A stretch of DNA of 64,000 nucleotides from the NCBI GenBank assembly GCA_036399055.1, contig DASWNX010000030.1:62001-126000 (forward strand). The letters run 5' to 3'. This document shows, in pieces, positions 1-64,000 of this stretch. A model generated the notes under the pieces. That model did not search any database and had not been told where the DNA came from. It was given only the letters and a program-made list of their open reading frames with translations. The position numbers and the translations under genes were made by a program. The stretch is from Jatrophihabitans sp. GTDB lineage: Bacteria > Actinomycetota > Actinomycetes > Mycobacteriales > Jatrophihabitantaceae. Every line of letters starts with the position of its first letter. The first letter of the stretch is position 1.

Positions 1-950
1 ACCGCGGCCCGGACGTCGTCCATCGCCTCGGAGACCACGGCGTTTCCGGCGGTGCCGCCGACCACCTCGAGGGCCTGGATGATCGGCACGCCGACCGCGA
101 GCAGGGTTCCCAGGTTGCGCGCCCAGCGGCTGATGGCCAGCTTGGTGAACAGCGTTCCGAACACCGGCAGTCGCAGCTTGAGCCGGTCCATCCGCAGCCG
201 GAAGGCGTGGTTCTTCTGCATCGCCCGGCGGTAGGACTTCAGCGCGACCACCACGGCGACGACGGTCACCGGAATCGCCCAGTAGGCGTTGTGCGACAGC
301 ACCACCATGATCTTGGTCGGCAGCGGCAGCTTGCCGCCGAGCTGGGCGAACATCTTCTCGAACACCGGGACGATGAAGACGATGACGCCACTGCCCAGCA
401 GCAGCGAGAACAGCAGCACGATGACCGGATAGGTCATCGCGGCCTTGATCTTGGCCCGCAGGTTCGAGTCGTCCTCGTACATCTTCGCGATGCGGGTCAG
501 CGCGTCGTCGAGGAAGCCGCCGGTCTCACCGGCCTTGACCATGTTGACCATCAGCAGCGGAAAGTGGTCCGGGTGCAGCGCCATCGACTTGGACAGCGTG
601 GAGCCGCCTTGGACGTCGGCGCGGATCTGACTGAGGGCCAACCGCAGCTTCGGCTTGGAGGTCTGCTCCTCCAGGATCGCCAGCGAACGCAGCAGGGTCA
701 GGCCTGAGGAGGTCATCGAGGCGAACTGCCGCGACAGGATCGCCAGGTCCTTCAGGCTGGTCCGGCCGCCCAGGCCGGGGATCTTGAGCTCCTTCTGCAG
801 GCCCTGGCCGGTGAGCTCCACCGACAGCGGCATCAGCTTCTGGTCGGCGAGGGAGTTCGCGGCGGCCTGGGCCGAGGCCGACTCGATCTTGCCCTTCTGC
901 AGCGCGCCGGCCCGGTCCAGCGCCTCGTAGGCGTATGTCTTGGCGCCCAT
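1..950 (-). CDS. pilC: Type IV pilus inner-membrane platform protein PilC (type II secretion F family), 3' end cut by window
   Basis: Inner-membrane platform on which the PilB and PilT motors act to polymerise and retract the pilin fibre. About 316 codons are visible. The N-terminus MGAKTYAYEALDRAG is typical of PilC/GspF and is followed by a first T2SSF domain with the conserved stretch LKDLAILSRQFASMTSSGL, then a hydrophobic segment (VIVLLFSLLLGSGVIVFIV), a second membrane span and the start of the second T2SSF domain. The reading frame is open at the window edge, so the gene is partial only because of the cut. The ATG lies 2 nt after the pilT stop, so pilB-pilT-pilC is one transcriptional unit. 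The family assignment is secure. Confidence 0.93.
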   Translation of the reverse strand, partial: MGAKTYAYEALDRAGALQKGKIESASAQAAANSLADQKLMPLSVELTGQGLQKELKIPGLGGRTSLKDLAILSRQFASMTSSGLTLLRSLAILEEQTSKPKLRLALSQIRADVQGGSTLSKSMALHPDHFPLLMVNMVKAGETGGFLDDALTRIAKMYEDDSNLRAKIKAAMTYPVIVLLFSLLLGSGVIVFIVPVFEKMFAQLGGKLPLPTKIMVVLSHNAYWAIPVTVVAVVVALKSYRRAMQKNHAFRLRMDRLKLRLPVFGTLFTKLAISRWARNLGTLLAVGVPIIQALEVVGGTAGNAVVSEAMDDVRAA

Positions 951-952
951 GG

Positions 953-2062
953 CTAGAGCCTCGCCAGCCGCTTGAACTCGTTCGGGTCGTGCGCGAGCTC
1001 CAGCGCGGTCGCCTTGCTCACCAGCTGCTCGGCGAAGCGCTGTGCCAGGTGCTGGTCAAAGCTGAGCATGCCGGCGTCGGCCGAGGACTGCAGGAACGAC
1101 GGGATCTGGTGGACCTTGCCTTCCCGGATCAGGTTCCGGATCGCCGCGGTGGCGACCATGATCTCGCACACGATCGACCGGCCCATGCCGTCCTTGCGCG
1201 GCGCCAGCGCCTGGGTCACGACACCCTGCAGGCAGTTGGCCAGCTGAGCCCGGATCTGGGTCTGCTGGTGCGGCGGGTAGATGTCGATCAGCCGGTCGAC
1301 GGTCTGGGCCGCGGACTGGGTGTGCAGGGTGGCCAGCACCAGGTGCCCGGTCTCGGCGGCGGTGACCGCCACCGAGGTGGTCTCCAGGTCTCGAAGCTCG
1401 CCGACCAGGATGATGTCAGGGTCCTGGCGCAGCACATGCTTGAGCGCGATGGCGAAGTCGGCGGTGTCCGAGCCGACCTCGCGCTGGTTGACCACGCTTC
1501 GTGAGTGCGAGTGCAGGTACTCGATCGGGTCTTCGATGGTGACGATGTGCGAGGACCGGGTCTGGTTGGCCACATCGAGCAGCGCGGCGAGCGTGGTGGA
1601 CTTACCCGAGCCGGTCGGGCCGGTGACCAGCACCAGGCCCCGGGTCAGGTGCGCGAAGCCTTCCACCGAGCGGGGCAGGCCGAGCTCGTCAAGGCTGCGG
1701 ATCTTGTGCGGAATGGCTCGGAACGCCGCACCCACCGCGCCACGCTGGCGGTAGACGTTGACCCGGAACCGGCTCACTCCCGGGATCGCGTAGGCGGTGT
1801 CGAGTTCCTGGGTCTTGTCGAAGCGCTCCCACAGGTGCTCGCTGATGACCGAACGGATCAGCGTCTCGGTGTCCACCGGAGCGAGTTTGTTCCGCCCCGC
1901 CAACGGCGCCAGGGTCCCGTTGATCCGCATGCACGGCGCGATGCCGGCGGTGATGTGCAGGTCCGAGCCGCCCAACTCCACGAGCATGGTGAGCAATTCG
2001 TCCAGCTCGAGCTTCGCCTCGTGCATGGCGAATGGCGCCTCGAGAGCGATCAGCGGATTCAT
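953..2062 (-). CDS. pilT: Type IV pilus retraction ATPase PilT
   Basis: Hexameric cytoplasmic ATPase that powers pilus retraction (twitching). From the chosen ATG it is 369 aa. Walker A GPTGSGKST lies near residue 148, the Walker B region reads DIILVGELRD, and the PilT-specific AIRNLIREGK motif is near the C-terminus; together these separate it from PilB. The open frame continues 34 codons upstream to 2164 and overlaps pilB, but the ATG at 2062 (MNPLIALEAPF) has an AAGGGATC Shine-Dalgarno-like sequence and starts 34 nt after the pilB stop, so I prefer it. A further ATG 12 codons in (MHEAKLEL) is possible. Translation is probably linked to pilB upstream and pilC downstream. Confidence 0.94.
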   Translation of the reverse strand: MNPLIALEAPFAMHEAKLELDELLTMLVELGGSDLHITAGIAPCMRINGTLAPLAGRNKLAPVDTETLIRSVISEHLWERFDKTQELDTAYAIPGVSRFRVNVYRQRGAVGAAFRAIPHKIRSLDELGLPRSVEGFAHLTRGLVLVTGPTGSGKSTTLAALLDVANQTRSSHIVTIEDPIEYLHSHSRSVVNQREVGSDTADFAIALKHVLRQDPDIILVGELRDLETTSVAVTAAETGHLVLATLHTQSAAQTVDRLIDIYPPHQQTQIRAQLANCLQGVVTQALAPRKDGMGRSIVCEIMVATAAIRNLIREGKVHQIPSFLQSSADAGMLSFDQHLAQRFAEQLVSKATALELAHDPNEFKRLARL

Positions 2063-2096
2063 GAAGATCCCTTGGTAGTGGTGGAGTCGATGGTGG

Positions 2097-3770
2097 TCAT
2101 ACGGTGACCCGAAGCATTTCTTCCAGCGTGGTGAGGCCATCGAGGGCCTTGCGCAGGCCGTCATCGCGCAGGGTCACCATGCCTTCGGCGATGGCGACCT
2201 TCTTGATCTCGCTGGCCGAAGCGTGCTCGACGGCCATCCGCTCGATCTGCTCGGAGACCGGCATCACCTCGTTGAGGGCCAGCCGGCCGCGGTAGCCGGT
2301 CTGGGCGCAGGACCGGCAGCCGACGGCCTGCCACAGGTTGCCCGGCTCCCCGAACTCCTCGTAGTTCCAGTGCACGGCGGCGAGGTCCTTGTGAGCCGGG
2401 GCGTAGCTCTGCTTGCACCACTCGCACAACCGGCGGCACAGCCGCTGGGCCAGCACCGCGTCCAGCGACGAGCCGACCAGGAAGGGCTCGACGCCCATCT
2501 CGATCAGCCGCGGCAGGGCGCTGGGAGCGTCGTTGGTGTGCAGGGTCGAGAGCACCAGGTGGCCGGTGAGGGCCGCCTCTACGGCCAGCTGGGCGGTCGC
2601 CCGGTCCCGGATCTCGCCGATCAGCACCACGTCGGGGTCCGATCGCAGGATCGCCGGCAGGATGGCCGCGAAGGTCAGCCCGGCCTTGGGGTTCACCTGC
2701 ACCTGGTTGATGCCGTCCATCCGGTACTCGACCGGGTCCTCGACGGTGATCACGTTGACTTCCGGGCGGGCGATCTCGCCCAGCGTGGCGTACAGGGTGG
2801 TGGACTTGCCCGAGCCGGTCGGGCCGGTGACCAGCACCATGCCGTGCGGCTTGCGGAAGCTGTTGGAGAACCGCTGGTAGTTGTAGTCGGTGAAGCCGAG
2901 CTTGCGCAGCTCCAGGTCGATGCCGCCGGTGTCCAGCACCCGCAGCACGACCTTCTCGCCCCACACCGTGGGCAGGGTGGCCGCCCGCAGGTCGACGCTG
3001 CGCCCGCCCAGGTCCCGGGTGATCCGGCCGTTCTGCGGCACCCGGCGCTCGGTGATGTCCAGGCCTGACAGGATCTTCAGGCGCGAGATCAGCGCGGCCT
3101 GGATGCCTCTGGGAACGGCGTCGACCTCGTGCAGCACGCCGTCGATGCGCAGCCTGATCTTGAGGTCGAACTCGCTCGGCTCCAGGTGGATGTCCGAGGC
3201 GCGGGAGCTGATGGCGCGTTCAAGCAGCGAGTTGACGTAGCGAACGACCGGGGCGTCCTCGTTGACGGAGTTCAGCCCGTCGGAGTTGCTCGCCCCGTCC
3301 TCGGCCTCGGCCTGGGCGGCCGCCTCGTCCAGATCGGTGCTTTCGCGGGTGTAGCGGTCCAGCAACCGGTTGAGGTCTTCCTTGGTGACCACCATGGGCC
3401 GCACCATCAGGCCGGTGGCAGCCCGGATGTCGTCCAGGGCGAGCACGTCACCGGGATCGCCGACGGCCACCGTGATCGTGGTGTCGGTGACCGCGATCGG
3501 GAACATGTTGTGCCGGCGGGCCAGGGTCAGCGGGACCCTGGCCATCGCCAGCGGGTCCACCGGGAAGGCCGACAGCTCCACCGCCTCGACACCGTAGGCG
3601 TCGGCGGTGGCCAGGGCGAGCTGGAGGTCGGTGACGATCTGGTCGTCGACCAGCACCGCGCGCAGTGGGCGGCCGCTGACCTTGGCGGTCTCGATGGCGC
3701 GGTCGAGCACGCCGTCGTCCATGCCACGCCCGCGCAGTGCGGTGACGATGGTTCGCAGTGCGGGGTCCAT
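2097..3770 (-). CDS. pilB: Type IV pilus assembly (extension) ATPase PilB
   Basis: Cytoplasmic ATPase of the GspE/PilB family that drives pilin polymerisation. It is 557 aa, the usual length. An N-terminal MshEN-like region (residues about 1-150) is followed by an acidic linker (LDEAAAQAEAEDGA) and the ATPase core: Walker A GPTGSGKS at 316-323, Asp box ITVEDPVEYR near 341, Walker B VVLIGEIRD near 381. Zinc-binding cysteines are present at 445, 449, 452, 485 and 488. The ATG has a strong GGAGGAG ribosome-binding site 3 nt upstream. It is first in the operon with pilT and pilC, and a long hairpin sits directly before its ribosome-binding site. MshEN domains in other PilB proteins bind c-di-GMP; whether this one does cannot be told here. 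Confidence 0.95.
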   Translation of the reverse strand: MDPALRTIVTALRGRGMDDGVLDRAIETAKVSGRPLRAVLVDDQIVTDLQLALATADAYGVEAVELSAFPVDPLAMARVPLTLARRHNMFPIAVTDTTITVAVGDPGDVLALDDIRAATGLMVRPMVVTKEDLNRLLDRYTRESTDLDEAAAQAEAEDGASNSDGLNSVNEDAPVVRYVNSLLERAISSRASDIHLEPSEFDLKIRLRIDGVLHEVDAVPRGIQAALISRLKILSGLDITERRVPQNGRITRDLGGRSVDLRAATLPTVWGEKVVLRVLDTGGIDLELRKLGFTDYNYQRFSNSFRKPHGMVLVTGPTGSGKSTTLYATLGEIARPEVNVITVEDPVEYRMDGINQVQVNPKAGLTFAAILPAILRSDPDVVLIGEIRDRATAQLAVEAALTGHLVLSTLHTNDAPSALPRLIEMGVEPFLVGSSLDAVLAQRLCRRLCEWCKQSYAPAHKDLAAVHWNYEEFGEPGNLWQAVGCRSCAQTGYRGRLALNEVMPVSEQIERMAVEHASASEIKKVAIAEGMVTLRDDGLRKALDGLTTLEEMLRVTV

Positions 3771-3785
3771 GGCTCCTCCGAAACA

Positions 3786-3847
3786 GGTGGTGGGACCTAC
3801 CCCACCCGAGGACCGGGGGGTTTATCGACGGGTGCGGTAGGACCACC
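3786..3847 (-). promoter_or_regulatory. Strong hairpin in the pilB leader, possible cis-regulatory RNA or dnaE2 terminator
   Basis: The arms at 3786-3807 and 3830-3847 are inverted complements: on the minus strand GGTGG, CCTACC and CACCC pair with GGGTG, GGTAGG and CCACC, giving about 16 paired positions with a few bulged bases and a 22-nt loop. The 3' arm ends about 10 nt upstream of the pilB Shine-Dalgarno. A second GC dyad (GGGGGATTCCCC, 3861-3872) lies between it and the dnaE2 stop. I do not see the conserved core of the c-di-GMP-I riboswitch. Both roles, leader control of pilB and termination of dnaE2, are inference. Confidence 0.5.
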
Positions 3848-3886
3848 TGGTTTTCCTATCGGGGGATTCCCCGCAGATCTGAGAGG

Positions 3887-6800
3887 TCAGCGGAAATCGC
3901 GTGAGGTGGTGCGCATGCCCAGGTGGAGCGGCTCGATCCGTTCGGCCAGCACGTTCAACACGCCGTCGGCCCGCTGCAGCATGCCGCGGATGAGCAGGCC
4001 GCCGGAGGAGACGGCGACCTTGTGATGGCGTTGCCAGACCACCGGGTCGCAGACCACGTTGATCATCCCGAACTCGTCCTCGAGGTTGAGGAAGATCACG
4101 CCGCGGGCGGTGGCCGGCCGTTGCCGATGGGTGACGATGCCGCCGACGACGACCCTGGTCCGGTCCGGGGACCGGCGTAGCTGGTTCGAGGCGATCACGC
4201 CGAGGGAGTCCAGCCGGTCCCTGATCACGGCGGTGGGGTAGCGGTCGCGGGTGATGCCGGTGGCCCACAGGTCAGCCATCAGCTGTTCCGGCTCGGTCAT
4301 CGGCGGCAGCCGCGGAATGCGCTGCTCGCTGGGCGAGGTCAGCTCGAGCTGACCGGGCCGGTAGTCGGCAGCCGCGCCGGCCGCCCAGAGCGCTTGGCGG
4401 CGGCTGATCCCCAGGGACTCGAAGGCGCCGGCGGTGGCCAGCGCCTCGAGCTGGGTGGTGTTGAGCCCGACCCGGCGGGACAGCTCGGTGATGCTGGTGT
4501 AGCCGCCGTGCTCGCGCTCGGCCACGATCCGCCCGGCCAGCTCGTCGCTGATCGCCCGGACGCTGGACAGCCCCAGCCGCACCGCCGGTTGCCCGGGGCC
4601 GGGTCCGGCGTAACCGGACTCACCCGGTTCGGCGTCCTGGAGGCAGGCCGGCGCCAGCGAGGCGTTGATGTCCGGGCCGCGGACGGCGACCCCGTGCCGC
4701 TTGGCGTCGTGCACCAGCGACTGGGGCGAGTAGAAGCCCATCGGCTGGGCGTTGAGCAGCGCCGCGCAGAACGCGGCCGGGTAGTACAGCTTCAGCCAGG
4801 ACGAGGCGTAGACCAGAAAGGCGAAGCTGATCGAGTGGCTTTCGGCGAAGCCGAAGGCGGCGAAGGCCTTCATCTTCTGGTAGATCTCGTCGGCGACCTC
4901 GCCGGTGATGCCGTTGGCCCGCATGCCCTCATAGAGCCGGTCACGCAGCCGCGCCATCTTCTCCTCGCTGCGCTTGGAGCCCATCGCCCGGCGGACCTGG
5001 TCGGCTTCGGCCGGGGTGCAGCCGGCCCCGTCGATCGCCAGCCGCATCAGCTGCTCCTGGAACAGCGGGATTCCCAGGGTGCGCTCCAGCGCCGGCTGCA
5101 GGCGGGGGTGCGGGTAGCTGATCGGCTCCAGGCCGTTCCTGCGGCGCAGGTAGGGATGCACCGAGTCGCCCTGGATCGGGCCCGGCCGGATCAGGGCGAT
5201 CTCGATGACCAGGTCATAGAAGGTGCGGGGCTTGAGCCGGGGCAGCGTCGCCATCTGGGCCCGGGACTCGACCTGGAACACCCCGACGGTGTCGGCGGCG
5301 CACAACATGTCATAGACCCTGGGGTCCTCGGGCGGGATCTCGTGCAGGCCGTACTTGTGGCCGTGATGGCTCTCGACGAACTCGAAGCAGTACTTCAGCG
5401 CCGACAGCATGCCCAGGCCGAGCAGGTCGAACTTCACCAGGCCGGTGGCCGCGCAGTCGTCCTTGTCCCACTGCAGCACGGTCCGGCCTGGCATCCGGCC
5501 CCACTCGACCGGGCACACCTCGATCACCGGGCGATCGCAGATCACCATGCCGCCGGAGTGGATTCCCAGGTGCCGCGGGGCGTTCTGCAGTTGCGCGGCC
5601 AGGGCCAGCACCTGCTCGGGCACCGCCTCACCAGCCCTGTCAGCCGGGCGCTCTGTGCCGGCCGGCTGCCCCGGACGGGCGGGCTGCTCGGGCTGTTCGG
5701 GCTGGGCGCCCGGGTGGTAGCCGCGCTCCATCTGCTTGCTCCAGGCGTCCTGCTGGCCGGGGGCGTAGCCCAGCGCCCGGGCGATGTCGCGGACCGCCGA
5801 GCGCGGCCGGTAGGTGATGACGTTGGCGACCTGGGCGGCGTGCTGGCGGCCGTGCCGGGAGTAGACGTGCTGGATGACCTCCTCGCGCCGGTCGGACTCG
5901 ATGTCGATGTCGATGTCGGGCGGGCCGTCGCGGTCGGGGGCCAGGAAGCGCTCGAACAGCAGGTTGTGCCCGACCGAGTCCACGGCGGTGATGCCGAGGG
6001 CGAAGCAGACCGCGGAGTTGGCGGCAGAGCCGCGTCCCTGGCAGAGGATCTGCCGCTCGGCGCAGAACTGGGTCAGCTCCCAGACCACCAGGAAGTAGCC
6101 GGCGAAGCCGAGCTCGTCGATGACCGCCAGCTCGTGCTCGAGCTGGCGGTAGGCGCGGTCGGTGGCCGGGCTCGGCGGGCCGTACCGGGTGCGGGCGCCG
6201 TCATAGGTCAGCTGCCGCAGGTAGCCCATCTCGTCGGCGACGCCGTCGGGCACCGGGAACGGCGGCAGCTTGGGCGCCACCAGCCGCAGCGGAAAGGCCA
6301 GCTCCGCGCCGAGCCGGGCTGCCGTCGCCACGGCCTGCGGATAGCGCCGGAACCGGGCCGCGACCTCGGCGCCGGACCGCAGGTGCTGGCCTGCCCAGCC
6401 CGGCAGCCAGCCGTCCAGGGCGTCCAGGCTGGTCCGGGCCCGGACCGCGGCCATCGCGGTGGCCAGCGGCCGGTTGGCGGGCGCGGCGTAGTGCGCGGCG
6501 GTGCTGGCGACCAGCGGCAGCCGCTGCTCACCGGCCAGCTCGGCAAGGGCGGCGTAGCGCTCGTCGGCCAGCGGTTCCAGAGCGTGGGTGAGCTCGACGG
6601 CCACGTTGTCGCGGCCGAACCGGTCGACGAGCTCAGCCAGCGCGCGCCTGGCCGGGTCCAGCGCGAACGTGCCGTACTCAAGGCCCTCGGGTGCTCCGCT
6701 GCCTTCCAACGCCTGCCGGACGCTGCCCTTGCGGCAGCCGGTGAGGATCAGCCAGTTGTCGTTCGACAGCTCGGTCAACTCATTGAGGTCATAGACCGGC

Positions 6801-7471
6801 CGGCCCTTGGCGCCGCCGCGCAGGTTGGCCTGGCTGATCGCCCGGCACAGGCTGGCGTAGCCGCTGGGGTTGCGGGCCAGCACCAGCAGGTGGGTGCCAG
6901 GCGGGTCCGGGATGTTGGACCGGGCGGCGACCGAGCGCTCGGTGCGGGTGCGGGGCAGCTCGATCCCGGTGTTGAGCTCGGCCCCGAACACCGTCGGCAG
7001 CCCGTGGGCGTCGGCGGCCTCGGCGAATCGCGCGACGCCGTACATGCCGTCGTGATCGGTCAACGCCAACGCCTGCAGGCCGAGGGCGACCGCCTCCTCG
7101 ACCAGCTGCTCGGGATCGCAGGAGCCGTCCAGAAAGGAGAAGGAGGAGTGCGCGTGCAGCTCGGCGTAGGGAACGGGGTCGGAGCCGGCCAGCGGGATCG
7201 CCGGCGCTTCGTAGGCCGGGCGCTTACGGCTCCAGGCCGGCGAGTCGCCGCCGTCGGGCTCGCGGTCGTCGCCGTGGCCCCTGCGCTGGGACTCGACCGG
7301 CGTTGCGGGGGCGCTGGCTGGCGCAGGCTCCTGACTGGCGCCTGGGCCGCCGTCTGAGCCGCCGTCCTGGCTGGGCTCTGGGCCGCCGTCCTGGCTGGCG
7401 CGAGGCTCGGGTCGTCCGGACAGCCGCCGTTCCAGCTCGTGCCACGGCACCACCGGATTGTTAAAGCCCAT
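3887..7471 (-). CDS. dnaE2: Error-prone DNA polymerase III alpha subunit DnaE2 (ImuC)
   Basis: Catalytic polymerase of the SOS mutasome; with ImuA' and ImuB it copies past damaged bases and causes induced mutation. The protein is 1194 aa, longer than the roughly 1050-1100 usual for the family. The excess is an N-terminal Gln/Asp/Gly/Pro-rich extension (residues about 20-80, with repeated SQDGG) and a Pro/Gln-rich insert near residue 600. The PHP domain begins at PYAELHAHSSFSFLDGS (101). The palm has the catalytic acidic motif PDIDIDIESD near 518 and QWDKDDCAATGLVKFD further on; helix-hairpin-helix and OB-fold regions follow. There is no Shine-Dalgarno; a -10 element ends 7 nt before the ATG, suggesting a leaderless mRNA, and a LexA box lies just upstream. 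Confidence 0.95.
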   Translation of the reverse strand: MGFNNPVVPWHELERRLSGRPEPRASQDGGPEPSQDGGSDGGPGASQEPAPASAPATPVESQRRGHGDDREPDGGDSPAWSRKRPAYEAPAIPLAGSDPVPYAELHAHSSFSFLDGSCDPEQLVEEAVALGLQALALTDHDGMYGVARFAEAADAHGLPTVFGAELNTGIELPRTRTERSVAARSNIPDPPGTHLLVLARNPSGYASLCRAISQANLRGGAKGRPVYDLNELTELSNDNWLILTGCRKGSVRQALEGSGAPEGLEYGTFALDPARRALAELVDRFGRDNVAVELTHALEPLADERYAALAELAGEQRLPLVASTAAHYAAPANRPLATAMAAVRARTSLDALDGWLPGWAGQHLRSGAEVAARFRRYPQAVATAARLGAELAFPLRLVAPKLPPFPVPDGVADEMGYLRQLTYDGARTRYGPPSPATDRAYRQLEHELAVIDELGFAGYFLVVWELTQFCAERQILCQGRGSAANSAVCFALGITAVDSVGHNLLFERFLAPDRDGPPDIDIDIESDRREEVIQHVYSRHGRQHAAQVANVITYRPRSAVRDIARALGYAPGQQDAWSKQMERGYHPGAQPEQPEQPARPGQPAGTERPADRAGEAVPEQVLALAAQLQNAPRHLGIHSGGMVICDRPVIEVCPVEWGRMPGRTVLQWDKDDCAATGLVKFDLLGLGMLSALKYCFEFVESHHGHKYGLHEIPPEDPRVYDMLCAADTVGVFQVESRAQMATLPRLKPRTFYDLVIEIALIRPGPIQGDSVHPYLRRRNGLEPISYPHPRLQPALERTLGIPLFQEQLMRLAIDGAGCTPAEADQVRRAMGSKRSEEKMARLRDRLYEGMRANGITGEVADEIYQKMKAFAAFGFAESHSISFAFLVYASSWLKLYYPAAFCAALLNAQPMGFYSPQSLVHDAKRHGVAVRGPDINASLAPACLQDAEPGESGYAGPGPGQPAVRLGLSSVRAISDELAGRIVAEREHGGYTSITELSRRVGLNTTQLEALATAGAFESLGISRRQALWAAGAAADYRPGQLELTSPSEQRIPRLPPMTEPEQLMADLWATGITRDRYPTAVIRDRLDSLGVIASNQLRRSPDRTRVVVGGIVTHRQRPATARGVIFLNLEDEFGMINVVCDPVVWQRHHKVAVSSGGLLIRGMLQRADGVLNVLAERIEPLHLGMRTTSRDFR

Positions 7472-7477
7472 AGACGG

Positions 7478-7483
7478 AGTGTA
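7478..7483 (-). promoter_or_regulatory. -10 element of dnaE2 (TACACT)
   Basis: On the minus strand TACACT is followed by 6 nt and the dnaE2 ATG, the leaderless layout repeated elsewhere in this window. No convincing -35 hexamer is visible. Confidence 0.6.
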
Positions 7484-7500
7484 CTGAACGTATGTTCGAA
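7484..7500 (-). promoter_or_regulatory. LexA (SOS) box of dnaE2
   Basis: The minus strand reads TTCGAACATACGTTCAG, matching the actinobacterial/Bacillus-type LexA consensus CGAACNNNNGTTCG with one end mismatch. It abuts the -10 element, so bound LexA would block the promoter. dnaE2 is a known LexA target in mycobacteria. Confidence 0.85.
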
Positions 7501-8252
7501 TAGCGCTAAACAGCTCCCGAGGGAGCCCTTTGATGTGCCCCTTATGCCCAGATTTGGTGCCTTGGCGGTACTGCCGGTGTCATCTACCGCCTCGAGTGCG
7601 GCAACTCATCGACACCTTCCCTCTATACGGCCTACGGCGATAACCCAGAGCCGATGCAGCACCGCCCCCGGCGTGCGTGATGTGCGTGCGTGATGTGGAG
7701 GTGGTGCCTGCCGAGGTGGAGACTTCTCGTTCTGGCAAGAGTTAGCTGGCCTAGGCGTTTACGCCCCACTTGTCAGGGGCGGCAGAGGATATGACCGACA
7801 ATCCTCATCTAGGGTTACGCGTGGTGGGTGCTGATGCCTGCGCGTGGGAACTAACCCAATGCGACTCTGCGCCAACTAGCAAGCACCCGTGGAAGCGATG
7901 CTGTGGCACGGCCACATCGCAGCCACGGCTTTAAGCTGTGGCGCTATCGTGTCCCACGTTGCTGGGTTTGGCCCTCGCATCCATCTGGAGAAAATATGAC
8001 TTCTATGTAGCGCGTACTGGTTCGTTGCCAGCTTCGTATGCTGGGACAGCTTAGGTGCGGGCACCTAGGCGCTGACGTGCAGGGGTACGCTACTTATCGC
8101 TTGCGCCTTCGATGACTCAGCGTCACATTTTCCCTAACCGACTGTACGCGTCTGAGGGGGACCTTCCTTAATTGAGATGCGGGGGCCTTGACCTCACGCC
8201 TTAGTGATGGAATGTTCATCGGGTCTAAGTCTGCGCTATCCGGAAGAAGCTG
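7501..8252. other. Gene-free stretch of lower GC
   Basis: About 750 nt between the dnaE2 promoter and the orphan lipoprotein gene. Base composition is visibly less GC-rich than the flanks, and no frame shows a credible protein or a strong RNA gene. The only structure I noticed is an imperfect dyad at 7922-7942 (GCCACGGCTTTAAGCTGTGGC). It may be decayed or transferred DNA. Confidence 0.5.
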
Positions 8253-9029
8253 ATGTCCACAGAATCACTCTTACGCTTAGAGATTGGCCGCCGGAGAGTC
8301 CTTCAGGCGGGGGGCGTTTTGGTCGTGGCACCCCTGCTAGGAAGCGTATCTGGATGTGGAGCTGCCGCCACGGTGCCCGCAGGCATGCCCTTGTTCAATT
8401 GGCTGGCAGCTACATCAGCGGCGGCTTTCGCGTCGCAAGTTGGCACGAAAGTCGCGGATGACCTACCGGGTTTCGTCAAGAACAGCGTAAAACTTTTGTC
8501 TAACGAGTTTGAGAAGCACTCGCCCCCTGAAATCTCCTGGGTGCGTAAAGCAGTGCCAAAGAACCAGCTACGAAGTTTGGTTTATGCTTTACACCTAGAC
8601 TCGGAGGACAACCTACTGGCCTCGTCCGTCCACGATGTGGAGGTGGCCGGAGGGTTGATTATTCCGGCTATTGTGCAACTGGCGTTGAATTCATTAGTTC
8701 TACACGAGGCGGGCTACAGAGGGCAATTCTTTCAGGCCATACCTAAGAAGAAGGTGACGGCGGCTAGGTTTTCCCAGCTCCGGCAGGAGCATTCGCTCAT
8801 CGCTATAAGTAAATTATCCGGCAGTAATCAGATACACAAGACCGCCAAATGGACGGCTCTCACCAGTGGTGACCAACACATCGATATAGAATGGCGTCCG
8901 TCCAAAAATCAACTCGCGGACTGCAGTTTGATCGTAAGCAAGGGACAGAAACCTGAAGGCAGGGATCCTTTATGGTCCACTCAAGTCTCCTTCGCTATTC
9001 CCTTCCGCTACATCTTCAAGGTGACGTGA
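8253..9029 (+). CDS. Orphan putative Tat/lipoprotein-type exported protein
   Basis: 258 aa, family not recognised. The N-terminus has paired arginines before a hydrophobic stretch (GRRRVLQAGGVLVVAPLLGS) ending in VSGC, which reads as a Tat-like signal with a lipobox, so the mature protein is probably anchored outside the membrane with Cys near residue 35. The rest is mixed alpha/beta with no motif I know. The ATG at 8253 has GGAAGAAG 4 nt upstream. Codon use and base composition are clearly more AT-rich than the neighbours, and the gene stands alone between long non-coding flanks, which suggests recent acquisition. Confidence 0.72.
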   Translation: MSTESLLRLEIGRRRVLQAGGVLVVAPLLGSVSGCGAAATVPAGMPLFNWLAATSAAAFASQVGTKVADDLPGFVKNSVKLLSNEFEKHSPPEISWVRKAVPKNQLRSLVYALHLDSEDNLLASSVHDVEVAGGLIIPAIVQLALNSLVLHEAGYRGQFFQAIPKKKVTAARFSQLRQEHSLIAISKLSGSNQIHKTAKWTALTSGDQHIDIEWRPSKNQLADCSLIVSKGQKPEGRDPLWSTQVSFAIPFRYIFKVT

Positions 9030-9114
9030 AAACGATATGAGCTAGGCAGGCGAAACGGCTGGTCAGGGTCCAGGAGGTTGGCGGGCGGCGCAGGCCCTGC
9101 ATAGCATCGGCCCG

Positions 9115-9759
9115 GTGGTCACCCAATCAGCCGTGGTCGGCGTGTTCCTAGTGGCGCTGGCCCTGGTGCTGACCCCCGGGCCGAACATGATGTACCTGGT
9201 CTCGCGCAGCATCACCCAGGGCCGGCGGGCCGGGGTGATCTCACTCGGCGGGGTGGCGGTCGGCTTTCTGGTCTACCTGACCGCCACCAATCTAGGGCTG
9301 TCGGCGATCTTCACAGCCGTGCCGGAGCTCTACCTCGCCCTGCGGATCGCCGGCGCCTGCTATCTGGGCTGGCTGGCCTTCAACGTGCTGCGCCCGGGTG
9401 GCACGGCCGTCTTCGCCCCGACCGCGATGGCGCCGGACTCGGACCGGCGGCTGTTCACCATGGGCATGATGACCAACCTGCTCAATCCCAAGATCGCGGT
9501 GCTGTACCTGTCACTGATCCCGCAGTTCGTGCATCCGGAGGCCGGGCCGGTGCTGGTGCAGGGCTTCGTGCTCGGCGGGGTGCAGATCGCGGTGGCGCTG
9601 ATCGGCAACCTGCTGATCCTGCTGGCCGCCGGCGCGCTCGCCTCGTTCTTCGCCCACCGGCCCGGCTGGCTGCGCGCCCAGCGCTACCTGATGGGCACGG
9701 TGCTCGGCGTGCTGGCGGTCAAGATCGCCACCGACCAGGCTCGTCCGGTCAGCGGCTGA
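9115..9759 (+). CDS. LysE/RhtB-family amino-acid exporter
   Basis: 214-aa inner-membrane protein of the LysE/RhtB translocator family, which exports amino acids and related compounds. The signature PGPNMMYLVSRS follows the first membrane span (residues about 20-30), the conserved GMMTNLLNPKIAVLYLS is mid-protein, and five to six hydrophobic spans fit the family topology. The substrate cannot be inferred. The GTG start has no ribosome-binding site, but TAGCAT at 9102-9107 sits 7 nt upstream, consistent with a leaderless transcript. It converges on the S9 peptidase gene. Confidence 0.88.
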   Translation: MVTQSAVVGVFLVALALVLTPGPNMMYLVSRSITQGRRAGVISLGGVAVGFLVYLTATNLGLSAIFTAVPELYLALRIAGACYLGWLAFNVLRPGGTAVFAPTAMAPDSDRRLFTMGMMTNLLNPKIAVLYLSLIPQFVHPEAGPVLVQGFVLGGVQIAVALIGNLLILLAAGALASFFAHRPGWLRAQRYLMGTVLGVLAVKIATDQARPVSG

Positions 9760-9771
9760 GCCACTTCAGCC
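9754..9771 (+). terminator. Small hairpin at convergent 3' ends
   Basis: GGCTGA and TCAGCC form a 6-bp stem around GCCACT, and the first arm contains the LysE-gene stop codon. A second partial copy of GCCACTTCAGC follows at 9783-9793. It lies in the 29-nt convergent gap and has no U tract, so termination is only plausible. Confidence 0.35.
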
Positions 9772-9788
9772 CCGGAGCAGAGGCCACT

Positions 9789-11618
9789 TCAGCTCAGGTG
9801 CCGGGCCAGGAAGTCCAGCGCCTGCGGGTAGGCGTCGAGCTGGTTGGCGCGCTTGGCCAGGCCGTGGCCCTCGTCCGGGTAGACCAGCAGCTGGCATTCC
9901 ACGCCGTTGGCGCGCACCGCGGCGACCACCTGCTCGGCCTCTGACAGCGGCACGCGCGGGTCGTTGGCCCCGTGGATCACCAGCAGCGGCGCGCGCACCC
10001 GGTCGATGATCAGCAGCGGCGAGGCTGCCTCGAGCACCGCCCGGTCCTCGGCCAGCCGGCCGTATTCCCGTTCCCGGTAAGCCCGCCGGTAGGCCGAGGT
10101 GTTCTGCAGGAAGGTGACCAGCGAGGAGATGCCGACGATGTCGACCCCGGCCGCCCACAGCCCCGGATAGAACGCCAGGCCGGCCAGCACCATGTAACCG
10201 CCGTAGGAACCGCCGTACAGGGCCACCCGGTCGGGGTCCACGCCCACCGTCGGCAGCCAGTCGCGCACCGCCACCAGGTCGGCCACCGAGTCCAGCCGCT
10301 TCTCGACGTCATCGAGGGACAGCCAGCGCCGGCCGTAGCCTGAGGAGCCCCGGACGTTGGGCAGCACCACGGTGTGCCCGGCCAGCGTCAGGGCGGCGAC
10401 GACCGGGTTCCAGTTGCGCACCGACGCGGCCTCCGGACCGCCGTGGACGACCAGCACCGCCGAGCCGTCCGGCTCGGGCGGGGCCAGCACCAGCACCGGG
10501 ATCTGCTCGCCGTCGGGCGCCGGCGCCCGCGCCGAGCTGGGCTGCGCCAGCCCTTCGGTGGCGGTCGCGGGGTTGCTGGTGGTGCGCCGTTCGGCGCCGT
10601 CGTGTCCAGCGCTGGCCTGCCAGGTGTAGACCTCGGGCGGCTGCACCGGCGAGCCGAACGTCAGGCCGAGCATGCTGGAGTCCGGCGCCCAGACCGGGAC
10701 GGACCGGAAGGTCAGCACCCCGGGATGCGGAAAGCGGACCGGCCGGCCGGCGGCCAGCCCGGCGACGTCCCAGTCCGAGACGGCCAGCTCGTCGGCGCCG
10801 TCGTGGGTGCTCACCACCGCGACCGACCGGCCATCGGGAGACGGCCAGCCGAACACGTCGCCGTCCGGCGCCTGCGCCACCGTCGACCAGCGCCGGCCGG
10901 CCAGCTCGAAGTGGCGCAGTGAGACGAATTCCTCGCCGGCGTCGGAGGAGGCCAGCAGCCCGGTCGAGTCGGGCAGCCAGCGAAGGTTGGACCAGTCCCC
11001 GGGCACGGCAGGGTCGGTGATCTCCTCGGCCTGCGCGGCGTCGACCCGCCCGCCCCCGGTCTCGATCAGCAGCAGCTGGGAGGAGGCCGCCACCGTGGTC
11101 AGCCGGGACAGCGCCAGCCAGCGGCCGTCCGGTGACAGCCGGGCCTCGGAGAACCAGCCGCCGCCGTCCCACAGCACCTGCTCCTGACCGGTGGCCAGGG
11201 TGTGCCAGACGATGTCGAAGTCCACGCCGTTGCGGCGGTTGGTGGCATAGACCACCCGGCCGGGCTGGACGTCGAGCAGGTCGTGGATGAAGTCCGGGTC
11301 GTGGGCCACCGGCTGCAGGTCGGCGACCGTCGCGCCCGGGCCGGCCTGATCCAGGCGCAGCAGCGACAGCTGGGTGCGCTCGGTGCCGCCGGTGTCGGCC
11401 GACACCACGACCGCCCGCTCGCCGGGCAGGTAACGGCCGCTGCACGGCTCGCCCAGGTCGGTGAGCTGGGTCCAGCCGCCGTCGGGGGCCAGCTCATAGA
11501 GCTGGGTCGAGCCGCTGTCGTCATTGCCCACCAGCAGGCGCTGCTCGGAGTCGACGTCGAACAGGGTGCTGCGACGCAGCTCGAGAAGCTCGGTGAGCCG
11601 GTTCTGGGTGTGCCTCAT
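9789..11618 (-). CDS. S9-family prolyl oligopeptidase/acylaminoacyl peptidase-like serine peptidase
   Basis: 609 aa from the chosen ATG. The N-terminal two thirds look like a beta-propeller (WD40-like PD40 strands such as SPDGRWLALSR and SPDGRSVAVVS) that gates the active site. The C-terminal alpha/beta hydrolase has nucleophile Ser in YGGSYGGYM, Asp in HGANDPRVPLS and His in DEGHGLAK, the S9 triad. No signal peptide is visible, so it is probably cytosolic and acts on short peptides. The frame runs upstream to 11957 through the start of the divergent recQ; MRHTQNRL at 11618 avoids this and leaves a 36-nt divergent promoter gap. Confidence 0.9.
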   Translation of the reverse strand: MRHTQNRLTELLELRRSTLFDVDSEQRLLVGNDDSGSTQLYELAPDGGWTQLTDLGEPCSGRYLPGERAVVVSADTGGTERTQLSLLRLDQAGPGATVADLQPVAHDPDFIHDLLDVQPGRVVYATNRRNGVDFDIVWHTLATGQEQVLWDGGGWFSEARLSPDGRWLALSRLTTVAASSQLLLIETGGGRVDAAQAEEITDPAVPGDWSNLRWLPDSTGLLASSDAGEEFVSLRHFELAGRRWSTVAQAPDGDVFGWPSPDGRSVAVVSTHDGADELAVSDWDVAGLAAGRPVRFPHPGVLTFRSVPVWAPDSSMLGLTFGSPVQPPEVYTWQASAGHDGAERRTTSNPATATEGLAQPSSARAPAPDGEQIPVLVLAPPEPDGSAVLVVHGGPEAASVRNWNPVVAALTLAGHTVVLPNVRGSSGYGRRWLSLDDVEKRLDSVADLVAVRDWLPTVGVDPDRVALYGGSYGGYMVLAGLAFYPGLWAAGVDIVGISSLVTFLQNTSAYRRAYREREYGRLAEDRAVLEAASPLLIIDRVRAPLLVIHGANDPRVPLSEAEQVVAAVRANGVECQLLVYPDEGHGLAKRANQLDAYPQALDFLARHLS

Positions 11619-11654
11619 TCGAGCATCGTCGCATCTGGCTGCTAGACATCCATC

Positions 11655-13898
11655 ATGACCGTCTCGGCGCCGGTGGCGCGGCAGGGTGAGGATCGCGCGC
11701 AGTTGCGCGAGCAGGCCCAGGCGCGGCTGCGGGCGCTGGCCGGCCCGGCTGCCGAGCTGCGCGAGGATCAATGGCGGGCGATCGAGGCCTTGGTGGTGGA
11801 CCGGCGCCGGGCCCTGGTCGTCCAGCGAACCGGGTGGGGCAAGTCTGCTGTGTACTTCGTCGCGACCGCCCTGCTGCGCGCTCGCGGGGCAGGCCCGACC
11901 GTGATCATCTCGCCGCTGCTGGCCCTGATGCGCAACCAGATCGCCGCCGCCGAGCACGCCGGCATCCGCGCCGCGACCATCAACTCGACCAACCTCGAGG
12001 ACTGGGCGGCCACCTACGCGCAGGTGCGCCGGGGCGAGCTCGACGTGTTGCTGCTATCTCCGGAGCGGTTGAACAACCCCGACTTCCGCGACCAGGTGCT
12101 GCCCCGGCTGGCCGAGACCTGCGGCCTGCTGGTGGTCGACGAAGCCCATTGCATCAGTGACTGGGGACATGACTTCCGGCCGGACTTCCGACGGCTGCGC
12201 ACCCTGCTGCCGCAGCTGCCGGACGGCATCCCGGTGCTGGCCACCACGGCGACGGCCAACAGCCGGGTGGTGGCCGACGTGACCGAGGTGCTCGGACTCG
12301 GCAGCCCGCCCGACCCGTCGTCGTCCGGACTCGGCAGCCCGCCCGACCCGTCGGCGCCCGGACTCGGCAGCCCGCCCGACCCGTCGGCGCCTGGCCCGCG
12401 AACGGATGAGGTGCTGGTGCTGCGCGGCAGCCTGGACCGGGAGTCCTTGCAGCTGGGGGTGCTGTCGCTGGCCTCCAGCGCGCACCGGCTGGCCTGGCTG
12501 GCCGACCAGCTCGGCACGCTCGCCGGCTCGGGCATCATCTACACCCTCACGGTGGCCGGGGCGCACGAGGTCGCCGGCTACCTGCGCGAGCGCGGTCACT
12601 CGGTGGCGGCCTACTCGGGGCAGACCGAGCAGGCCGAACGGCTGGCCGCCGAGGACGATCTGATCAACAACCGGGTCAAGGCGCTGGTGGCCACCTCTGC
12701 CCTCGGCATGGGCTTCGACAAGCCGGATCTGGGCTTCGTGATCCACTTCGGCGCGCCGAACTCCGTGATCGCCTATTACCAGCAGGTCGGGCGGGCCGGC
12801 CGGCGGCTGGACCGGGCGCCGGTGATCCTGCTGCCGGGCCCGGAGGATCAGGCCATCTGGGATTACTTCACCTCGGTCGGCTTTCCGGGGCCGGGGCAGG
12901 TCCGCCAGGCGCTGGAGGTGCTCGGCGACAGCCCGGGCCCGATGAGCACCGCCGCGCTGGAGACCCGGATCGAGCTGTCCCGGGCCCGGCTGGAGACGAT
13001 GCTGAAGGTGCTCGACGTCGACGGCGCCGTGCGGCGGGTCAAGGGCGGCTGGGTCGCGACCGGCCAGCCGTGGCATTACGACGCTGAGCGCTACGCCAGG
13101 CTCCACGAGGTTCGCCGGGCCGAGCAGCAGGCGATGCGCGACTACCTGCGCCTGACGTCCTGCCGAATGCGCTACCTGCGGACCCAGCTCGACGACCCCG
13201 CCGCCGAGGACTGCGGACGGTGTGACAACTGCGGCGGCTTGACGCTGAGCGCCGGCGCCCCGGCCGCCGCGGTCGCCGACGCCGAAGCCAGCCTGCGACG
13301 TCCGGGCGTGGTGCTGGAGCCGCGCCGGCAGTGGCCGGCCGCGATGGGCTCGCTCGGGGTGCAGGTCCGGGGCAAGATCGCCCCAGCCGAGTCCGCCGAG
13401 CCCGGGCGGGCCGTGGCCCGGTTCACCGACCTCGGATACGGCAGCCGGATCAGGGCGGTGCTGTCGGAGGCCAGCCCGGACGGCCCGGCGCCGCCGGAGC
13501 TGATCGCGGCCAGCGTCGACGTGCTGGCGAGCTGGGACTGGCACACCCGCCCGTCGGCGGTGCTGCACGTCGGCTCGCTGCGCCGGCCGCTGCTGGTGGC
13601 CGACCTCGCCGCCCAGTTGAGCCGGATCGGCCGGCTGGCCGACCTCGGCGCTGTCGAGCACCTCGGGCGTTCTGCGACCGGTCGGTCCAACAGCGCCCAG
13701 CGGCTCAAGGCCTGCTGGGACGGCTACCGCTTGCCCGACCGCCTCGGCGAGCAACTGGCTGGTGAGCACCGGGGGGCGCCGGTGCTGCTGGTCGATGACT
13801 TCTGCGACACCGGCTGGACGCTGACCGTGGTGGCCAGGTTGCTGCGGGCGGCCGGCGCCGGGGCGGTGTACCCGTTCACGCTCGGCCTGACCGGCTGA
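11655..13898 (+). CDS. RecQ-family ATP-dependent DNA helicase with C-terminal phosphoribosyltransferase-like domain
   Basis: 747 aa. 3'-5' superfamily 2 helicase: Walker A RTGWGKS at 58-64, DEAH box with RecQ loop VVDEAHCISDWGHDFRPDFRRL near 160-181, lobe 2 with ALGMGFDKPDLGFVIHF and QVGRAGR, then a RecQ zinc region with cysteines in CRMRYLR and CGRCDNCGG (about 497-530). After a variable region the last 40 residues read GAPVLLVDDFCDTGWTLT, matching the PRPP-binding loop of ComF/PRTase folds. A 33-nt in-frame tandem repeat (three copies) encodes a GLGSPPDPS linker between the two helicase lobes. It begins at an ATG with TAGACA at 11643-11648, 6 nt upstream. Cellular role is probably DNA repair; the PRTase part is unexplained. 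Confidence 0.9.
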   Translation: MTVSAPVARQGEDRAQLREQAQARLRALAGPAAELREDQWRAIEALVVDRRRALVVQRTGWGKSAVYFVATALLRARGAGPTVIISPLLALMRNQIAAAEHAGIRAATINSTNLEDWAATYAQVRRGELDVLLLSPERLNNPDFRDQVLPRLAETCGLLVVDEAHCISDWGHDFRPDFRRLRTLLPQLPDGIPVLATTATANSRVVADVTEVLGLGSPPDPSSSGLGSPPDPSAPGLGSPPDPSAPGPRTDEVLVLRGSLDRESLQLGVLSLASSAHRLAWLADQLGTLAGSGIIYTLTVAGAHEVAGYLRERGHSVAAYSGQTEQAERLAAEDDLINNRVKALVATSALGMGFDKPDLGFVIHFGAPNSVIAYYQQVGRAGRRLDRAPVILLPGPEDQAIWDYFTSVGFPGPGQVRQALEVLGDSPGPMSTAALETRIELSRARLETMLKVLDVDGAVRRVKGGWVATGQPWHYDAERYARLHEVRRAEQQAMRDYLRLTSCRMRYLRTQLDDPAAEDCGRCDNCGGLTLSAGAPAAAVADAEASLRRPGVVLEPRRQWPAAMGSLGVQVRGKIAPAESAEPGRAVARFTDLGYGSRIRAVLSEASPDGPAPPELIAASVDVLASWDWHTRPSAVLHVGSLRRPLLVADLAAQLSRIGRLADLGAVEHLGRSATGRSNSAQRLKACWDGYRLPDRLGEQLAGEHRGAPVLLVDDFCDTGWTLTVVARLLRAAGAGAVYPFTLGLTG
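12294..12392 (+). repeat. 33-nt in-frame tandem repeat, three copies, inside recQ-like gene
   Basis: Copies begin at 12294, 12327 and 12360 and differ by a few bases. Each encodes GLGSPPDPS plus two variable residues. They fall at residues 214-246, between the two RecA-like lobes. Copy number could change by slippage without a frameshift. Confidence 0.9.
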
Positions 13899-13983
13899 GC
13901 CGAACCGGAGGTGTCGCCCTGGCGGTGAACGCACAGGCCCTGAGGCCGCTCCCGGAGTAGCCTGGTGTCAGAACAAGGGAGCG

Positions 13984-14175
13984 GTGATGACGACGGTTCT
14001 GATGGTCATCGGACTGGTGATCGCGCTGGCCGCGTTCGGCGCGCTCTACTGGTGGGCCCGCAAGTCCGAGCGGGACATCAGCTACGTCAAGCCGGGGCTG
14101 TCCGACGAGCAGGCCAACGCGCTCCGGTTCGGCATCGCCGCCAGCAGCAGCCAGAGCATGGGCGGACCGCTGTAG
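13984..14175 (+). CDS. Small single-span membrane protein
   Basis: 63 aa (62 from the second possible start). Residues about 3-24 are a strong transmembrane helix (VLMVIGLVIALAAFGALYWW), followed by a charged, soluble tail ending SMGGPL. Start: GTG at 13984 or the adjacent ATG at 13987; AAGGGAG immediately upstream favours the ATG. Not a family I can name. It lies downstream of and on the same strand as the recQ-like gene (85-nt gap), and its stop codon is inside the first unit of a tandem repeat. Confidence 0.7.
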   Translation: MMTTVLMVIGLVIALAAFGALYWWARKSERDISYVKPGLSDEQANALRFGIAASSSQSMGGPL

Positions 14176-14247
14176 CCGCCCAGTCCCCGCTGTAGCCGCC
14201 CAGTCCCGCTGTAGCCGCCCAGTCCCGCTGTAGCCGCCTAGTCCCAG
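14169..14247 (+). repeat. 19-20-nt tandem repeat, four copies, spanning a stop codon
   Basis: The unit GCTGTAGCCGCCCAGTCCC occurs four times in a row, the last with one change (CTAGT). The TAG stop of the small membrane protein gene lies in copy 1. The array fills most of the convergent gap before the class V aminotransferase gene. Confidence 0.9.
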
Positions 14248-14276
14248 CAGCCTGCCGCGGGCAACGTCAGCCGCGC

Positions 14277-16046
14277 TCAGTTCGGGATCAGGCAGCCGGC
14301 CGGCAGCTCGAACCAGCGCAGGCCCTCAAAGTCCGCCGACACGAACCGGGACACCGGCTCTTGCCTCGGACCAGTCGCCGCGGCAGTCGCCTCGGCGGCG
14401 GCGAACAGGCTGTCGGCCTCGTCCAGGTAGCGCAGCAGCTCACTCTCCGGCGCACGCTCCTGCTGACGGGGATAGCTCATCCGGCCCTGCTCGTCATAGC
14501 TGACCAGCCCCAGGCGCATCGGCGGTTCGGCCGGGCCATGGCGATGGCGCCATAGCCCGGTCGCCGGGTCGAAGTGGTAGTCACCGAGCAGCCGCCAGCC
14601 ATGCCGCGCCACCCGCTGGACCGCCTCGATGATGTAGTTGAACACCGGCTCGGAGATGAAGTAGTTGAAGTTGACCCGAACCCAGCCGGGCTTGATTCCC
14701 TCGCACCCGCCGGTGATCTCGCGCTCGAACGCGTGCGAGCGCTCCAGATCGATGCCCAGCAGCCGGTGGCCGTAAGGCCCCGCGCACGAGCAGCCGCCGC
14801 GGGACTGGATGCCGAACAGGTCGTTGAGCAGCGCCACCACGAAGTTGTGGTGCAGGTAGGGCCGGGTGCCCGACCCGCCGCTGCGCACCACGAACGACAG
14901 GATCGACAGGCGCTCGGAGTCCAGGTTGCCCAGGATCTCGATGGCCGGCTCAGCGGACCAGGCCTCGACGGCGCGGCGCAGGTAGTGCTCCTCGTGCGCC
15001 CGGATCACCGGCAGGCCCACCGCCTGTTGCAGCTGGAACACCAGGCCGGCCCGGATCGCCTCGACGATGGCCGGCGTGCCGCCCTCCTCACGCTGCGCGG
15101 GATCGCTGAGGTAGCGGTGCTCGGCCGGATTGACGTAGGCCACCGTGCCGCCGCCGGGCACCACCGGCACCCGGTTGGTGAGCAGCTCGCGGCGGGCGAC
15201 CAGCACGCCCGGGGTGCTCGGCCCGCCGATGAACTTGTGCGGGCTGATGAAGACGGCGTCGAGGTAGGCCAGCGGATCGCCGTCGGGATCGGCCTGCATC
15301 GAGATGGCCATGTAGGGCGCGGCTGCGGCGAAGTCCCAGAATGACAACGCGCCGTGCGCGTGCAGCAACGCCGCGATCCGGGCGGTGTCGGTGACGATGC
15401 CGGTCACGTTGCTGGCCGCGGAGAAGGAGCCGATCTTCAACGGCCGGTCGGCGTAGGCCAGCAGCTGGCGTTCCAGCGCCTCGGCGTCGAGGTGGCCGTC
15501 GGCGTCCTGCTCGATCAGCACCACGTCGGCGATCGACTCCCGCCACGGCAGCTCGTTCGAGTGGTGCTCGAACGGGCCGATGAACACCACCGGGCGCTCG
15601 GCGGCCGGGATCGCCTCGCTGAGCTGGTAGCGGTCCTCCAGGCCGGCCGGAATCCGCAGCCCCAGGATGCCGATCATCTTGTCGATGGCGGCGGTGCAGC
15701 CGGAACCGGCGAAGATCACCACCGTCTCCTCGTCACCGCCCACCGCGTCCCGGATGATGTCGCGGGCGTCCTCACGCAGCCGGGTGGTCTGCAGGCCGGT
15801 GCCGCTGGACTCGGTGTGGGTGTTGGCGTAGCGGGGCAGCACCTCCTCGCGGATGAAGTCCTCGATGAAGTCCAGGGCCCGGCCGGAGGCGGTGTAGTCG
15901 GCGTAGGTCACCCGTCGCGGCCCGTAGGGCCCCGGCATCACCTGGTCATCGCCGATGACCGAGTCCCGGATCCGGCGCAGCAGCGCCGTCTCCGGCGGCG
16001 CGCTGTCGTCGTGGGGGACGGGGCTCTCGGTCGTGACAGTGCTCAT
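14277..16046 (-). CDS. Class V aminotransferase/cysteine desulfurase-like PLP enzyme
   Basis: 589 aa, longer than plain NifS-type enzymes (about 400), with extra sequence at the C-terminus. PLP-binding features: VVIFAGSGCTAAIDKMIG early, FWDFAAAAPYMAISM in the middle, and the probable Schiff-base lysine in FISPHKFIGGPSTPGVL. The conserved GIQSRGGCSCAGPYGHRLLGI carries cysteines in the position of the desulfurase catalytic loop, but substrate and product are unknown. The frame extends to 16118; the ATG at 16046 is chosen because TACCCT lies 7 nt upstream. It is monocistronic and converges on the repeat array. Confidence 0.82.
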   Translation of the reverse strand: MSTVTTESPVPHDDSAPPETALLRRIRDSVIGDDQVMPGPYGPRRVTYADYTASGRALDFIEDFIREEVLPRYANTHTESSGTGLQTTRLREDARDIIRDAVGGDEETVVIFAGSGCTAAIDKMIGILGLRIPAGLEDRYQLSEAIPAAERPVVFIGPFEHHSNELPWRESIADVVLIEQDADGHLDAEALERQLLAYADRPLKIGSFSAASNVTGIVTDTARIAALLHAHGALSFWDFAAAAPYMAISMQADPDGDPLAYLDAVFISPHKFIGGPSTPGVLVARRELLTNRVPVVPGGGTVAYVNPAEHRYLSDPAQREEGGTPAIVEAIRAGLVFQLQQAVGLPVIRAHEEHYLRRAVEAWSAEPAIEILGNLDSERLSILSFVVRSGGSGTRPYLHHNFVVALLNDLFGIQSRGGCSCAGPYGHRLLGIDLERSHAFEREITGGCEGIKPGWVRVNFNYFISEPVFNYIIEAVQRVARHGWRLLGDYHFDPATGLWRHRHGPAEPPMRLGLVSYDEQGRMSYPRQQERAPESELLRYLDEADSLFAAAEATAAATGPRQEPVSRFVSADFEGLRWFELPAGCLIPN

Positions 16047-16053
16047 ACTCGTC

Positions 16054-16059
16054 AGGGTA
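16054..16059 (-). promoter_or_regulatory. -10 element of the class V aminotransferase gene (TACCCT)
   Basis: Minus-strand TACCCT followed by 7 nt and the ATG; no Shine-Dalgarno, so probably leaderless. Confidence 0.5.
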
Positions 16060-16192
16060 TGCCTAGACCTGCCGCTGCCAGGGCGCATTATGCGCACAAA
16101 CTCCCGCGATCTGCTCACAGGAGGGGATGGGCAGCGCAGTGGCAGCGCGGCTGGTCAGCGTGCTGTCCGATGACCTGCCCAACGCCGGACAC

Positions 16193-18283
16193 TCACATCA
16201 TGGGGATGTGGGGCTCAACGCTCTGAGCCGTCGGCAGCCAGACGGTGAGGGTGGTGCCCACGCCCAGCTCGGACTCGATGTCGACGGCGCCACCGTGCCG
16301 GTGCACGATCTCCTGGACGATGGCCAGGCCGAGACCGGTGCCCGGCAGCGCGGCCTCGGCGGCATTGGAGGCCCGGAAGAACCGGGTGAACAGGTTGGGG
16401 TGGTCATCCGGCGGGATGCCCATGCCGGTGTCGCGGACCTCGATGACCACGCCGTCCTCTTCGGCCGGCGTCAGGGTGACCAGCACGCTGCCGCCGGCCG
16501 GGGTGAACTTCAGGGCGTTGGAGATCAGGTTGGTGAAGACCTGTTCCAGCTGTTGCGGATCGGCCTGCACGCTGAGGTCCTCTTCGACGGCGCCGAGCTC
16601 GAGCTTGACGTCGCTGGCCGAGGCTAGCGGCGCCATCGCGCTCAGCACCGCCTGCAGCAGCGGCCGCAGCTGCACCGTGGCCAGCTCCAGCCGCAGCCGG
16701 CCGGCGTCGATGCGGGACTGGGTGAGCAGGTCCTCGATGAGGTTGCGCAGCCGGGTCGCGTTGCGGTCGATGATGTGCAGCATCGCGGCGGCATTGCCCG
16801 GCAGCTCCCCGGCGTCGCCGTCCTGCAGCATCTCCAGGTAACCGCTGATCGAGGTCAGCGGCGTGCGCAGCTCGTGCGAGACGGTGGCGATGAAGTCGGC
16901 CTTGGCCTGGTCGAGTTCGCGCAGCAGCTGCACCGCCTGGTTCTGCCGCTCGATCACGTGCGACTGCACCAGGCTGTGCGCCAGGTCGGCGGCCAGGTGC
17001 TGGGTGATGCTGGTCTCGGTGAGCGTCCAGTGCCTGGAGTGCCCGGCCATGGACACCCACAGCAGGCCGAAGGCGCTGGCGCTGTCACCGACCGGCACGA
17101 GCAGCGAAGCGCTCGCGCCGATGGACTGGGCAAGAGCGAACGCACCGCGCCCGGCGATGGTCGGCTCATACGTCCGGTGGTCGTCGATGCTGATGACGTG
17201 CGCGGTCTCCCACAGCCGGTCGGTCAGCCCCTTGAGCGTCTCCAGCTGCTCGGGCGTGGCCTCGGGCAACGGCTGCAACGGCTGCCGTTGCCACTGCGCG
17301 GCCAGCTGGGGCACGCGCTCGTCGGCGAAGATCTGCAGCCAGACCCGGTCGGCCTCCATCGCGTCGCCGAGGCCGCGCACCAGCAGGTCGGCCATCTGGG
17401 CGCCGTTGCCGGTGCGACGGATGGTGGAGGCGATCAGCCGGGTGCGTTGACGGAACACCTCGGCGTCCCGGTCGACGATGGCCTCGGCCCTGGCCCGGCG
17501 GCCGACCGCGTTGACCGCCCTGGCCAGCGCCCGCACCTCCGCCGGCCCGTCCTGCTCGTTGGCGCGGGCGCCGAGGTCGCCGCGGTCCAGCCGCCCGACC
17601 ACCGTCCGCAGCGCCCGGAGCGGGCGGGTCAGCCCGGCGGCGATGCGGAAGGCCAGGAACGCCGCGATCAGCACGGCCAGCGCGGTCGTGACGATCAGGA
17701 AGGGGACAGCCAGGGCGCTCAGTCGTTGGGATTCCCCCCGCAGCCGGCGACGGGTCTCGTCGAGGGTCGTGCTGACCACCGTGTCTGCCCTGCGGAAGCG
17801 GTCGAAGAGCTGCTTGGCGCCCTGCTGCTGGTAGATCTCGAACCCGTTCGACGGGCGGGGCTTGCTGGCGATCGGGTTGGCGTAGGTGCGCAGCCACTGC
17901 TCGGCCAGTGCCCGCTCGGCGGCGATGGCGGCGTCGAGGCGGTGCTCGTCGACCTTGTGCAGGTTGACGGCGGTGGCGTCCAGGGCGGGCAGGATACGGC
18001 TGCGGGCGCTCAGGTAGGGCTGCAGGAAGCTGCTGTTGCCGGTGATCAGGTAACTGCGGACGCTCGTCTCGGCGTCGAGCATCAGGGTCAGCGCCGCGGC
18101 GTGCTGATCAGCGGCCGGACCGTATCCCTTGGCAAGGTCGGAGACGTGCCCGGTGGCGGTTTGGACGGCGAGCACGCCGGCCGTGCCGACCCCGATCAGC
18201 AGCAGGAGCAGGAGCAGGACGAGCCGGCGCAGTCGAGTGCCGACCGCGTCATGCGAGTCGGCGGGGACGGCGCTGTTGGTCAC
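16193..18283 (-). CDS. Membrane sensor histidine kinase (HAMP-GAF-HisKA-HATPase)
   Basis: 696 aa. Transmembrane helix at about 18-40, an extracytoplasmic helical region of about 150 residues (CHASE3-like length and composition), a second helix near 192-218, HAMP, a GAF-like domain (about 290-440), dimerisation/phosphoacceptor domain with FIATVSHELRTPLTSISGYLEML (His near 471), and an ATPase domain with N box NLISNALKF, DTGMGIPP and GTGLGLAIV. The GTG start overlaps the stop of the response regulator gene by GTGA, so the pair is translationally coupled. The signal sensed is unknown. Confidence 0.9.
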   Translation of the reverse strand: MTNSAVPADSHDAVGTRLRRLVLLLLLLLIGVGTAGVLAVQTATGHVSDLAKGYGPAADQHAAALTLMLDAETSVRSYLITGNSSFLQPYLSARSRILPALDATAVNLHKVDEHRLDAAIAAERALAEQWLRTYANPIASKPRPSNGFEIYQQQGAKQLFDRFRRADTVVSTTLDETRRRLRGESQRLSALAVPFLIVTTALAVLIAAFLAFRIAAGLTRPLRALRTVVGRLDRGDLGARANEQDGPAEVRALARAVNAVGRRARAEAIVDRDAEVFRQRTRLIASTIRRTGNGAQMADLLVRGLGDAMEADRVWLQIFADERVPQLAAQWQRQPLQPLPEATPEQLETLKGLTDRLWETAHVISIDDHRTYEPTIAGRGAFALAQSIGASASLLVPVGDSASAFGLLWVSMAGHSRHWTLTETSITQHLAADLAHSLVQSHVIERQNQAVQLLRELDQAKADFIATVSHELRTPLTSISGYLEMLQDGDAGELPGNAAAMLHIIDRNATRLRNLIEDLLTQSRIDAGRLRLELATVQLRPLLQAVLSAMAPLASASDVKLELGAVEEDLSVQADPQQLEQVFTNLISNALKFTPAGGSVLVTLTPAEEDGVVIEVRDTGMGIPPDDHPNLFTRFFRASNAAEAALPGTGLGLAIVQEIVHRHGGAVDIESELGVGTTLTVWLPTAQSVEPHIPMM

Positions 18284-18684
18284 GCGGGCGTCAACCCGAG
18301 CACTGCGTTGACGCGCGACACCAGGTCTCTGGGGCTGAACGGCTTGACGATGTAGTCAGCCGCGCCCACGGCGAAGCCGGAGGTGATGTCGAACTCCTGG
18401 CTCTTGGCCGTCAGCAGGATGACCGGGATGGCGCGGGTGCCCGGGTCTTTCTGCAACCGGGTGAGGATCTCGATGCCGGAGATGCCGGGCATCATCACAT
18501 CGAGCAGGGCGACGTCGGGCCGGTGCTTGTGCGTCGCGGCCAGCGCCTCGGGGCCGTTGCTGTAGGCCAGCACCTGGTAGCCGGCCGCGCTCAACTTGGC
18601 TTTCACCAACTCGCGGATGTCGCGGTCGTCCTCGGCGATGAGCGCGACCGGAAGTCGTCTCTCGGGCGTCGGCTCGTTCGTCAT
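18280..18684 (-). CDS. Single-domain response regulator (receiver only)
   Basis: 134-aa CheY-type receiver with no output domain. Acidic pocket EDD near residue 18, phosphoacceptor Asp in VALLDVMMPG, Thr/Lys positions in LLTAKSQ and VKPFSP. It is first in a two-gene operon with the kinase, overlapping by GTGA. A stand-alone receiver must act by protein contact or as a phosphorelay partner. The ATG is preceded by GGGGAGAAAGG. Confidence 0.9.
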   Translation of the reverse strand: MTNEPTPERRLPVALIAEDDRDIRELVKAKLSAAGYQVLAYSNGPEALAATHKHRPDVALLDVMMPGISGIEILTRLQKDPGTRAIPVILLTAKSQEFDITSGFAVGAADYIVKPFSPRDLVSRVNAVLGLTPA

Positions 18685-18748
18685 GGCGGTGAGCCTTTCT
18701 CCCCGTTGCTACAACACTGGTGGTTCTGGCCCCCGTCAGCCCCATAGA

Positions 18749-20329
18749 TCATCCCGCGGATGACTCCGGACGCAAGCCGCAACGCAGTTGGACATGCATA
18801 GCAAATCTATCCCGTCCCCCTGATTGGTCAATTCCGGCTGCCTGCGTGGCCCGGCGCAACCGGTACCGGATGGTGGTGGGATGCAGGTGCATCTGGGTCG
18901 CGACCTGCCCGACGTCCGAGCCGGCTTCCAGGTAGTTCAGCAGCGTCCAGGCGCCGTCGGGATCGTCGGCGATCAGGGCGCTGATTCGAGGATCGAGCAG
19001 ATGCCCTTGCTCGGCAAGGCAATTCTCGACCGCGGTGATCAGCAACTGGGGCCGGGCGGTGTCGAAACCGACCACTGCGTCGGTTCCGGCGACGCCGAGC
19101 GCCAGCTCCGCGCCCCGGCGCGAGTGCGCCGCCGCCAGAGCCGAGTCCACTCTCGGGCCGATCGCCGCTCGAGCGGCCGGGTCCAGGTGCCGGCGCACCG
19201 CGGTCATCGCCCGACGCAGCATCGCCGTGGCGGGAGTCACGCTGTCCAGCGCCGGCAGCAGCAGGTAGACCCGGCCCTGGAACTGCTCCACCAGCGCGGC
19301 GCGCCGGTAGGCGGCGGCGTGCACGGTGAGGATGGCAACCAGGTCCTCCAGCTGCGATCCGGCGGTGGCGGCGTCGCGGGCCTGCGCGCCGAGCTCGACC
19401 ACCGCGACCGCGCACGGCTGCCGGGCTACCCGCCCGAGCCGGGCCGGCAGGCCGGGCGGCACGGCGCCGCCGGCAGGACCCTCGCCTAAGCCGGCGCCCA
19501 GCAGGTCGGCCAGCTCCGTGCCTGAGCTCACCGGCCGCCTGCCCCTGGAGACCAGCTGGGCCGCGGTGATCCGGGCCGCGCCCAGCAGCGCCTGCTCGGC
19601 GTGCGGCTCGAAGTCGCCGCTGCCCTGCTGCAGCCAGATGACGCCCAGCTGCCGGTCACCGGCGAACACCCCGACAGCCAGCCGGCGGCGCACCCCGAAC
19701 TCGGGGTGCTCGGCGATCTCGACCACTTCCTCCGACGAGGCGAGCCGGTCATAGACGCCCCACTCGCGCAGCAGCGCCAGATACTGCGACGGGCCGCTGC
19801 GTCCCAGGATCGACAGCCGTCGCAGCTCATCGACCTCGTCGCTGGAGCGTGAGTAGGCCAGCACCCGCGCCGAGGTGTCCTCGATGGTGACCAAGCCGCC
19901 GGTCAGGGTGGCGATCGTCTGCGCCAGCTCGGCCAGCTCGTCATCGGCCCTGATGGAGGCCGGCGCCAGCCGCCTCAGCAGCTGCCGGTGCAGCTCGTTC
20001 CAGCCGTGCTCAGCGTCCAGCCAGCTCAGGCTGACCTGCTCGGCGGCCGCCAGCCGCTCCAGCGCGGCCTGCTCGCCGGCGGTGGCCGGCCGGCGCAACA
20101 GCACTGCCGCCGCCGCGCCGCTGCGGGCGCTGGCCAGCAGCTCGGGGGCGCCGGCCGGGCCGACGCCCACGCCCAGCACCAGGTCTCCGGCTGCCAGCGC
20201 GGCGCCCGGGTCCTGCGGGTCGGCGATCGCGACCGAGGTCGCCGTGGGGTGGCGCTCCAGAAGGGCGACCGCGGCAGCGGCGGCGTCTTTGCTCGAATAA
20301 GCGGAACTCATATCCAGGATGTTATCCAT
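18749..20329 (-). CDS. pruC: PucR/CdaR-family transcriptional regulator of proline use (PruC-like)
   Basis: 526 aa. The C-terminal PucR-type HTH reads VGQVATQMHLHPTTIRYRLRRA (about 480-510), preceded by a GGDEF-related mid region (SLARVA-type; residues about 270-430) and a GAF-like sensor part, the usual CdaR/PucR order. It is divergent from pruA with only 34 nt between start codons, the same arrangement as M. tuberculosis pruC (Rv1186c)-pruA-pruB, where it activates proline catabolism. The start is uncertain: ATG 20329 (MDNILD) or the next ATG at 20311 (MSSAYSS, preceded by CTGGA). The later start would leave more room for the shared promoter. Confidence 0.85.
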   Translation of the reverse strand: MDNILDMSSAYSSKDAAAAAVALLERHPTATSVAIADPQDPGAALAAGDLVLGVGVGPAGAPELLASARSGAAAAVLLRRPATAGEQAALERLAAAEQVSLSWLDAEHGWNELHRQLLRRLAPASIRADDELAELAQTIATLTGGLVTIEDTSARVLAYSRSSDEVDELRRLSILGRSGPSQYLALLREWGVYDRLASSEEVVEIAEHPEFGVRRRLAVGVFAGDRQLGVIWLQQGSGDFEPHAEQALLGAARITAAQLVSRGRRPVSSGTELADLLGAGLGEGPAGGAVPPGLPARLGRVARQPCAVAVVELGAQARDAATAGSQLEDLVAILTVHAAAYRRAALVEQFQGRVYLLLPALDSVTPATAMLRRAMTAVRRHLDPAARAAIGPRVDSALAAAHSRRGAELALGVAGTDAVVGFDTARPQLLITAVENCLAEQGHLLDPRISALIADDPDGAWTLLNYLEAGSDVGQVATQMHLHPTTIRYRLRRATQAAGIDQSGGRDRFAMHVQLRCGLRPESSAG

Positions 20330-20363
20330 TTCGAGCAGCCACGCGGACTTCTAAAGGCCTACC

Positions 20364-22031
<1,668 letters not shown>

Positions 22032-22036
22032 CCGCG

Positions 22037-22969
22037 ATGGCGCTGCTTCGCCAGCCGTTGCTGGCCGCCGCCCGCTCGCCGCGGCTGCGGTCGGTGGCCG
22101 AGAAGTCCAGGCTGACCCGCCCGGTGGTGAACCGGTTCGTGGCCGGCGCCACCGAGGCCGACGCGCTGCGGGCGACCGCCGAGCTGGCGGCGGCAGGGCT
22201 GTCGACCACCCTGGACTTCCTCGGCGAGGACACCACCTCCGCCGAGCAGGCCGAGCACACCGTCCAGGCGTACGAGTCGGTGCTGGCCGGCCTGGCGGAG
22301 GCCGGCCACGCCGCCCGCGCCGAGGTGTCGGTGAAGCTGTCGGCCATCGGCCAGGCGCTGCCTGGGGACGGTGAGCGGATCGCGCTGGAAGGCGCCCGCA
22401 GGATCTGCCAGGCGGCGGCGAACGTGGGCACCACGGTGACCATCGACATGGAGGACCACACCACCACCGACTCGACGCTGGACATCGTCGTCAAGCTGCG
22501 GCAGGACTTTCCGTGGGTCGGGGCTGTGTTGCAGGCCTACCTGCGCCGGACCGAGGCCGACTGCCGCGAGCTGGCCACGGCCGGCTCGCGGATCAGGCTG
22601 TGCAAGGGCGCCTACGCCGAGCCCGAGTCGGTGGCCTTTCAGGGCGAGGAGGTCGAGGACTCCTACCGCCGGTGCCTGGGCGTGCTGTTCGGCGGCAAGG
22701 GTTATCCGATGGTGGCCAGCCACGACCCGGCGATGATCGCCGCCGCCCGCTCGCTGATCGTCCAGAACAAGCGGACGCCAGACAGCTACGAGTTCCAGAT
22801 GCTGTACGGGATCCGGCCCGAGGAGCAACGCGTGCTCGCCGCGGCCGGTCACCGGGTGCGCGTCTACGTTCCCTACGGCGACGAGTGGTACGGCTACTTC
22901 ATGCGACGGCTGGCCGAGCGGCCGGCGAACCTGACGTTCTTCCTGCGGTCCTTGACCTCCAAGAAGTAG
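22037..22969 (+). CDS. pruB: Proline dehydrogenase
   Basis: 310 aa, monofunctional FAD-dependent proline dehydrogenase (proline to pyrroline-5-carboxylate). TIM-barrel motifs: VSVKLSAIG, VTIDMEDHTTTDSTLDI, RLCKGAYAEPESVAFQ, VASHDPAMI, and the C-terminal VYVPYGDEWYGYFMRRLAERPAN that contacts substrate and FAD. Operon with pruA (5-nt gap); regulated presumably by the divergent PucR-type protein. It converges on imuB with a 27-nt gap. Confidence 0.96.
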   Translation: MALLRQPLLAAARSPRLRSVAEKSRLTRPVVNRFVAGATEADALRATAELAAAGLSTTLDFLGEDTTSAEQAEHTVQAYESVLAGLAEAGHAARAEVSVKLSAIGQALPGDGERIALEGARRICQAAANVGTTVTIDMEDHTTTDSTLDIVVKLRQDFPWVGAVLQAYLRRTEADCRELATAGSRIRLCKGAYAEPESVAFQGEEVEDSYRRCLGVLFGGKGYPMVASHDPAMIAAARSLIVQNKRTPDSYEFQMLYGIRPEEQRVLAAAGHRVRVYVPYGDEWYGYFMRRLAERPANLTFFLRSLTSKK

Positions 22970-22996
22970 CGGGCCCCTTCTGTCTGGGCCAGCGGG

Positions 22997-24568
22997 CTAG
23001 TCATAGAGCGCCTCCAGCAGCCACTGCTGGGCGGCGAGGTCAAAGCACACCAGGTAGGCGCGCCCGCTGACGTCGACCAGTTGCATCCGGGCCAGCTGCC
23101 GGGCCGACTCGGGGTCCCACCAGCGCTCGTCCACCGGCCACGGCCCGGCCCAGGCGGTGATCGGCGCGCCCGGCGCTGTGCGGTCTGCGGGATCGGCGCA
23201 CTCGGCGGTCCCGACGTAGAGAGCCGGCGCGGCCGGGACGGCCCCGCGGTCGGTGACCAGCACCGTCCGGCCGGCCTCGTCGAGCACCCGGACCGGCTGC
23301 GGAGGGTCGATGATCACCGACGGCGCCGGAGACGGCAGCCGGCCCGGCCACGGCCCGGACGAGGCCTGCTCGCGATCATCACCCCACGGCACCAGCCGAG
23401 TGCGCTGCGCCGGCCCACGGCCACCGCCGAGCACCGGGGTCAGCACCGAGCCGTGGCCCAGCAGGGTCTGCACCCTGGCCAGCGCCCGGTGGACGCGCTC
23501 GTCCGCCGCCCCGTCACCACCCCAGAGGGCATGCTGGTTGGCGCCGGTGGGAACCGTCTCGACCGGGGTCAGCCGCAGCAGGCTCACCGGCCCGGACGGC
23601 GCGTTGAGCTCGCCGGCGGCCCGGTTCAGCCAGCCCTCCAGCTGCCAGCGGACCCGGTCGGTCACGTCGACGGCGGTGAGCACCCCGGCATGGCGCCAGC
23701 GACGCACCGTCTCCTCGCCCCGGTCGGTCTGGGCCACCAGCTCGAAGCAGGTGCAGGCCAGGCCGTGCTCGGACAGCTCCGAGACGAACCGCTCGATCGC
23801 GCCGCGGGCGCTGAAGGCGATGGTGTCGACCCGGTCCAGCGGCGGTTCGAGGTCGATGCTGACCTCGAACTCCGTGGGCGGCAGCCGGCCGGCGATCGGC
23901 CGGCTGTCCAGACCGGCTGCCTGCCGGTGCGCCCACGCTCCCGCCGGGCCGAACCGGGCCTGGGCGTCGGCGGCGGGCAGCGCGGCGAAGGCGCCCAGGG
24001 TGCGGATGCCCAGCCGGGTCAGCAGGTCGACCAGGCCCGGCTCCTCCAGGGTGCTGATCGGCAGCTCGGCCAGGAACCGGGCTGAGCCGCCCGGTGGGAT
24101 GAGAACGCCGCGGCGGGCGGCCTGCTCGGCGGCGAAGGCCCCGTCCGCGACTCCGATCAGCACGTTCTCGGTGTGCTCGGCGATGGCGCGCGCCAGGGCG
24201 TGCAGGACGCCCGCCTCACCGCCGAAGTACCGGGTGGGGCCGCGGACCCCGATCATGGCCAGCCCCGGGCGTCCGAGCTCCACCCCGAGCGCCACCGACT
24301 CGATCGCGGTCAGCACGGGCTCAAAGGCACGGGCCTCCGCGGCCAGGTTGCGCGGCAGGATCACCAGTTCGGGGCAGCGCGCCTGGGCCTCCCGCCGGCG
24401 CAGGCCGCGCTTGACGCCGTGCTCGCGCGCGGCCTGGGAGCAGGCGATGACCCGGTTGGCGGTGAGCACCGCGACCGGTTCGGCCTCGGACAGGCCGGCC
24501 CCGGCCCGGGCGACGGTGACCGGCCAGTCCGGGCACCAGACCGCGGCCATCCGGGGTGGGGCGGTCAT
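22997..24568 (-). CDS. imuB: ImuB, catalytically inactive Y-family polymerase-like mutasome hub
   Basis: 523 aa. Y-family polymerase fold in which the metal-binding acidic residues are missing: the first motif, DxDxFFASVE in active DinB enzymes, reads AAVWCPDWPVTVA, and the second (SIDE in DinB) is replaced by GVRGPTRYFGG. Known ImuB proteins are non-catalytic adapters that bring ImuA', DnaE2 and the beta clamp together. A helix-hairpin-helix region is seen in LVDLLTRLGIRTLGAFAALP and a little-finger region follows; the C-terminal 150 residues are the interaction part. A canonical clamp motif is not obvious to me. It follows imuA' with a 19-nt gap in the same SOS operon. Confidence 0.93.
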   Translation of the reverse strand: MTAPPRMAAVWCPDWPVTVARAGAGLSEAEPVAVLTANRVIACSQAAREHGVKRGLRRREAQARCPELVILPRNLAAEARAFEPVLTAIESVALGVELGRPGLAMIGVRGPTRYFGGEAGVLHALARAIAEHTENVLIGVADGAFAAEQAARRGVLIPPGGSARFLAELPISTLEEPGLVDLLTRLGIRTLGAFAALPAADAQARFGPAGAWAHRQAAGLDSRPIAGRLPPTEFEVSIDLEPPLDRVDTIAFSARGAIERFVSELSEHGLACTCFELVAQTDRGEETVRRWRHAGVLTAVDVTDRVRWQLEGWLNRAAGELNAPSGPVSLLRLTPVETVPTGANQHALWGGDGAADERVHRALARVQTLLGHGSVLTPVLGGGRGPAQRTRLVPWGDDREQASSGPWPGRLPSPAPSVIIDPPQPVRVLDEAGRTVLVTDRGAVPAAPALYVGTAECADPADRTAPGAPITAWAGPWPVDERWWDPESARQLARMQLVDVSGRAYLVCFDLAAQQWLLEALYD

Positions 24569-24587
24569 GACGGGCAGCCCTGCCGGC

Positions 24588-25523
24588 TCATAGCCACAAG
24601 TCGGCGCCGCGGGGCCGGGCCGAGCGCCCGCGGCCGATCGCCGCCACCCGCAGCTGGCGCTGCCGGAGCCGGCCGTACCCCCGGTCGATTCCGACCCAGC
24701 GACCGTGGGTGGCCGACAGCTCGATCTCCACGGCAGGCCAGGACGCGGCCTGCTGGCCGAACAGCACCAGGATGGCGCCCTTGCTGCGAGCCCGTGCGGT
24801 CAGCCGGCGCGCCTCGCCATCGGTGATCCCGCCGTTGCGTCCGAACGCCCCGGGATCACCACCGTCCCGGTCGGCGGGGACACCGCCGGCGCCGCCCGGC
24901 CGGGCGACCACCACGTCCACGGCGTCGAGCAGGGCGCCGACCGCGGTGGTCCAGGACGACCCGGTCCAGCCCGGCTCCCAATTGCCATTCGGTCCGGTCC
25001 TCGCTCCTGCGTCGCTGCGATCCTCCCTCATCGGGGGGCTGATGATCGCCAGCCGTTCCAGCTCCATGCCGGCCTCGTCGGCGGCCTCCGCGCTGATCGC
25101 CGGCATGCCCACCATCGCCGTCCAGGCGCCGGCGGCCGAGGCCGGGCCCAGCAGGGCGAGCAGCAAGGACACCGACGAGGTGACCGCCACGGTGCTGCCC
25201 CGGCGCAGCCCGTCCGGCAGCAACTGCCTCAGCCCGGGTGGCACCGGAAGCGGCGGCAGCGTCGGAGTGGTGAGGGGGTTGAGGGCGCCGGCCTGCTGCG
25301 AAGCCAACTCCGCCCGCAGCTCGGCTCGCTGCTCGGCGCGCAGCACCGGGCGCCGCAGCGGGAGCGCTGCCGGGTGGCTGAACGGATCTGGCTCGGCTAC
25401 CGCGTAGGCGCCGTCGCTGTCGTCGAAGCGAGCGGCTTCGAGGTCGTGGTCGGGGTCGGGACAGAGGTCGTGATCGGAGGCGAACTCCGCTTCCGGAAGG
25501 TCCTGGAAGCCGGCGGCGGTCAC
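24588..25523 (-). CDS. imuA': ImuA' (RecA-like accessory protein of the SOS mutasome)
   Basis: 311 aa from GTG 25523. The conserved core LRQLLPDGLRRGSTVAVTSSVSLLLALLGPASAAGAW matches the ImuA'/RecA-like family; the P-loop is degenerate (TSSVSLL instead of GxxGxGKT). The N-terminal 70 residues are acidic and variable. The open frame extends to 25691, but that extension would be read through the LexA box and the core promoter. With TTGACA at 25553-25558 and AGCATA at 25529-25534, transcription should start at or next to this GTG, giving a leaderless mRNA. First gene of the imuA'-imuB operon. Confidence 0.88.
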   Translation of the reverse strand: MTAAGFQDLPEAEFASDHDLCPDPDHDLEAARFDDSDGAYAVAEPDPFSHPAALPLRRPVLRAEQRAELRAELASQQAGALNPLTTPTLPPLPVPPGLRQLLPDGLRRGSTVAVTSSVSLLLALLGPASAAGAWTAMVGMPAISAEAADEAGMELERLAIISPPMREDRSDAGARTGPNGNWEPGWTGSSWTTAVGALLDAVDVVVARPGGAGGVPADRDGGDPGAFGRNGGITDGEARRLTARARSKGAILVLFGQQAASWPAVEIELSATHGRWVGIDRGYGRLRQRQLRVAAIGRGRSARPRGADLWL

Positions 25524-25528
25524 GTTCC

Positions 25529-25558
25529 TATGCTCGAACAATTGTTCGATTATGTCAA
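25529..25558 (-). promoter_or_regulatory. Core promoter of imuA'-imuB
   Basis: Minus strand: -35 TTGACA (25558-25553), 18-nt spacer, -10 AGCATA (25534-25529), then 5 nt to the GTG at 25523. The LexA box fills the spacer. Confidence 0.75.
25534..25549. promoter_or_regulatory. LexA (SOS) box of imuA'-imuB, perfect palindrome
   Basis: TCGAACAATTGTTCGA is a perfect 16-bp palindrome identical to the optimal actinobacterial LexA site pattern. It lies between -35 and -10, so repressor binding would exclude RNA polymerase. Confidence 0.93.
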
Positions 25559-25683
25559 TGTAGATCATGCAGTCACGGCCGCCGACGCGGCAGTCACCAG
25601 GGCAGTGTCGCGCTGGAGGCTCGACCGCCGGCGCGGCCTGAGTTCCGCCGCAACGCGCGACCCACCGCCGGGCACAATGAGCT

Positions 25684-26055
25684 GTGACCACCTGCCCGTG
25701 CGGTTCCGGCGAGCCTTACGAGTCCTGCTGTGGCAGGTATCACCTAGGTGAGGCGCAGCCGCCGACCGCGGTCACCCTGATGCGCGCCAGGTACACCGCC
25801 TTCGCCCGAGGCGAGGAGGAGTTCCTCGCCTCGACCTGGCATCCCTCCACCCTGCCCCGCGGCCCGCTCGTCGATCCCTCGCTCAGCTGGGTGGGCCTGC
25901 ACGTCACGGCTCAGACCGGCGGCGGGCTGCTCGACGCCACCGCCACGGTGCGCTTCACCGCGCGCTACCTCCGGGCAGGCGTGCCGGGCAGGTTGACCGA
26001 GACCAGCCGGTTCACGCGTCTGCGCGGGCGCTGGACCTATCTCGGCCCCACCTGA
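25684..26055 (+). CDS. YchJ-like SEC-C/UPF0225 protein
   Basis: 123 aa. The N-terminal CPCGSGEPYESCCGRYH is the SEC-C zinc-binding motif (C-x-C...CC/H), followed by the conserved TAVTLMRARYTAFARGEEEFLASTWHPST of the YchJ/UPF0225 family with its NTF2-like fold. Function in the cell is unknown; these are small cytosolic proteins. GTG start with CACAAT 5 nt upstream. Monocistronic, converging on the GtrA gene. Confidence 0.87.
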   Translation: MTTCPCGSGEPYESCCGRYHLGEAQPPTAVTLMRARYTAFARGEEEFLASTWHPSTLPRGPLVDPSLSWVGLHVTAQTGGGLLDATATVRFTARYLRAGVPGRLTETSRFTRLRGRWTYLGPT

Positions 26056-26070
26056 GCCGAACGCCGGCTC
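26054..26070 (+). terminator. Hairpin in convergent spacer
   Basis: GAGCCG and CGGCTC form a 6-bp GC stem with a 5-nt loop overlapping the YchJ-like stop codon; the gap to the GtrA stop is 23 nt. No U tract. Terminator role is inferred from position. Confidence 0.4.
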
Positions 26071-26078
26071 TAGCCACC

Positions 26079-26606
26079 TCAGCCTGCGCGCAGCACCGTC
26101 TCGGGGTCCTCATCAGGGTCGACGCGGTCACGGGGGTCATCGGGGTCCCGGTCCGGCAGGCCGGCCGCCACCCGGTCCGGGTGCAGGAACACGAAGCGCT
26201 TGTAGGCCCAGAACCGGAAGATCGTGCCGAGGCCGATGGTGAACAGGTTGACCACGTTCATCACCAGCACGTGATGCTTGAAGTGCAGCGGGTAGGAGAA
26301 GATCGCGATGATGACCAGCGCCACCAGCAAGGCGATCAGGTTGATCAGGAAGAAGAACCCGGCTTCGCGGCCGAGCTTGCTGCGGGCCCGGTGGGAGAAC
26401 GAGAGGTTGCGGTTGCCGACGTAGGTCACCCCGGTGGCGACGATGGTCGAGACCGACTTGGCGGTGATCTGGCCGTGGTCGAAGAGCAGGTTGAACAAGA
26501 GCAGATCGATGATGAAACCCACCGCGCCGACCATGCCGAAAGCCGCGATCTCTTTGACCAGGATGCGCCACGATCCGCGGACGTGGTCGATAAGTGAGGA
26601 AGGCAT
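26079..26606 (-). CDS. GtrA-family membrane protein
   Basis: 175 aa from the chosen ATG. Four hydrophobic spans in the GtrA arrangement; FGMVGAVGFIIDLLLFNLLFD, VATGVTYVGNRNLSFSHR and FRFWAYKRFVFLHP are typical. GtrA proteins are thought to move polyprenyl-linked sugars across the membrane for cell-wall glycans. The C-terminal 25 residues are charged Asp/Arg-rich. The frame extends to 26651, but TACAAT lies 8 nt before the ATG at 26606, fixing this start. A GtrA gene next to purK is also found in M. tuberculosis (Rv3277-Rv3276c). Confidence 0.88.
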   Translation of the reverse strand: MPSSLIDHVRGSWRILVKEIAAFGMVGAVGFIIDLLLFNLLFDHGQITAKSVSTIVATGVTYVGNRNLSFSHRARSKLGREAGFFFLINLIALLVALVIIAIFSYPLHFKHHVLVMNVVNLFTIGLGTIFRFWAYKRFVFLHPDRVAAGLPDRDPDDPRDRVDPDEDPETVLRAG

Positions 26607-26614
26607 CGCTGCCG

Positions 26615-26620
26615 ATTGTA
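26615..26620 (-). promoter_or_regulatory. -10 element of the GtrA gene (TACAAT)
   Basis: Near-perfect -10 hexamer 8 nt before the ATG, with no ribosome-binding site between them. Confidence 0.6.
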
Positions 26621-26693
26621 CGGCCGGGCGGCACGGGGCAACGAATCTCACGCCGGCGCCAGGCCGCGGCGTGTCACTCCTCTCAGGCCGGAG

Positions 26694-27401
26694 TCAGCAG
26701 CTGAGCCGGACGGCGCCTTGCACCACCTGACGGACAAGCTGAGGGCTGCCCTGCCAGCCGGACGGCTGGAAATCCTCCAGGACGGTGCTCAGCGCGAACT
26801 GCGCGCTCAGCTCGTGCCACACCTGGGCCCGGCGCAGCATCGCGTGCCCCTCTCCGTACACCGTCACCAGGCTCACCGCGGCGCCGGCGGCCTCGATCCG
26901 GCCGGCGTAGACCTCCGTGCCGGCGGGTGAGGTCATCCGGTCGGCGCTGCCGTGCATCAGCAGCACCCGGCGGCCGGCGAGTTGGCTGACCGGCTCGTGG
27001 GCCGGCAGCCAGGGCGCCAAGGCGACCACCCCCCGCACCTGTGGGTGACCGCCGATCCGCAGGGCGGTCCGGCCGCCCATCGAGTGCCCCACCACGCTGA
27101 TCGGCAGGCCGGCAAAGCGCTCGGTCAGCTGCCGCAGCGCCCATTCGGCGTCGTTGACCGGCGCCGGGCTGCCCGTGGCGGCGTTCCAGCCACGGCTGGC
27201 GTAGCGCAGCCGGGCGACCGCCACCCGCCCGGCGCCGCGGCGGGCGATCCGGCGGGCGAACGGGACCATCCGCAGCACCGCCACCTGGTGAGCCCGCACC
27301 GGGTCGGTGCTCAACTCCCGCCCGCCGTGCAGCACCAGCACCACAGCCTCGCTGCGACGCCGGCCGGTCTCCACCGACAGGCGCGGGGTGGCGGTGATCA
27401 T
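26694..27401 (-). CDS. Alpha/beta hydrolase (dienelactone hydrolase-like)
   Basis: 235 aa. Small serine hydrolase: oxyanion strand AVVLVLHGGREL, nucleophile elbow VVGHSMGGRTAL, Asp in LLMHGSADRMTSPAG and His in YGEGHAML, the full triad. No signal peptide, so cytosolic; substrate unknown. Codon GTG at 27410 is in frame three codons earlier, but TACGGT at 27409-27414 sits 7 nt upstream of ATG 27401, which I take as the start. Divergent from purK across 96 nt. Confidence 0.85.
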   Translation of the reverse strand: MITATPRLSVETGRRRSEAVVLVLHGGRELSTDPVRAHQVAVLRMVPFARRIARRGAGRVAVARLRYASRGWNAATGSPAPVNDAEWALRQLTERFAGLPISVVGHSMGGRTALRIGGHPQVRGVVALAPWLPAHEPVSQLAGRRVLLMHGSADRMTSPAGTEVYAGRIEAAGAAVSLVTVYGEGHAMLRRAQVWHELSAQFALSTVLEDFQPSGWQGSPQLVRQVVQGAVRLSC

Positions 27402-27483
27402 GGCTGCCACCGTACCCAGGCGGCGCCCGACGCAGCCTGCGACCCAGGGCGCCGCGCTGGTCAGCGGCCGCCGGCACAGGCGC

Positions 27484-27489
27484 TAGATT
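27484..27489 (+). promoter_or_regulatory. -10 element of purK (TAGATT)
   Basis: TAGATT followed by 8 nt and the GTG start of purK, no Shine-Dalgarno. Supports the chosen start and a leaderless transcript. Confidence 0.5.
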
Positions 27490-27497
27490 CCACGACT

Positions 27498-28685
27498 GTG
27501 GATAGCCGAACCGGACTGCCGGTCGTGGGCATGGTGGGCGCGGGTCAGCTGGCCAGGATGACCCACCAGGCCGCCATCGCCCTGGGGCAGTCGCTGCGGC
27601 TGCTGGCCGACTCCGCCGACGACGGCGCGGCCATGGTGGCCGGTGACGTGCAGGTCGGGGACTACCGGTCGCTGGCGGACCTGCGCCGCTTCGCCGCCGG
27701 CTGCGACGTGCTGACCTTTGACCACGAGCACGTGCCGGGCGAGCACCTAGAGGCGTTGGCCGCCGAAGGGGTGCTGGTGCTGCCCTCGGCGCCGGCGTTG
27801 AGATTCGCCCAGAACAAGGCTGAGATGCGCCGCAAGATGGCGGAGCTGGGAGTGGCCGGGCCGGCCTGGCGGGACCTGTCGACCGAGGCCGATCCACGGC
27901 AGGCGCTGGTGGACTTCACCGACCGGGTCGGCTGGCCGGTGGTGGTCAAGGCGATCTCGGGCGGATATGACGGCAAGGGCGTCTGGATCCTGGACTCGAT
28001 AGCCGACGCCGAGCCGCTGCTGGCGGCGGGCACCGCGCTGCTGGCGGAGGCCAAGGTGGACCTGGACTTCGAGATCGCGGCGGTGGTGGCCCGCTCGCCG
28101 TTCGGCCAGGGCGCGGCCTGGACTCCTGTGGAGACGGTCCAGCAGGACGGGATCTGCACCGAGGTGATCGCCCCCGCGCCCCGGCTGAGCGACGAGCAGG
28201 CCGAGACGGCCCAGCAGCTGGCGCTGCGGATCGCCGCTGAGCTCGACGTCGTCGGGGTGCTGGCGGTGGAGATGTTCATCGAGCGCGGCGGCGCGCTGCT
28301 GGTCAACGAGCTGGCGATGCGGCCGCACAACTCAGGGCACTGGACGATCGAGGGCTCGCGTACCTCGCAGTTCGAGCAGCACCTGCGCGCGGTGCTCGAC
28401 TACCCGCTGGGGGCGACTGCCCAGACCGCGCCGGTGGTCGTGATGGCCAACGTGCTCGGCGGCCCGGACGACACCGAGCCGGCGCTGGACGAGCGGGTGC
28501 ACCACCTGATGGCCAAGTGGCCCGACGTCAAGATCCACCTGTATGGAAAAGGGTTTCGTCCTGGCCGCAAGGTCGGCCACGTCACTGCGCTGGGCGATGA
28601 CCTGCGGCTGGTCCGCGAGCGGGCCCGGGCGGCGGCGGACTACCTGTCCCTGGGGGAGCGAGCGAAGGTGGATGCCCATGACTAG
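27498..28685 (+). CDS. purK: 5-(carboxyamino)imidazole ribonucleotide synthase PurK
   Basis: 395 aa. ATP-grasp enzyme converting AIR and bicarbonate to N5-CAIR in purine synthesis. [18 protein letters not shown] opens the N-terminal nucleotide-binding domain; [14 protein letters not shown] is the ATP-grasp glycine loop; [31 protein letters not shown] carries the metal- and substrate-binding residues. The frame is open far upstream but GTG 27498 gives the normal family length. The stop overlaps the start region of purE, so the two successive enzymes are coupled. Confidence 0.96.
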
Positions 28686-29253
28686 CCAGCCTCAGCAGCC
28701 TGACCAGCCTCAGCAGCCTGACCAGCCTGACCAGTCAGCGGCCGGCCGGCCGGCCGAGGTCGGGGTGATCATGGGCAGCGACTCGGACTTCGCGGTGATG
28801 GCGGCGGCCGGTGAGGCGCTCACCGAGTTCGGGGTGCCGTTCGAGGTCCGGGTGGTGTCGGCGCACCGGACGCCTGAGGCGATGCTCGACTACGCCCGGT
28901 CAGCGGCCGGCCGCGGCCTGCGGGTCATCATCGCCGGGGCCGGCGGCGCCGCGCACCTGCCCGGCATGGTGGCCTCGCTGACGCCGTTGCCGGTGATCGG
29001 GGTGCCGGTGCCGCTGAAGTACCTGGACGGCCTGGACTCGCTGCTGTCGATCGTCCAGATGCCGGCCGGGGTGCCGGTGGCCACTGTGTCGATCGGAGGC
29101 GCTCGCAACGCCGGCCTGCTGGCCGTCCGGATGCTGGGGGCTTCCGACGAGCGGTTACGGGTCCGGATCGAGGCTTTTCAAGCGGAGCTGGCCGAGACCG
29201 CCGTCAATAAGGACCGAGCACTGGCCGAGCAGGTACGTACGCTCGGTTGGTGA
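28678..29253 (+). CDS. purE: N5-CAIR mutase PurE
   Basis: 191 aa; converts N5-CAIR to CAIR. The core starts at [14 protein letters not shown] and contains [14 protein letters not shown] (catalytic His) and [27 protein letters not shown]. The first 25 residues are a Gln/Pro/Asp-rich extension with a repeated [16 protein letters not shown] pattern, unusual for the family. ATG 28678 has GAAGG at a 9-nt spacing; ATG 28672 is also possible. It overlaps the purK stop (tag at 28683-28685) and its own stop overlaps the next start by GTGA. Confidence 0.95.
28684..28737 (+). repeat. Short tandem repeat at the 5' end of purE
   Basis: CAGCCTCAGCAGCCTGAC recurs twice, then a shortened CAGCCTGAC follows, giving the Gln/Pro/Asp-rich N-terminus of PurE. 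Confidence 0.75.
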
Positions 29254-32033
29254 GCACTGCGCGGGCCGCGACGGCGATGCATCGTCGACGGCGGTCCTCC
29301 ATCCGGTGGTGGCAGGTCCGGCGATGGCTGGCGCCCCGGCGCGCCAAGCAGGTCGCCGCCGCGGTGCTCGCGGCGCTGCTGGCGATCGCGGCGCTGACGG
29401 TGCTCAACCGCGAGCCGGCCCTGCGGGTGTCCGAGCAGTCGATCCCCGGCACCCCCGAGCCCGGCGGCGGCGCCGTGCTGCTGGACAGCTCGCTCTACCT
29501 GCCCGAGCGGACGCCGGCTCCGGCGATCCTGCTGGCGCACGGCTTCGGCGGGTCGAAGGCAGGGTTGGACGGCCAGGCGCGCACGCTGGCGCGGGCCGGT
29601 TATGTGGTCCTGACCTACACCGCACGGGGGTTCGGCGCCTCCGGTGGCTTGATCCACCTGGACTCGCGGCGGTACGAGGTGGCCGACGGCTCCCGGCTGC
29701 TCGACTTCCTGCAGGCCCGTCCCGAGGTCGCGCGAGCAGGTGAGCGGCCGGTGCTGGGGGTGGCAGGCTCGTCCTATGGCGGCGCGCTGGCCCTGATGCT
29801 CGGGGCGACCGATCAGCGGATCGCAGCGGTGGCGGCTGACATCACCTGGAACAACCTGGCCCGGGCGCTGTTTCCCAATGCGGCGGCCACCGGCGCCGAC
29901 CAGCGGGTGGGGGTGTTCAAGAGGCTCTGGGCCGGCTACCTGTTCTCCAGCGGCTTCAACGCTGCCTCGGCCGGCGGCTCCGGCTCGAACGGCGCCGCGC
30001 CCGGTGGGGCCCCGCCCGGTGGCGCCGCGCCCGGCGGGGCCGCGCCCGGTGGGACTGCGTCCGGCGGGGTTGCGCCCGGCGGCGGCTCCGTCAGTTGCGG
30101 CAGGTTCGCCGCCGAGCTCTGCGCCAGCTACCAGCGGGCGGTCGCCGGCGGCCCGCCGGACGTGCGGTTGGCCAGCCTGCTCGCCGAGTCCAGTCCCGCG
30201 GGAGTGCTCGACGGGATGCGGGCGCCGACCTTGCTGACCCAGGGCGACCAGGACTCGCTGTTCCCGCTCAGCGAGGCCGATGCCAACGCTCGGCAGATCG
30301 CGGCGGCCGGCGCCCAGGTGCAGGTCCGGTGGCGAGCCGGCGGCCATGACGCATCAGGCGCAAACGACGACGTCAGCGGCATCCAGCGGCGGTTCTTCGA
30401 TCAGAAGTTGCGCGGCAGGGCCGGTTCCAGCGCGGAGTTCCTGCTTTCCCAACCAGGCGCGGGCATCTCGGCCAGCAGCGGCCGGACGGTCGCTGCCACC
30501 CTGCGTGCCTCCGGTTACCCGGGACTGCCCGGGCGTCCCGGGTTCACCAGCCGCCAGGTCACGCTGAATGGCCAGCCGCGCCAGATCAGCGCGCCGGCCG
30601 GTGGCTCACCGGCGGCGGTGTCGACCGTTCCGGGCCTGGGCGACCTGATCGGCGGCGCGGCCGGCCTGGGGCTCGGTGGCGCCGCCGGACTGTCCCGGCT
30701 GCCCGGCCAGAGCGCGGTGTTCAGCTCAGACCCGCTTGTCGAGCCGGCGCTGGTGATCGGCTCGTCCGAGGTCAGGCTGAGGGTGACGGCCGGCAGGACC
30801 GGTGAGGCCACCCTGTTCGTGTCGTTGCACGACCTCGGCCCGGACGGCTCGGACACCCTGCCGGCCCGGTTGGTGTCACCGGTCCGGTTGACCGGCAGGC
30901 CGGGACAGGTGCAGCTGGTCACCGTCCGGCTGCCGTGGATCGTCGCCGAGGTGCCGGCCGGGCATCGGCTCGCGGTCGAGGTGTCGACCACCGACTTCGC
31001 TTATCAGTTGCCCACCGAGCCCGCGACCTACACGGTCGCGCTCGGCGAGACCCTGGCCGCCCCGGGCGCCACGCTCAGCGTCGCGTCGCTGCCGGTCATC
31101 GAAGTGCGCACCGGCGGAGCCCGCGCCTGGGTGATCGCCGCGGCGCTGGTCGTGCTGCTGTGCCTGGCCTACGGCTGGTGGCGGCTGCGCTCGCGCCGGC
31201 CGCACGACGCCGATCCGGCTCTGGCGCAGGTGCCGATCGTGGTGTCTGACCTGGCGAAGGTCTACGCCGACGGTTACCGCGCGGTGGACGGGGTCAGCTT
31301 CCGGGTCGAGCGTGGTCAGGTGCTGGGCTTGCTGGGCCCCAACGGCGCCGGCAAGACCACCACGCTGCGGGTGCTGATGGGCCTGATCCTGCCCACCGCG
31401 GGCTCTATCCGGGTGTTCGGCCACGAGGTGGTGCCCGGAGCGCGGGTGCTGTCCAGGCTGGGCGCCTTCGTCGAGGGCCCGGGTTTCCTGCCCCACCTGA
31501 GCGGCCGGGAGAACCTGCGGTTGTTCTGGGCCGCGTCCGGCCGGACGGTCAAGCAGGCGCAGTTCGAGACCGTGCTCGAGATCGCCGGGCTCGGGGATTC
31601 GCTGGAGCGCAGGGTGAAGACCTACAGCCACGGCATGCAGCAGCGGCTGGCGATCGCCCAGGCGATGCTGGGCCTGCCTGAGGTGCTGGTGCTGGACGAG
31701 CCGACCAACGGCCTGGACCCGCCGCAGATCGCCGAGATGCGGGTGGTGCTGGGCCGGTACGCGGCGACCGGGCGCACCGTCATCGTCTCCTCGCACCTGC
31801 TGGCCGAGGTGGAGCAGACCTGCACCCATGTGGTGGTGATGCACCGGGGCCGGCTGGTGGCGGCCGGCTCGGTCGCCGAGGTGGCGGGGTCCGGGTCTAC
31901 CCAGTTGGCTGTCGATGACGTCGACCGCGCTCGTGAGGTGCTGACAGCGGCCGGGGTCCCGGCCCGGGTGGTGCCGGCCCGGCGCGCCCTGGAAGACGTC
32001 TTCCTGGACTTGATAGGTGAGCGTGTTGACTAG
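29250..32033 (+). CDS. Membrane-anchored CocE/X-Pro-peptidase-like hydrolase fused to an ABC transporter ATPase
   Basis: 927 aa. Residues 1-34 are basic, 35-52 a transmembrane helix, then an alpha/beta hydrolase with nucleophile Ser in AGSSYGGAL, Asp in [12 protein letters not shown] and His in RAGGHDAS, followed by a beta-rich PepX_C/CocE-type domain. A second helix (about 623-645, [19 protein letters not shown]) leads to a complete ABC ATPase: Walker [11 protein letters not shown] near 696, signature [13 protein letters not shown], Walker [16 protein letters not shown]-loop SSHLLAEVE. Predicted topology: hydrolase outside, ATPase inside. Six 15-nt repeats encode a Gly/Ala/Pro insert at 250-279. 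GTG start overlaps the purE stop by GTGA. The ABC-2 permease gene overlaps its 3' end. Substrate is unknown. Confidence 0.85.
29997..30086 (+). repeat. 15-nt in-frame tandem repeat, six copies, in the hydrolase-ABC gene
   Basis: Degenerate unit GCGCCCGGTGGGGCC repeated six times, encoding APGGA-type pentapeptides at residues 250-279, inside the hydrolase domain between the nucleophile and the acid residue, probably in a surface loop or cap. Confidence 0.88.
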
Positions 32034-33030
32034 CGATCCGACCGGAGCCGGCGCGGCTGCCGGCGCTGCCCCACCCGTTGGCGCGAGCTCTGCCGCGAGC
32101 CCTGCCGACACACCCGCCGGAACGCCGGCGACCAGGCGCGGCGCGCACTTCCGGCTCGCGCACCTGCCCCCGCTGTCGGCTGAGCAGGGCCGGAGCCAGC
32201 CCCCGTTCGACACCGGGCGCACCATGCCGCTGCGGATCGAATTCGCCCGTCAGCTCACCCGCCGGCGCACCCAGCTGGTCGGGCTGCTGCTGCTGGTGCT
32301 GCCGATCATCATGGCGCTGGCCTTTCAGATCGGCGGGCCCAGCAGTCCCGACCGTGACCGCCCGGCCCTGGTCGACCTGGCCACCGCCGGAGCGGGCAAC
32401 TTCGCGTTCTTCACCGAGTTCGCCTCGGTCGGCTTTCTGCTCGTGGTCATCGTGGCCATGTTCTGCGGCGACACCGTCGCCAGCGAGGCGAGCTGGTCCT
32501 CGCTGCGTTACCTGCTGGCGATGCCGATCCCGCGGGCCCGGCTGCTGCGCCAGAAACTGGTGGTGGCGCTGACATTCTCGTTCGGGGTCAACCTGTTGCT
32601 GCCGGCCTGGGCTTACGTGGTGGGCGGGGTGTTCTTCGGCTGGGACCCGGCGCGCTCGCCGTTCGGAGGCAGCTTCACCCATGCCGAGACCCTGCAGCGA
32701 ATGCTGATCGTCGCGCTGTACGCCGCCGGTCAGGCGCTGGTGGTGGCAGGCCTGGCCTTCCTGCTGAGCGTGCTGACCGACGCGCCGCTGGCCGCGGTCG
32801 GCGGCGCGACGTTCCTGGTGGTGGTGTCCAACATCCTGGACTCGATCACCGCGCTGGACCCGTACCGGGTGGTGCTGCCGACCCACTTCCAGTACTCGTG
32901 GCTGGACGCGCTCACCCCGGCGATCAGCTGGGACGACATGATCCGCGGCTGCGCGCTGGCAGTCATCTACAGCGCCGTGTTCTTCACCCTCGCCTGGACC
33001 CGCTTCGCCCGCAAGGACATCACCAGCTGA
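32017..33030 (+). CDS. ABC-2 type transporter permease
   Basis: 337 aa. After a Pro/Ala-rich cytosolic N-terminus of about 70 residues come six hydrophobic spans in ABC-2 order: LVGLLLLVLPIIMALAF, FASVGFLLVVIVAMF, LVVALTFSFGVNLLLPAWAYVVGG, MLIVALYAAGQALVVAGLAFLL, AAVGGATFLVVVSNI, LAVIYSAVFFTLAW. SLRYLLAMPIPRARLLRQK is the loop typical of Nat/Bcr-type permeases. It overlaps the ATPase fusion gene by 17 nt, so the two form one exporter. GTG 32017 is likely; GTG 32023 is possible. Confidence 0.87.
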   Translation: MSVLTSDPTGAGAAAGAAPPVGASSAASPADTPAGTPATRRGAHFRLAHLPPLSAEQGRSQPPFDTGRTMPLRIEFARQLTRRRTQLVGLLLLVLPIIMALAFQIGGPSSPDRDRPALVDLATAGAGNFAFFTEFASVGFLLVVIVAMFCGDTVASEASWSSLRYLLAMPIPRARLLRQKLVVALTFSFGVNLLLPAWAYVVGGVFFGWDPARSPFGGSFTHAETLQRMLIVALYAAGQALVVAGLAFLLSVLTDAPLAAVGGATFLVVVSNILDSITALDPYRVVLPTHFQYSWLDALTPAISWDDMIRGCALAVIYSAVFFTLAWTRFARKDITS

Positions 33031-33130
33031 GCACTCGCTCGTTCGAGCCGACTGGGGCCGCGCGTGGTGACGTAGGTGAAGTCGCACCGCAACGTGAGGT
33101 TGTCGGGGTGGGTGCGCCTGCGCCAACGTT

Positions 33131-33463
33131 CTACGACGCGCCGGCGATTCCGAGGAACACGACGATGGCGCGATTGACTCGCACCAGGTCAGCGTCGTCC
33201 AGAACACCAATCTTGCTGCCCAGTCTGCGCCGATGAACTGTGGTGATCTTGTCGACCATGAGGCGGCTCGCAACGTCCAGGCCGTTGGCGGTCGACGGCG
33301 CGATCTCCAACCGGAACAGCGGAGCCTCGGTGGCGTCGGAGGTGAACAGGCATACGGTCGCTGAATCGGTGTCGAAGTGATCGTCCTGGAGGATGAGGGC
33401 CGGCCGCGGTTTGCTGGCGTAATCACCGCCACCCGCCACGGTCCAGATCTCGCCCCGCCTCAA
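33131..33463 (-). CDS. mazF: MazF/PemK-type toxin (mRNA endoribonuclease)
   Basis: 110 aa. MRRGEIWTVAGGGDYASKPRPALILQDD is the conserved PemK/MazF start with the active-site Arg region, and TVCLFTSD plus LMVDKITTVHRRRLG complete the fold. Known family members cleave mRNA at short sequences to arrest growth. The ATG overlaps the antitoxin stop by ATGA, the standard coupled order of antitoxin then toxin. The converging neighbour is the ABC permease gene, 100 nt away. Confidence 0.92.
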   Translation of the reverse strand: MRRGEIWTVAGGGDYASKPRPALILQDDHFDTDSATVCLFTSDATEAPLFRLEIAPSTANGLDVASRLMVDKITTVHRRRLGSKIGVLDDADLVRVNRAIVVFLGIAGAS

Positions 33464-33672
33464 TCCTCAGGCCATTCCGATACCGAGTCGACGAAGGCTT
33501 GATCCCTTTCTGCCTCGTGACTCCTCGCGACAGCGCGAGACTGGCGGCGCGCCTCCTCGGCGAAACCGGGGGCATTGACGTCAGGAACCCAGATCTGCAC
33601 CGGACGCAGGCCCTGGGAGCGCAATCGAGCACGATAGGCCCTTACCCGGGCGCGAGTCGACGTGCTGGCCAT
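33460..33672 (-). CDS. mazE: MazE-family antitoxin
   Basis: 70 aa. RVRAYRARLRSQGLRPVQIWVPDVNAPGFAEEARRQS is the MazE-family (DUF3018-type) N-terminus that binds DNA, and the acidic C-terminus (AFVDSVSEWPED) would wrap the toxin. The longer frame to 33708 is set aside because ATG 33672 has GGAGG at 8 nt. A perfect palindrome 16 nt upstream is the probable autoregulation site. Confidence 0.88.
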   Translation of the reverse strand: MASTSTRARVRAYRARLRSQGLRPVQIWVPDVNAPGFAEEARRQSRAVARSHEAERDQAFVDSVSEWPED

Positions 33673-33687
33673 AGGGCACCTCCGATT

Positions 33688-33701
33688 CGTTACATGTAAC
33701 G
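33688..33701. promoter_or_regulatory. Probable MazE operator (14-bp perfect palindrome)
   Basis: CGTTACATGTAACG lies 16 nt before the antitoxin start. Its position and symmetry fit autorepression by the MazEF complex; binding is inferred. Confidence 0.6.
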
Positions 33702-34002
33702 ATAGCACTCATCCGCCATGAAGCCCCTCGTCGTGATGCCGTTCAGGTGCGCCGGAGTTCAGCGTCAAGCCGCTGCTTTGAGCTCTGCCGTTTCAAGCTA
33801 CGACTGTGTTTGGCCACGGCCTCAGAATCCCACTGAACTGCCTCAGCAAGTTGAAGAAGGATGGATCAGCAACTAGCCAGGTTCCGAGGTCGTTGCACCG
33901 CCGTGCTGCCAGGCGTTCAGACCGCGACGGCAACCGGTTGGTCATCCGCACGCACCCCGGTGCAGCCAAACCCGCGCGCCCAACGCGGCATGTCCGGTCG
34001 AA
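33702..34002. other. Intergenic stretch without a recognised gene
   Basis: About 300 nt upstream of mazEF. Short open frames exist on both strands but have no recognisable domain or coding pattern. It should contain the mazEF -35 region. Confidence 0.5.
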
Positions 34003-34548
34003 CTAGCGACGGGCCTCGTCGATCATTCGCAGCTCACCGATGACCGAGTGAGCCGCGTGGAAGACGGGAGACATCTCGCTTCGCCCCTCGCCGAGGTCAT
34101 TCTCGCAAGCCTCGAACAGCCGTTGGCCCTCACTCGTCAGGGCACGGATGGACGTCTGGCCGTCCCGGGGGAGTTTGTCGTCAGTGCTTGGCGACATGGC
34201 GCTCAGGTGGGCACTCAAGGTTGTAAGAAGCTTGGCATTCTCTTGTGCCACTCGTTCGTGCGTTCCCCCGCCGATGATGCCGCCGCCCGTACTGGTGTAC
34301 AGACTTGTCGTCCCGTCGGATAGGCACACGAGGGTGGCGATGCCGTTGGGATATCCCGTCTCCATGACGCAGCCCCACAGCGGCTTATCGGCGAATCCTG
34401 CGGATGCCGGATCTAACGTCAGGATCTGGTTCCTGAGTCCGAGGTAGATCTCCTCGGGTACTGGCTGTGAGGGCTCCGGCTGACCAGCCTTCTCCCGGCG
34501 ACGAACATGACAATAAGCTACTTCATTAAACGTATTAATCTTCCCCAC
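34003..34548 (-). CDS. Conserved hypothetical protein
   Basis: 181 aa, cytosolic by composition. The centre, WGCVMETGYPNGIATLVCLSDGTTSLYTSTGGGIIGGG, looks like a conserved motif seen in uncharacterised actinobacterial proteins, but I cannot assign a function. The GTG start at 34548 is the only good candidate in frame and lacks a clear ribosome-binding site. Base composition is lower in GC than the flanking core genes. It stands alone between mazEF and a PPOX-fold gene. Confidence 0.65.
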   Translation of the reverse strand: MGKINTFNEVAYCHVRRREKAGQPEPSQPVPEEIYLGLRNQILTLDPASAGFADKPLWGCVMETGYPNGIATLVCLSDGTTSLYTSTGGGIIGGGTHERVAQENAKLLTTLSAHLSAMSPSTDDKLPRDGQTSIRALTSEGQRLFEACENDLGEGRSEMSPVFHAAHSVIGELRMIDEARR

Positions 34549-34694
34549 TCGACATGAGCAATGGCTTTCGCTTCAAGAGGTGGTATCCACGCCTGGTGAG
34601 GTTCCATACCTCGGTGGGGCACCTGACATCCTCGGATACCGACTCCAGGGTGACCCGCACACCAGATCACTTCCCCTCCGTTCGGTACACCGAG

Positions 34695-35189
34695 TCACGT
34701 CGGGTTGCGTTCGGCGAGCTCCTTCAGGAACTTAGGCATGCGACCCGCGCCGAAGTCGTAGAAGCGCACCCAGCTCGGCGTGATCGCGATGCGGGCCATC
34801 TGGTCGTACATCGCACGGCAGGCTTTCTCGAACTCGGCTGCCGCCTCGGCGCCCATCGACTTGCGCGCCGCGGCGAGGTACTCGGGCACCAGGCCGTCGA
34901 CGATCTCGATGCTCGCCCGCCCGCGCACTGACAGCGCCCGTGCCTGCTCGGGCGTATCACCTCCATCAATCGCCAGCGCAGCGTCAGGACGGGCCTTGAG
35001 TGCGGCGACCTTCGGCGAGGTCGTGGCAGTCGAGATCACGAACTGCGTACCGGTCCAGAAGAAGCCGACGGGAATCACACGCGGTGTTCCGTCCTCGGCG
35101 TTGTAGGCGAGATGGGCCGATGACGTCGCGGCCAGCAATTCCTGCGCGCCGGCCGCGGACAGTTCGGCGGCGATGACGTGCTGCTCCAT
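34695..35189 (-). CDS. Pyridoxamine 5'-phosphate oxidase-fold (flavin/F420-binding) protein
   Basis: 164 aa. Split-barrel fold: AAELSAAGAQELLAATSSAHLAYNAEDGTPRVIPVGFFWTG is the typical first half, then FVISTATTSPKVAALKARPDAALAIDGG. Such proteins bind FMN or F420 and reduce small molecules or haem; the substrate is not predictable. ATG 35189 is chosen over the longer frame to 35462 because GAGAGGGGAAC lies upstream at a good distance and the fold begins here. Orphan gene in the accessory stretch. Confidence 0.85.
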   Translation of the reverse strand: MEQHVIAAELSAAGAQELLAATSSAHLAYNAEDGTPRVIPVGFFWTGTQFVISTATTSPKVAALKARPDAALAIDGGDTPEQARALSVRGRASIEIVDGLVPEYLAAARKSMGAEAAAEFEKACRAMYDQMARIAITPSWVRFYDFGAGRMPKFLKELAERNPT

Positions 35190-35337
35190 GTGCCGTTCCC
35201 CTCTCCGTGACGCGCCCGTCGCGCGCTCACATCTGTGCCCTGCCTCGGTAACGGTGCCACAGCCCGGCATCGAGGCCGGAGCGACGCCTCCGCTCCTGCC
35301 CCACGCAGCGCACCGCACGGCACCGCACCGCCTTGAC

Positions 35338-36267
35338 CTACGGCAGCAGCGACTCCAGCTGGGGTAGTCGGGCGTAGAACTCGGGCAGACCCCGTACGCC
35401 GTCGTGCACCACCTCGTGCGACATCGCGAGGTCGGGACCGGCGACGACGTCGACACCGGCAAGGCAGCGCAGGGCGTTCCGCCGCGTGTGCCCCAGCCAC
35501 CCCCCGATCATGAACACGAACCAGTGGGGACCCGACGGCGGCAGCGTCCCGCCCCCTGCGACGTAGCCGTCGAGGACCGCGCTGAACGTGTCGGGCTCGA
35601 TCGCGTCGAAACCGCGGTCCTTGGAGACGCTCAGCGCGGTCGAGCCGAGCTCGCTGCCGAGATCGAGCGTCCCGGAGAGCTCCCAGTCGAGCACGACTGG
35701 TCGTCCCTCACGCGCGAGCAGGTTCCACGGGTGGATGTCCCTGTGTGTGAGCACGAGCGGGCCCGGTCGCGGGCAGTCATCCACGAAGCCAGCGATCGCA
35801 AGCAGCTTCTCGACGTTGCGCGCCAGCTCGTCGGCCCACGGCTGTCCGGTCAGGGCAGCTCTCCGGGCGAGCTCGGGCCAGTCCCGCGGCGTCGGGTCTT
35901 GGCTGGCTACGTGGGTCCACTCCACGTCGAGCGCGTGCAGGCGAGCGAGGACCTCGCCGAGCTCGAACGCGTAGGCCGTCGACACCGCTGCCTCCGGCAC
36001 CTTCTCGCCCTCGACCCAGCGGTGGACGAGCGTGTCGTGGCTGGCCAAGACCGGCTCCGGCATCGGGATGCCGGCGGCGAAGGCTGCCTGCTCGAACCGG
36101 AACACGTCGTCGAGGCGGTAGGGCGAGCGGCGGTCGAGGAGGTTGAGCTCCTTCACCGCGAACGACCCCTGGTCGGTGTCCAGCCTGTACGTCCGGTTCC
36201 CGAAGCCGCCCTCGACGCGGGTCATCGGCCCGGTCGGCGAGCCCAGGTGCGCGAGGTCGCCCTTCAC
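35338..36267 (-). CDS. Aminoglycoside phosphotransferase-like (APH/choline kinase family) protein
   Basis: 309 aa. Kinase-like fold: GGFGNRTYRLDTDQGSFAVKEL holds the ATP-binding lysine, LVLTHRDIHPWNLLAREGRPVVLDWELSG holds the catalytic HxD..N and the metal-binding DWE. Many APH-fold proteins phosphorylate small molecules other than drugs, so resistance is not implied. GTG start with TAGCCT 6 nt upstream. Confidence 0.87.
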   Translation of the reverse strand: MKGDLAHLGSPTGPMTRVEGGFGNRTYRLDTDQGSFAVKELNLLDRRSPYRLDDVFRFEQAAFAAGIPMPEPVLASHDTLVHRWVEGEKVPEAAVSTAYAFELGEVLARLHALDVEWTHVASQDPTPRDWPELARRAALTGQPWADELARNVEKLLAIAGFVDDCPRPGPLVLTHRDIHPWNLLAREGRPVVLDWELSGTLDLGSELGSTALSVSKDRGFDAIEPDTFSAVLDGYVAGGGTLPPSGPHWFVFMIGGWLGHTRRNALRCLAGVDVVAGPDLAMSHEVVHDGVRGLPEFYARLPQLESLLP

Positions 36268-36273
36268 ACGATG

Positions 36274-36279
36274 AGGCTA
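36274..36279 (-). promoter_or_regulatory. -10 element of the phosphotransferase gene (TAGCCT)
   Basis: Minus-strand TAGCCT followed by 6 nt and the GTG start; leaderless layout. Confidence 0.5.
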
Positions 36280-36394
36280 GGGACGGCTTCGCCAGGACCA
36301 CAAGGGGCCCACGTCGAGCCGGCTCTCGTTCATCCAGCGAGCTTGGTCGCCCAGTGGAGGTGATCGTTGGCGCCGATGAAGACGAGTGCGACAG

Positions 36395-36634
36395 TCAGCT
36401 GCTGCGCCGGTACTTGGCCGCGACCTCGTTGTACCTGCCGTCCCAGCCTTGTGCCACGTTCGTGCCGACCGGACCGGTCGCGAAGACCGCAGGCACGGGC
36501 TTGCCCAGCGCGCGGTCGATGATGAACAGGGCGTACTACCCGCCCTTGGGAGCGTTGTGGGGCGTGCGGAACATCAGCTCGCGTGCGTGAGACAAGATCC
36601 GAGCCCAGGCTCGCTCATCGGCATGTGCGGTCAC
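36395..36634 (-). pseudogene. Broken or fragmentary small gene with one in-frame TAG
   Basis: A GTG-initiated frame of 80 codons reads MTAHADERAWARILSHAREL, continues through FRTPHNAPKGG, meets TAG at 36536-36538, and resumes as YALFIIDRALGKPVPAVF and onward to a TGA at 36395. Both sides of the TAG look coding (G/C third positions, plausible protein). I do not recognise the family. A nonsense mutation or decaying fragment is the simplest reading. It follows the HNH/DUF222 gene by 17 nt on the same strand. Confidence 0.45.
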
Positions 36635-36651
36635 TTTTCACACGGCCGAGG

Positions 36652-37953
36652 TCAAGGACGCCCGCTGCCGCCTGTCGACCGGTGGTTGCGTCGGGGCGTC
36701 TGCTCGGCGTCGAGCCAGGCTGGTGGCACGAACCAGGGCACGCCGTCGAGCATGGTGATCTGCCAGCCCTGCCTGTCGAACCGGTCATGGTGGAAGTCGC
36801 AGAGCAGGCACAGGTTGTCCAGGTCGGTCGAGCCGCCTTGCGCCCAGGGCGTGATGTGGTGCTTCTCGGTCCACTCGGGTGGGTCGGTGCAGCCGGGAAA
36901 GGCGCAGCCCTGGTCACGGGCGATCAGGGCGAGGGTTTGCTTGTCGCTGGCGACCCGTCGGGTGGTGCCGTAGTTGAGGATGCCGCCCCTGCTGTTGTGC
37001 ACCACCCAGGCGATGCTGGCTTCGCCGGCGAGCCGCAGCGCTTGATCGACACGCAGCGACTGGTCGAAGCTGCTGGTCACCAGGCCGGTGCCTGACTCGA
37101 ACTGCTCGGCGGTCATGGTGATCAGCACGGTCGCCGGAACCCCGCCGCTGGTCGGCAACTCGCCTGCTCGCAGCGCGAGCTTGAGCACCGACCGGAACGC
37201 GTCGTGCAGCCGCTGGCCGGAGCTGCGCTCATCAGGCCCGCCCGCGTCCGTCGGCTTCGGCGCGGCGAGCGAGTGCAGGACCGTCAGCGCGAGCGCGGCG
37301 GTCTCGCTGTCGAGATCACCGTTGATCCGGTACATGCCGTCCCCGCTCGGCAGGCAGGTCAGCCGCCGCCGTCTCTGCTGCTCACGCTCGTCGGCAAGCC
37401 TGCCGTCCGGGCAGAGGGTGTCGATCAGCCGCCGCGCGATGCCCGACAGCACTCTGGCGTCGAAGATCTGAGCCTGCTCCACCAGAAAGGACTCGGCGTC
37501 AGACACCTCGGCGGCGCTGAGGCTGCCGCGAACCTTGTCGATCGCGTTCGCTATGACGTCGGCGTGCTGGGCGGTGATCGCTCCGGCGGCGCGGGCGTCG
37601 GCCGTGGCCGGCAGCAGCGGCTCCAGCAGGTCGCCGGTGAGGGACAGCCGCGGCGCCAGCGCACGGGCCCGCCTGGTCCGCAGCGAGCTCTCTGCTGGCG
37701 AGAGGTTGAGCAGTCCGGCCAGAAAGTAGCTCGTGCCGCGCAGCACGTGACGAGCCGGCACGTTGCGTGCTTCGACCTCGGCGATCAGCAGCTGATCGAG
37801 ATGCTCAAGCTGACGGCGCGCCTGCTCGGCCAACCGCAGTAGATCGAGCAACTCGGTTTCGCTCAACGGTGACAGCGGAATCGCCATCAACTCGGTGACG
37901 TCGGCGCACAGCACAGCGGCCGAGCCCACCGCTGCTGTCGCCATTGCCGTCAT
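36652..37953 (-). CDS. DUF222 / 13E12-repeat family HNH endonuclease-like protein
   Basis: 433 aa. The N-terminal DUF222 region (about 30-310, helical, with NLSPAESSLRTRRARAL) is followed by an HNH domain: QGCAFPGCTDPPEWTEKHHITPWAQGGSTDLDNLCLLCDFHHDRFD, which holds the two CxxC-type zinc pairs and the HH-N-H catalytic set. This family is abundant in Actinobacteria as multicopy, mobile-looking genes of unknown role. ATG start with TACTGT 7 nt upstream, so probably leaderless. The 13E12 family in M. tuberculosis has similar architecture. Confidence 0.9.
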   Translation of the reverse strand: MTAMATAAVGSAAVLCADVTELMAIPLSPLSETELLDLLRLAEQARRQLEHLDQLLIAEVEARNVPARHVLRGTSYFLAGLLNLSPAESSLRTRRARALAPRLSLTGDLLEPLLPATADARAAGAITAQHADVIANAIDKVRGSLSAAEVSDAESFLVEQAQIFDARVLSGIARRLIDTLCPDGRLADEREQQRRRRLTCLPSGDGMYRINGDLDSETAALALTVLHSLAAPKPTDAGGPDERSSGQRLHDAFRSVLKLALRAGELPTSGGVPATVLITMTAEQFESGTGLVTSSFDQSLRVDQALRLAGEASIAWVVHNSRGGILNYGTTRRVASDKQTLALIARDQGCAFPGCTDPPEWTEKHHITPWAQGGSTDLDNLCLLCDFHHDRFDRQGWQITMLDGVPWFVPPAWLDAEQTPRRNHRSTGGSGRP

Positions 37954-37960
37954 ACATCAG

Positions 37961-37966
37961 ACAGTA
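37961..37966 (-). promoter_or_regulatory. -10 element of the HNH/DUF222 gene (TACTGT)
   Basis: Minus-strand TACTGT with 7 nt to the ATG and no ribosome-binding site. Confidence 0.5.
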
Positions 37967-38083
37967 GACGAGCGGTCCGACAGTTCTCTGACTCTGCGGC
38001 TCAGTTATCCACAGACAGGCGGCGAGCATCGAGCCAGGAGTTCAGGGGCACTGCCTAGGCGGCAGGGCTCACGCCGGCGATCT

Positions 38084-38896
38084 TCAGAGGTTCACCGTGA
38101 CGCGGAGGAAAGTCGCGGGAATGCGTGTGTCCGTGTCCGTGGTGCTGGTGTTCTGGCTGATGAACAGCGCTTCGAGCTCGTCCTGCAGTTGCGCCACCCG
38201 GCCGCTGGCTTCGGCGGCCTCGTAGGCGTTCATGGTGGGGCCGTAGTAAGTCCTGAACGTGGCCAGAAAATCTGACGGGCTTCCCTCGGCCTCGAAGGTG
38301 TAGATGTCCTTGGCGAACGAGATGTCGCTCTCAGCGACTCCCGCGGCGCCGAATCGCTCTATGACGTTCTTCTCGACCCCCCACGTCATCGGGCTGATAA
38401 AGCCTTCCGGCGGAGGCGGAGAGTACGCAGAGCTGATCTTGAGAATCTGCGCCACCAGGGTCGGGTCACCCGGAATCCAGTTGCCCATCACTATCCGGCC
38501 TCCAGGCCGGGTCACGCGCACCATTTCTTTCGCGACGTCAAACGGGCGCGGCGCGAACATGGCGCCGAAAATGCTTACGACCAGGTCGAATGTGTCATCG
38601 GCGAGTCCGCTGAGGTCGCAGGCGTCACCTTGCTGAAAGGTCACATTCGTGAGCCCGTGCTCTTCGGCTCGGCGCGCTCCGGCCGCGACCAGGTTCTCTG
38701 CGATATCGACACCCACCACCTGCGCGGCGTGCCTCGCCGCCGGGATCGCAGTGGTCCCGTCACCGCACCCGAGATCCAAGACCTTGAGATCGGGTGTGAT
38801 TTTAAGGCCGGCGACGATGGCCTCGCCGCTGGTCCTCATGCTTTCGGCGAGACGGGTGAAATCACCTTTTTCCCATAGAGCCTTATTCGCGTTCAC
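38084..38896 (-). CDS. Class I SAM-dependent methyltransferase
   Basis: 270 aa. Rossmann-fold SAM site LKVLDLGCGDGTTAIPAARHAAQVVGVDIAENLV (about 37-70), followed by VTFQQGDACDLSG and FDLVVSIFGAMFAPRPF, typical of small-molecule (UbiE/Methyltransf_11) methyltransferases. Substrate unknown. GTG start with GCGGAG at 7 nt. Less GC-rich than core neighbours and isolated, so possibly acquired. Confidence 0.88.
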   Translation of the reverse strand: MNANKALWEKGDFTRLAESMRTSGEAIVAGLKITPDLKVLDLGCGDGTTAIPAARHAAQVVGVDIAENLVAAGARRAEEHGLTNVTFQQGDACDLSGLADDTFDLVVSIFGAMFAPRPFDVAKEMVRVTRPGGRIVMGNWIPGDPTLVAQILKISSAYSPPPPEGFISPMTWGVEKNVIERFGAAGVAESDISFAKDIYTFEAEGSPSDFLATFRTYYGPTMNAYEAAEASGRVAQLQDELEALFISQNTSTTDTDTRIPATFLRVTVNL

Positions 38897-38930
38897 TGGT
38901 CACTCCGCATCATGTGGGCAATCTCTTGAA

Positions 38931-38945
38931 CGGATTTATAATCCG
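38931..38945. promoter_or_regulatory. 15-nt dyad upstream of the methyltransferase gene
   Basis: CGGATT and AATCCG flank TAT, 34 nt before the GTG start. Symmetry and position would suit an operator; there is no direct evidence for one. Confidence 0.3.
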
Positions 38946-39142
38946 CAGGATAACTGGCTCGGTTGGGCTTCACAACGGTTGCGCGAATGGCGACGTCCAA
39001 AGGCATTTCAGTGATTGGGCGGCTATCTGAGTTGATCGAATTGCCTGCCCCAGGCGTGCTGTGGCCCCGTTCGGCGCTGCGCGGCAGCTGAGGCCACGCC
39101 ACTGAACTCCTGTGACCTGGGGCCGGTGAACTCGGTCGAAAG

Positions 39143-40465
39143 CTAAGGACGGCCCAACGCCCGGTAGGCCCAGCCGGCGGCCCGCCACTGCTTCGGATCG
39201 AGCACGTTGCGCCCGTCGACCAGGTTGCGCTGCGCGACCCGGGCGCCGATGACGTCCGGGTCCATCGACCGGAAGATCGACCACTCGGTCAGCAGCATCA
39301 CCAGGTCCGCCTGCTCGACGGCGTCCTCCAGCGAGGCCGCGTAGGAGAGTTCCGGGTGCAGCCGCTGCGCACTGCCGTTGGCCTCGGGGTCATAGACCAG
39401 CACGGTGGCGCCCCGCCGGCCCACCGCGGCCGCCACGTCCAGCGCGGGGGAGTCGCGCACGTCGTCGGAGTTCGGCTTGAACGCCGCGCCCAGCACCGCC
39501 ACCCGGGTGCCCCGGTACGAGCCGTCCAGCAGGTCCAGGCCCAACTCGACGGTGCGGGCCCGCCTGCGCAGGTTGATCTCGTCGACGTCGCGCAGGAACG
39601 ACACCGCCTGGTCGACGCCGAGCTCACCGGCCCGGGCGATGAAGGCCCGGATGTCCTTGGGCAGGCAACCGCCGCCGAAGCCCAGGCCGGCGTTGAGGAA
39701 CCGCCGACCGATCCGGGCGTCGTGGCCGATCGCGTCAGCCAGCTGGGTGACGTCGGCGCCGGTGGCCTCGCAGACCTCGGCCATCGCGTTGATGAAGCTG
39801 ATCTTGGTGGCCAGGAACGAGTTCGCCGCCACCTTCACCAGCTCGGCGGTGGCGAAGTCGGTGACGATCACCGGCGTGCCCGCCTCGATGACCGGCGCGA
39901 ACGCCGCGCGCAGCGTCTGCTCGGCCCACTCGCTGTGCACGCCGAAGACGAGGCGGTCCGGGCGCAGGGTGTCCTCGACGGCGAAGCCCTCCCGCAGGAA
40001 CTCGGGGTTCCAGGCCAGCTCTACCTCTTTGTTCGGCGCCAGCTCGGCCAGCACCTTGGCCATCCGCACCGCGGTGCCGGCCGGCACCGTCGACTTGCCG
40101 ACCACCAGCACCCGCCGGTCCAGGTGCGGCGCCAGCGAGCGGAACGCGGCCGAGACGTAGCTCAGGTCCGCGGCGTACTGGCCCTTCTTCTGCGGTGTGC
40201 CGACGCAGATGAAGTGCACGTCGGCGAATGCGGCCACCTCAGCGTAGTCGGTGGTGAACCGCAGCCGGCCGGAGTCGATGTGCTTGGCCAGCAGCTCGGG
40301 CAGTCCGGGCTCGAAGAACGGGATCTTGCCGCCCCGCAGGGCCTCGATCTTGGCGATGTCTACGTCCAGGCCGATGACGTCGTAGCCGAGTTCGACCATG
40401 CACACCGCATGGGTGGCTCCGAGGTAGCCGGTTCCGATCACCGAGAGGCGAGGACGCTGAGTCAT
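39143..40465 (-). CDS. UDP-glucose/GDP-mannose dehydrogenase family (UDP-glucose 6-dehydrogenase)
   Basis: 440 aa. NAD-dependent four-electron oxidation of a nucleotide sugar to its uronate, used for exopolysaccharide or cell-wall glycans. N-terminal Rossmann LSVIGTGYLGATHAVCMVELGYDVIGLD, conserved VGTPQKKG, substrate Lys/Asn region EVELAWNPEFLREGFAVED, catalytic Cys in GFGGGCLPKDIRAF and C-terminal VAVLGAAFKPNSDDVRDSPAL. The frame extends to 40717, but ATG 40465 gives the family N-terminus and has TAGCCT 7 nt upstream. Divergent from the acyl-CoA dehydrogenase. Confidence 0.94.
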   Translation of the reverse strand: MTQRPRLSVIGTGYLGATHAVCMVELGYDVIGLDVDIAKIEALRGGKIPFFEPGLPELLAKHIDSGRLRFTTDYAEVAAFADVHFICVGTPQKKGQYAADLSYVSAAFRSLAPHLDRRVLVVGKSTVPAGTAVRMAKVLAELAPNKEVELAWNPEFLREGFAVEDTLRPDRLVFGVHSEWAEQTLRAAFAPVIEAGTPVIVTDFATAELVKVAANSFLATKISFINAMAEVCEATGADVTQLADAIGHDARIGRRFLNAGLGFGGGCLPKDIRAFIARAGELGVDQAVSFLRDVDEINLRRRARTVELGLDLLDGSYRGTRVAVLGAAFKPNSDDVRDSPALDVAAAVGRRGATVLVYDPEANGSAQRLHPELSYAASLEDAVEQADLVMLLTEWSIFRSMDPDVIGARVAQRNLVDGRNVLDPKQWRAAGWAYRALGRP

Positions 40466-40472
40466 GGGTGCG

Positions 40473-40478
40473 AGGCTA
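40473..40478 (-). promoter_or_regulatory. -10 element of the UDP-sugar dehydrogenase gene (TAGCCT)
   Basis: Minus-strand TAGCCT 7 nt before the ATG, no Shine-Dalgarno. Confidence 0.5.
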
Positions 40479-40706
40479 TCGCGTCGGCGATCTAGCACCG
40501 TTTTCGCTCGCCGGACAGCCGCTGATTGCCCTGGGCCGCTGCCGCTGTCGGACGCCGGCCGGCCCGCGCGGCGCTGAGGCCGGTCAACGTCCCTCCCGCC
40601 CGGACTGCGGTCCCGACAAACGGCAGTGACAAGTCCCCGACAAAGGGCAGTGACAATGGGCGCAGATCGTTGCGCAGCCACTAGGCGATGGGGAACGCTT
40701 ACCGCC

Positions 40707-41867
40707 ATGGCGTCCAACCCGAATTTCGACAGTTACCGGCTCACCGACGAGCACAACATGCTGCGCGAGGCGGTGCGCTCGCTGGCCGAGGACAAGATCG
40801 CGCCCCGAGCGGCCGAGGTGGACCGGACGGCGGAGTTCCCCCACGACGTGCTGACCGCCCTGGTGCGGGCCGGTTTTCACGCCACCCACATCCCTGAGGA
40901 GTACGGCGGCGTCGGCGCGGACTCGCTGGCGACGGTCATCGTGATCGAAGAGGTCGCCCGGGTCTGCGCGTCGTCCTCGCTGATCCCGGCGGTGAACAAG
41001 CTCGGCACCGTGCCGCTGCTGCTGTCGGCGTCGGAGGACCTGAAGAAGCAGGTGCTGCCGCCGGTCGCCTCCGGCGAGGCGATGTTCTCCTACGCCCTGT
41101 CCGAGCGCGAGGCCGGCTCCGACGCCGCGGCGATGCGCACCCGGGCCCTCCTGGACGGCGACCACTGGGTGCTCAACGGCACCAAGTGCTGGATCAGCAA
41201 CGCCGGCGTCTCCACCTATTACACGGTGATGGCGGTGACCGACCCGTCCCAGGGCGCCCGCGGCATCTCGGCGTTCGTGGTGCACAAGGACGACCCCGGC
41301 TTCTCGGTCGGCATGCACGAGCGCAAGATGGGCATCAAGGGCTCGCCGACGTGTGAGATCCACTTCGACAACTGCGCGATCCCGGCCGACCGGATCATCG
41401 GCGAGCCGGGCACCGGGTTCAAGACCGCGCTGGCCACCCTGGACCACACCCGGCTCACCATCGGCGCCCAGGCGCTGGGTATCGCCCAGGGCGCCATCGA
41501 CGCGTCGATCGCCTACATGAAGCAGCGGCAGCAGTTCGGCAAGCCGATCGCCGACTTCCAGGGGCTGCAGTTCATGCTCGCCGACATGGTCATGCAGACC
41601 GAGGCGGCCCGCCAGCTCATCTACGCCGCGGCCGCGAAGGCAGAGCGGGGCGAGCCGGGGCTGACCTGGTACTCGGCCTCAGCCAAGGCCTTCGCCTCAG
41701 ACGTGGCGATGAAGGTCACCACCGACGCGGTGCAGATCTTCGGCGGCTACGGCTACACCGAGGACTTCCCGGTCGAGCGGATGATGCGCGATGCCAAGAT
41801 CACCCAGATCTATGAGGGCACCAACCAGATCAACCGGATGGTCATCGCCCGCAACATCCTGAAGTAG
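40707..41867 (+). CDS. fadE25: Acyl-CoA dehydrogenase, FadE25-like
   Basis: 386 aa. FAD-dependent alpha,beta-dehydrogenation of acyl-CoA. IPEEYGGVGADSLATVIVIEEVAR, SYALSEREAGSDAAAMRTRA (FAD/substrate loop), ALATLDHTRLTIGAQALGIAQGA and the C-terminal QIFGGYGYTEDFPVERMMRDAKITQIYEGTNQIN are diagnostic, and much of the chain matches my memory of M. tuberculosis FadE25 (Rv3274c). In that species it neighbours purE; here about 11 kb separate them. ATG 40707 gives the usual N-terminus; GGGGAA lies 11 nt upstream. Confidence 0.94.
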   Translation: MASNPNFDSYRLTDEHNMLREAVRSLAEDKIAPRAAEVDRTAEFPHDVLTALVRAGFHATHIPEEYGGVGADSLATVIVIEEVARVCASSSLIPAVNKLGTVPLLLSASEDLKKQVLPPVASGEAMFSYALSEREAGSDAAAMRTRALLDGDHWVLNGTKCWISNAGVSTYYTVMAVTDPSQGARGISAFVVHKDDPGFSVGMHERKMGIKGSPTCEIHFDNCAIPADRIIGEPGTGFKTALATLDHTRLTIGAQALGIAQGAIDASIAYMKQRQQFGKPIADFQGLQFMLADMVMQTEAARQLIYAAAAKAERGEPGLTWYSASAKAFASDVAMKVTTDAVQIFGGYGYTEDFPVERMMRDAKITQIYEGTNQINRMVIARNILK

Positions 41868-41892
41868 CCGCATCGGCCGGGAGTCGACGTGG

Positions 41893-43152
41893 TCAGCCCC
41901 GAGGCGTCGCGCTGCCCATCCGGGTCACCGCTTCGGTCAAAATGGCGCCTGAGGTCGCGAAGTTCAGGCGGACGTGACCGGCGCCTCCGGCGCCGAAGAC
42001 GTGCCCGGAGCTGAGCGCGACTCGGGCCTCGTCAAGGAAGAAGCGCGCCGGGCCGGCGAGTTCGGTGATGATCCCAGGCCTCCCGCTGTCTCCGTCGGCA
42101 TCGGCATCGCTGCCACCGTTGCCGGCGCCGTCGCGGTGCTGCACGCCGAGATCGCGGCAGTCCAGCCACGCCAGGTAGCTGCCTTGCGGCGGCGTCCACC
42201 GCACGGCCGGCAGATGCTCGGCGAGCAGGGAACCCAGAAGCGCGCGGTTGGTGTCCAGCCCGGCGAGCAGGGCGTCCAGCCACGGCTCCCCGTGCCGCAG
42301 CGCCGCGGTGTGGGCGAGGATTCCCACGTGGCTGGGCCCGTGGCTCACCTCCTCGGGCATCCGAGCCAGGTCAGAGGCCGACTCCGGTCCCGCGATGACC
42401 AGGGCGGCCTTGAGGCCGGCGAGGTTCCACGCCTTCGAGGCGGAGGTGACGGCGAAGGCGTTCTCGGCGCCGTCGACGCTGAGGTAGGGGGTGAACGTGG
42501 CGCCTGGCAGCACCAGCGGGGCGTGGATCTCGTCGGAGATGACCCGGACCCCGTGGCGCCGCGCCAAAGCGGCGATGCCTTCGAGCTCGGCGAGCGAGTG
42601 CACGACGCCGGTCGGGTTGTGCGGGTTGCTCATCAGGTAGGCGACTCCAGGGCTCTGAGCCCGCGCCCGGGCGAACGTCTCCTCGAGTGTGTCGAGGTCG
42701 ACCCGTCCGCCCACGCCCAAGCGCGCCTCGAGGACGTGGCGGCCGTCGTGGCTGACGAAGGCGTAGAACGGCGGGTACACCGGGGCACTCACCACGACCG
42801 TGTCCCCGGGGTCGGTGACGAGGCGGAGCACCTCGACGATGCCCAGCATCACGTCTGGCACGATCGCGGTGCGAGCAATCTCCACGCCTGACCAACCCCA
42901 GCGCCGCTGCGCGAACTCGGCTAGCGCCTCGGCGTACGCCGTCCCGGCCGGGTAGCCGGTGTCCCCGCGGTCGATGACCTCGCGGAGCACGTCGGCGATT
43001 GGCTCGGCCAGCACGACGTCCATCTCGGCCACCCACAGCGGCAGCACGTCTTCGGGGTGGGTCTGCCATTTCATGCTGGAGCGCCGGCGTAGCTGTGGCA
43101 GGCTCAGCTGCTCCAGCGGGTTGGCCAAGCGACCTGCGGTCTCGCTCGTCAT
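41893..43152 (-). CDS. MalY/PatB-family PLP aminotransferase / cystathionine beta-lyase
   Basis: 419 aa. Fold-type I PLP enzyme. [20 protein letters not shown] is the MalY/PatB hallmark, then [43 protein letters not shown] and the Schiff-base lysine in [18 protein letters not shown]. Members cleave cystathionine or other C-S bonds. A Gly/Asp-rich insert ([16 protein letters not shown]) interrupts the C-terminal domain. ATG 43152 is preceded by AGGA; the longer frame to 43368 adds an unlikely leader. It converges on fadE25 with a 25-nt gap. Confidence 0.9.
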
Positions 43153-43521
43153 TTCCTGCGCCTTCCGCTGAGCCGGTGGTTTCGTGGCGGGGAAAGCCAC
43201 GGCGCTGTCGGCGTACTTGCTCGGCACCGTATACGGCGTCGTGCGCGGGCCCGCTGTTGGCTCGGCGCCTTCTTCGGCGCCGCAGTGCTGTCCGGACGGC
43301 ACCTGAGAGGAACTCAGCCCGTGCTCGGCGCGATCCGTCACGCCTGCGTCCGCTTCCCCACGGCACACCAGGTCCAGGAGCTACACCACGCTGCACGACA
43401 TCGCCTCGACGACGCCTGAGGAGGTCGGCGCCGTAGTTGGCCGCTCGGCCCGGTGCGAGCATGATCGAACTCGAGGCGGCTTGACACAGGGCTAGTCGTC
43501 CGCCTTCCTTCGCCGCACAGG
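43153..43521. other. Intergenic stretch without a recognised gene
   Basis: About 370 nt between the MalY-like start and the end of the secreted metalloprotease gene. Overlapping open frames exist because of high GC, but none shows a domain or a ribosome-binding site. It must contain the MalY promoter. Confidence 0.5.
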
Positions 43522-46500
43522 CTAGGGCCGGAAGGTGATCCGGATCGTGTGCTCGGTGCCGTCGTCGAGGACGATGCGGAAGGTCTTGGACGTTCCCGCC
43601 CACGTGCGCGGAGTCTTCGCGACAAGGACGAAGTGCTCGCCCGCCGCGTCGTACGTCGGCAGCTGGTAGACGCCGTCGGTGAGATCGAAGCCGTACTTGA
43701 CCACCGTCGCGGTGCTCTGCACGTACGCGCCGGACGAGTCCTGCAGCCGCCACTTGAACGGCAGCGCTTGGCCGGCGATGGCGTCGTCGACGTGGTGCAC
43801 AGTCCCGTTGAGGAACCCGGTGAACGTGTACTTCAGCCAGACCGAATGCTCGCAGGTGCTGACGTTGCCGGACTCGTCACGCGCGGTGTGCGTCACCGTC
43901 GTGATCCCGGGACCGAATGCCGACGGCGCGTCGTGGCTGACCACGGGCACGTCGTGGCTGACCACGGGCACGTCGTCCACCGCGTCGGTGGCCCGCGCCG
44001 CCGGGACGACGACGGCCTGACCGACCAGGCCGATCACGTCGGCCGGGCAGGTGAGGGCCGGCGCAGTCGTGTCCACTACGGTCACCTGCTGCGTCGTCTC
44101 CGCCGACTCGCCGTCCGCGTCGGTAGCGGTCCACCGCACCGTGGTGGTCCCCAGCGGCAGGACGCCAGGCGCGTCGTTGGTCACGACCGGCTGGTCGCCG
44201 TCCGGGTCGGTCGCCGTGACACCAGGGAGTGCTCCGGCGTACCCGCCGATGGTGTTGCCCTCAAGCGTCACGTTCTCGGCGGTGATCGTCGGCGCCTCGT
44301 TGCAGTCCAGCCGCAGGTCGAGGTCGAACACCGCGGGCGGGATCGTCATGACCCGGCTCTCGACGTAGGCCGACCCGTCGGCGGCCAGACAGCCGGCCTT
44401 CTCGGCCCGCACCTGGTAGTAGCCCGCCATGACGTCCCAGCCGAAGTGCCCGGCGGCGTCCGTCAGCGACGGGTTGGCGCGGTTGGTGGGCGACATCACG
44501 AAGCTGCCGTCGGAAACGACCTGGAACGGGCCGTTGGGCGAGTCGGCTCGGTAGAGCGTCACGGTCGCGCCGGCGATGGGCCGGCCGGACAGCGAGCGCA
44601 CCCAACCGCTCGGGTCGATGTAGATGTCGAATGACACCGTCTGATCGGGCTGGTCGCCCGGGCAGTCGATGGTCATCGTCACCTTGGCGTGGCCGGACCG
44701 GGGTGACAGCGGCGGGACGGTGCCCGTGTAGCTGCCGGCCGCGCCCTCGGTCATCCCGCCGCTGCTGATGGCGCTGCCGTCACCGGCGGTCACCGACCAG
44801 CGGGCCGAGCCACCGGCGCAGCCGGTCGTCGACACAGTCAGAGCGGTGTTCCAGTAGACGATCGGAATCCCGTCACCGCCGGCGCGCGACGGCGAGATGC
44901 CGCTGCCGGCAGGCGGGCCGACCGGGCCCTCGAGCAGCAGATCGACGGTCTTGGCGCCGCCCGCGCCGAGCTCCACCGTGACCGACCGCTTGCGAAGCTG
45001 CGAGCCCGCGGGCGGGAACGCGGTGACGGTGTAGGTCCCGGCCGGGATGCCGGACGCGACGTAGGAGCCGTCCGAGCCGGACAGCGTCACGTAGACGCAC
45101 TGGCCGCCGGCCGCCGGGCACACCTGCACCGGAGCGCCCGGCTGAGCGGTGGGTGGCGTCGCGGTGTCGATGACACGGCCGGAGATCCGGCCGCCGGCCG
45201 GCGCCGCGCCGTTGCGGACGTCGAAGACGTAGCGCCCGTCGACGATCGAGTTGCGCCGCCCGTTGGTCAGCCCGGTGACGGTGTTACGGCTGAGGAAGGC
45301 GCCGTTGACACGCGAGCCGGGGAACTCGTAGAACTTGCTCGCCTCGCCCGTGCCGGCCGAGTAGCCCGCGCCGGCGGAGACGCCGCCGAAGCCGTTCGAC
45401 CCACCGCTGAAGTCTCCGGTCTCCCACAGGATCCGGTCGTAGTTCATCACGATGTCGAAGTCGCCGACGCCGACGTCGGCCCGGTCGACGAGCAGCAGCT
45501 GAAAGCTGTTGAGCTTGTCGGTGTGACCGGAGTAGTAGCCGACGTTGACCCAGTTGACGCAGAACGCCCGACGGCCCTGGAACGTCGTCGTGCCGACTGA
45601 GTAGGTGACCAGCGACGAGCCGGCCGCCCGGGTGTCCACGTCGGCGAAGAACGGCGCGATCATCGGCGGCGTGCTCGCGTTGATGCTGAACGGCGTGAAC
45701 GTGCCCATCGGGCTGTTGAACGTGATGTTGCCGTTGTTGTTGACGTAGGTGTGCGTATACGTCGTGCCAAAGTAGTTGACCGGGAAGGGCAGCGCGACGG
45801 TGCCGGTCGAGCTGTCGTCGTTGGGCGGCAGCGCGGTGGCCCGGCACTCGGCGCTGACGTCGACGGTGCGCACGACGCTGACGCGCACGGCACATGACGC
45901 GTACGGCCCGGTGACCGGGTCGTTGATCTGCCGGCCGCGGACGACGAGGTGGACGCTGCGGTCCAGGCCGCCGGTGACCAGCTGCCAGTCGGTGTCGCTC
46001 AGCTGGTAGCTCGTCTGGTCGGTTTCGGCGGAGGCGAACAGCCGGTTGGTGAACGACTCGTCGTAGGCCTCGACGACGAACCGGTTGTTGCGGAACGCCG
46101 GACCGCCACCGCCCGGGATCCACGAGACACGCGGCGCCGTGTCCGTGCGGAACGAGCTGCCCTCCGACGGGGTGGTGAGGGCGGGGCCGACCGAGTGCTC
46201 GGCAGCGACGCACCCGAAGTCGGCCTGCTCGCGCGGCGTCCGGCCGGCGACGAGCGCCCGGTACGCCGCCGAGAGCGTCTCGACGTCGCCCGCGTCGAGC
46301 CGGTCCCAGATCGCGTGGTCGGACAGGCTCACGTCGTCGAACGACTCGAAGACGCCACCCTTGACGCTGCTGTCGTAGAGATCCCAGAGGACGCGGGTCG
46401 CCGTCGCCTCGTTGTCCTCGCCGTTGCTCGCCATGCCGGCCTCGGACTCGATGCCGTAGTCGACACCGTTGCTGGCGGTGTAGCGCAGGTCGCCGACGGT

Positions 46501-47904
46501 CGGCGAGGCCGGGACGGGAAGCTCGACCTGCATCGCGGTGCCGAAGAACGTCGGCCAGCCCTCGCCCCAGGCGAATCGCGTGCCGCGGTCCTTGTCCAGG
46601 TCGCCATCGGTCTCGGACAGGTTGCCGTCGATGAAGTGGGAGCCGCCCGGGTTGTCCTCGATGTTGATCTTGTCCGAGACGTAGTGCCCGAACTCGTGGC
46701 CGATGACGTCCCAGTCGAACGGCGAGGCGCGGCGGATGTGCAGGTCGCCGCCGCTGTAGTTGTTGGAGCCGCCGCCGTACGGGTACTCGACCTCGATGTG
46801 GTCCAGCCGCTCGCCGTTGAGGTCCGCGGCGTAGCGCGTCGCAGTGACGAGCGCGTCGTGCACAGCGAACGCGGTGTGCGTGTCGGAGTCCGGGTCGTCG
46901 GCGCGGAAGGCCGCGTGCAGGACGGCGCCGTCGTCGGCGTCGGTGTGGACGGTCGACTCCATCTGGAACGTCGTGTCGCCGAAGAACCCCTGGTCCTCGA
47001 CCGTCGTGCCGGAGTTCTGCGCGAGGACGCGGATGAAGATGTCGCGGCCGTTCTCGAGCGCACCGTCGTCGTTGTCGATGCTCACGCTGAACGAGCCGTC
47101 ATCGGCGCTCTGCACCGCGTCGACGAGGACCGAGCCGACCGGCTCACGGTCGCGGATCTCCACGCGTGCGTCGCGGATCGGGTGCAGCGGGCCGCCGTCG
47201 GCATCCCGGTAGAAGACCGTGCCGCCCACCGTGATGTCGTCCGCCGCCGCGGCGAGCCCAGTCACGCGGACCGCCTCCCGCTGGCCCACGATCAGCTCCT
47301 GCGCCTGCGCGCCGGCGGCCGCCATGGACAGCCGGCCCTCCTGCACGGCCGCCTCGAGCGCGAGGAGCTGGACGTGTCTGCTGCTCTTCGTGCTCTGCAG
47401 CACTCGGCCGCGGTCGCCGCCGAGGTACAGCGCCTCCCGACGGCTGGCGATCGTCCGGCCGTCGGCGTCCTTGGCGCGTACCAGCACGTCGAGCCGGCCG
47501 CGCGCGTTGCGCCGCACGCGGTACGGCACCGCCAGCGTCTGGACCACTCCGTCGGCGGCCGCGGCGACGGTGCGCCGGACGGTCCCGGCGGCAACCGATC
47601 CGGAGGCACGCGAGGTCACCTCGTAGGAGGCTGCGCCGATGTGCTGCGTGATAGTCAGCGTGGCGTCGACCGTGTCACCGACCGCCCGGACCCCGGCAGC
47701 TGGCGCGAGGGCGACGGAGAGCTCGTCACCCGGCTCGGCATCCTCGGCCAACCCGCTCGGCGCCGTGGAGGTGGCCGCGACCGGCGCCACCGACGGCGCC
47801 GCGGACGGTACCGCCTGGGCGCCCGACGCGGGCGCCAGCTCGACGACGGTCGCCATCACGACGACGAACAGGGCAAAGCGCGAAAGCCAAGCAGTGGACT
47901 TCAT
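43522..47904 (-). CDS. Large secreted multidomain zinc metalloprotease with NIDO, HYR-like and PxKF domains
   Basis: 1460 aa. Signal peptide (MKSTAWLSRFALFVVVMATVV, cleavage near ASGAQA). A metallopeptidase-like region carries HEFGHYVSD near residue 402 (HExxH variant HEFGH) and downstream GWPTFFGTAMQ, with a Glu-rich helix as possible third ligand site. Next a NIDO-type domain (APFFADVDTRAAGSSLVTYS, FQLLLVDRADVGVGDFDIVMNY), a carboxypeptidase-regulatory-like fold (SGRVIDTATPP, SGIPAGTYTVTA), Ig/HYR-type repeats (TDPDGDQPVVTNDAPGVLPLG, PALTCPADV, TVTHTARDESGNVSTCEHS), and a terminal PxKF domain (GQALPFKWRLQDSSGAYV). No LPxTG or membrane anchor, so released or wall-associated. GGGGG lies 5 nt before the ATG. 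Confidence 0.82.
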   Translation of the reverse strand: MKSTAWLSRFALFVVVMATVVELAPASGAQAVPSAAPSVAPVAATSTAPSGLAEDAEPGDELSVALAPAAGVRAVGDTVDATLTITQHIGAASYEVTSRASGSVAAGTVRRTVAAAADGVVQTLAVPYRVRRNARGRLDVLVRAKDADGRTIASRREALYLGGDRGRVLQSTKSSRHVQLLALEAAVQEGRLSMAAAGAQAQELIVGQREAVRVTGLAAAADDITVGGTVFYRDADGGPLHPIRDARVEIRDREPVGSVLVDAVQSADDGSFSVSIDNDDGALENGRDIFIRVLAQNSGTTVEDQGFFGDTTFQMESTVHTDADDGAVLHAAFRADDPDSDTHTAFAVHDALVTATRYAADLNGERLDHIEVEYPYGGGSNNYSGGDLHIRRASPFDWDVIGHEFGHYVSDKINIEDNPGGSHFIDGNLSETDGDLDKDRGTRFAWGEGWPTFFGTAMQVELPVPASPTVGDLRYTASNGVDYGIESEAGMASNGEDNEATATRVLWDLYDSSVKGGVFESFDDVSLSDHAIWDRLDAGDVETLSAAYRALVAGRTPREQADFGCVAAEHSVGPALTTPSEGSSFRTDTAPRVSWIPGGGGPAFRNNRFVVEAYDESFTNRLFASAETDQTSYQLSDTDWQLVTGGLDRSVHLVVRGRQINDPVTGPYASCAVRVSVVRTVDVSAECRATALPPNDDSSTGTVALPFPVNYFGTTYTHTYVNNNGNITFNSPMGTFTPFSINASTPPMIAPFFADVDTRAAGSSLVTYSVGTTTFQGRRAFCVNWVNVGYYSGHTDKLNSFQLLLVDRADVGVGDFDIVMNYDRILWETGDFSGGSNGFGGVSAGAGYSAGTGEASKFYEFPGSRVNGAFLSRNTVTGLTNGRRNSIVDGRYVFDVRNGAAPAGGRISGRVIDTATPPTAQPGAPVQVCPAAGGQCVYVTLSGSDGSYVASGIPAGTYTVTAFPPAGSQLRKRSVTVELGAGGAKTVDLLLEGPVGPPAGSGISPSRAGGDGIPIVYWNTALTVSTTGCAGGSARWSVTAGDGSAISSGGMTEGAAGSYTGTVPPLSPRSGHAKVTMTIDCPGDQPDQTVSFDIYIDPSGWVRSLSGRPIAGATVTLYRADSPNGPFQVVSDGSFVMSPTNRANPSLTDAAGHFGWDVMAGYYQVRAEKAGCLAADGSAYVESRVMTIPPAVFDLDLRLDCNEAPTITAENVTLEGNTIGGYAGALPGVTATDPDGDQPVVTNDAPGVLPLGTTTVRWTATDADGESAETTQQVTVVDTTAPALTCPADVIGLVGQAVVVPAARATDAVDDVPVVSHDVPVVSHDAPSAFGPGITTVTHTARDESGNVSTCEHSVWLKYTFTGFLNGTVHHVDDAIAGQALPFKWRLQDSSGAYVQSTATVVKYGFDLTDGVYQLPTYDAAGEHFVLVAKTPRTWAGTSKTFRIVLDDGTEHTIRITFRP
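43938..43979 (-). repeat. 21-nt tandem duplication in the metalloprotease gene
   Basis: CTGACCACGGGCACGTCGTGG-like unit is present twice in a row, encoding PVVSHD twice in an HYR-like domain. Confidence 0.75.
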
Positions 47905-47956
47905 AAAACCCCCGTTAGAAACGCCCGAACCCTTGGGCGCCCGAATTGCACCATAT

Positions 47957-47992
47957 CCGGGGAACCCCGGTCAACCGATTCGGCCAAATCGG
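47957..47992 (-). terminator. Two adjacent hairpins between lipoprotein and metalloprotease genes
   Basis: CCGGGG-AA-CCCCGG (47957-47970) and CCGATT-CGGCCA-AATCGG (47975-47992) lie back to back in the 109-nt gap. No U tract. They could end the lipoprotein transcript or form a leader for the metalloprotease gene. Confidence 0.45.
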
Positions 47993-48013
47993 ACGCACGA
48001 ACAGCCCCGCTCG

Positions 48014-48682
48014 TCAGTCGACCGGCGTCAACGGCGTATCCGCGTCCCCGTCGGTCAGCTCCGCGAGCTGGTCGCGGTAGTCCTCCTCGGTCAGCCGGCC
48101 GGCCGCCAGCTCGCGCCGCAGCGCGAGCTCCCGCAGCTGCCGCTCGCCCGGTCCAGATGCGGCGAAGACCGCGTCCGGACCGCCCAGCAGCTCTACCGCA
48201 CCGACGAACCGGCCGCTCCCCTCGCCGGCCGCGTCGTACAGCTGGATGGCGCCGGACACCCGGGAGCGAACGCCGGGCGGTACCTCGACCCGGATCGTCG
48301 CCACCTGCCGCCGGCCCGGTGCGACCGTGGGCCACTCGACGCTCGACCGGTCGAGCGTCGCCCCGCCCGTCGCCGTCAGCGTCGCGACAGCTCGCGCCCC
48401 ACGGGGCGAGGGGACCAGGCACACGGTGACATCGACGTACCGGCCGAGGTGAGTTCCGTCGCCGAGGACTGTCACCGCGGCGTCGAACGTACGTGGCGCT
48501 CCGCCATCGTCGCCCGACCGGCACGCCTCGCCTGCCGGCAGCGCGGCGGTCGTCTTCGCAGCCGGCGGCCTGGCACTGTCACCGCCGCACGCGACAGCCC
48601 CCAGCACGAGTACGCCGGCCACAGCGGTGAGGACGCGGCCCGGCATCCGGTCAGTCAGGTGCCGGCGGTCTCGAGGTGCCAC
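48014..48682 (-). CDS. Putative lipoprotein with SHOCT-like C-terminus
   Basis: 222 aa. Positively charged N-terminus, hydrophobic stretch VLTAVAGVLVLGAVAC and lipobox LGAVAC (Cys near 32), then a beta-rich domain of about 130 residues and a helical end LRELALRRELAAGRLTEEDYRDQLAELTDG that resembles a short C-terminal (SHOCT-type) motif. Function unknown. ATG 48646 is possible, but TATGAT 6 nt before GTG 48682 supports the longer, leaderless start. It lies upstream of the secreted metalloprotease on the same strand. Confidence 0.78.
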   Translation of the reverse strand: MAPRDRRHLTDRMPGRVLTAVAGVLVLGAVACGGDSARPPAAKTTAALPAGEACRSGDDGGAPRTFDAAVTVLGDGTHLGRYVDVTVCLVPSPRGARAVATLTATGGATLDRSSVEWPTVAPGRRQVATIRVEVPPGVRSRVSGAIQLYDAAGEGSGRFVGAVELLGGPDAVFAASGPGERQLRELALRRELAAGRLTEEDYRDQLAELTDGDADTPLTPVD

Positions 48683-48688
48683 CGCGCC

Positions 48689-48694
48689 ATCATA
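48689..48694 (-). promoter_or_regulatory. -10 element of the lipoprotein gene (TATGAT)
   Basis: Minus-strand TATGAT, 6 nt, then in-frame GTG at 48682. Confidence 0.6.
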
Positions 48695-49065
48695 TAGCCA
48701 GCATGGACCGAACGTGACGAACGGAACAGACCACCGCAGACGCACCCATCGCACGCGCCGATGCAGACTCTCGGGCGCTGTACAGGGCGCGAGATTGCCG
48801 TTGTGGGACCCCTGGATCGGCAATCGTGGAGCATGCCGGTTCGACTGGCGGTATGGGCGAGGCAGGGTCGGCCCGAACGGCTCGGACTGGAAGTAGCCGT
48901 GGTGCATGCCGAAGGAGTCCCGGTTGAGAGGTGTACTGACAGGGCGCCCCAGGCCGACTGCGAGGGGCCGCGAGCGCACGTAGCGTTGGAGACATGGACA
49001 ACCGGGCCGAGGCGCTGAGCTGCGCCTGACCAAGCCGCCAGCGCCCGACCTCGGGCCCGCATGAC
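48695..49065. other. Intergenic stretch between lipoprotein promoter and repeat array
   Basis: About 370 nt without a credible gene on either strand. Open frames here are GC artefacts or extensions of neighbours. It should contain the promoter for the alcohol dehydrogenase gene; I cannot place it confidently. Confidence 0.45.
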
Positions 49066-49151
49066 GACCACACGACCACACGACCACACGAAAAACGACC
49101 ACACGACCACCCGACCACACGACCACACGACCACACGAAAAACGACCACAC
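49066..49151 (+). repeat. Octamer tandem array GACCACAC with two GAAAAAC spacers
   Basis: Nine octamers GACCACAC (one is GACCACCC) occur as 3 + GAAAAAC + 5 + GAAAAAC + 1. The array ends 5 nt before the AGGAG ribosome-binding site of the alcohol dehydrogenase gene. The unit length is not a multiple of three. It is not a CRISPR: there are no unique spacers. Confidence 0.9.
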
Positions 49152-49171
49152 GACACAGGAGCACATCGCAC

Positions 49172-50212
49172 ATGCGCGTCAACGCCTACGCAGCCCCAGC
49201 CGCCGGTCAGCCGCTGGCTCCCACCACGATCCAGCGGCGCGACGTCGGACCGAACGACGTCCTCATCGAGATCCAGTACGCCGGGATCTGCCACTCCGAC
49301 ATCCACACCGTCAACGGCGACTGGGGACCGCAGCCCTTCCCGGTCGTGCCCGGCCACGAGATCGTCGGCGTCGTCACCGAGGTGGGCTCCGAGGTCACCG
49401 GCCACCAGGCCGGTGACCGGGTCGGCGTCGGCTGCATGGTCAACTCGTGCGGCGCCTGCGCCAACTGCCGCAACGGCGACGAGCAGTACTGCCTCAAGGG
49501 CATGGTCGGCACCTACGCAAGCGAGGACCGCGACGGCGCCACCACCCAGGGCGGCTACTCCACCCACGTCGTGGTCGACGCCCACTTCGTCCTCTCCATC
49601 CCCGACGGCATCGACCCCGTGGCCGCCGCGCCGCTGCTGTGCGCCGGCATCACGACGTACTCCCCGCTGCGCCGTTGGGGCGCCGGACCGGGCAAGAAGG
49701 TCGCCATCGTGGGCCTCGGCGGCCTGGGCCACATGGGGGTCAAGCTCGCCCACGCTCTCGGCGCCGAGGTCACGGTGCTCTCGCAGTCGCTGAAGAAGCA
49801 GGAGGACGGCCTTCGGCTCGGCGCGGACCACTACTACGCCACGTCGGACACCGACACCTTCGAGCAGCTCGCCGGCGCCTTCGACCTCATCGTCAACACC
49901 GTCAGCGCCCCCATCGACGTCGACGCCTACCTCGGCCTGCTCGCCGTCGACGGGACCCTGGTCAACGTCGGCGCTCCTCCCGAGCCGTTGAGCCTCAACG
50001 TGTTCTCGCTCATCAGCGCTCGACGGTCCTACGCCGGGTCGATGATCGGCGGGATCTCCGAGACCCAGGTGATGCTCGACTTCTGCGCCGAGCATCACCT
50101 CGGCGCCGATGTCGAGGTGATCTCCGCCGACCAGATCAACGAGGCCTACGAGCGTGTCCTGGCTTCCGATGTCCGCTACCGGTTCGTCATCGACACCGCC
50201 ACCCTCGTCTGA
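49172..50212 (+). CDS. Zinc-dependent NAD(P) alcohol dehydrogenase (CAD/AdhC type)
   Basis: 346 aa. Medium-chain dehydrogenase: catalytic zinc ligands in [15 protein letters not shown] and PGHEIVG, structural zinc cysteines in [15 protein letters not shown], and Rossmann [23 protein letters not shown]. The cinnamyl-alcohol-dehydrogenase branch (M. tuberculosis AdhC-like, YahK-like) is NADP-preferring and reduces aldehydes. The frame is open through the upstream octamer array, but ATG 49172 with AGGAG at 10 nt and MRVNAYAA is the family start. Confidence 0.93.
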
Positions 50213-50296
50213 CAACCGGGCAGGGCGTTCCCCGGCCGAGTGCGGGCCGCTGGTCGACCCGGCGCAGGCGCTCGCGGCCTGACTGACGCTGTCTCG

Positions 50297-50302
50297 TACC
50301 CT
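50297..50302 (+). promoter_or_regulatory. -10 element of murB (TACCCT)
   Basis: TACCCT followed by 8 nt and the GTG start; no ribosome-binding site. Confidence 0.45.
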
Positions 50303-50310
50303 GTGATGTT

Positions 50311-51345
50311 GTGGCCCGGCACTTCAGCGAACTGACGACGATGCGCGTCGGTGGCCCGACCCGCGAGTTCGTCGAGGCCCCGACCACCGAGGAGCTGGTG
50401 GAGGCCGTCCGCGCCGCGGACGCGCGTGGCGTTCGGCTACTCGTCATGGGTGGCGGCTCGAACCTGGTCGTCGGCGATGGCGGGTGGGACGGCGTCACCG
50501 TGCAGGTCCGCTCGAACGGCATCGACATCGACGGCGCCACCGTCCGGGCCGACGCGGGCGTGGACTGGGACCGCCTGGTCGCCGTCACCGTCGAGCACGG
50601 CCTCGCCGGCCTCGAACCGCTGTCGGGCGTTCCGGGCACGGTGGGGGGCACGCCGGTGCAGAACGTCGGGGCGTTCGGCACGGTCACCTCCGACGTCCTC
50701 GCCTCGGTCACCGTCTATGACCGGCGCACCGGCGCGACACAGGAGTGGCCGCGCGAGCGCTGCGGATTCGGCAGCCACCGCCAGTCGGCTTTCAAGCACA
50801 CCGACCGCTACGTCGTGTTGCGGGTGACCTACGAGCTTCGGCGCTCGGACCGCTCGGTGCCGATGACCTTCGAGTCACTCCTCAGCCGGCTGGGCATCCG
50901 GGCGGGCGAGACCGCCGACGTGGCGGACGTGCGCAGGGCGGTGCTGGAGCTGCGCCGGGAACGCGGATCGATCGTCGACCCGGCCGACACCGACACGTGG
51001 GGGGTCGGGTCGTTCTTCATCAACCCGGTGGTGGCCAACGTTCCAAAGGCGGCCGAAGCCAGCCCGCGGTACCCGGACCCGCTGGGCACCAAGCTTCCTG
51101 CTGGGTGGCTGATCCAGCACGCCGGCTTTCCGCCTGGGTATGGCGCTGAGTTCGGCTCCGGCGCGGTCACGTTGTCGAGCAAGCACGCGCTCGCACTCTG
51201 CAATCGCGGCGGCGCGACGACGCTGGAAGTGATGCGGTTCGCCGCGCACATCCGCGCCGGTGTGCATGCGCGGTTCGGCATCCTCCTAGGCCCTGAATGC
51301 CATCTCGTGAACTGCTCGTTCGACGATGAGCTGGCCGCGAGGTAG
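50311..51345 (+). CDS. murB: UDP-N-acetylenolpyruvoylglucosamine reductase MurB
   Basis: 344 aa. FAD/NADPH enzyme making UDP-MurNAc for peptidoglycan. FSELTTMRVGGP at the N-terminus, FAD-binding LLVMGGGSNLVVGD, GLEPLSGVPGTVGGTPVQNVGAFG, the catalytic serine region VGSFFINPVV (most MurB have GSFFKNP; here Ile replaces Lys), and C-terminal GAVTLSSKHALALCN with the general-acid region. Start GTG 50311. The preceding dehydrogenase is 98 nt away on the same strand but functionally unrelated. Confidence 0.95.
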   Translation: MARHFSELTTMRVGGPTREFVEAPTTEELVEAVRAADARGVRLLVMGGGSNLVVGDGGWDGVTVQVRSNGIDIDGATVRADAGVDWDRLVAVTVEHGLAGLEPLSGVPGTVGGTPVQNVGAFGTVTSDVLASVTVYDRRTGATQEWPRERCGFGSHRQSAFKHTDRYVVLRVTYELRRSDRSVPMTFESLLSRLGIRAGETADVADVRRAVLELRRERGSIVDPADTDTWGVGSFFINPVVANVPKAAEASPRYPDPLGTKLPAGWLIQHAGFPPGYGAEFGSGAVTLSSKHALALCNRGGATTLEVMRFAAHIRAGVHARFGILLGPECHLVNCSFDDELAAR

Positions 51346-51513
51346 GCAAACCCCCAGCCCAGATCCGGGCCTGGCGCACCCTGGGTTTTCACAGCGGAAC
51401 TTGACTCGTCCTTGATCCAGGCCTGCGGTGGGCATGACCCGCGTCCGGGCAACCTCGAATGGAGCAGCCAATCGGCTGCTCACGCCGTGAGGCGAGCATC
51501 TCGAGGAGGACGT

Positions 51514-52005
51514 ATGGACCACAACAATCCCGGCCAGGCGCAGAGGCCGGTTGGCAGAGGCGCGCTGGGCCTGAAGCTCGGCCTGGTCGCGGCCGGACTC
51601 GCCGTCGGCGCGATCGGAGCGACTGCGATCACGGCCGGCGCCGAGCCCGGCGCCTCGGCGGCGCCGTCGGCGTCGGCTTCTGCGACGGCGCCCGGTAGCC
51701 AGGCGCCTGACAGCTCGGCCGACGGTGATGGCCACCGGGGCGGTCGCGGGCACGGCTCCGCGCCGGTCCGCGGAGACGAGAAGGCGGTCACCGAAGCCCA
51801 AAGCGCGGCACTGAAGGCCGCGGCGTTGAAGGCGGTGCCAGGAGGAACGGTCTACCGGGTCGAGACCGACGCCGGTGACGCCGCTTTCGAGGCCCACATG
51901 ACCAAGGCAGACGGCTCCGAGGTCACCGTGAAGTTCGATGAGAAACTCGCGGTGATCGAGGTCGAGGACGGCATGGGCAAGGGCGATCCGGACTCCGACG
52001 AGTAA
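51514..52005 (+). CDS. Exported PepSY-like protein
   Basis: 163 aa. Membrane span or uncleaved signal at about 20-42 (LKLGLVAAGLAVGAIGATAI), then a Ser/Ala/Pro linker, and a C-terminal PepSY-type domain (AALKAAALKAVPGGTVYRVETDAGDAAFEAHMTKADGSEVTVKFDEKLAVIEVED). PepSY domains often inhibit proteases or sense the envelope. ATG 51514 has GAGGAGG at a good distance. It lies 130 nt before a two-component system on the same strand, and may be its target or partner. Confidence 0.82.
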   Translation: MDHNNPGQAQRPVGRGALGLKLGLVAAGLAVGAIGATAITAGAEPGASAAPSASASATAPGSQAPDSSADGDGHRGGRGHGSAPVRGDEKAVTEAQSAALKAAALKAVPGGTVYRVETDAGDAAFEAHMTKADGSEVTVKFDEKLAVIEVEDGMGKGDPDSDE

Positions 52006-52007
52006 CG

Positions 52008-52055
52008 CGGCCGGACGACAGGCACAGCGGCCGCACGACAGGCACAGCGGCCGCA
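52008..52055 (+). repeat. Short direct repeat after the PepSY-like gene
   Basis: CGGCCGCACGACAGGCACAG occurs fully once and with one change (CGGCCGGACGACAGGCACAG) just before it, starting 2 nt after the stop codon. Confidence 0.7.
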
Positions 52056-52135
52056 CAGCGCAGTCACGGGGGCAGTACAGCTTCGCGATGCTCACTGAGC
52101 AGGACAAGCGTTGCGGGGCTGGAAGGGGACCGGCG

Positions 52136-52942
52136 ATGGCGCAGGTGCTCCTGGTCGAGGACGACGCCGCGATCCGCACCGCGCTGACCCGTGCCCTGCG
52201 CGAGCAGGGTCACGCGGTGCTGGCGGTCGGTTCGGGAATGCCGGCGCTGTCCTCGGCCGTGGAGCAGAAGCCGGACGTCGTCCTGCTCGACCTGGGCCTG
52301 CCCGACGTCGACGGTTCGGACGTGCTGTCGATGCTGCGGGCGGTGAGCGAGGTGCCGGTCATCGTCGCCACCGCCCGCGATGACGAGTCGGAGATGGTTC
52401 GGTTGCTGGACCTCGGCGCTGACGACTACATCATCAAGCCGTTCACCGGAGCTCAGGTCAACGCCCGGATCCGCGCGGTGCTGCGCCGCGCCGGACGGGT
52501 CGAGGAGGACCCGTTGATCACCGTGGGCGGCCTGCGCATCGACACCCGCGGCTACGAGGTCAGCCTGGACGGGCGTCCCATCGAGCTGGCGCGCAAGGAG
52601 TATGAGCTGCTGCTCGCGCTGGCCCGGCGGGCCGGGGAGGTCGTGAGCAAGCGTGAGTTGCTCGCCGAGGTCTGGCAGCTGGCCTGGGGTGGCTCGGACC
52701 GCACGGTCGACGTCCACCTGTCCTGGCTGCGGCGCAAGCTCGGCGAGTCGGCGGCTCAGCCCCGCTACCTGCACAGCCTTCGAGGAGTCGGCGTGCGATT
52801 GGCGCCGGCGGCGCCCCAGCCGGTCGGTGCGGTCGGGGCGGCCCGGCCAGTCGAGACGGTCGGTGCGGTCGGTGCGCCCCGGCCAGTCGAAGCAGTCGGA
52901 GCGGTCGAGGCGGCCGAGCCGGTCGAGGCCGGCGCCGGATGA
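52136..52942 (+). CDS. OmpR-family response regulator with repeat-rich C-terminal tail
   Basis: 268 aa. Receiver: VLLVEDDAAIRTAL, phosphoacceptor in VVLLDLGLPDVDGSDVL, Lys in IIKPFTGAQ. Winged-helix output: EYELLLALARRAGEVVSKRELLAEVW and RTVDVHLSWLRRKLGES. The usual protein ends near GVGVRLAPA; here a further 45 residues of Val/Gly/Ala/Pro/Glu repeats are encoded by 36-nt tandem units. ATG 52136 with GGAAGGGGAC is chosen over ATG 52088. Overlaps the kinase gene by ATGA. Confidence 0.92.
   Translation: MAQVLLVEDDAAIRTALTRALREQGHAVLAVGSGMPALSSAVEQKPDVVLLDLGLPDVDGSDVLSMLRAVSEVPVIVATARDDESEMVRLLDLGADDYIIKPFTGAQVNARIRAVLRRAGRVEEDPLITVGGLRIDTRGYEVSLDGRPIELARKEYELLLALARRAGEVVSKRELLAEVWQLAWGGSDRTVDVHLSWLRRKLGESAAQPRYLHSLRGVGVRLAPAAPQPVGAVGAARPVETVGAVGAPRPVEAVGAVEAAEPVEAGAG
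52826..52930 (+). repeat. 36-nt in-frame tandem repeat at the 3' end of the response regulator gene
   Basis: Two 36-nt copies (52826, 52862) and a 33-nt third (52898) encode a GAVGAxRPVExV-type tail after the winged-helix domain. Confidence 0.88.
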
Positions 52943-54336
52943 GACGGCGGATCCTGGCCCTGGTGATGGGGATGACCACCCTGGTGGTGCTCGCCTTCGC
53001 GATCCCCAGCGGTGTGCTGATCCGCTCCGCGGTGCTCCAGCGTGCTGAGCAGGCGACCATCGATCAGGCCGACAGCGTGGCCGTCTTCCTGCGCAGCGGC
53101 GCCCCGAGCCGAGCGGTGATCGAGCGCTATGCCCACTCGCTGTCCGCTGCCACCGGGCGTCCCACCTCGGTGCTGCTGCCGGACGGCGTCAAGGTGGGCG
53201 ACCCTTCGGCCGAGGCCAGCGACCGGGCCAGGCGGTCCTGGGAGGGACGTGAGCCACTGCAGGGGCGGCAGCCGCTGCAAGGGCGTGAGTCGCCGGGGGG
53301 GAGTGGGTCATCGGACGGCGGCCGGGAAGGCGGGCGGGGAGGCGGCCGGAGCCCGGACCTGAGCCCGAACCCGCGGGCGGTCCTGTCTGCCGGTTCCGGC
53401 GGCCAGGTCGCCGAGGTCGCCGTGGCCACCGGCCAGGGCAGCTACCTGGTCAGCGTGTTCGCCTCCGATGAGGTGCTGCACGCCGGCCAGGGCCGGTGGT
53501 TCCTGCTGCTGATCTCAGGCAGTCTGGCCCTGCTGCTGATCGGCGGGCTGGCCGGCGAGCTGCTGACCCGCCGCATCACGCGCCCGCTGACCTCCAGCGC
53601 TGAGACGGCCCGGCTGCTCAGCGAGGGCGACACCACGGCGCGCGCGCCCGTCGATGGGCCCCGCGAGATCGCCGCGGTCGGCACTGCCCTCAACGCGCTG
53701 GCCGATCGGACCGACGAGCTGATCGCGGAGGCGCGTGAGACCGCGGCCGATCTGTCCCATCGGCTGCGCACCCCGCTGACCGCGCTGCGCCTGGACGCCG
53801 AGGCCCTGACCGAGCCGGTCGAGGCCGAACGGATCGGCGCCCATGTGAGCGAGTTGGAGCGGACGTTGACCGCGGTCATCCGGGCGGCTCGCAGGCCACA
53901 GCGGGAGGGGCGCGTCCCCCGTTGCGACGCCACCGAGATCGTCGGCGACCGGGTGCGGTTCTGGTCGGCGCTGGCGGAGGATCAACGACGGCCAGTGGCC
54001 CTTGACCTGCCCACGGAGCCGGTGCTGGTCCGGGCCGCCGGTGAGGACCTGGCCGCCGCGGTGGACGCGCTGCTGGAGAACATCATCGCCCACACACCTG
54101 AGGGCACCGCCTTCTCGGTGTCGCTGGCAGCTGGGCCCGACGGCGCGCTGCTGCAGGTCGCGGACGAGGGCCCCGGGCTGACCCACCCGATGCCCAGCCG
54201 GGGCCGCAGCGACCGAGGCTCCAGCGGCTTGGGCCTGGACATCGCCCGCCGCTGCGCCGAGGCCTCCGGCGGCTTGATGAGGATCGGGCGCAGCGAGCCG
54301 GGCGGCGTGCTGGTCGCGCTGGCCCTCAAGGCCTGA
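52939..54336 (+). CDS. Sensor histidine kinase partner
   Basis: 465 aa. TM1 at about 3-30, a variable extracytoplasmic region of about 150 residues containing a low-complexity Gly/Arg/Ser stretch (near 100-140), TM2 WFLLLISGSLALLLIGGLAG, HAMP, phosphoacceptor AADLSHRLRTPLTALRLDAEAL, ATPase domain with VDALLENIIAHT (N box), DEGPGL and SSGLGLDIA. Coupled by ATGA to the OmpR-type regulator. The ligand is unknown; the PepSY-like gene upstream is a candidate partner. Confidence 0.91.
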   Translation: MRRRILALVMGMTTLVVLAFAIPSGVLIRSAVLQRAEQATIDQADSVAVFLRSGAPSRAVIERYAHSLSAATGRPTSVLLPDGVKVGDPSAEASDRARRSWEGREPLQGRQPLQGRESPGGSGSSDGGREGGRGGGRSPDLSPNPRAVLSAGSGGQVAEVAVATGQGSYLVSVFASDEVLHAGQGRWFLLLISGSLALLLIGGLAGELLTRRITRPLTSSAETARLLSEGDTTARAPVDGPREIAAVGTALNALADRTDELIAEARETAADLSHRLRTPLTALRLDAEALTEPVEAERIGAHVSELERTLTAVIRAARRPQREGRVPRCDATEIVGDRVRFWSALAEDQRRPVALDLPTEPVLVRAAGEDLAAAVDALLENIIAHTPEGTAFSVSLAAGPDGALLQVADEGPGLTHPMPSRGRSDRGSSGLGLDIARRCAEASGGLMRIGRSEPGGVLVALALKA

Positions 54337-54395
54337 CCAGCCGGCTTCCAAGCTGAGTTCCCTCGACGCGTGAGAACGCCACGGCACGCTAGTCG

Positions 54396-54401
54396 TAATC
54401 T
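54396..54401 (+). promoter_or_regulatory. -10 element of the orphan membrane protein gene (TAATCT)
   Basis: TAATCT followed by 6 nt and the ATG at 54408; leaderless layout. Confidence 0.5.
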
Positions 54402-54407
54402 CTGCCA

Positions 54408-55610
54408 ATGACCGAAGACCAACCGTCCCAGGAATTTGATCCGGACAAGATTCGGGCAGGCTCGCGTAGTACGCATCGGATGGCTGGACTCATCATGGCC
54501 TTCGGCGTATTCGTCTACCTCGTGATCACCGTGCTGTTTGTTTACCTGCATGCGCTGGGAGTCCTTGATGGACGGCTGATTATGACAATCCCTACCGACA
54601 CGACGCTCGCCCTGTTGGGGGTGGCGGCAACGGTGTTGATAGCTTTCGTCGCCAGTCTGTGGACGTCTGCTCAATCCGCCGAGGCCGGGGAGCCCGCCCG
54701 CAGCGGCGGGCAACGGTTGGCTCTTGTCGATGTCATTGCCTTCACCGGTGGGAGCAGTGTGTGCGTCGCGCTCGCTGGAGCGCTGGACAGTCGGGGCAAG
54801 GAATTCAATGTGATCGTGTCGATTGCCGTTGTCGGCTCGGGCGTGGCACTTGCCTACGTGGCCGCCGAAATCAGCGAGTTCATCAAACGTGATCAGCGCT
54901 TTAGCCAGACCCTGTCCCAACTGGCCCGACACAGTGAAGTGAACCGGATGCGCAACGCGCGACGGTGCTGGCTGAAGCGCAATAGCCTGATCGGCCTACG
55001 CCGTCCGCAACGCCGCTGGCTGGCTAGGCTCAGGCAGAACCTTGGCTGCGTGGTGGCGATAGCCGTACTGCAATGCCTTGCTCTGCTTGCGTGGCGGGAT
55101 AGCAGGGATGTGGCGCTGTCGCTGGGCCTCGCAGTGGGCTGCGTTGTCTGGTCTCTCGCCGTGGGGCAGCTTATGGTTCACCACGTTGCGGTGTGCTTCG
55201 TGCGGCGCAACTGGTTGCCGTTGGTGTTTGTTAGCTTGCTCAGCCTGATCGTCTTGTTGGTCGACGTCGATTTGGTGCTCAACTTGATCTCGGACCTGAA
55301 GCAAGGCGCAGGCATGCCGTCAATTGTCGCTGCTGCGTTTGCTTGGTCGACGGTGTTTGGTCCCCTGCTGTTGTGTGTGGCAGGGCTGACGGTGGCGCCG
55401 GCTGGCTGGCGGCGGCACCGGCCGCTGACAGAAATCCGGTGGGGCGTTATCTGCGCCATGTCACGGCGTGTTGACGCCTTGAGCAGGAATGAGTCTGAAG
55501 AGGGTTCCGGTGTTCGAGGCGGTCGACTCCCGGCGATACTTCGACGGCTGCGCACGGCAATCCGAACCGCTACTGGAGTCGAGCCTCTGGGGGCCGACCC
55601 CGTGACCTGA
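54408..55610 (+). CDS. Orphan multi-pass membrane protein
   Basis: 400 aa, family not recognised. About eight hydrophobic segments, e.g. LIMAFGVFVYLVITVLFVYLHAL, LALLGVAATVLIAFVASLW, VIVSIAVVGSGVALAYVAAEI, LPLVFVSLLSLIVLLVDVDLVLNLI, with basic loops and a charged C-terminal tail. Codon use is less GC-biased than the neighbours, suggesting a different origin. It stands alone, convergent with the PspC gene (38-nt gap). Confidence 0.75.
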   Translation: MTEDQPSQEFDPDKIRAGSRSTHRMAGLIMAFGVFVYLVITVLFVYLHALGVLDGRLIMTIPTDTTLALLGVAATVLIAFVASLWTSAQSAEAGEPARSGGQRLALVDVIAFTGGSSVCVALAGALDSRGKEFNVIVSIAVVGSGVALAYVAAEISEFIKRDQRFSQTLSQLARHSEVNRMRNARRCWLKRNSLIGLRRPQRRWLARLRQNLGCVVAIAVLQCLALLAWRDSRDVALSLGLAVGCVVWSLAVGQLMVHHVAVCFVRRNWLPLVFVSLLSLIVLLVDVDLVLNLISDLKQGAGMPSIVAAAFAWSTVFGPLLLCVAGLTVAPAGWRRHRPLTEIRWGVICAMSRRVDALSRNESEEGSGVRGGRLPAILRRLRTAIRTATGVEPLGADPVT

Positions 55611-55648
55611 GCGCCGTAATCTACCGCTGAACGCAGCAGGACGACACC

Positions 55649-57025
55649 TCAACTGGTGGCGCGATCCACCTGGACGTGACCGGCCTCCAGGTCCACGTAG
55701 ACGGTGATCGGCGGCCCGGTCACGCCGGCCGGCGGCGCCAACTCGGCATGGACGTTCGCGCCGTCGACGCTCTCGCCGGAGTCGAACCCGCTGCCGTCGC
55801 TGATCTGGCCCAGGTGGACGTCGGCGATCACCGTGGCGTTCAGGCCGGCCGGCAGCAGCACCCGCACCTCGCCGGCAGCCTGCTGAAGGCGCACGGTCCG
55901 GGCTTGCGCAATCGGGCCCAGCGCCGTCAGGTCCAGGGTGGCCGATCCGGCGAACTGGCGATGGTCCACCAGCTGCTCTGCCGAGGTCGGCTTCCAGCCG
56001 AGCTTGCCCGAGTCGTCGGTGAGGCTGGTCCGGGTGCCGCCCAGGACGAACGCCACCAGCGTCAACAGCGCGATCGGAACCAGCAGCGACGCCGTCACGC
56101 GCCGGGTCAGCAGGCTGATCAGCAGGCCGGTTCCGAGCACTGCCAGGCCGACCCAGACATAGACGGGAAAGGGCACCCGGCTGAACCCGTCCAGCAGCGC
56201 CACCACGGTCCAGGCGATGGCCAGGCACAGCGTCACCCCGACCTTGATCGGACGCCGGCGGCGGACCCGCTGGCGGTGTGCGGCCCCGGCCTCGCTCAGC
56301 CAGGCCTGCATCGATCGCCGGGTGTCGTTCAGCGGCGGGATCAAGGGAGCCTGCCCGGCATGGGGCCCGAGGCCCTCGGCGGGCGCCGGCGGTGACCACT
56401 GCGGGGTCTGCTCCTGCGGCGTGCCCGGCTTGCGCAGGTCCACCCTGGGGGCCCCGGTCCCGGCGGCAGGCTGAGCGGCAGCGGCAGCGGCAGCAGGGCC
56501 GGCCCCCGGCGTCGGTGGCTCCAAGCGCTCCAGCCGGCGGATGAGCACCAGCATCAGCACCGCCAGCAGCATGATCGCCGGAAAGGTCGGCCCCGGCGAC
56601 CACCAGGAGAACCAGCCCGCCCACAGCACCACCGCGCCGCCGATCAGCACCAGCCACGGCGGCACCCGTCGCACCCGCAGCGCGAGGATGGCCCTGTCCA
56701 GCGCCGAGGCGTCGACCTCAGGCTCGGGCACCAGCAGCCAGGCCAGGCCGTACATCACCAGGCCGACCCCGCCGAAGAACGACAGCACCGCGAACAGCAC
56801 CCGGAAGATCACCGGGTCGACGCCGAAGTACTCGCCGAGCCCGCCCGCGACGCCGGAGATCATCCGGTCGGAGCGGCTGCGCCGTAGCCACCGGCGGGGG
56901 CCGGGCTCACCCGGGCCCGGCCCGTAGGAGGGCGGTCGGGCAGGCCAGGTCGGCGGCGGCGGGGTGGAAGGAACGTCCCCCGAGCCGGGCGGTTGGCCGG
57001 CCGAGCTGGGATCAGTCATCGTCAT
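55649..57025 (-). CDS. PspC-domain membrane protein with LiaF-like C-terminus
   Basis: 458 aa. Pro-rich N-terminus (about 45 residues), PspC domain RMISGVAGGLGEYFGVDPVIFRVLFAVLSFFGGVGLVMYGLAWLLVPE, two more spans (PPWLVLIGGAVVLWAGW, FPAIMLLAVLMLVLI), a basic linker, spans near 300-350 and a C-terminal beta-rich region (TVRLQQAAGEVRVLLPAGLNATVIADVHLG) like the LiaF/DUF2154 domain. Such proteins sense envelope stress. Divergent from a PspC-domain kinase and regulator across 144 nt, so probably one sensory module. Start: ATG 57025 or 57019. Confidence 0.88.
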   Translation of the reverse strand: MTMTDPSSAGQPPGSGDVPSTPPPPTWPARPPSYGPGPGEPGPRRWLRRSRSDRMISGVAGGLGEYFGVDPVIFRVLFAVLSFFGGVGLVMYGLAWLLVPEPEVDASALDRAILALRVRRVPPWLVLIGGAVVLWAGWFSWWSPGPTFPAIMLLAVLMLVLIRRLERLEPPTPGAGPAAAAAAAQPAAGTGAPRVDLRKPGTPQEQTPQWSPPAPAEGLGPHAGQAPLIPPLNDTRRSMQAWLSEAGAAHRQRVRRRRPIKVGVTLCLAIAWTVVALLDGFSRVPFPVYVWVGLAVLGTGLLISLLTRRVTASLLVPIALLTLVAFVLGGTRTSLTDDSGKLGWKPTSAEQLVDHRQFAGSATLDLTALGPIAQARTVRLQQAAGEVRVLLPAGLNATVIADVHLGQISDGSGFDSGESVDGANVHAELAPPAGVTGPPITVYVDLEAGHVQVDRATS

Positions 57026-57084
57026 GCCGTTCAGCCTGCTGAATGGGCCACCGTCACGGTATCGGGAACCACCCCCAACCGCCC

Positions 57085-57099
57085 CTGAGCCGCGCTCAG
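57085..57099. promoter_or_regulatory. Dyad in the divergent PspC promoter region
   Basis: CTGAGC-CGC-GCTCAG lies mid-way between the two divergent PspC-domain genes. A site for the LuxR-type regulator is possible but unproven. Confidence 0.35.
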
Positions 57100-57169
57100 C
57101 CGCCGCCCCCAGAACTCGGGCCTTCACCTGATGCCGCCCGGGGCCGGCGACAGCCAGAATGGGGACACG

Positions 57170-58375
57170 ATGACGACGCCTGTGTCCGCAACGCCCACCT
57201 CCCTGGAGCCGCAGCCAGCCCCGCGGCTCTACCGCAACGCGCACGGCCGGGTGCTCGGCGGGGTGGCCGGGGCGCTGGCCGACCACCTGGGCGTGCGGCG
57301 CGGCTACGTCCGGCTGGCCTTCGTCCTGCTGGCCGGCAGCGCCGGGCTGGGCGTGCTGCTCTACGGGGCGTTCTGGATCGTGCTGCGGACCCGGCCCGAG
57401 GACGGGGCCGAGGGCTCGGCGCGCTACGCGGCGCAGTACCTGATCGCGGCGGTGGGCGTGGTGGTGTTGTTGATCAACCTGCACACGCTGCCGCTGGGCT
57501 GGTGGTTCGTGCCCTCGTTGCTGGCCTGCTTCGGTGGGGCGTTGCTCTGGCGGCAGGCCTCGGAGACCGAGCGGGAGCGCTGGCGCCGGTTGTCGAGCTC
57601 GTCGCTGGCCGCCGGGGCCGCCGACCGGATGGGCTGGTTGCGGATCATCGCCGGCGTCACGCTGGTGCTCAGCGGGGCGGTGTTCATCCTCGCCCGGGCG
57701 GGCATCTCGGCGGCGGGCGCCGGCCTGGCCGCGGTGCTGGTCACCGCCGGCGGACTGGCCCTGATCACCGGCCCGTGGTGGCTGAAGCTGATGCGGGACC
57801 TGTCCACCGAGCGCCGGGAGCGGATCCGCAACGAGGAGCGGGCCGACATCGCCGCGCACCTGCACGACTCGGTGCTGCAGACCCTGGCGCTGATCCAGCG
57901 CAGCGCCGACCAGCCACGCGAGGTGGCCCGGCTGGCTCGCAGCCAGGAACGCGAGCTGCGCACCAAGCTCTACGGCAGCGGGGCGCCCAACGGCCAGTTC
58001 GCGGCCGCCCTGCAGGCCGCCGCCGCCGAGGTCGAGGACACCTACGCGATCGCCGTGGATGTGGTGGTGGTCGGCGATCACCCGATGAACGCCCGGCTGG
58101 AGGCGCTGGTGGCGGCCAGCCGCGAGGCCCTGGTCAACGCCGCCAAGCACGCTCAGGTGACGAGCGTGTCGGTGTACGCCGAACTCGCCTCCGACAGCGC
58201 CTCGGTCTTCGTGCGCGATCGCGGCGCCGGCTTTGACCCGGCGAGGACGGATCCGAGCAGGCAGGGCATCCGTGGCTCTATCGTGGGCCGGCTGCAGCGC
58301 CAGCACGGCTCGGCGACGATCAGGTCCAGTCCGGGCCAGGGAACCGAAGTGCGACTGCGGGTGGAATTGGAATGA
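57170..58375 (+). CDS. PspC-domain sensor histidine kinase
   Basis: 401 aa. N-terminal PspC domain with RVLGGVAGALADHLGVRRGYVRLAFVLLAGSAGLGVLLYGAFWIVL, three or four further spans, then a HisKA_3-type kinase: phosphoacceptor in DIAAHLHDSVLQTLALIQRSA and ATPase with REALVNAAKHAQVTSV and RDRGAGFDP. This architecture is widespread in Actinobacteria paired with a NarL/LuxR regulator. ATG 57170 is chosen over 57131 because GGGGAC lies just upstream. Overlaps the regulator start by ATGA. Confidence 0.91.
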   Translation: MTTPVSATPTSLEPQPAPRLYRNAHGRVLGGVAGALADHLGVRRGYVRLAFVLLAGSAGLGVLLYGAFWIVLRTRPEDGAEGSARYAAQYLIAAVGVVVLLINLHTLPLGWWFVPSLLACFGGALLWRQASETERERWRRLSSSSLAAGAADRMGWLRIIAGVTLVLSGAVFILARAGISAAGAGLAAVLVTAGGLALITGPWWLKLMRDLSTERRERIRNEERADIAAHLHDSVLQTLALIQRSADQPREVARLARSQERELRTKLYGSGAPNGQFAAALQAAAAEVEDTYAIAVDVVVVGDHPMNARLEALVAASREALVNAAKHAQVTSVSVYAELASDSASVFVRDRGAGFDPARTDPSRQGIRGSIVGRLQRQHGSATIRSSPGQGTEVRLRVELE

Positions 58376-59088
58376 GGGACATGAGCCAAGACTCAGGAGC
58401 GGGCCGCGCGACGGGTGACCCCGGCGCCGACAGCCCCGGCAGGCCCAGGGTGGTGCTGGTCGATGACCACGCCATGTTCCGCTCCGGCGTCCGCGCCGAG
58501 ATCGGCGCCGCGCTGGACATCGTGGGAGAGGCCGCCAGCGTGGCCGAGGCCATCGCCGTCATCCGGCACACCGCGCCCGACGTGGTGCTGCTCGACGTGC
58601 ACCTGCCCGACGGCGGCGGCCCGGCGGTCATCGCCGCGGTGCTGCCCGAGCTGCCCGCGACCAAGTTCCTCGCCCTGTCGGTCTCCGACGCAGCCGAGGA
58701 CGTGATCACGGTGATCCGGGCCGGCGCGCGCGGCTATGTCACCAAGACCATCTCCGGCGCGGACCTGACCGACGCGATCCGCCGGGTGGCCGACGGGGAC
58801 GTGGTGTTCTCACCTCGGCTGGCGGGCTTCGTCCTGGACGCCTTTCGCGATGGCGGCGTGCCGGGCAGCCCGGTGACCGTGACCGACCCGGAGCTCGACC
58901 AGCTCACCCCCAGGGAGCAGGAGGTGATGCGGTTGCTGGCCCGCGGCTACTCCTACCGCGAGATCGGCGCGGAGCTGTTCATCTCGGTCAAGACGGTGGA
59001 GACCCACGCCTCCAACGTGCTGCGCAAACTCCAGCTGTCCTCCCGCCACCAGCTGACCCGATGGGCGGCCGACCGGCGGATCGTCTGA
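58372..59088 (+). CDS. NarL/LuxR-family response regulator
   Basis: 238 aa. Receiver VVLVDDHAMFRSGVRAEIG, Asp in VVLLDVHLPDGGG, Lys in GYVTKTISG; HTH LTPREQEVMRLLARGYSYREIGAELFISVKTVETHASNVLRKLQLSSRHQLTRWA. Coupled to the PspC kinase. It probably acts on the divergent PspC gene and its own operon. Confidence 0.93.
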   Translation: MRDMSQDSGAGRATGDPGADSPGRPRVVLVDDHAMFRSGVRAEIGAALDIVGEAASVAEAIAVIRHTAPDVVLLDVHLPDGGGPAVIAAVLPELPATKFLALSVSDAAEDVITVIRAGARGYVTKTISGADLTDAIRRVADGDVVFSPRLAGFVLDAFRDGGVPGSPVTVTDPELDQLTPREQEVMRLLARGYSYREIGAELFISVKTVETHASNVLRKLQLSSRHQLTRWAADRRIV

Positions 59089-59137
59089 GCGACGCCGCCG
59101 CGGGCGGATCGAGCACGGAACTGACAGTGGCCCGTCG

Positions 59138-59143
59138 TAGGCT
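59138..59143 (+). promoter_or_regulatory. -10 element of pcrA (TAGGCT)
   Basis: TAGGCT followed by 8 nt and ATG 59152; no Shine-Dalgarno. This fixes the start against a longer frame. Confidence 0.5.
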
Positions 59144-59151
59144 GGGACCCG

Positions 59152-61614
59152 ATGACCGCCGATGCCGCCCGCTCCGCCGCCACCGGCCTGCCCCGCCGCC
59201 GACCCGCGCCGGTCGCCGCCGACGCAGGCCTGTTCGACGTGCCCACGCTCTCCCCGGAACAGGCGCGGGACGAGCAGGCGCCCAGCCCGCCGGTCCGGCG
59301 TCCGGCGCTGTCGGTCGAGAGCCTGCTGGCCGGCCTGAACCCCCAGCAGCGCCGGGCGGTCGAGCACGCCGGCTCGCCGCTGTTGATCGTGGCCGGCGCC
59401 GGTTCGGGCAAGACCCGGGTGCTCACCCAGCGCATCGGCTACCTGCTGACCGCGCGCGCCGCCAAGCCCGGCGACATCCTGGCCATCACCTTCACCAACA
59501 AGGCGGCCGGTGAGATGAAGGCCCGGGTCGCCGAGTTGATCGGCGCCCGCGCCAACGCCATGTGGGTGTCGACCTTTCACTCGATGTGCGTGCGCATCCT
59601 GCGTGCGCAGGCCAAGCAGATCGGCCTGAAGTCCTCCTTCACCATCTACGACGCCGATGACTCCCGCCGGCTGCTGACGATGGTGGTGCGCGAGCTGAGC
59701 CTGGACCCCAAGCGGTACCCGGCACGCTCGCTGGCGGTCCAGATCTCCAACCTCAAGAACGAGCTGATCTCAGCCGAGGAGTTCGCAGAGCGGGCCGGCA
59801 CGGCGCCTGAGAAGGTGCTCGCCGAGGTCTATCAGCGCTACCAGAGCCGGCTTGTCGAATCCCAGGCGCTGGACTTCGACGACCTGATCATGCGCACCGT
59901 GAACCTGCTGCAGGGCTTGCCCGACGTCGCCGAGCACTACCGCCGCCGGTTCCGCCACGTCCTGGTCGATGAGTACCAGGACACCAACCACGCCCAGTAC
60001 GTCCTGGTCGCAGAGCTGTGCAAGCCGGTCCCGCCCGGGCCGGACGGCGTCGGCGGCCTGCCGGCGGCCGAGTTGTGCGTGGTCGGTGACGCCGACCAGT
60101 CGATCTACGCCTTCCGCGGCGCCACGATCCGCAACATCGACGAGTTCGAGCGCGACTACCCCGACGCCACCACCATCCTGCTCGAGCAGAACTACCGCTC
60201 GACTCAGACGATCCTCGGCGCCGCCAACGCGGTGATCGCGCGCAACCCGGACCGGCGGCCCAAGAACCTGTGGTCCGACGCGGGCGCCGGCGAGCAGATC
60301 GAGGGCTTCGTCGCCGAGAACGAGCATGACGAGGCCCGCTGGGTCGCGCAGAAGATCGACGAGCTCAGCGACGCCGGGCAGGCCTTGCCCTCCGACGTGG
60401 CGGTCTTCTACCGAACCAACGCCCAGTCCCGGGTGTTCGAAGACATCTTCATCAGGCTGGGCCTGCCCTACAAGGTCGTCGGCGGCGTCCGGTTCTACGA
60501 GCGCAAAGAGATCCGCGACGCGCTGGCCTACCTGCGGGTGATCGCCAATCCGACCGACCTGGTGAGCATGCGCCGGATCCTGAACACCCCGCGCCGCGGC
60601 ATCGGCGAGCGGGCCGAGCTGTTCGTCGAGACCTTCGCCAGCCAGGAGCAGATCCCGTTCGCCGAAGCCCTGATGCGGGCCGATCACATCCCGGGGCTGG
60701 CCTCGCGCTCGGCGAACGCGATCGCCGAGTTCGTCAGGCTGCTCGGTGAGCTGAGGCAGTTGGCGGCCAGCGAGGAGCATGGCACGCCCAGCAACATCAT
60801 CGAAGAGACGCTGAGCCGCACCGGCTACCTCTCTGAGCTCGAAGCCAGCCATGACCCGCAGGACGAGAGCCGGGTCGACAACCTGCGCGAACTGGTCAGC
60901 GTGGCCGCCGAGTTCGAGGAGCAGCGCGCCCAACTGGACGAGCCGGCAGGCCTGGACGCCTTTCTGGAGCACGTCTCACTGGTCGCCGACGCCGACTCGA
61001 TCCCGGACGCCAGTGGCGGCGTGGTCACGCTGATGACGCTGCACACCGCCAAGGGGCTGGAGTTTCCGGTGGTGTTCCTGGCCGGGATGGAAGACGGCAT
61101 CTTCCCGCATCTGCGCACTCTCGGCGAGCCCGGCGAGCTGGCCGAGGAGCGACGGCTGGCCTACGTCGGCATCACCCGGGCCCGGCAGCGGCTGTACCTG
61201 AGCCGGGCGGTGGCGCGCACCGCGTGGGGCCAGCCGGCCTTCAACCCGCCGTCCCGCTTTCTTGACGAGGTGCCGATCGAGCACGTGCAGTGGAGCGGCG
61301 CTGTCGACCGGCAGCCCTTCACCGGATACCCGGAGGACGCCGGCGGGGGGCAGTACTCCGACCACGGCTACCGGTCCCAGCGCACCCAGACCCGGCGGTT
61401 CACCCCCACCGCGCCCTCGACCTTCGGCGCCGGCAAGCTCACCAAGCCGATGCCCAGCCTGCAGGTCGGTGACCGGGTCAGCCACGACGGCTTCGGAATG
61501 GGCACGGTGGTCGCGTTGCGTGGAGCCGCCGAGAAGGCTCAGGCCGAGGTGGACTTCGGCTCGCTGGGCAGCAAGTGGCTGGTGCTGAGGTTCGCGCCGC
61601 TGGTCAAGCTGTGA
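59152..61614 (+). CDS. pcrA: UvrD/PcrA-type ATP-dependent DNA helicase
   Basis: 820 aa, superfamily 1A 3'-5' helicase for nucleotide excision repair and replication restart. A 60-residue variable N-terminus precedes SLLAGLNPQQRRAVEHAGSPLLIVAGAGSGKTRVLTQRI (Q motif and Walker A). Further motifs: FTNKAAGEMKARV (Ia), VLVDEYQDTNHAQY (II), VVGDADQSIYAFRGA (III), LEQNYRST (IV), LMTLHTAKGLEFPVVFLAGMEDGIFPH (V), EERRLAYVGITRARQRLYLS (VI). The C-terminus LQVGDRVSHDGFGMGTVVALRG is the PcrA RNA-polymerase-binding Tudor-like domain. The stop is followed closely by a tandem repeat. Confidence 0.96.
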   Translation: MTADAARSAATGLPRRRPAPVAADAGLFDVPTLSPEQARDEQAPSPPVRRPALSVESLLAGLNPQQRRAVEHAGSPLLIVAGAGSGKTRVLTQRIGYLLTARAAKPGDILAITFTNKAAGEMKARVAELIGARANAMWVSTFHSMCVRILRAQAKQIGLKSSFTIYDADDSRRLLTMVVRELSLDPKRYPARSLAVQISNLKNELISAEEFAERAGTAPEKVLAEVYQRYQSRLVESQALDFDDLIMRTVNLLQGLPDVAEHYRRRFRHVLVDEYQDTNHAQYVLVAELCKPVPPGPDGVGGLPAAELCVVGDADQSIYAFRGATIRNIDEFERDYPDATTILLEQNYRSTQTILGAANAVIARNPDRRPKNLWSDAGAGEQIEGFVAENEHDEARWVAQKIDELSDAGQALPSDVAVFYRTNAQSRVFEDIFIRLGLPYKVVGGVRFYERKEIRDALAYLRVIANPTDLVSMRRILNTPRRGIGERAELFVETFASQEQIPFAEALMRADHIPGLASRSANAIAEFVRLLGELRQLAASEEHGTPSNIIEETLSRTGYLSELEASHDPQDESRVDNLRELVSVAAEFEEQRAQLDEPAGLDAFLEHVSLVADADSIPDASGGVVTLMTLHTAKGLEFPVVFLAGMEDGIFPHLRTLGEPGELAEERRLAYVGITRARQRLYLSRAVARTAWGQPAFNPPSRFLDEVPIEHVQWSGAVDRQPFTGYPEDAGGGQYSDHGYRSQRTQTRRFTPTAPSTFGAGKLTKPMPSLQVGDRVSHDGFGMGTVVALRGAAEKAQAEVDFGSLGSKWLVLRFAPLVKL

Positions 61615-61629
61615 GTCGCGACTTCCGAG

Positions 61630-61704
61630 CCTGACGGCCGGCTTCCAGGCCTGACGGCCGGCTTCCAGTCCTGACGGCCGAATTTGGGGCCTGACGGCCG
61701 GGCA
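61630..61704 (+). repeat. 20-nt tandem repeat, four copies, downstream of pcrA
   Basis: CCTGACGGCCGGCTTCCAGG-type units begin at 61630, 61650, 61670 and 61690. The third and fourth have diverged in their second half. They fill the convergent gap after the pcrA stop. Confidence 0.88.
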
Positions 61705-61720
61705 GGCGCTGGCCGTCAGG
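61690..61720. terminator. 10-bp perfect hairpin between pcrA and the DUF2079 gene
   Basis: CCTGACGGCC (61690-61699) pairs with GGCCGTCAGG (61711-61720) around an 11-nt loop. One arm is the last repeat unit; the other includes the last codons and stop of the convergent gene. It could act as a bidirectional terminator, but has no U tract. Confidence 0.55.
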
Positions 61721-63179
61721 GCCGGCACAGGCTGGAAGGGCCGGTGTAGTCGGGGGAGCGCAACACCAGCAGGTCGCCCTGGGCGAACACCTGCGTGAAG
61801 CCGGCCGCCCGCGAGTCGGCCAGCACCTTCTGCGGCGAGTCCAGCGGAAAGCCCACCTGCTCCTGCGACATGTCCAGCACCACGAAGTCGGTCCTGGGGG
61901 TGGGGATGCCGGGGAGCGTCACCCGGTTGGAATTAGTCAGATGGGTGGCCAGGCGGTCATCGACAGACACGCAGACAGAACGCGGCACCTGGCGCACCGC
62001 CGCCTGCTGGGCGCGCAGGTGGTCATCCATCCGCCACGCCGAGCCGATCAGCATCCGGCGGACCACCGGCGCGGTGATGTTGGCGACCGTGCTCAGGTAG
62101 ATGGGGACGACGAGCAGCCAGGCCAGCATCAGGCGGTTGAGCCGGGGCCTGCTCCAGATGCCGAGCCGGGCGCCGCCGTCGACCATCGCCAGCACCAGCA
62201 CCAGCCAGGGCAGGGCGTTGTAGTGAAAGTGGGTGGTCCACAGGTGATCGCGGGAGTTGAAGAACCGCTGGGCCAGCAGCGGCGCGGCGATCAGGCTGTA
62301 ACGCGAGCGCAGTGGCAGCAGCGCCAGCGGCAGGAAGAAATAGGCCAGCGTCTGGGCTTTGACAGCTGGGGTGAACAGCAGCTCCAGGGTGCGCACCGGG
62401 TGGATGACGATGTTGAGCAGCGCGTGCGGTAGGTCCTCCCCGAGGGCGTCGAAGGTCCAGTAGGCGAACTGCCCGGTCGGGGCGAAGGCCGGGATGATCA
62501 CCGAGGTCACCAGCAGGTAGCCGGCCGCGCCTGCCCCGATGAGCAGGTAGCCAGTGCGTCGCGGTCGCTGCAGCGCCCGCAGCAGCCCGAGCATCACCAG
62601 CACCGCGCCCATGTCCTCGCGCACCAGCAGCAACAGCCCGGCCGAGATCAGCAGCGTGCGGTCATTCCGGCGGTCCAGGGCGTCGATGGCCACCGCCAGG
62701 ATCGGCACCCCCCAGGCGACCTCGTGAAAATCGAAGTCGACCATCGCCTGGATCGCCCAGCCGAAGGAGTAGGCCACCGCGACGACCAGCGCCCCGCCCC
62801 GCGACATCCGGCGCAAGGCGAAGGAGTAGACCACCGGAACCGAGGCGGCGATCAGCGCCACCTGCAGCAGCAGCAGGACGTTCGGGCTGTCCCAGATCCA
62901 GTACAGCGGCGCGGCCAGGGCGATGATCGGGTGGAAGTGGTCGGCCAGGATGTTGTAGTCGGCGCCCTTGAGCGGCACCTCTGGCGCCTGGAAGCGGGCG
63001 TAGTCGCGCACCGCCTGGTCGAAGATCCCCAGGTCATAGCCGGCGGTCAGGTACGTGGCCTGCCGGGTCAGCGCGTATCCGCTGTAGGCCACGAACAGCA
63101 CTGCGGTCAGCAGCGTGACCGGCCAGTGCGTGGCCAGCCGGGATCGCGCCGACCGGGCCGCCTCAGCGAGTGAGGTCAC
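61716..63179 (-). CDS. DUF2079-family multi-pass membrane protein
   Basis: 487 aa. About ten hydrophobic spans, with YLTAGYDLGIFDQAVRDYARF, DHFHPIIALAAPLYW, AIQAMVDFDFHEVAWGVPILA, RDHLWTTHFHYNALPWL characteristic of DUF2079, a GT-C-like glycosyltransferase superfamily found in Actinobacteria; acidic/His residues near the first loop fit a polyprenyl-sugar transferase. Activity is unproven. GTG 63179 overlaps the upstream gene stop by GTGA, so translation is coupled; the frame extends further but into that gene. Confidence 0.85.
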   Translation of the reverse strand: MTSLAEAARSARSRLATHWPVTLLTAVLFVAYSGYALTRQATYLTAGYDLGIFDQAVRDYARFQAPEVPLKGADYNILADHFHPIIALAAPLYWIWDSPNVLLLLQVALIAASVPVVYSFALRRMSRGGALVVAVAYSFGWAIQAMVDFDFHEVAWGVPILAVAIDALDRRNDRTLLISAGLLLLVREDMGAVLVMLGLLRALQRPRRTGYLLIGAGAAGYLLVTSVIIPAFAPTGQFAYWTFDALGEDLPHALLNIVIHPVRTLELLFTPAVKAQTLAYFFLPLALLPLRSRYSLIAAPLLAQRFFNSRDHLWTTHFHYNALPWLVLVLAMVDGGARLGIWSRPRLNRLMLAWLLVVPIYLSTVANITAPVVRRMLIGSAWRMDDHLRAQQAAVRQVPRSVCVSVDDRLATHLTNSNRVTLPGIPTPRTDFVVLDMSQEQVGFPLDSPQKVLADSRAAGFTQVFAQGDLLVLRSPDYTGPSSLCRP

Positions 63180-64000
63180 CGCCGCCGCCGGGTCTGCGTC
63201 CACACCTGGCGCACCGCGTACCAGGTCAGCCACAGCAGCAGCAGGTTGCGCAGCGCCAGGTCCAGTGTCACCAGCCACATATTCGAATGGGTCTTGAGCA
63301 GCGCGTTGTAGCCGACCGGAAAGACCAGCTGGGTGGCCACCGCGGTGACCAGCAGCACCCGGGCGAAGGTGCGCACCGCCGGGTTGGCCGGCGACCGGAC
63401 AGCCAGCGCGGCCGCCGGCCCGCCCAGCCACAGCAGGTACTGCGGGCTCAGGGTCTTGTTGGTGACCGTGACGATCAGCGTGGTCGCCAGGAAGATCCAG
63501 CCCAGCGTCTCAGCCGAGGGCGCCGCGGCCGAGAGCGCCCGCCACCAGAGCGTCATCAGCAACAGCCCGCCCAGCACCGTCAGCACGTTGGTCAGCTGGC
63601 TGGCCAGGTGCACGCCGGGGCCGAAGATCTCGAAGGCCTTGTACGGCGACAGCCGCACGTCCCAGGTGCCGACCGGGTCCACCATCCTGGCCAGCATCAG
63701 GGGGGTGGCGGCGACCGACTCGATCTGCAGGCCGCGAGCGGACTGCCAGCGCAGCGGCGACAGGGTCCGGCTGAGGCCGCCGAGCGCCAGGGCCAGGCCG
63801 CCGATCAGCACCGCCGTGCCGAAGAAGCCGGCCAGCACCTGCCGCCGGTCTCCTCGCCGGATCAGGAAGGTCGGCAGCATCACCACCGGCCACAGCTTCA
63901 GGGCGGCGCCGAACGCGGTCAGCGCGCCGGCCACCGCGGGCCGGCGGATCGCGGCCAGCACCGCGCCGCCGGCCAGCACGGCGGGCACCAGGTCGAAGCG
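63176..64000 (-). CDS. GT87-like (DUF2029) polyprenyl-phosphate-mannose-dependent mannosyltransferase, 5' end cut by window
   Basis: C-terminal 274 codons visible; the frame is open at the window edge. RFDLVPAVLAGGAVLAAIRRPAVAGALTAFGAALKLWPVV resembles the RFDL...K.WP stretch of GT87 enzymes, followed by several membrane spans and TVTNKTLSPQYLLWLGGP, the conserved QYLLWL region. GT87 enzymes add mannose to lipoglycans outside the membrane. Operon with the DUF2079 gene. Confidence 0.8.
   Translation of the reverse strand, partial: RFDLVPAVLAGGAVLAAIRRPAVAGALTAFGAALKLWPVVMLPTFLIRRGDRRQVLAGFFGTAVLIGGLALALGGLSRTLSPLRWQSARGLQIESVAATPLMLARMVDPVGTWDVRLSPYKAFEIFGPGVHLASQLTNVLTVLGGLLLMTLWWRALSAAAPSAETLGWIFLATTLIVTVTNKTLSPQYLLWLGGPAAALAVRSPANPAVRTFARVLLVTAVATQLVFPVGYNALLKTHSNMWLVTLDLALRNLLLLWLTWYAVRQVWTQTRRRR

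Follow-up and report, generated by a model that had tools for sequence, protein, structure and literature searches.

ABC-2 exporters of the DrrAB, NosFY and ABCA kind, classed as type V exporters, have ATPases that are either soluble or fused to permease halves. ABCA proteins carry large outer domains, and these are not hydrolases. We know of no fused hydrolase in the LanFEG and BcrAB systems. CocE/NonD hydrolases and X-Pro dipeptidyl peptidases combine an S15 domain with PepX_C. In peptidase-containing ABC transporters (PCATs), a C39 cysteine peptidase shares a chain with an ABC ATPase and acts on the cytosolic side before export. FtsEX links a cytosolic ATPase to outer peptidoglycan hydrolases, which are separate proteins, by way of an FtsX-type permease, and switches them by a conformational signal. 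The RipC paper (PMC10694151) belongs to this field.

The window analyzed here is a stretch of 64,000 nucleotides from a Jatrophihabitans sp. contig (DASWNX010000030.1). The original prediction was that one polypeptide holds a hydrolase between two membrane helices and continues into a full ABC ATPase, and that an ABC-2 permease gene overlaps it. The reading frame, the Pfam matches, the hydropathy scan and a comparison across 65 distinct loci all bore this out (Table 1). The fusion gene is a single unbroken plus-strand frame ending at 32033, and it is single-copy in its genome; TTG 29247 gives the longest frame, and GTG 29250 is the likelier start. In the encoded chain, the first membrane helix is followed by a serine hydrolase of the CocE/PepX type with PepX_C, and the second helix by a complete ABC ATPase. 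With residues counted from TTG 29247 (helix spans in Table 1 are counted from GTG 29250), the matches above the curated Pfam cut-offs were Peptidase_S15 at 77-213 (2.3e-13), Abhydrolase_1 at 92-350 (1.5e-12), PepX_C at 487-602 (2.4e-13) and ABC_tran at 681-821 (9.1e-31). The product of the overlapping gene matched ABC2_membrane_2 (2.8e-12; 46.9 vs. a cut-off of 27.2 bits), and four to seven helices were called in its counterparts across 50 loci.

Table 1. Features of the hydrolase-ATPase fusion gene and its neighbors (positions are those of the window).
Feature	Positions	Strand	Basis and remarks
purE (AIR carboxylase), upstream neighbor, outside the conserved unit	28672..29253	+	PF00731; start codon chosen by the analyst
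Hydrolase-ABC ATPase fusion gene	29250..32033	+	927 aa from GTG 29250; TTG 29247 also in frame
Predicted N-terminal membrane helix, residues 34-52	29349..29405	+	Hydropathy scan; Arg-rich stretch before it
Alpha/beta hydrolase (CocE/Peptidase_S15-like) catalytic domain, predicted extracellular	29427..30449 (ends approximate)	+	Pfam S15/Abhydrolase_1
Presumed catalytic Ser175 (G-S-S-Y-G-G)	29772..29774	+	Ser in 49/49 aligned fusions
Gly/Ala/Pro-rich repeat with 15-bp period, coding insert in the hydrolase domain	29971..30084	+	Repeat analysis
Conserved Cys283 and Cys291, presumed disulfide	30096..30122	+	Both Cys in 47/49 fusions
Presumed catalytic Asp335	30252..30254	+	Asp in 49/49 aligned fusions
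Presumed catalytic His366	30345..30347	+	His in 49/49 aligned fusions
PepX_C domain	30705..31052	+	PF08530
Second membrane helix, residues 626-644, outer domain to ATPase	31125..31181	+	Hydropathy scan
ABC ATPase domain	31233..32030	+	PF00005 (9.1e-31); ten-residue Walker motif, signature YSHGMQQR, Walker B LDEP, H-loop SSH
ABC-2 permease gene, six helices called	32017-33030	+	PF12679/PF12730; 17-nt overlap with the fusion gene

S15/Abhydrolase_1 matches were present in all 12 members scanned. In the window, the gathering cut-offs were passed with 50.9 vs. 23 bits for Peptidase_S15 and 50.9 vs. 22.5 bits for PepX_C. This is the domain pair of the CocE/NonD hydrolases and X-Pro dipeptidyl peptidases, and the presumed triad is shared as well; we take Ser175, Asp335 and His366 to be its members on the basis of motifs. 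Unlike those enzymes, the fusion hydrolase is membrane-anchored, joined to an ATPase and below the curated cut-off of the CocE/NonD family model TIGR00976 (57.4 vs. 66.3 bits). With the Xaa-Pro dipeptidyl-peptidase model NF003780, it scored 12.8 bits against a cut-off of 642. The domain matches agree with the earlier description of the hydrolase as X-Pro-peptidase-like, but only as a name for the fold, as an esterase or lipase activity would be equally possible. In many relatives, the match to the window's hydrolase is interrupted around residues 240-280, the region of the insert.

The ATPase has the features of an active member of the ABC superfamily, namely Walker A, the signature, the catalytic Glu of Walker B and the H-loop. 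Walker A, the Asp-Glu of Walker B and the H-loop were intact in all 49 aligned fusions, a 13-residue stretch and the SSH motif being found in every one. The signature reads S-(Q/H)-G-M-x-Q-R, with Q in 31 fusions and H in 18. As the presumed hydrolase triad is equally intact in 49/49, both activities look selected. The best curated models for the ATPase were those for daunorubicin resistance (DrrA) and lantibiotic protection (LanF type, TIGR03740), both below cut-off (181.3 vs. 312.45 and 173.4 vs. 309.75 bits, respectively), with a GldA model also close; its closest PDB relatives were ABCA3/ABCA4 and NosF. The resemblance to the DrrAB, NosFY and ABCA exporters thus covers the ATPase and extends to a separate permease of the ABC-2 type, whereas the two helices and the outer enzyme on the ATPase chain set the fusion apart. 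Like a PCAT, it unites a hydrolytic enzyme and an ABC ATPase in one chain, but the enzyme is a serine hydrolase and is predicted to lie outside.

That the hydrolase is extracellular and the ATPase cytosolic had been part of the original prediction, and sequence-based prediction supports it. The N-terminal helix was called in 47 of the 49 fusions (not in L116 and L122), and in 46 of these 47 the net charge of its flanks was higher inside than outside. The second helix was called in every fusion, with more charge on its C-terminal than on its N-terminal side in 43/49. An extra hydrophobic stretch was called in the outer part of six fusions and in the ATPase of three, and two fusions (L130 and L132) lack the full cysteine pair. 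Of 23 stand-alone relatives inspected, 20 have a signal-peptide-like start, as judged by eye. Helices, charges, cysteine pair and the starts of the stand-alone relatives all lead to the predicted arrangement, which contradicts a location of both domains in the cytosol.

The fusion was then compared across Actinobacteria. In all 65 distinct fusion loci read (chosen loci from genomes marked same order, same class or same phylum, within Actinomycetota), the same fusion was adjoined by a same-strand permease match. Of 150 genomes sampled from the window's order, 115 have a match to the hydrolase part with E no higher than 1e-30; the unit itself was also seen in two one-contig genomes of 1.3-1.4 Mb (G367 and G388). 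A scan of genome contigs returned 28 loci, of which 17 were fusions or fusion fragments, all with Actinobacteria titles, and 11 were ATPase-only matches. Two of these 17 are titled Bifidobacterium breve, and we suspect mislabeled bins. The only split fusion seen was in the one-contig genome G545, where hydrolase and ATPase lie in two overlapping frames, separated after the second helix, with the permease still adjacent. Unless this split is a sequencing error, a single chain may be dispensable.

The trees fit one old fusion event: a single origin of the fusion had an SH-aLRT value of 96 in the ATPase tree and of 90, under the tool's mark of 95, in the hydrolase tree. Pairwise identities of the three parts correlated at 0.83-0.85, a figure to be read without a species baseline. 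The two-gene unit looks old and widespread in Actinobacteria. A split ancestor, with a separate hydrolase beside ATPase and permease, was also sought, and none was found around 25 stand-alone relatives (L134 and L180 among them). The flanks fetched for these, mostly 5.5-9 kb, held no same-strand permease match; weak ATPase matches lay on the opposite strand near L152 and L134 (about 3 kb away for L134) and on the same strand 3 kb upstream of L156.

The genes around the unit were considered as a source of hints to its function. In the window, the start of the fusion gene overlaps the purE stop TGA (29251-29253) as GTGA, so the start-stop coupling noted earlier is real. It was seen only in the window's family (f1), where purE occurs in eight loci: four with an NTGA overlap, one with TAGTG, two with other spacing and one at a distance of 3.8 kb. 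No purE match was found in the fetched flanks of 42 loci outside this family, a set in which the placing of the named loci is an assumption and which includes one stand-alone relative (L134). Because of this 0/42, a meaning of purE for function is unsupported, and the coupling was rejected as a hint. Clustering of the genes around 51 loci picked up the fusion at 47 loci and the permease at 30, as gene picking missed others that direct matching had detected. No other group exceeds 9/51 loci, and most are common to kin. Family f1 has purK (with purE in six loci) and a UDP-glucose-dehydrogenase-like gene, an aldehyde-dehydrogenase-like neighbor occurs mostly in one genus, and a transporter-like group is scattered. 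Groups of seven (threonine synthase by eye), six and four (GroEL by eye) recur beside the fusion in several families of the order. No clue to the substrate was seen among the clustered genes around the 51 loci.

We slightly favor a reading of these sequences as a two-gene, type V-like ABC-2 transporter of Actinomycetota, a 2:2 exporter in which an extracellular hydrolase, one on every ATPase subunit, would act on the molecule that is moved. Two fusion chains and two permeases would form the complex, a stoichiometry taken from the family. Each fusion chain would start in the cytosol, cross the membrane once, place the hydrolase on the outer face, cross back and finish as the ATPase powering the permease. 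Through its ATP cycle, the transporter would carry or lift an amphiphile resembling an ester, a peptide or a lipid out of the cell or the membrane to the outer surface, and the hydrolase tethered there would cut it. We infer the assembly, the direction of transport (export, from family resemblance) and the identity of the cut molecule with the transported one.

The arrangement also recalls FtsEX, in which a cytosolic ATPase is likewise linked to an outer hydrolase. ATPase and permease might carry no substrate at all and instead switch the outer hydrolase on and off by a conformational signal. A single helix and a linker of about 22 residues in most members inspected (long in L136) join hydrolase to ATPase, which suits mechanical coupling, and both active sites are invariant. 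However, Pfam places the permease in the ABC-2 type and reported no FtsX/MacB-type match for it, and the hydrolase matched CocE, PepX and esterase/lipase-like families but no peptidoglycan hydrolase family. We regard such gating as fairly unlikely. Self-protection on the model of the LanFEG and BcrAB pumps, in which the unit would pull harmful amphiphiles such as antimicrobial peptides or lipopeptides from the membrane and destroy them, is a special case of the exporter with a hydrolase. It draws on the DrrA and lantibiotic-protection models being the two best for the ATPase, yet both scores are far under their cut-offs. The broad presence of the unit, very small genomes included, looks more like housekeeping than cluster-specific immunity, an argument tempered by genomes with two long-frame matches (G337, G362, G445 and G576). 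On balance, we consider self-protection unlikely.

The hydrolase could also work alone, with the fusion serving as an anchor only. An independent surface enzyme tethered to a transporter without functional coupling would agree with the stand-alone relatives that lack these ABC genes in their fetched flanks, and with the split in G545, which retains gene order and permease. Simple anchors should come and go more easily, though, and the fusion and its permease stay together in 65/65 distinct loci across the same order, class and phylum; mere tethering seems quite improbable. Least credible is an artefact, be it a chance frame, a sequencing error or two proteins made through an internal start. 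Long frames come cheap at 73-74% GC, and two antisense frames (389 and 449 aa) overlap the fusion gene, so that frame length alone is no proof; the G545 split points the same way. Against this, the same architecture, in the same order and in one frame, in 65 distinct loci excludes chance or assembly error. Of the 49 fusions, 15 have no ATG, GTG or TTG in the roughly 22 residues that separate the second helix from the ATPase, and eight have a start codon there with a Shine-Dalgarno-like tetramer. Sequencing error or a separate internal start, named beforehand as possible refutations, thus fails as a general explanation.

To our knowledge, in no characterized system does an ABC ATPase subunit bear its processing enzyme on the opposite face of the membrane. 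The earlier statement to this effect agrees with the open-licence papers searched, in which no description of a hydrolase-ABC ATPase fusion was found; PMC4522959 gave no hit, and the two passages matched in PMC11878206 and the five in PMC3482391 had no bearing on it. The proteins are nonetheless common in genomes. One member with a database name is called "alpha/beta fold hydrolase" only, which hides the ATPase half from those who read names. The two-gene unit thus seems not to have been studied yet.

The matches to its hydrolase part in 115 of 150 genomes from the order and its presence in two genomes of only 1.3-1.4 Mb suggest a job worth keeping. It is possible, if somewhat short of an even chance, that one helix mechanically couples ATP consumption inside the cell to the breaking of bonds outside it, by extrude-and-cut or by ATP-gated cutting, in an old and widespread actinobacterial machine. 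If this coupling is real, the unit would be an ABC transporter with the processing enzyme built into its own ATPase subunit, on the outer side of the membrane.

A single reading frame, running from a GTG at 29250 to a stop at 32033, was found to encode 927 residues, in which Pfam places a Peptidase_S15/Abhydrolase domain, PepX_C and ABC_tran in this order. The start of this fusion gene sits on the stop of purE (GTGA), and its end overlaps the start of the permease gene by 17 nt. ATPases aside, the only other match to the fusion in the same genome (G000, 4.5 Mb, with the window on contig 30) was a 616-aa frame on contig 4 that has no ATPase part, and PepX_C was found in these two genes alone. 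In the window's copy, a repeat with a 15-bp period (29971-30084) gives rise to a Gly/Ala/Pro-rich insert within the hydrolase domain.

Genes around the fusion gene in the window
Feature	Position	Strand	Remark
ABC-2 permease gene	32017-33030		next gene after the fusion; Pfam
PemK/MazF-like toxin gene and overlapping MazE-like antitoxin gene	33131-33463, 33460-33708	-	directly behind the permease, opposite strand
Small second alpha/beta hydrolase gene	26694-27410	-	beside purK, opposite strand
367-aa frame	24588-25691		just upstream of the impB/mucB/samB gene; no Pfam match
impB/mucB/samB (Y-family polymerase-like) gene	22997-24568	-	with the 367-aa frame, resembles a mutasome cassette

Hydrolase and ATPase share one frame in 50 of 51 neighbourhood loci, which were picked from the matches for spread rather than at random; in the remaining one (L134), the enzyme stands alone and begins with a signal-peptide-like sequence. 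Of 40 regions in a second set, 16 held further fusions, 23 held the enzyme on its own and one gave no match. An additional fusion with permease was present in genome G607 (L181). Each of 65 distinct fusions has a same-strand permease match beside it, and the permease stop lies 797-1057 nt past that of the fusion in 50 of 50 loci. The original prediction of a hydrolase and an ABC ATPase in one polypeptide, with an overlapping partner permease gene, is thus borne out.

A separate internal start that splits the two domains was considered in an alignment of 49 fusions, from which L041 (on the same contig as L096) was left out and in which the window's own reading replaced its locus L095. The stretch of about 22 residues leading from the second helix to the ATPase contains no ATG, GTG or TTG in 15 of the 49, and a start codon with a Shine-Dalgarno-like tetramer in eight. 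In the one-contig genome G545 (L179, 4467-7489, minus strand), hydrolase and second helix occupy one frame (5390-7489), followed by an overlapping ATPase frame (4467-5564) and the permease. This is either a true split or a sequencing error, and it argues against one chain being strictly required.

Ser175, Asp335 and His366 (counted from GTG 29250), which we take from motif, not structure, to be the catalytic triad, are kept in all 49 aligned fusions, as are Walker A, the Walker B Asp-Glu and the H-loop Ser-Ser-His. The second position of the ABC signature is Gln in 31 and His in 18. Because both sites are invariant despite pairwise identities between the hydrolase parts down to 28%, their conservation speaks for two working enzymes and disfavours a hydrolase kept merely as a binding domain.

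A hydropathy scan called a helix ahead of the hydrolase in 47 of the 49 fusions and one between PepX_C and the ATPase in all of them. Flanking charges agree with an inside-outside-inside course for 46 of 47 first and 43 of 49 second helices. Extra hydrophobic stretches were called in the outer part of six fusions and in the ATPase of three, so the scan is not clean. Cys283 and Cys291, both kept in 47 of 49, would fit a disulfide outside the cell. Judged by eye, 20 of 23 stand-alone relatives carry a signal-peptide-like sequence before the domain; in the other three (L142, L143, L153) the start lies outside the stretch inspected. The proposed placement, hydrolase outside and ATPase inside, agrees with these predictions.

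Matches to the hydrolase half, on which all genome tallies rest, were found in 49 of 61 relatives at 1e-20 (44 with frames of 849 aa or more) and in 115 of 150 genomes of the window's order at 1e-30 (112 with at least 847 aa, all except G031, G545 and G565). The ATPase half was checked in fetched loci only, and a long frame alone is no proof of fusion, as G085, G359 and G502 are long-framed yet have no ATPase. At 1e-15, matches occurred in 66 of 197 genomes of the class and 56 of 296 of the phylum, stand-alone enzymes included in both. Among the genomes of family f7 listed from the 150-genome order draw, three match and 12 do not; the draw as a whole has 15 further misses beyond those listed. 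Four f7 genomes have long stand-alone relatives (L142, L143, L144, L153; 744-913 aa), with neither ATPase nor permease match in the 6 kb or so fetched. Both fusion and permease are present in G367 and G388, each of them a single contig of 1.3-1.4 Mb. Some other genomes (G337, G362, G445, G576) have two long-frame matches each. Fusions of about 45% identity in two assemblies titled Bifidobacterium breve (L045, L046) come, we suspect, from mislabelled bins.

A quick hydrolase tree, built from 65 fusions together with 22 stand-alone relatives, has a branch that sets all the fusions apart (SH-aLRT 90, below the tool's mark of 95). The fused ATPases stand apart from four other G000 ATPases (support 96), three of which are long branches.

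With the curated models nearest to each half, the hydrolase scored 57.4 bits for CocE_NonD (cut-off 66.3), and the ATPase 181.3 for DrrA (312.45) and 173.4 for lantibiotic protection (309.75), each below cut-off. Among solved structures, sequence comparison puts the hydrolase nearest to entries named 'Lipase' (8yzo, 8yzn) and 'MHETase MHT043-5' (9pjb), and the ATPase nearest to ABCA3, ABCA4 and NosF; it gave no credible structure for the permease. In Tsukamurella tyrosinosolvens, the fusion carries the annotation 'alpha/beta fold hydrolase' (WP_232066410.1), and the gene after it is labelled 'ABC transporter permease'. No description of the fusion was found in the open-licence literature searched; as far as the searches go, it is a conserved domain layout within a known superfamily, unstudied there.

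The permease is the only constant neighbour; other neighbour groups reach at most nine of 51 loci, look like housekeeping or kinship, and give no help on the substrate. As for the coupling to purE, the loci read show purE next to the fusion in the window's family and in no other. In seven loci from several families of the order (L104, L105, L107, L108, L109, L113, L114), one gene, judged by eye to be a threonine synthase, recurs 4-7 kb away, with GroEL-like genes farther out in four.

ABC-2 exporters comprise two ATPases and two permease halves, so a 2:2 assembly of fusion and permease should place two hydrolases on the outer side, next to where the permease opens. Judging from the types of ATPase and permease, the pump would lift or export a molecule, and if pump and hydrolase share a substrate, it would be cut outside immediately after leaving. 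Such export and immediate cutting would be the simplest use of the layout and is the most likely one; its chief rival is cutting that ATP switches on and off, with no molecule transported. The observation behind the original prediction is confirmed and its interpretation partly supported. The interest of the fusion lies in the retention of both enzyme sites in one chain predicted to span the membrane.
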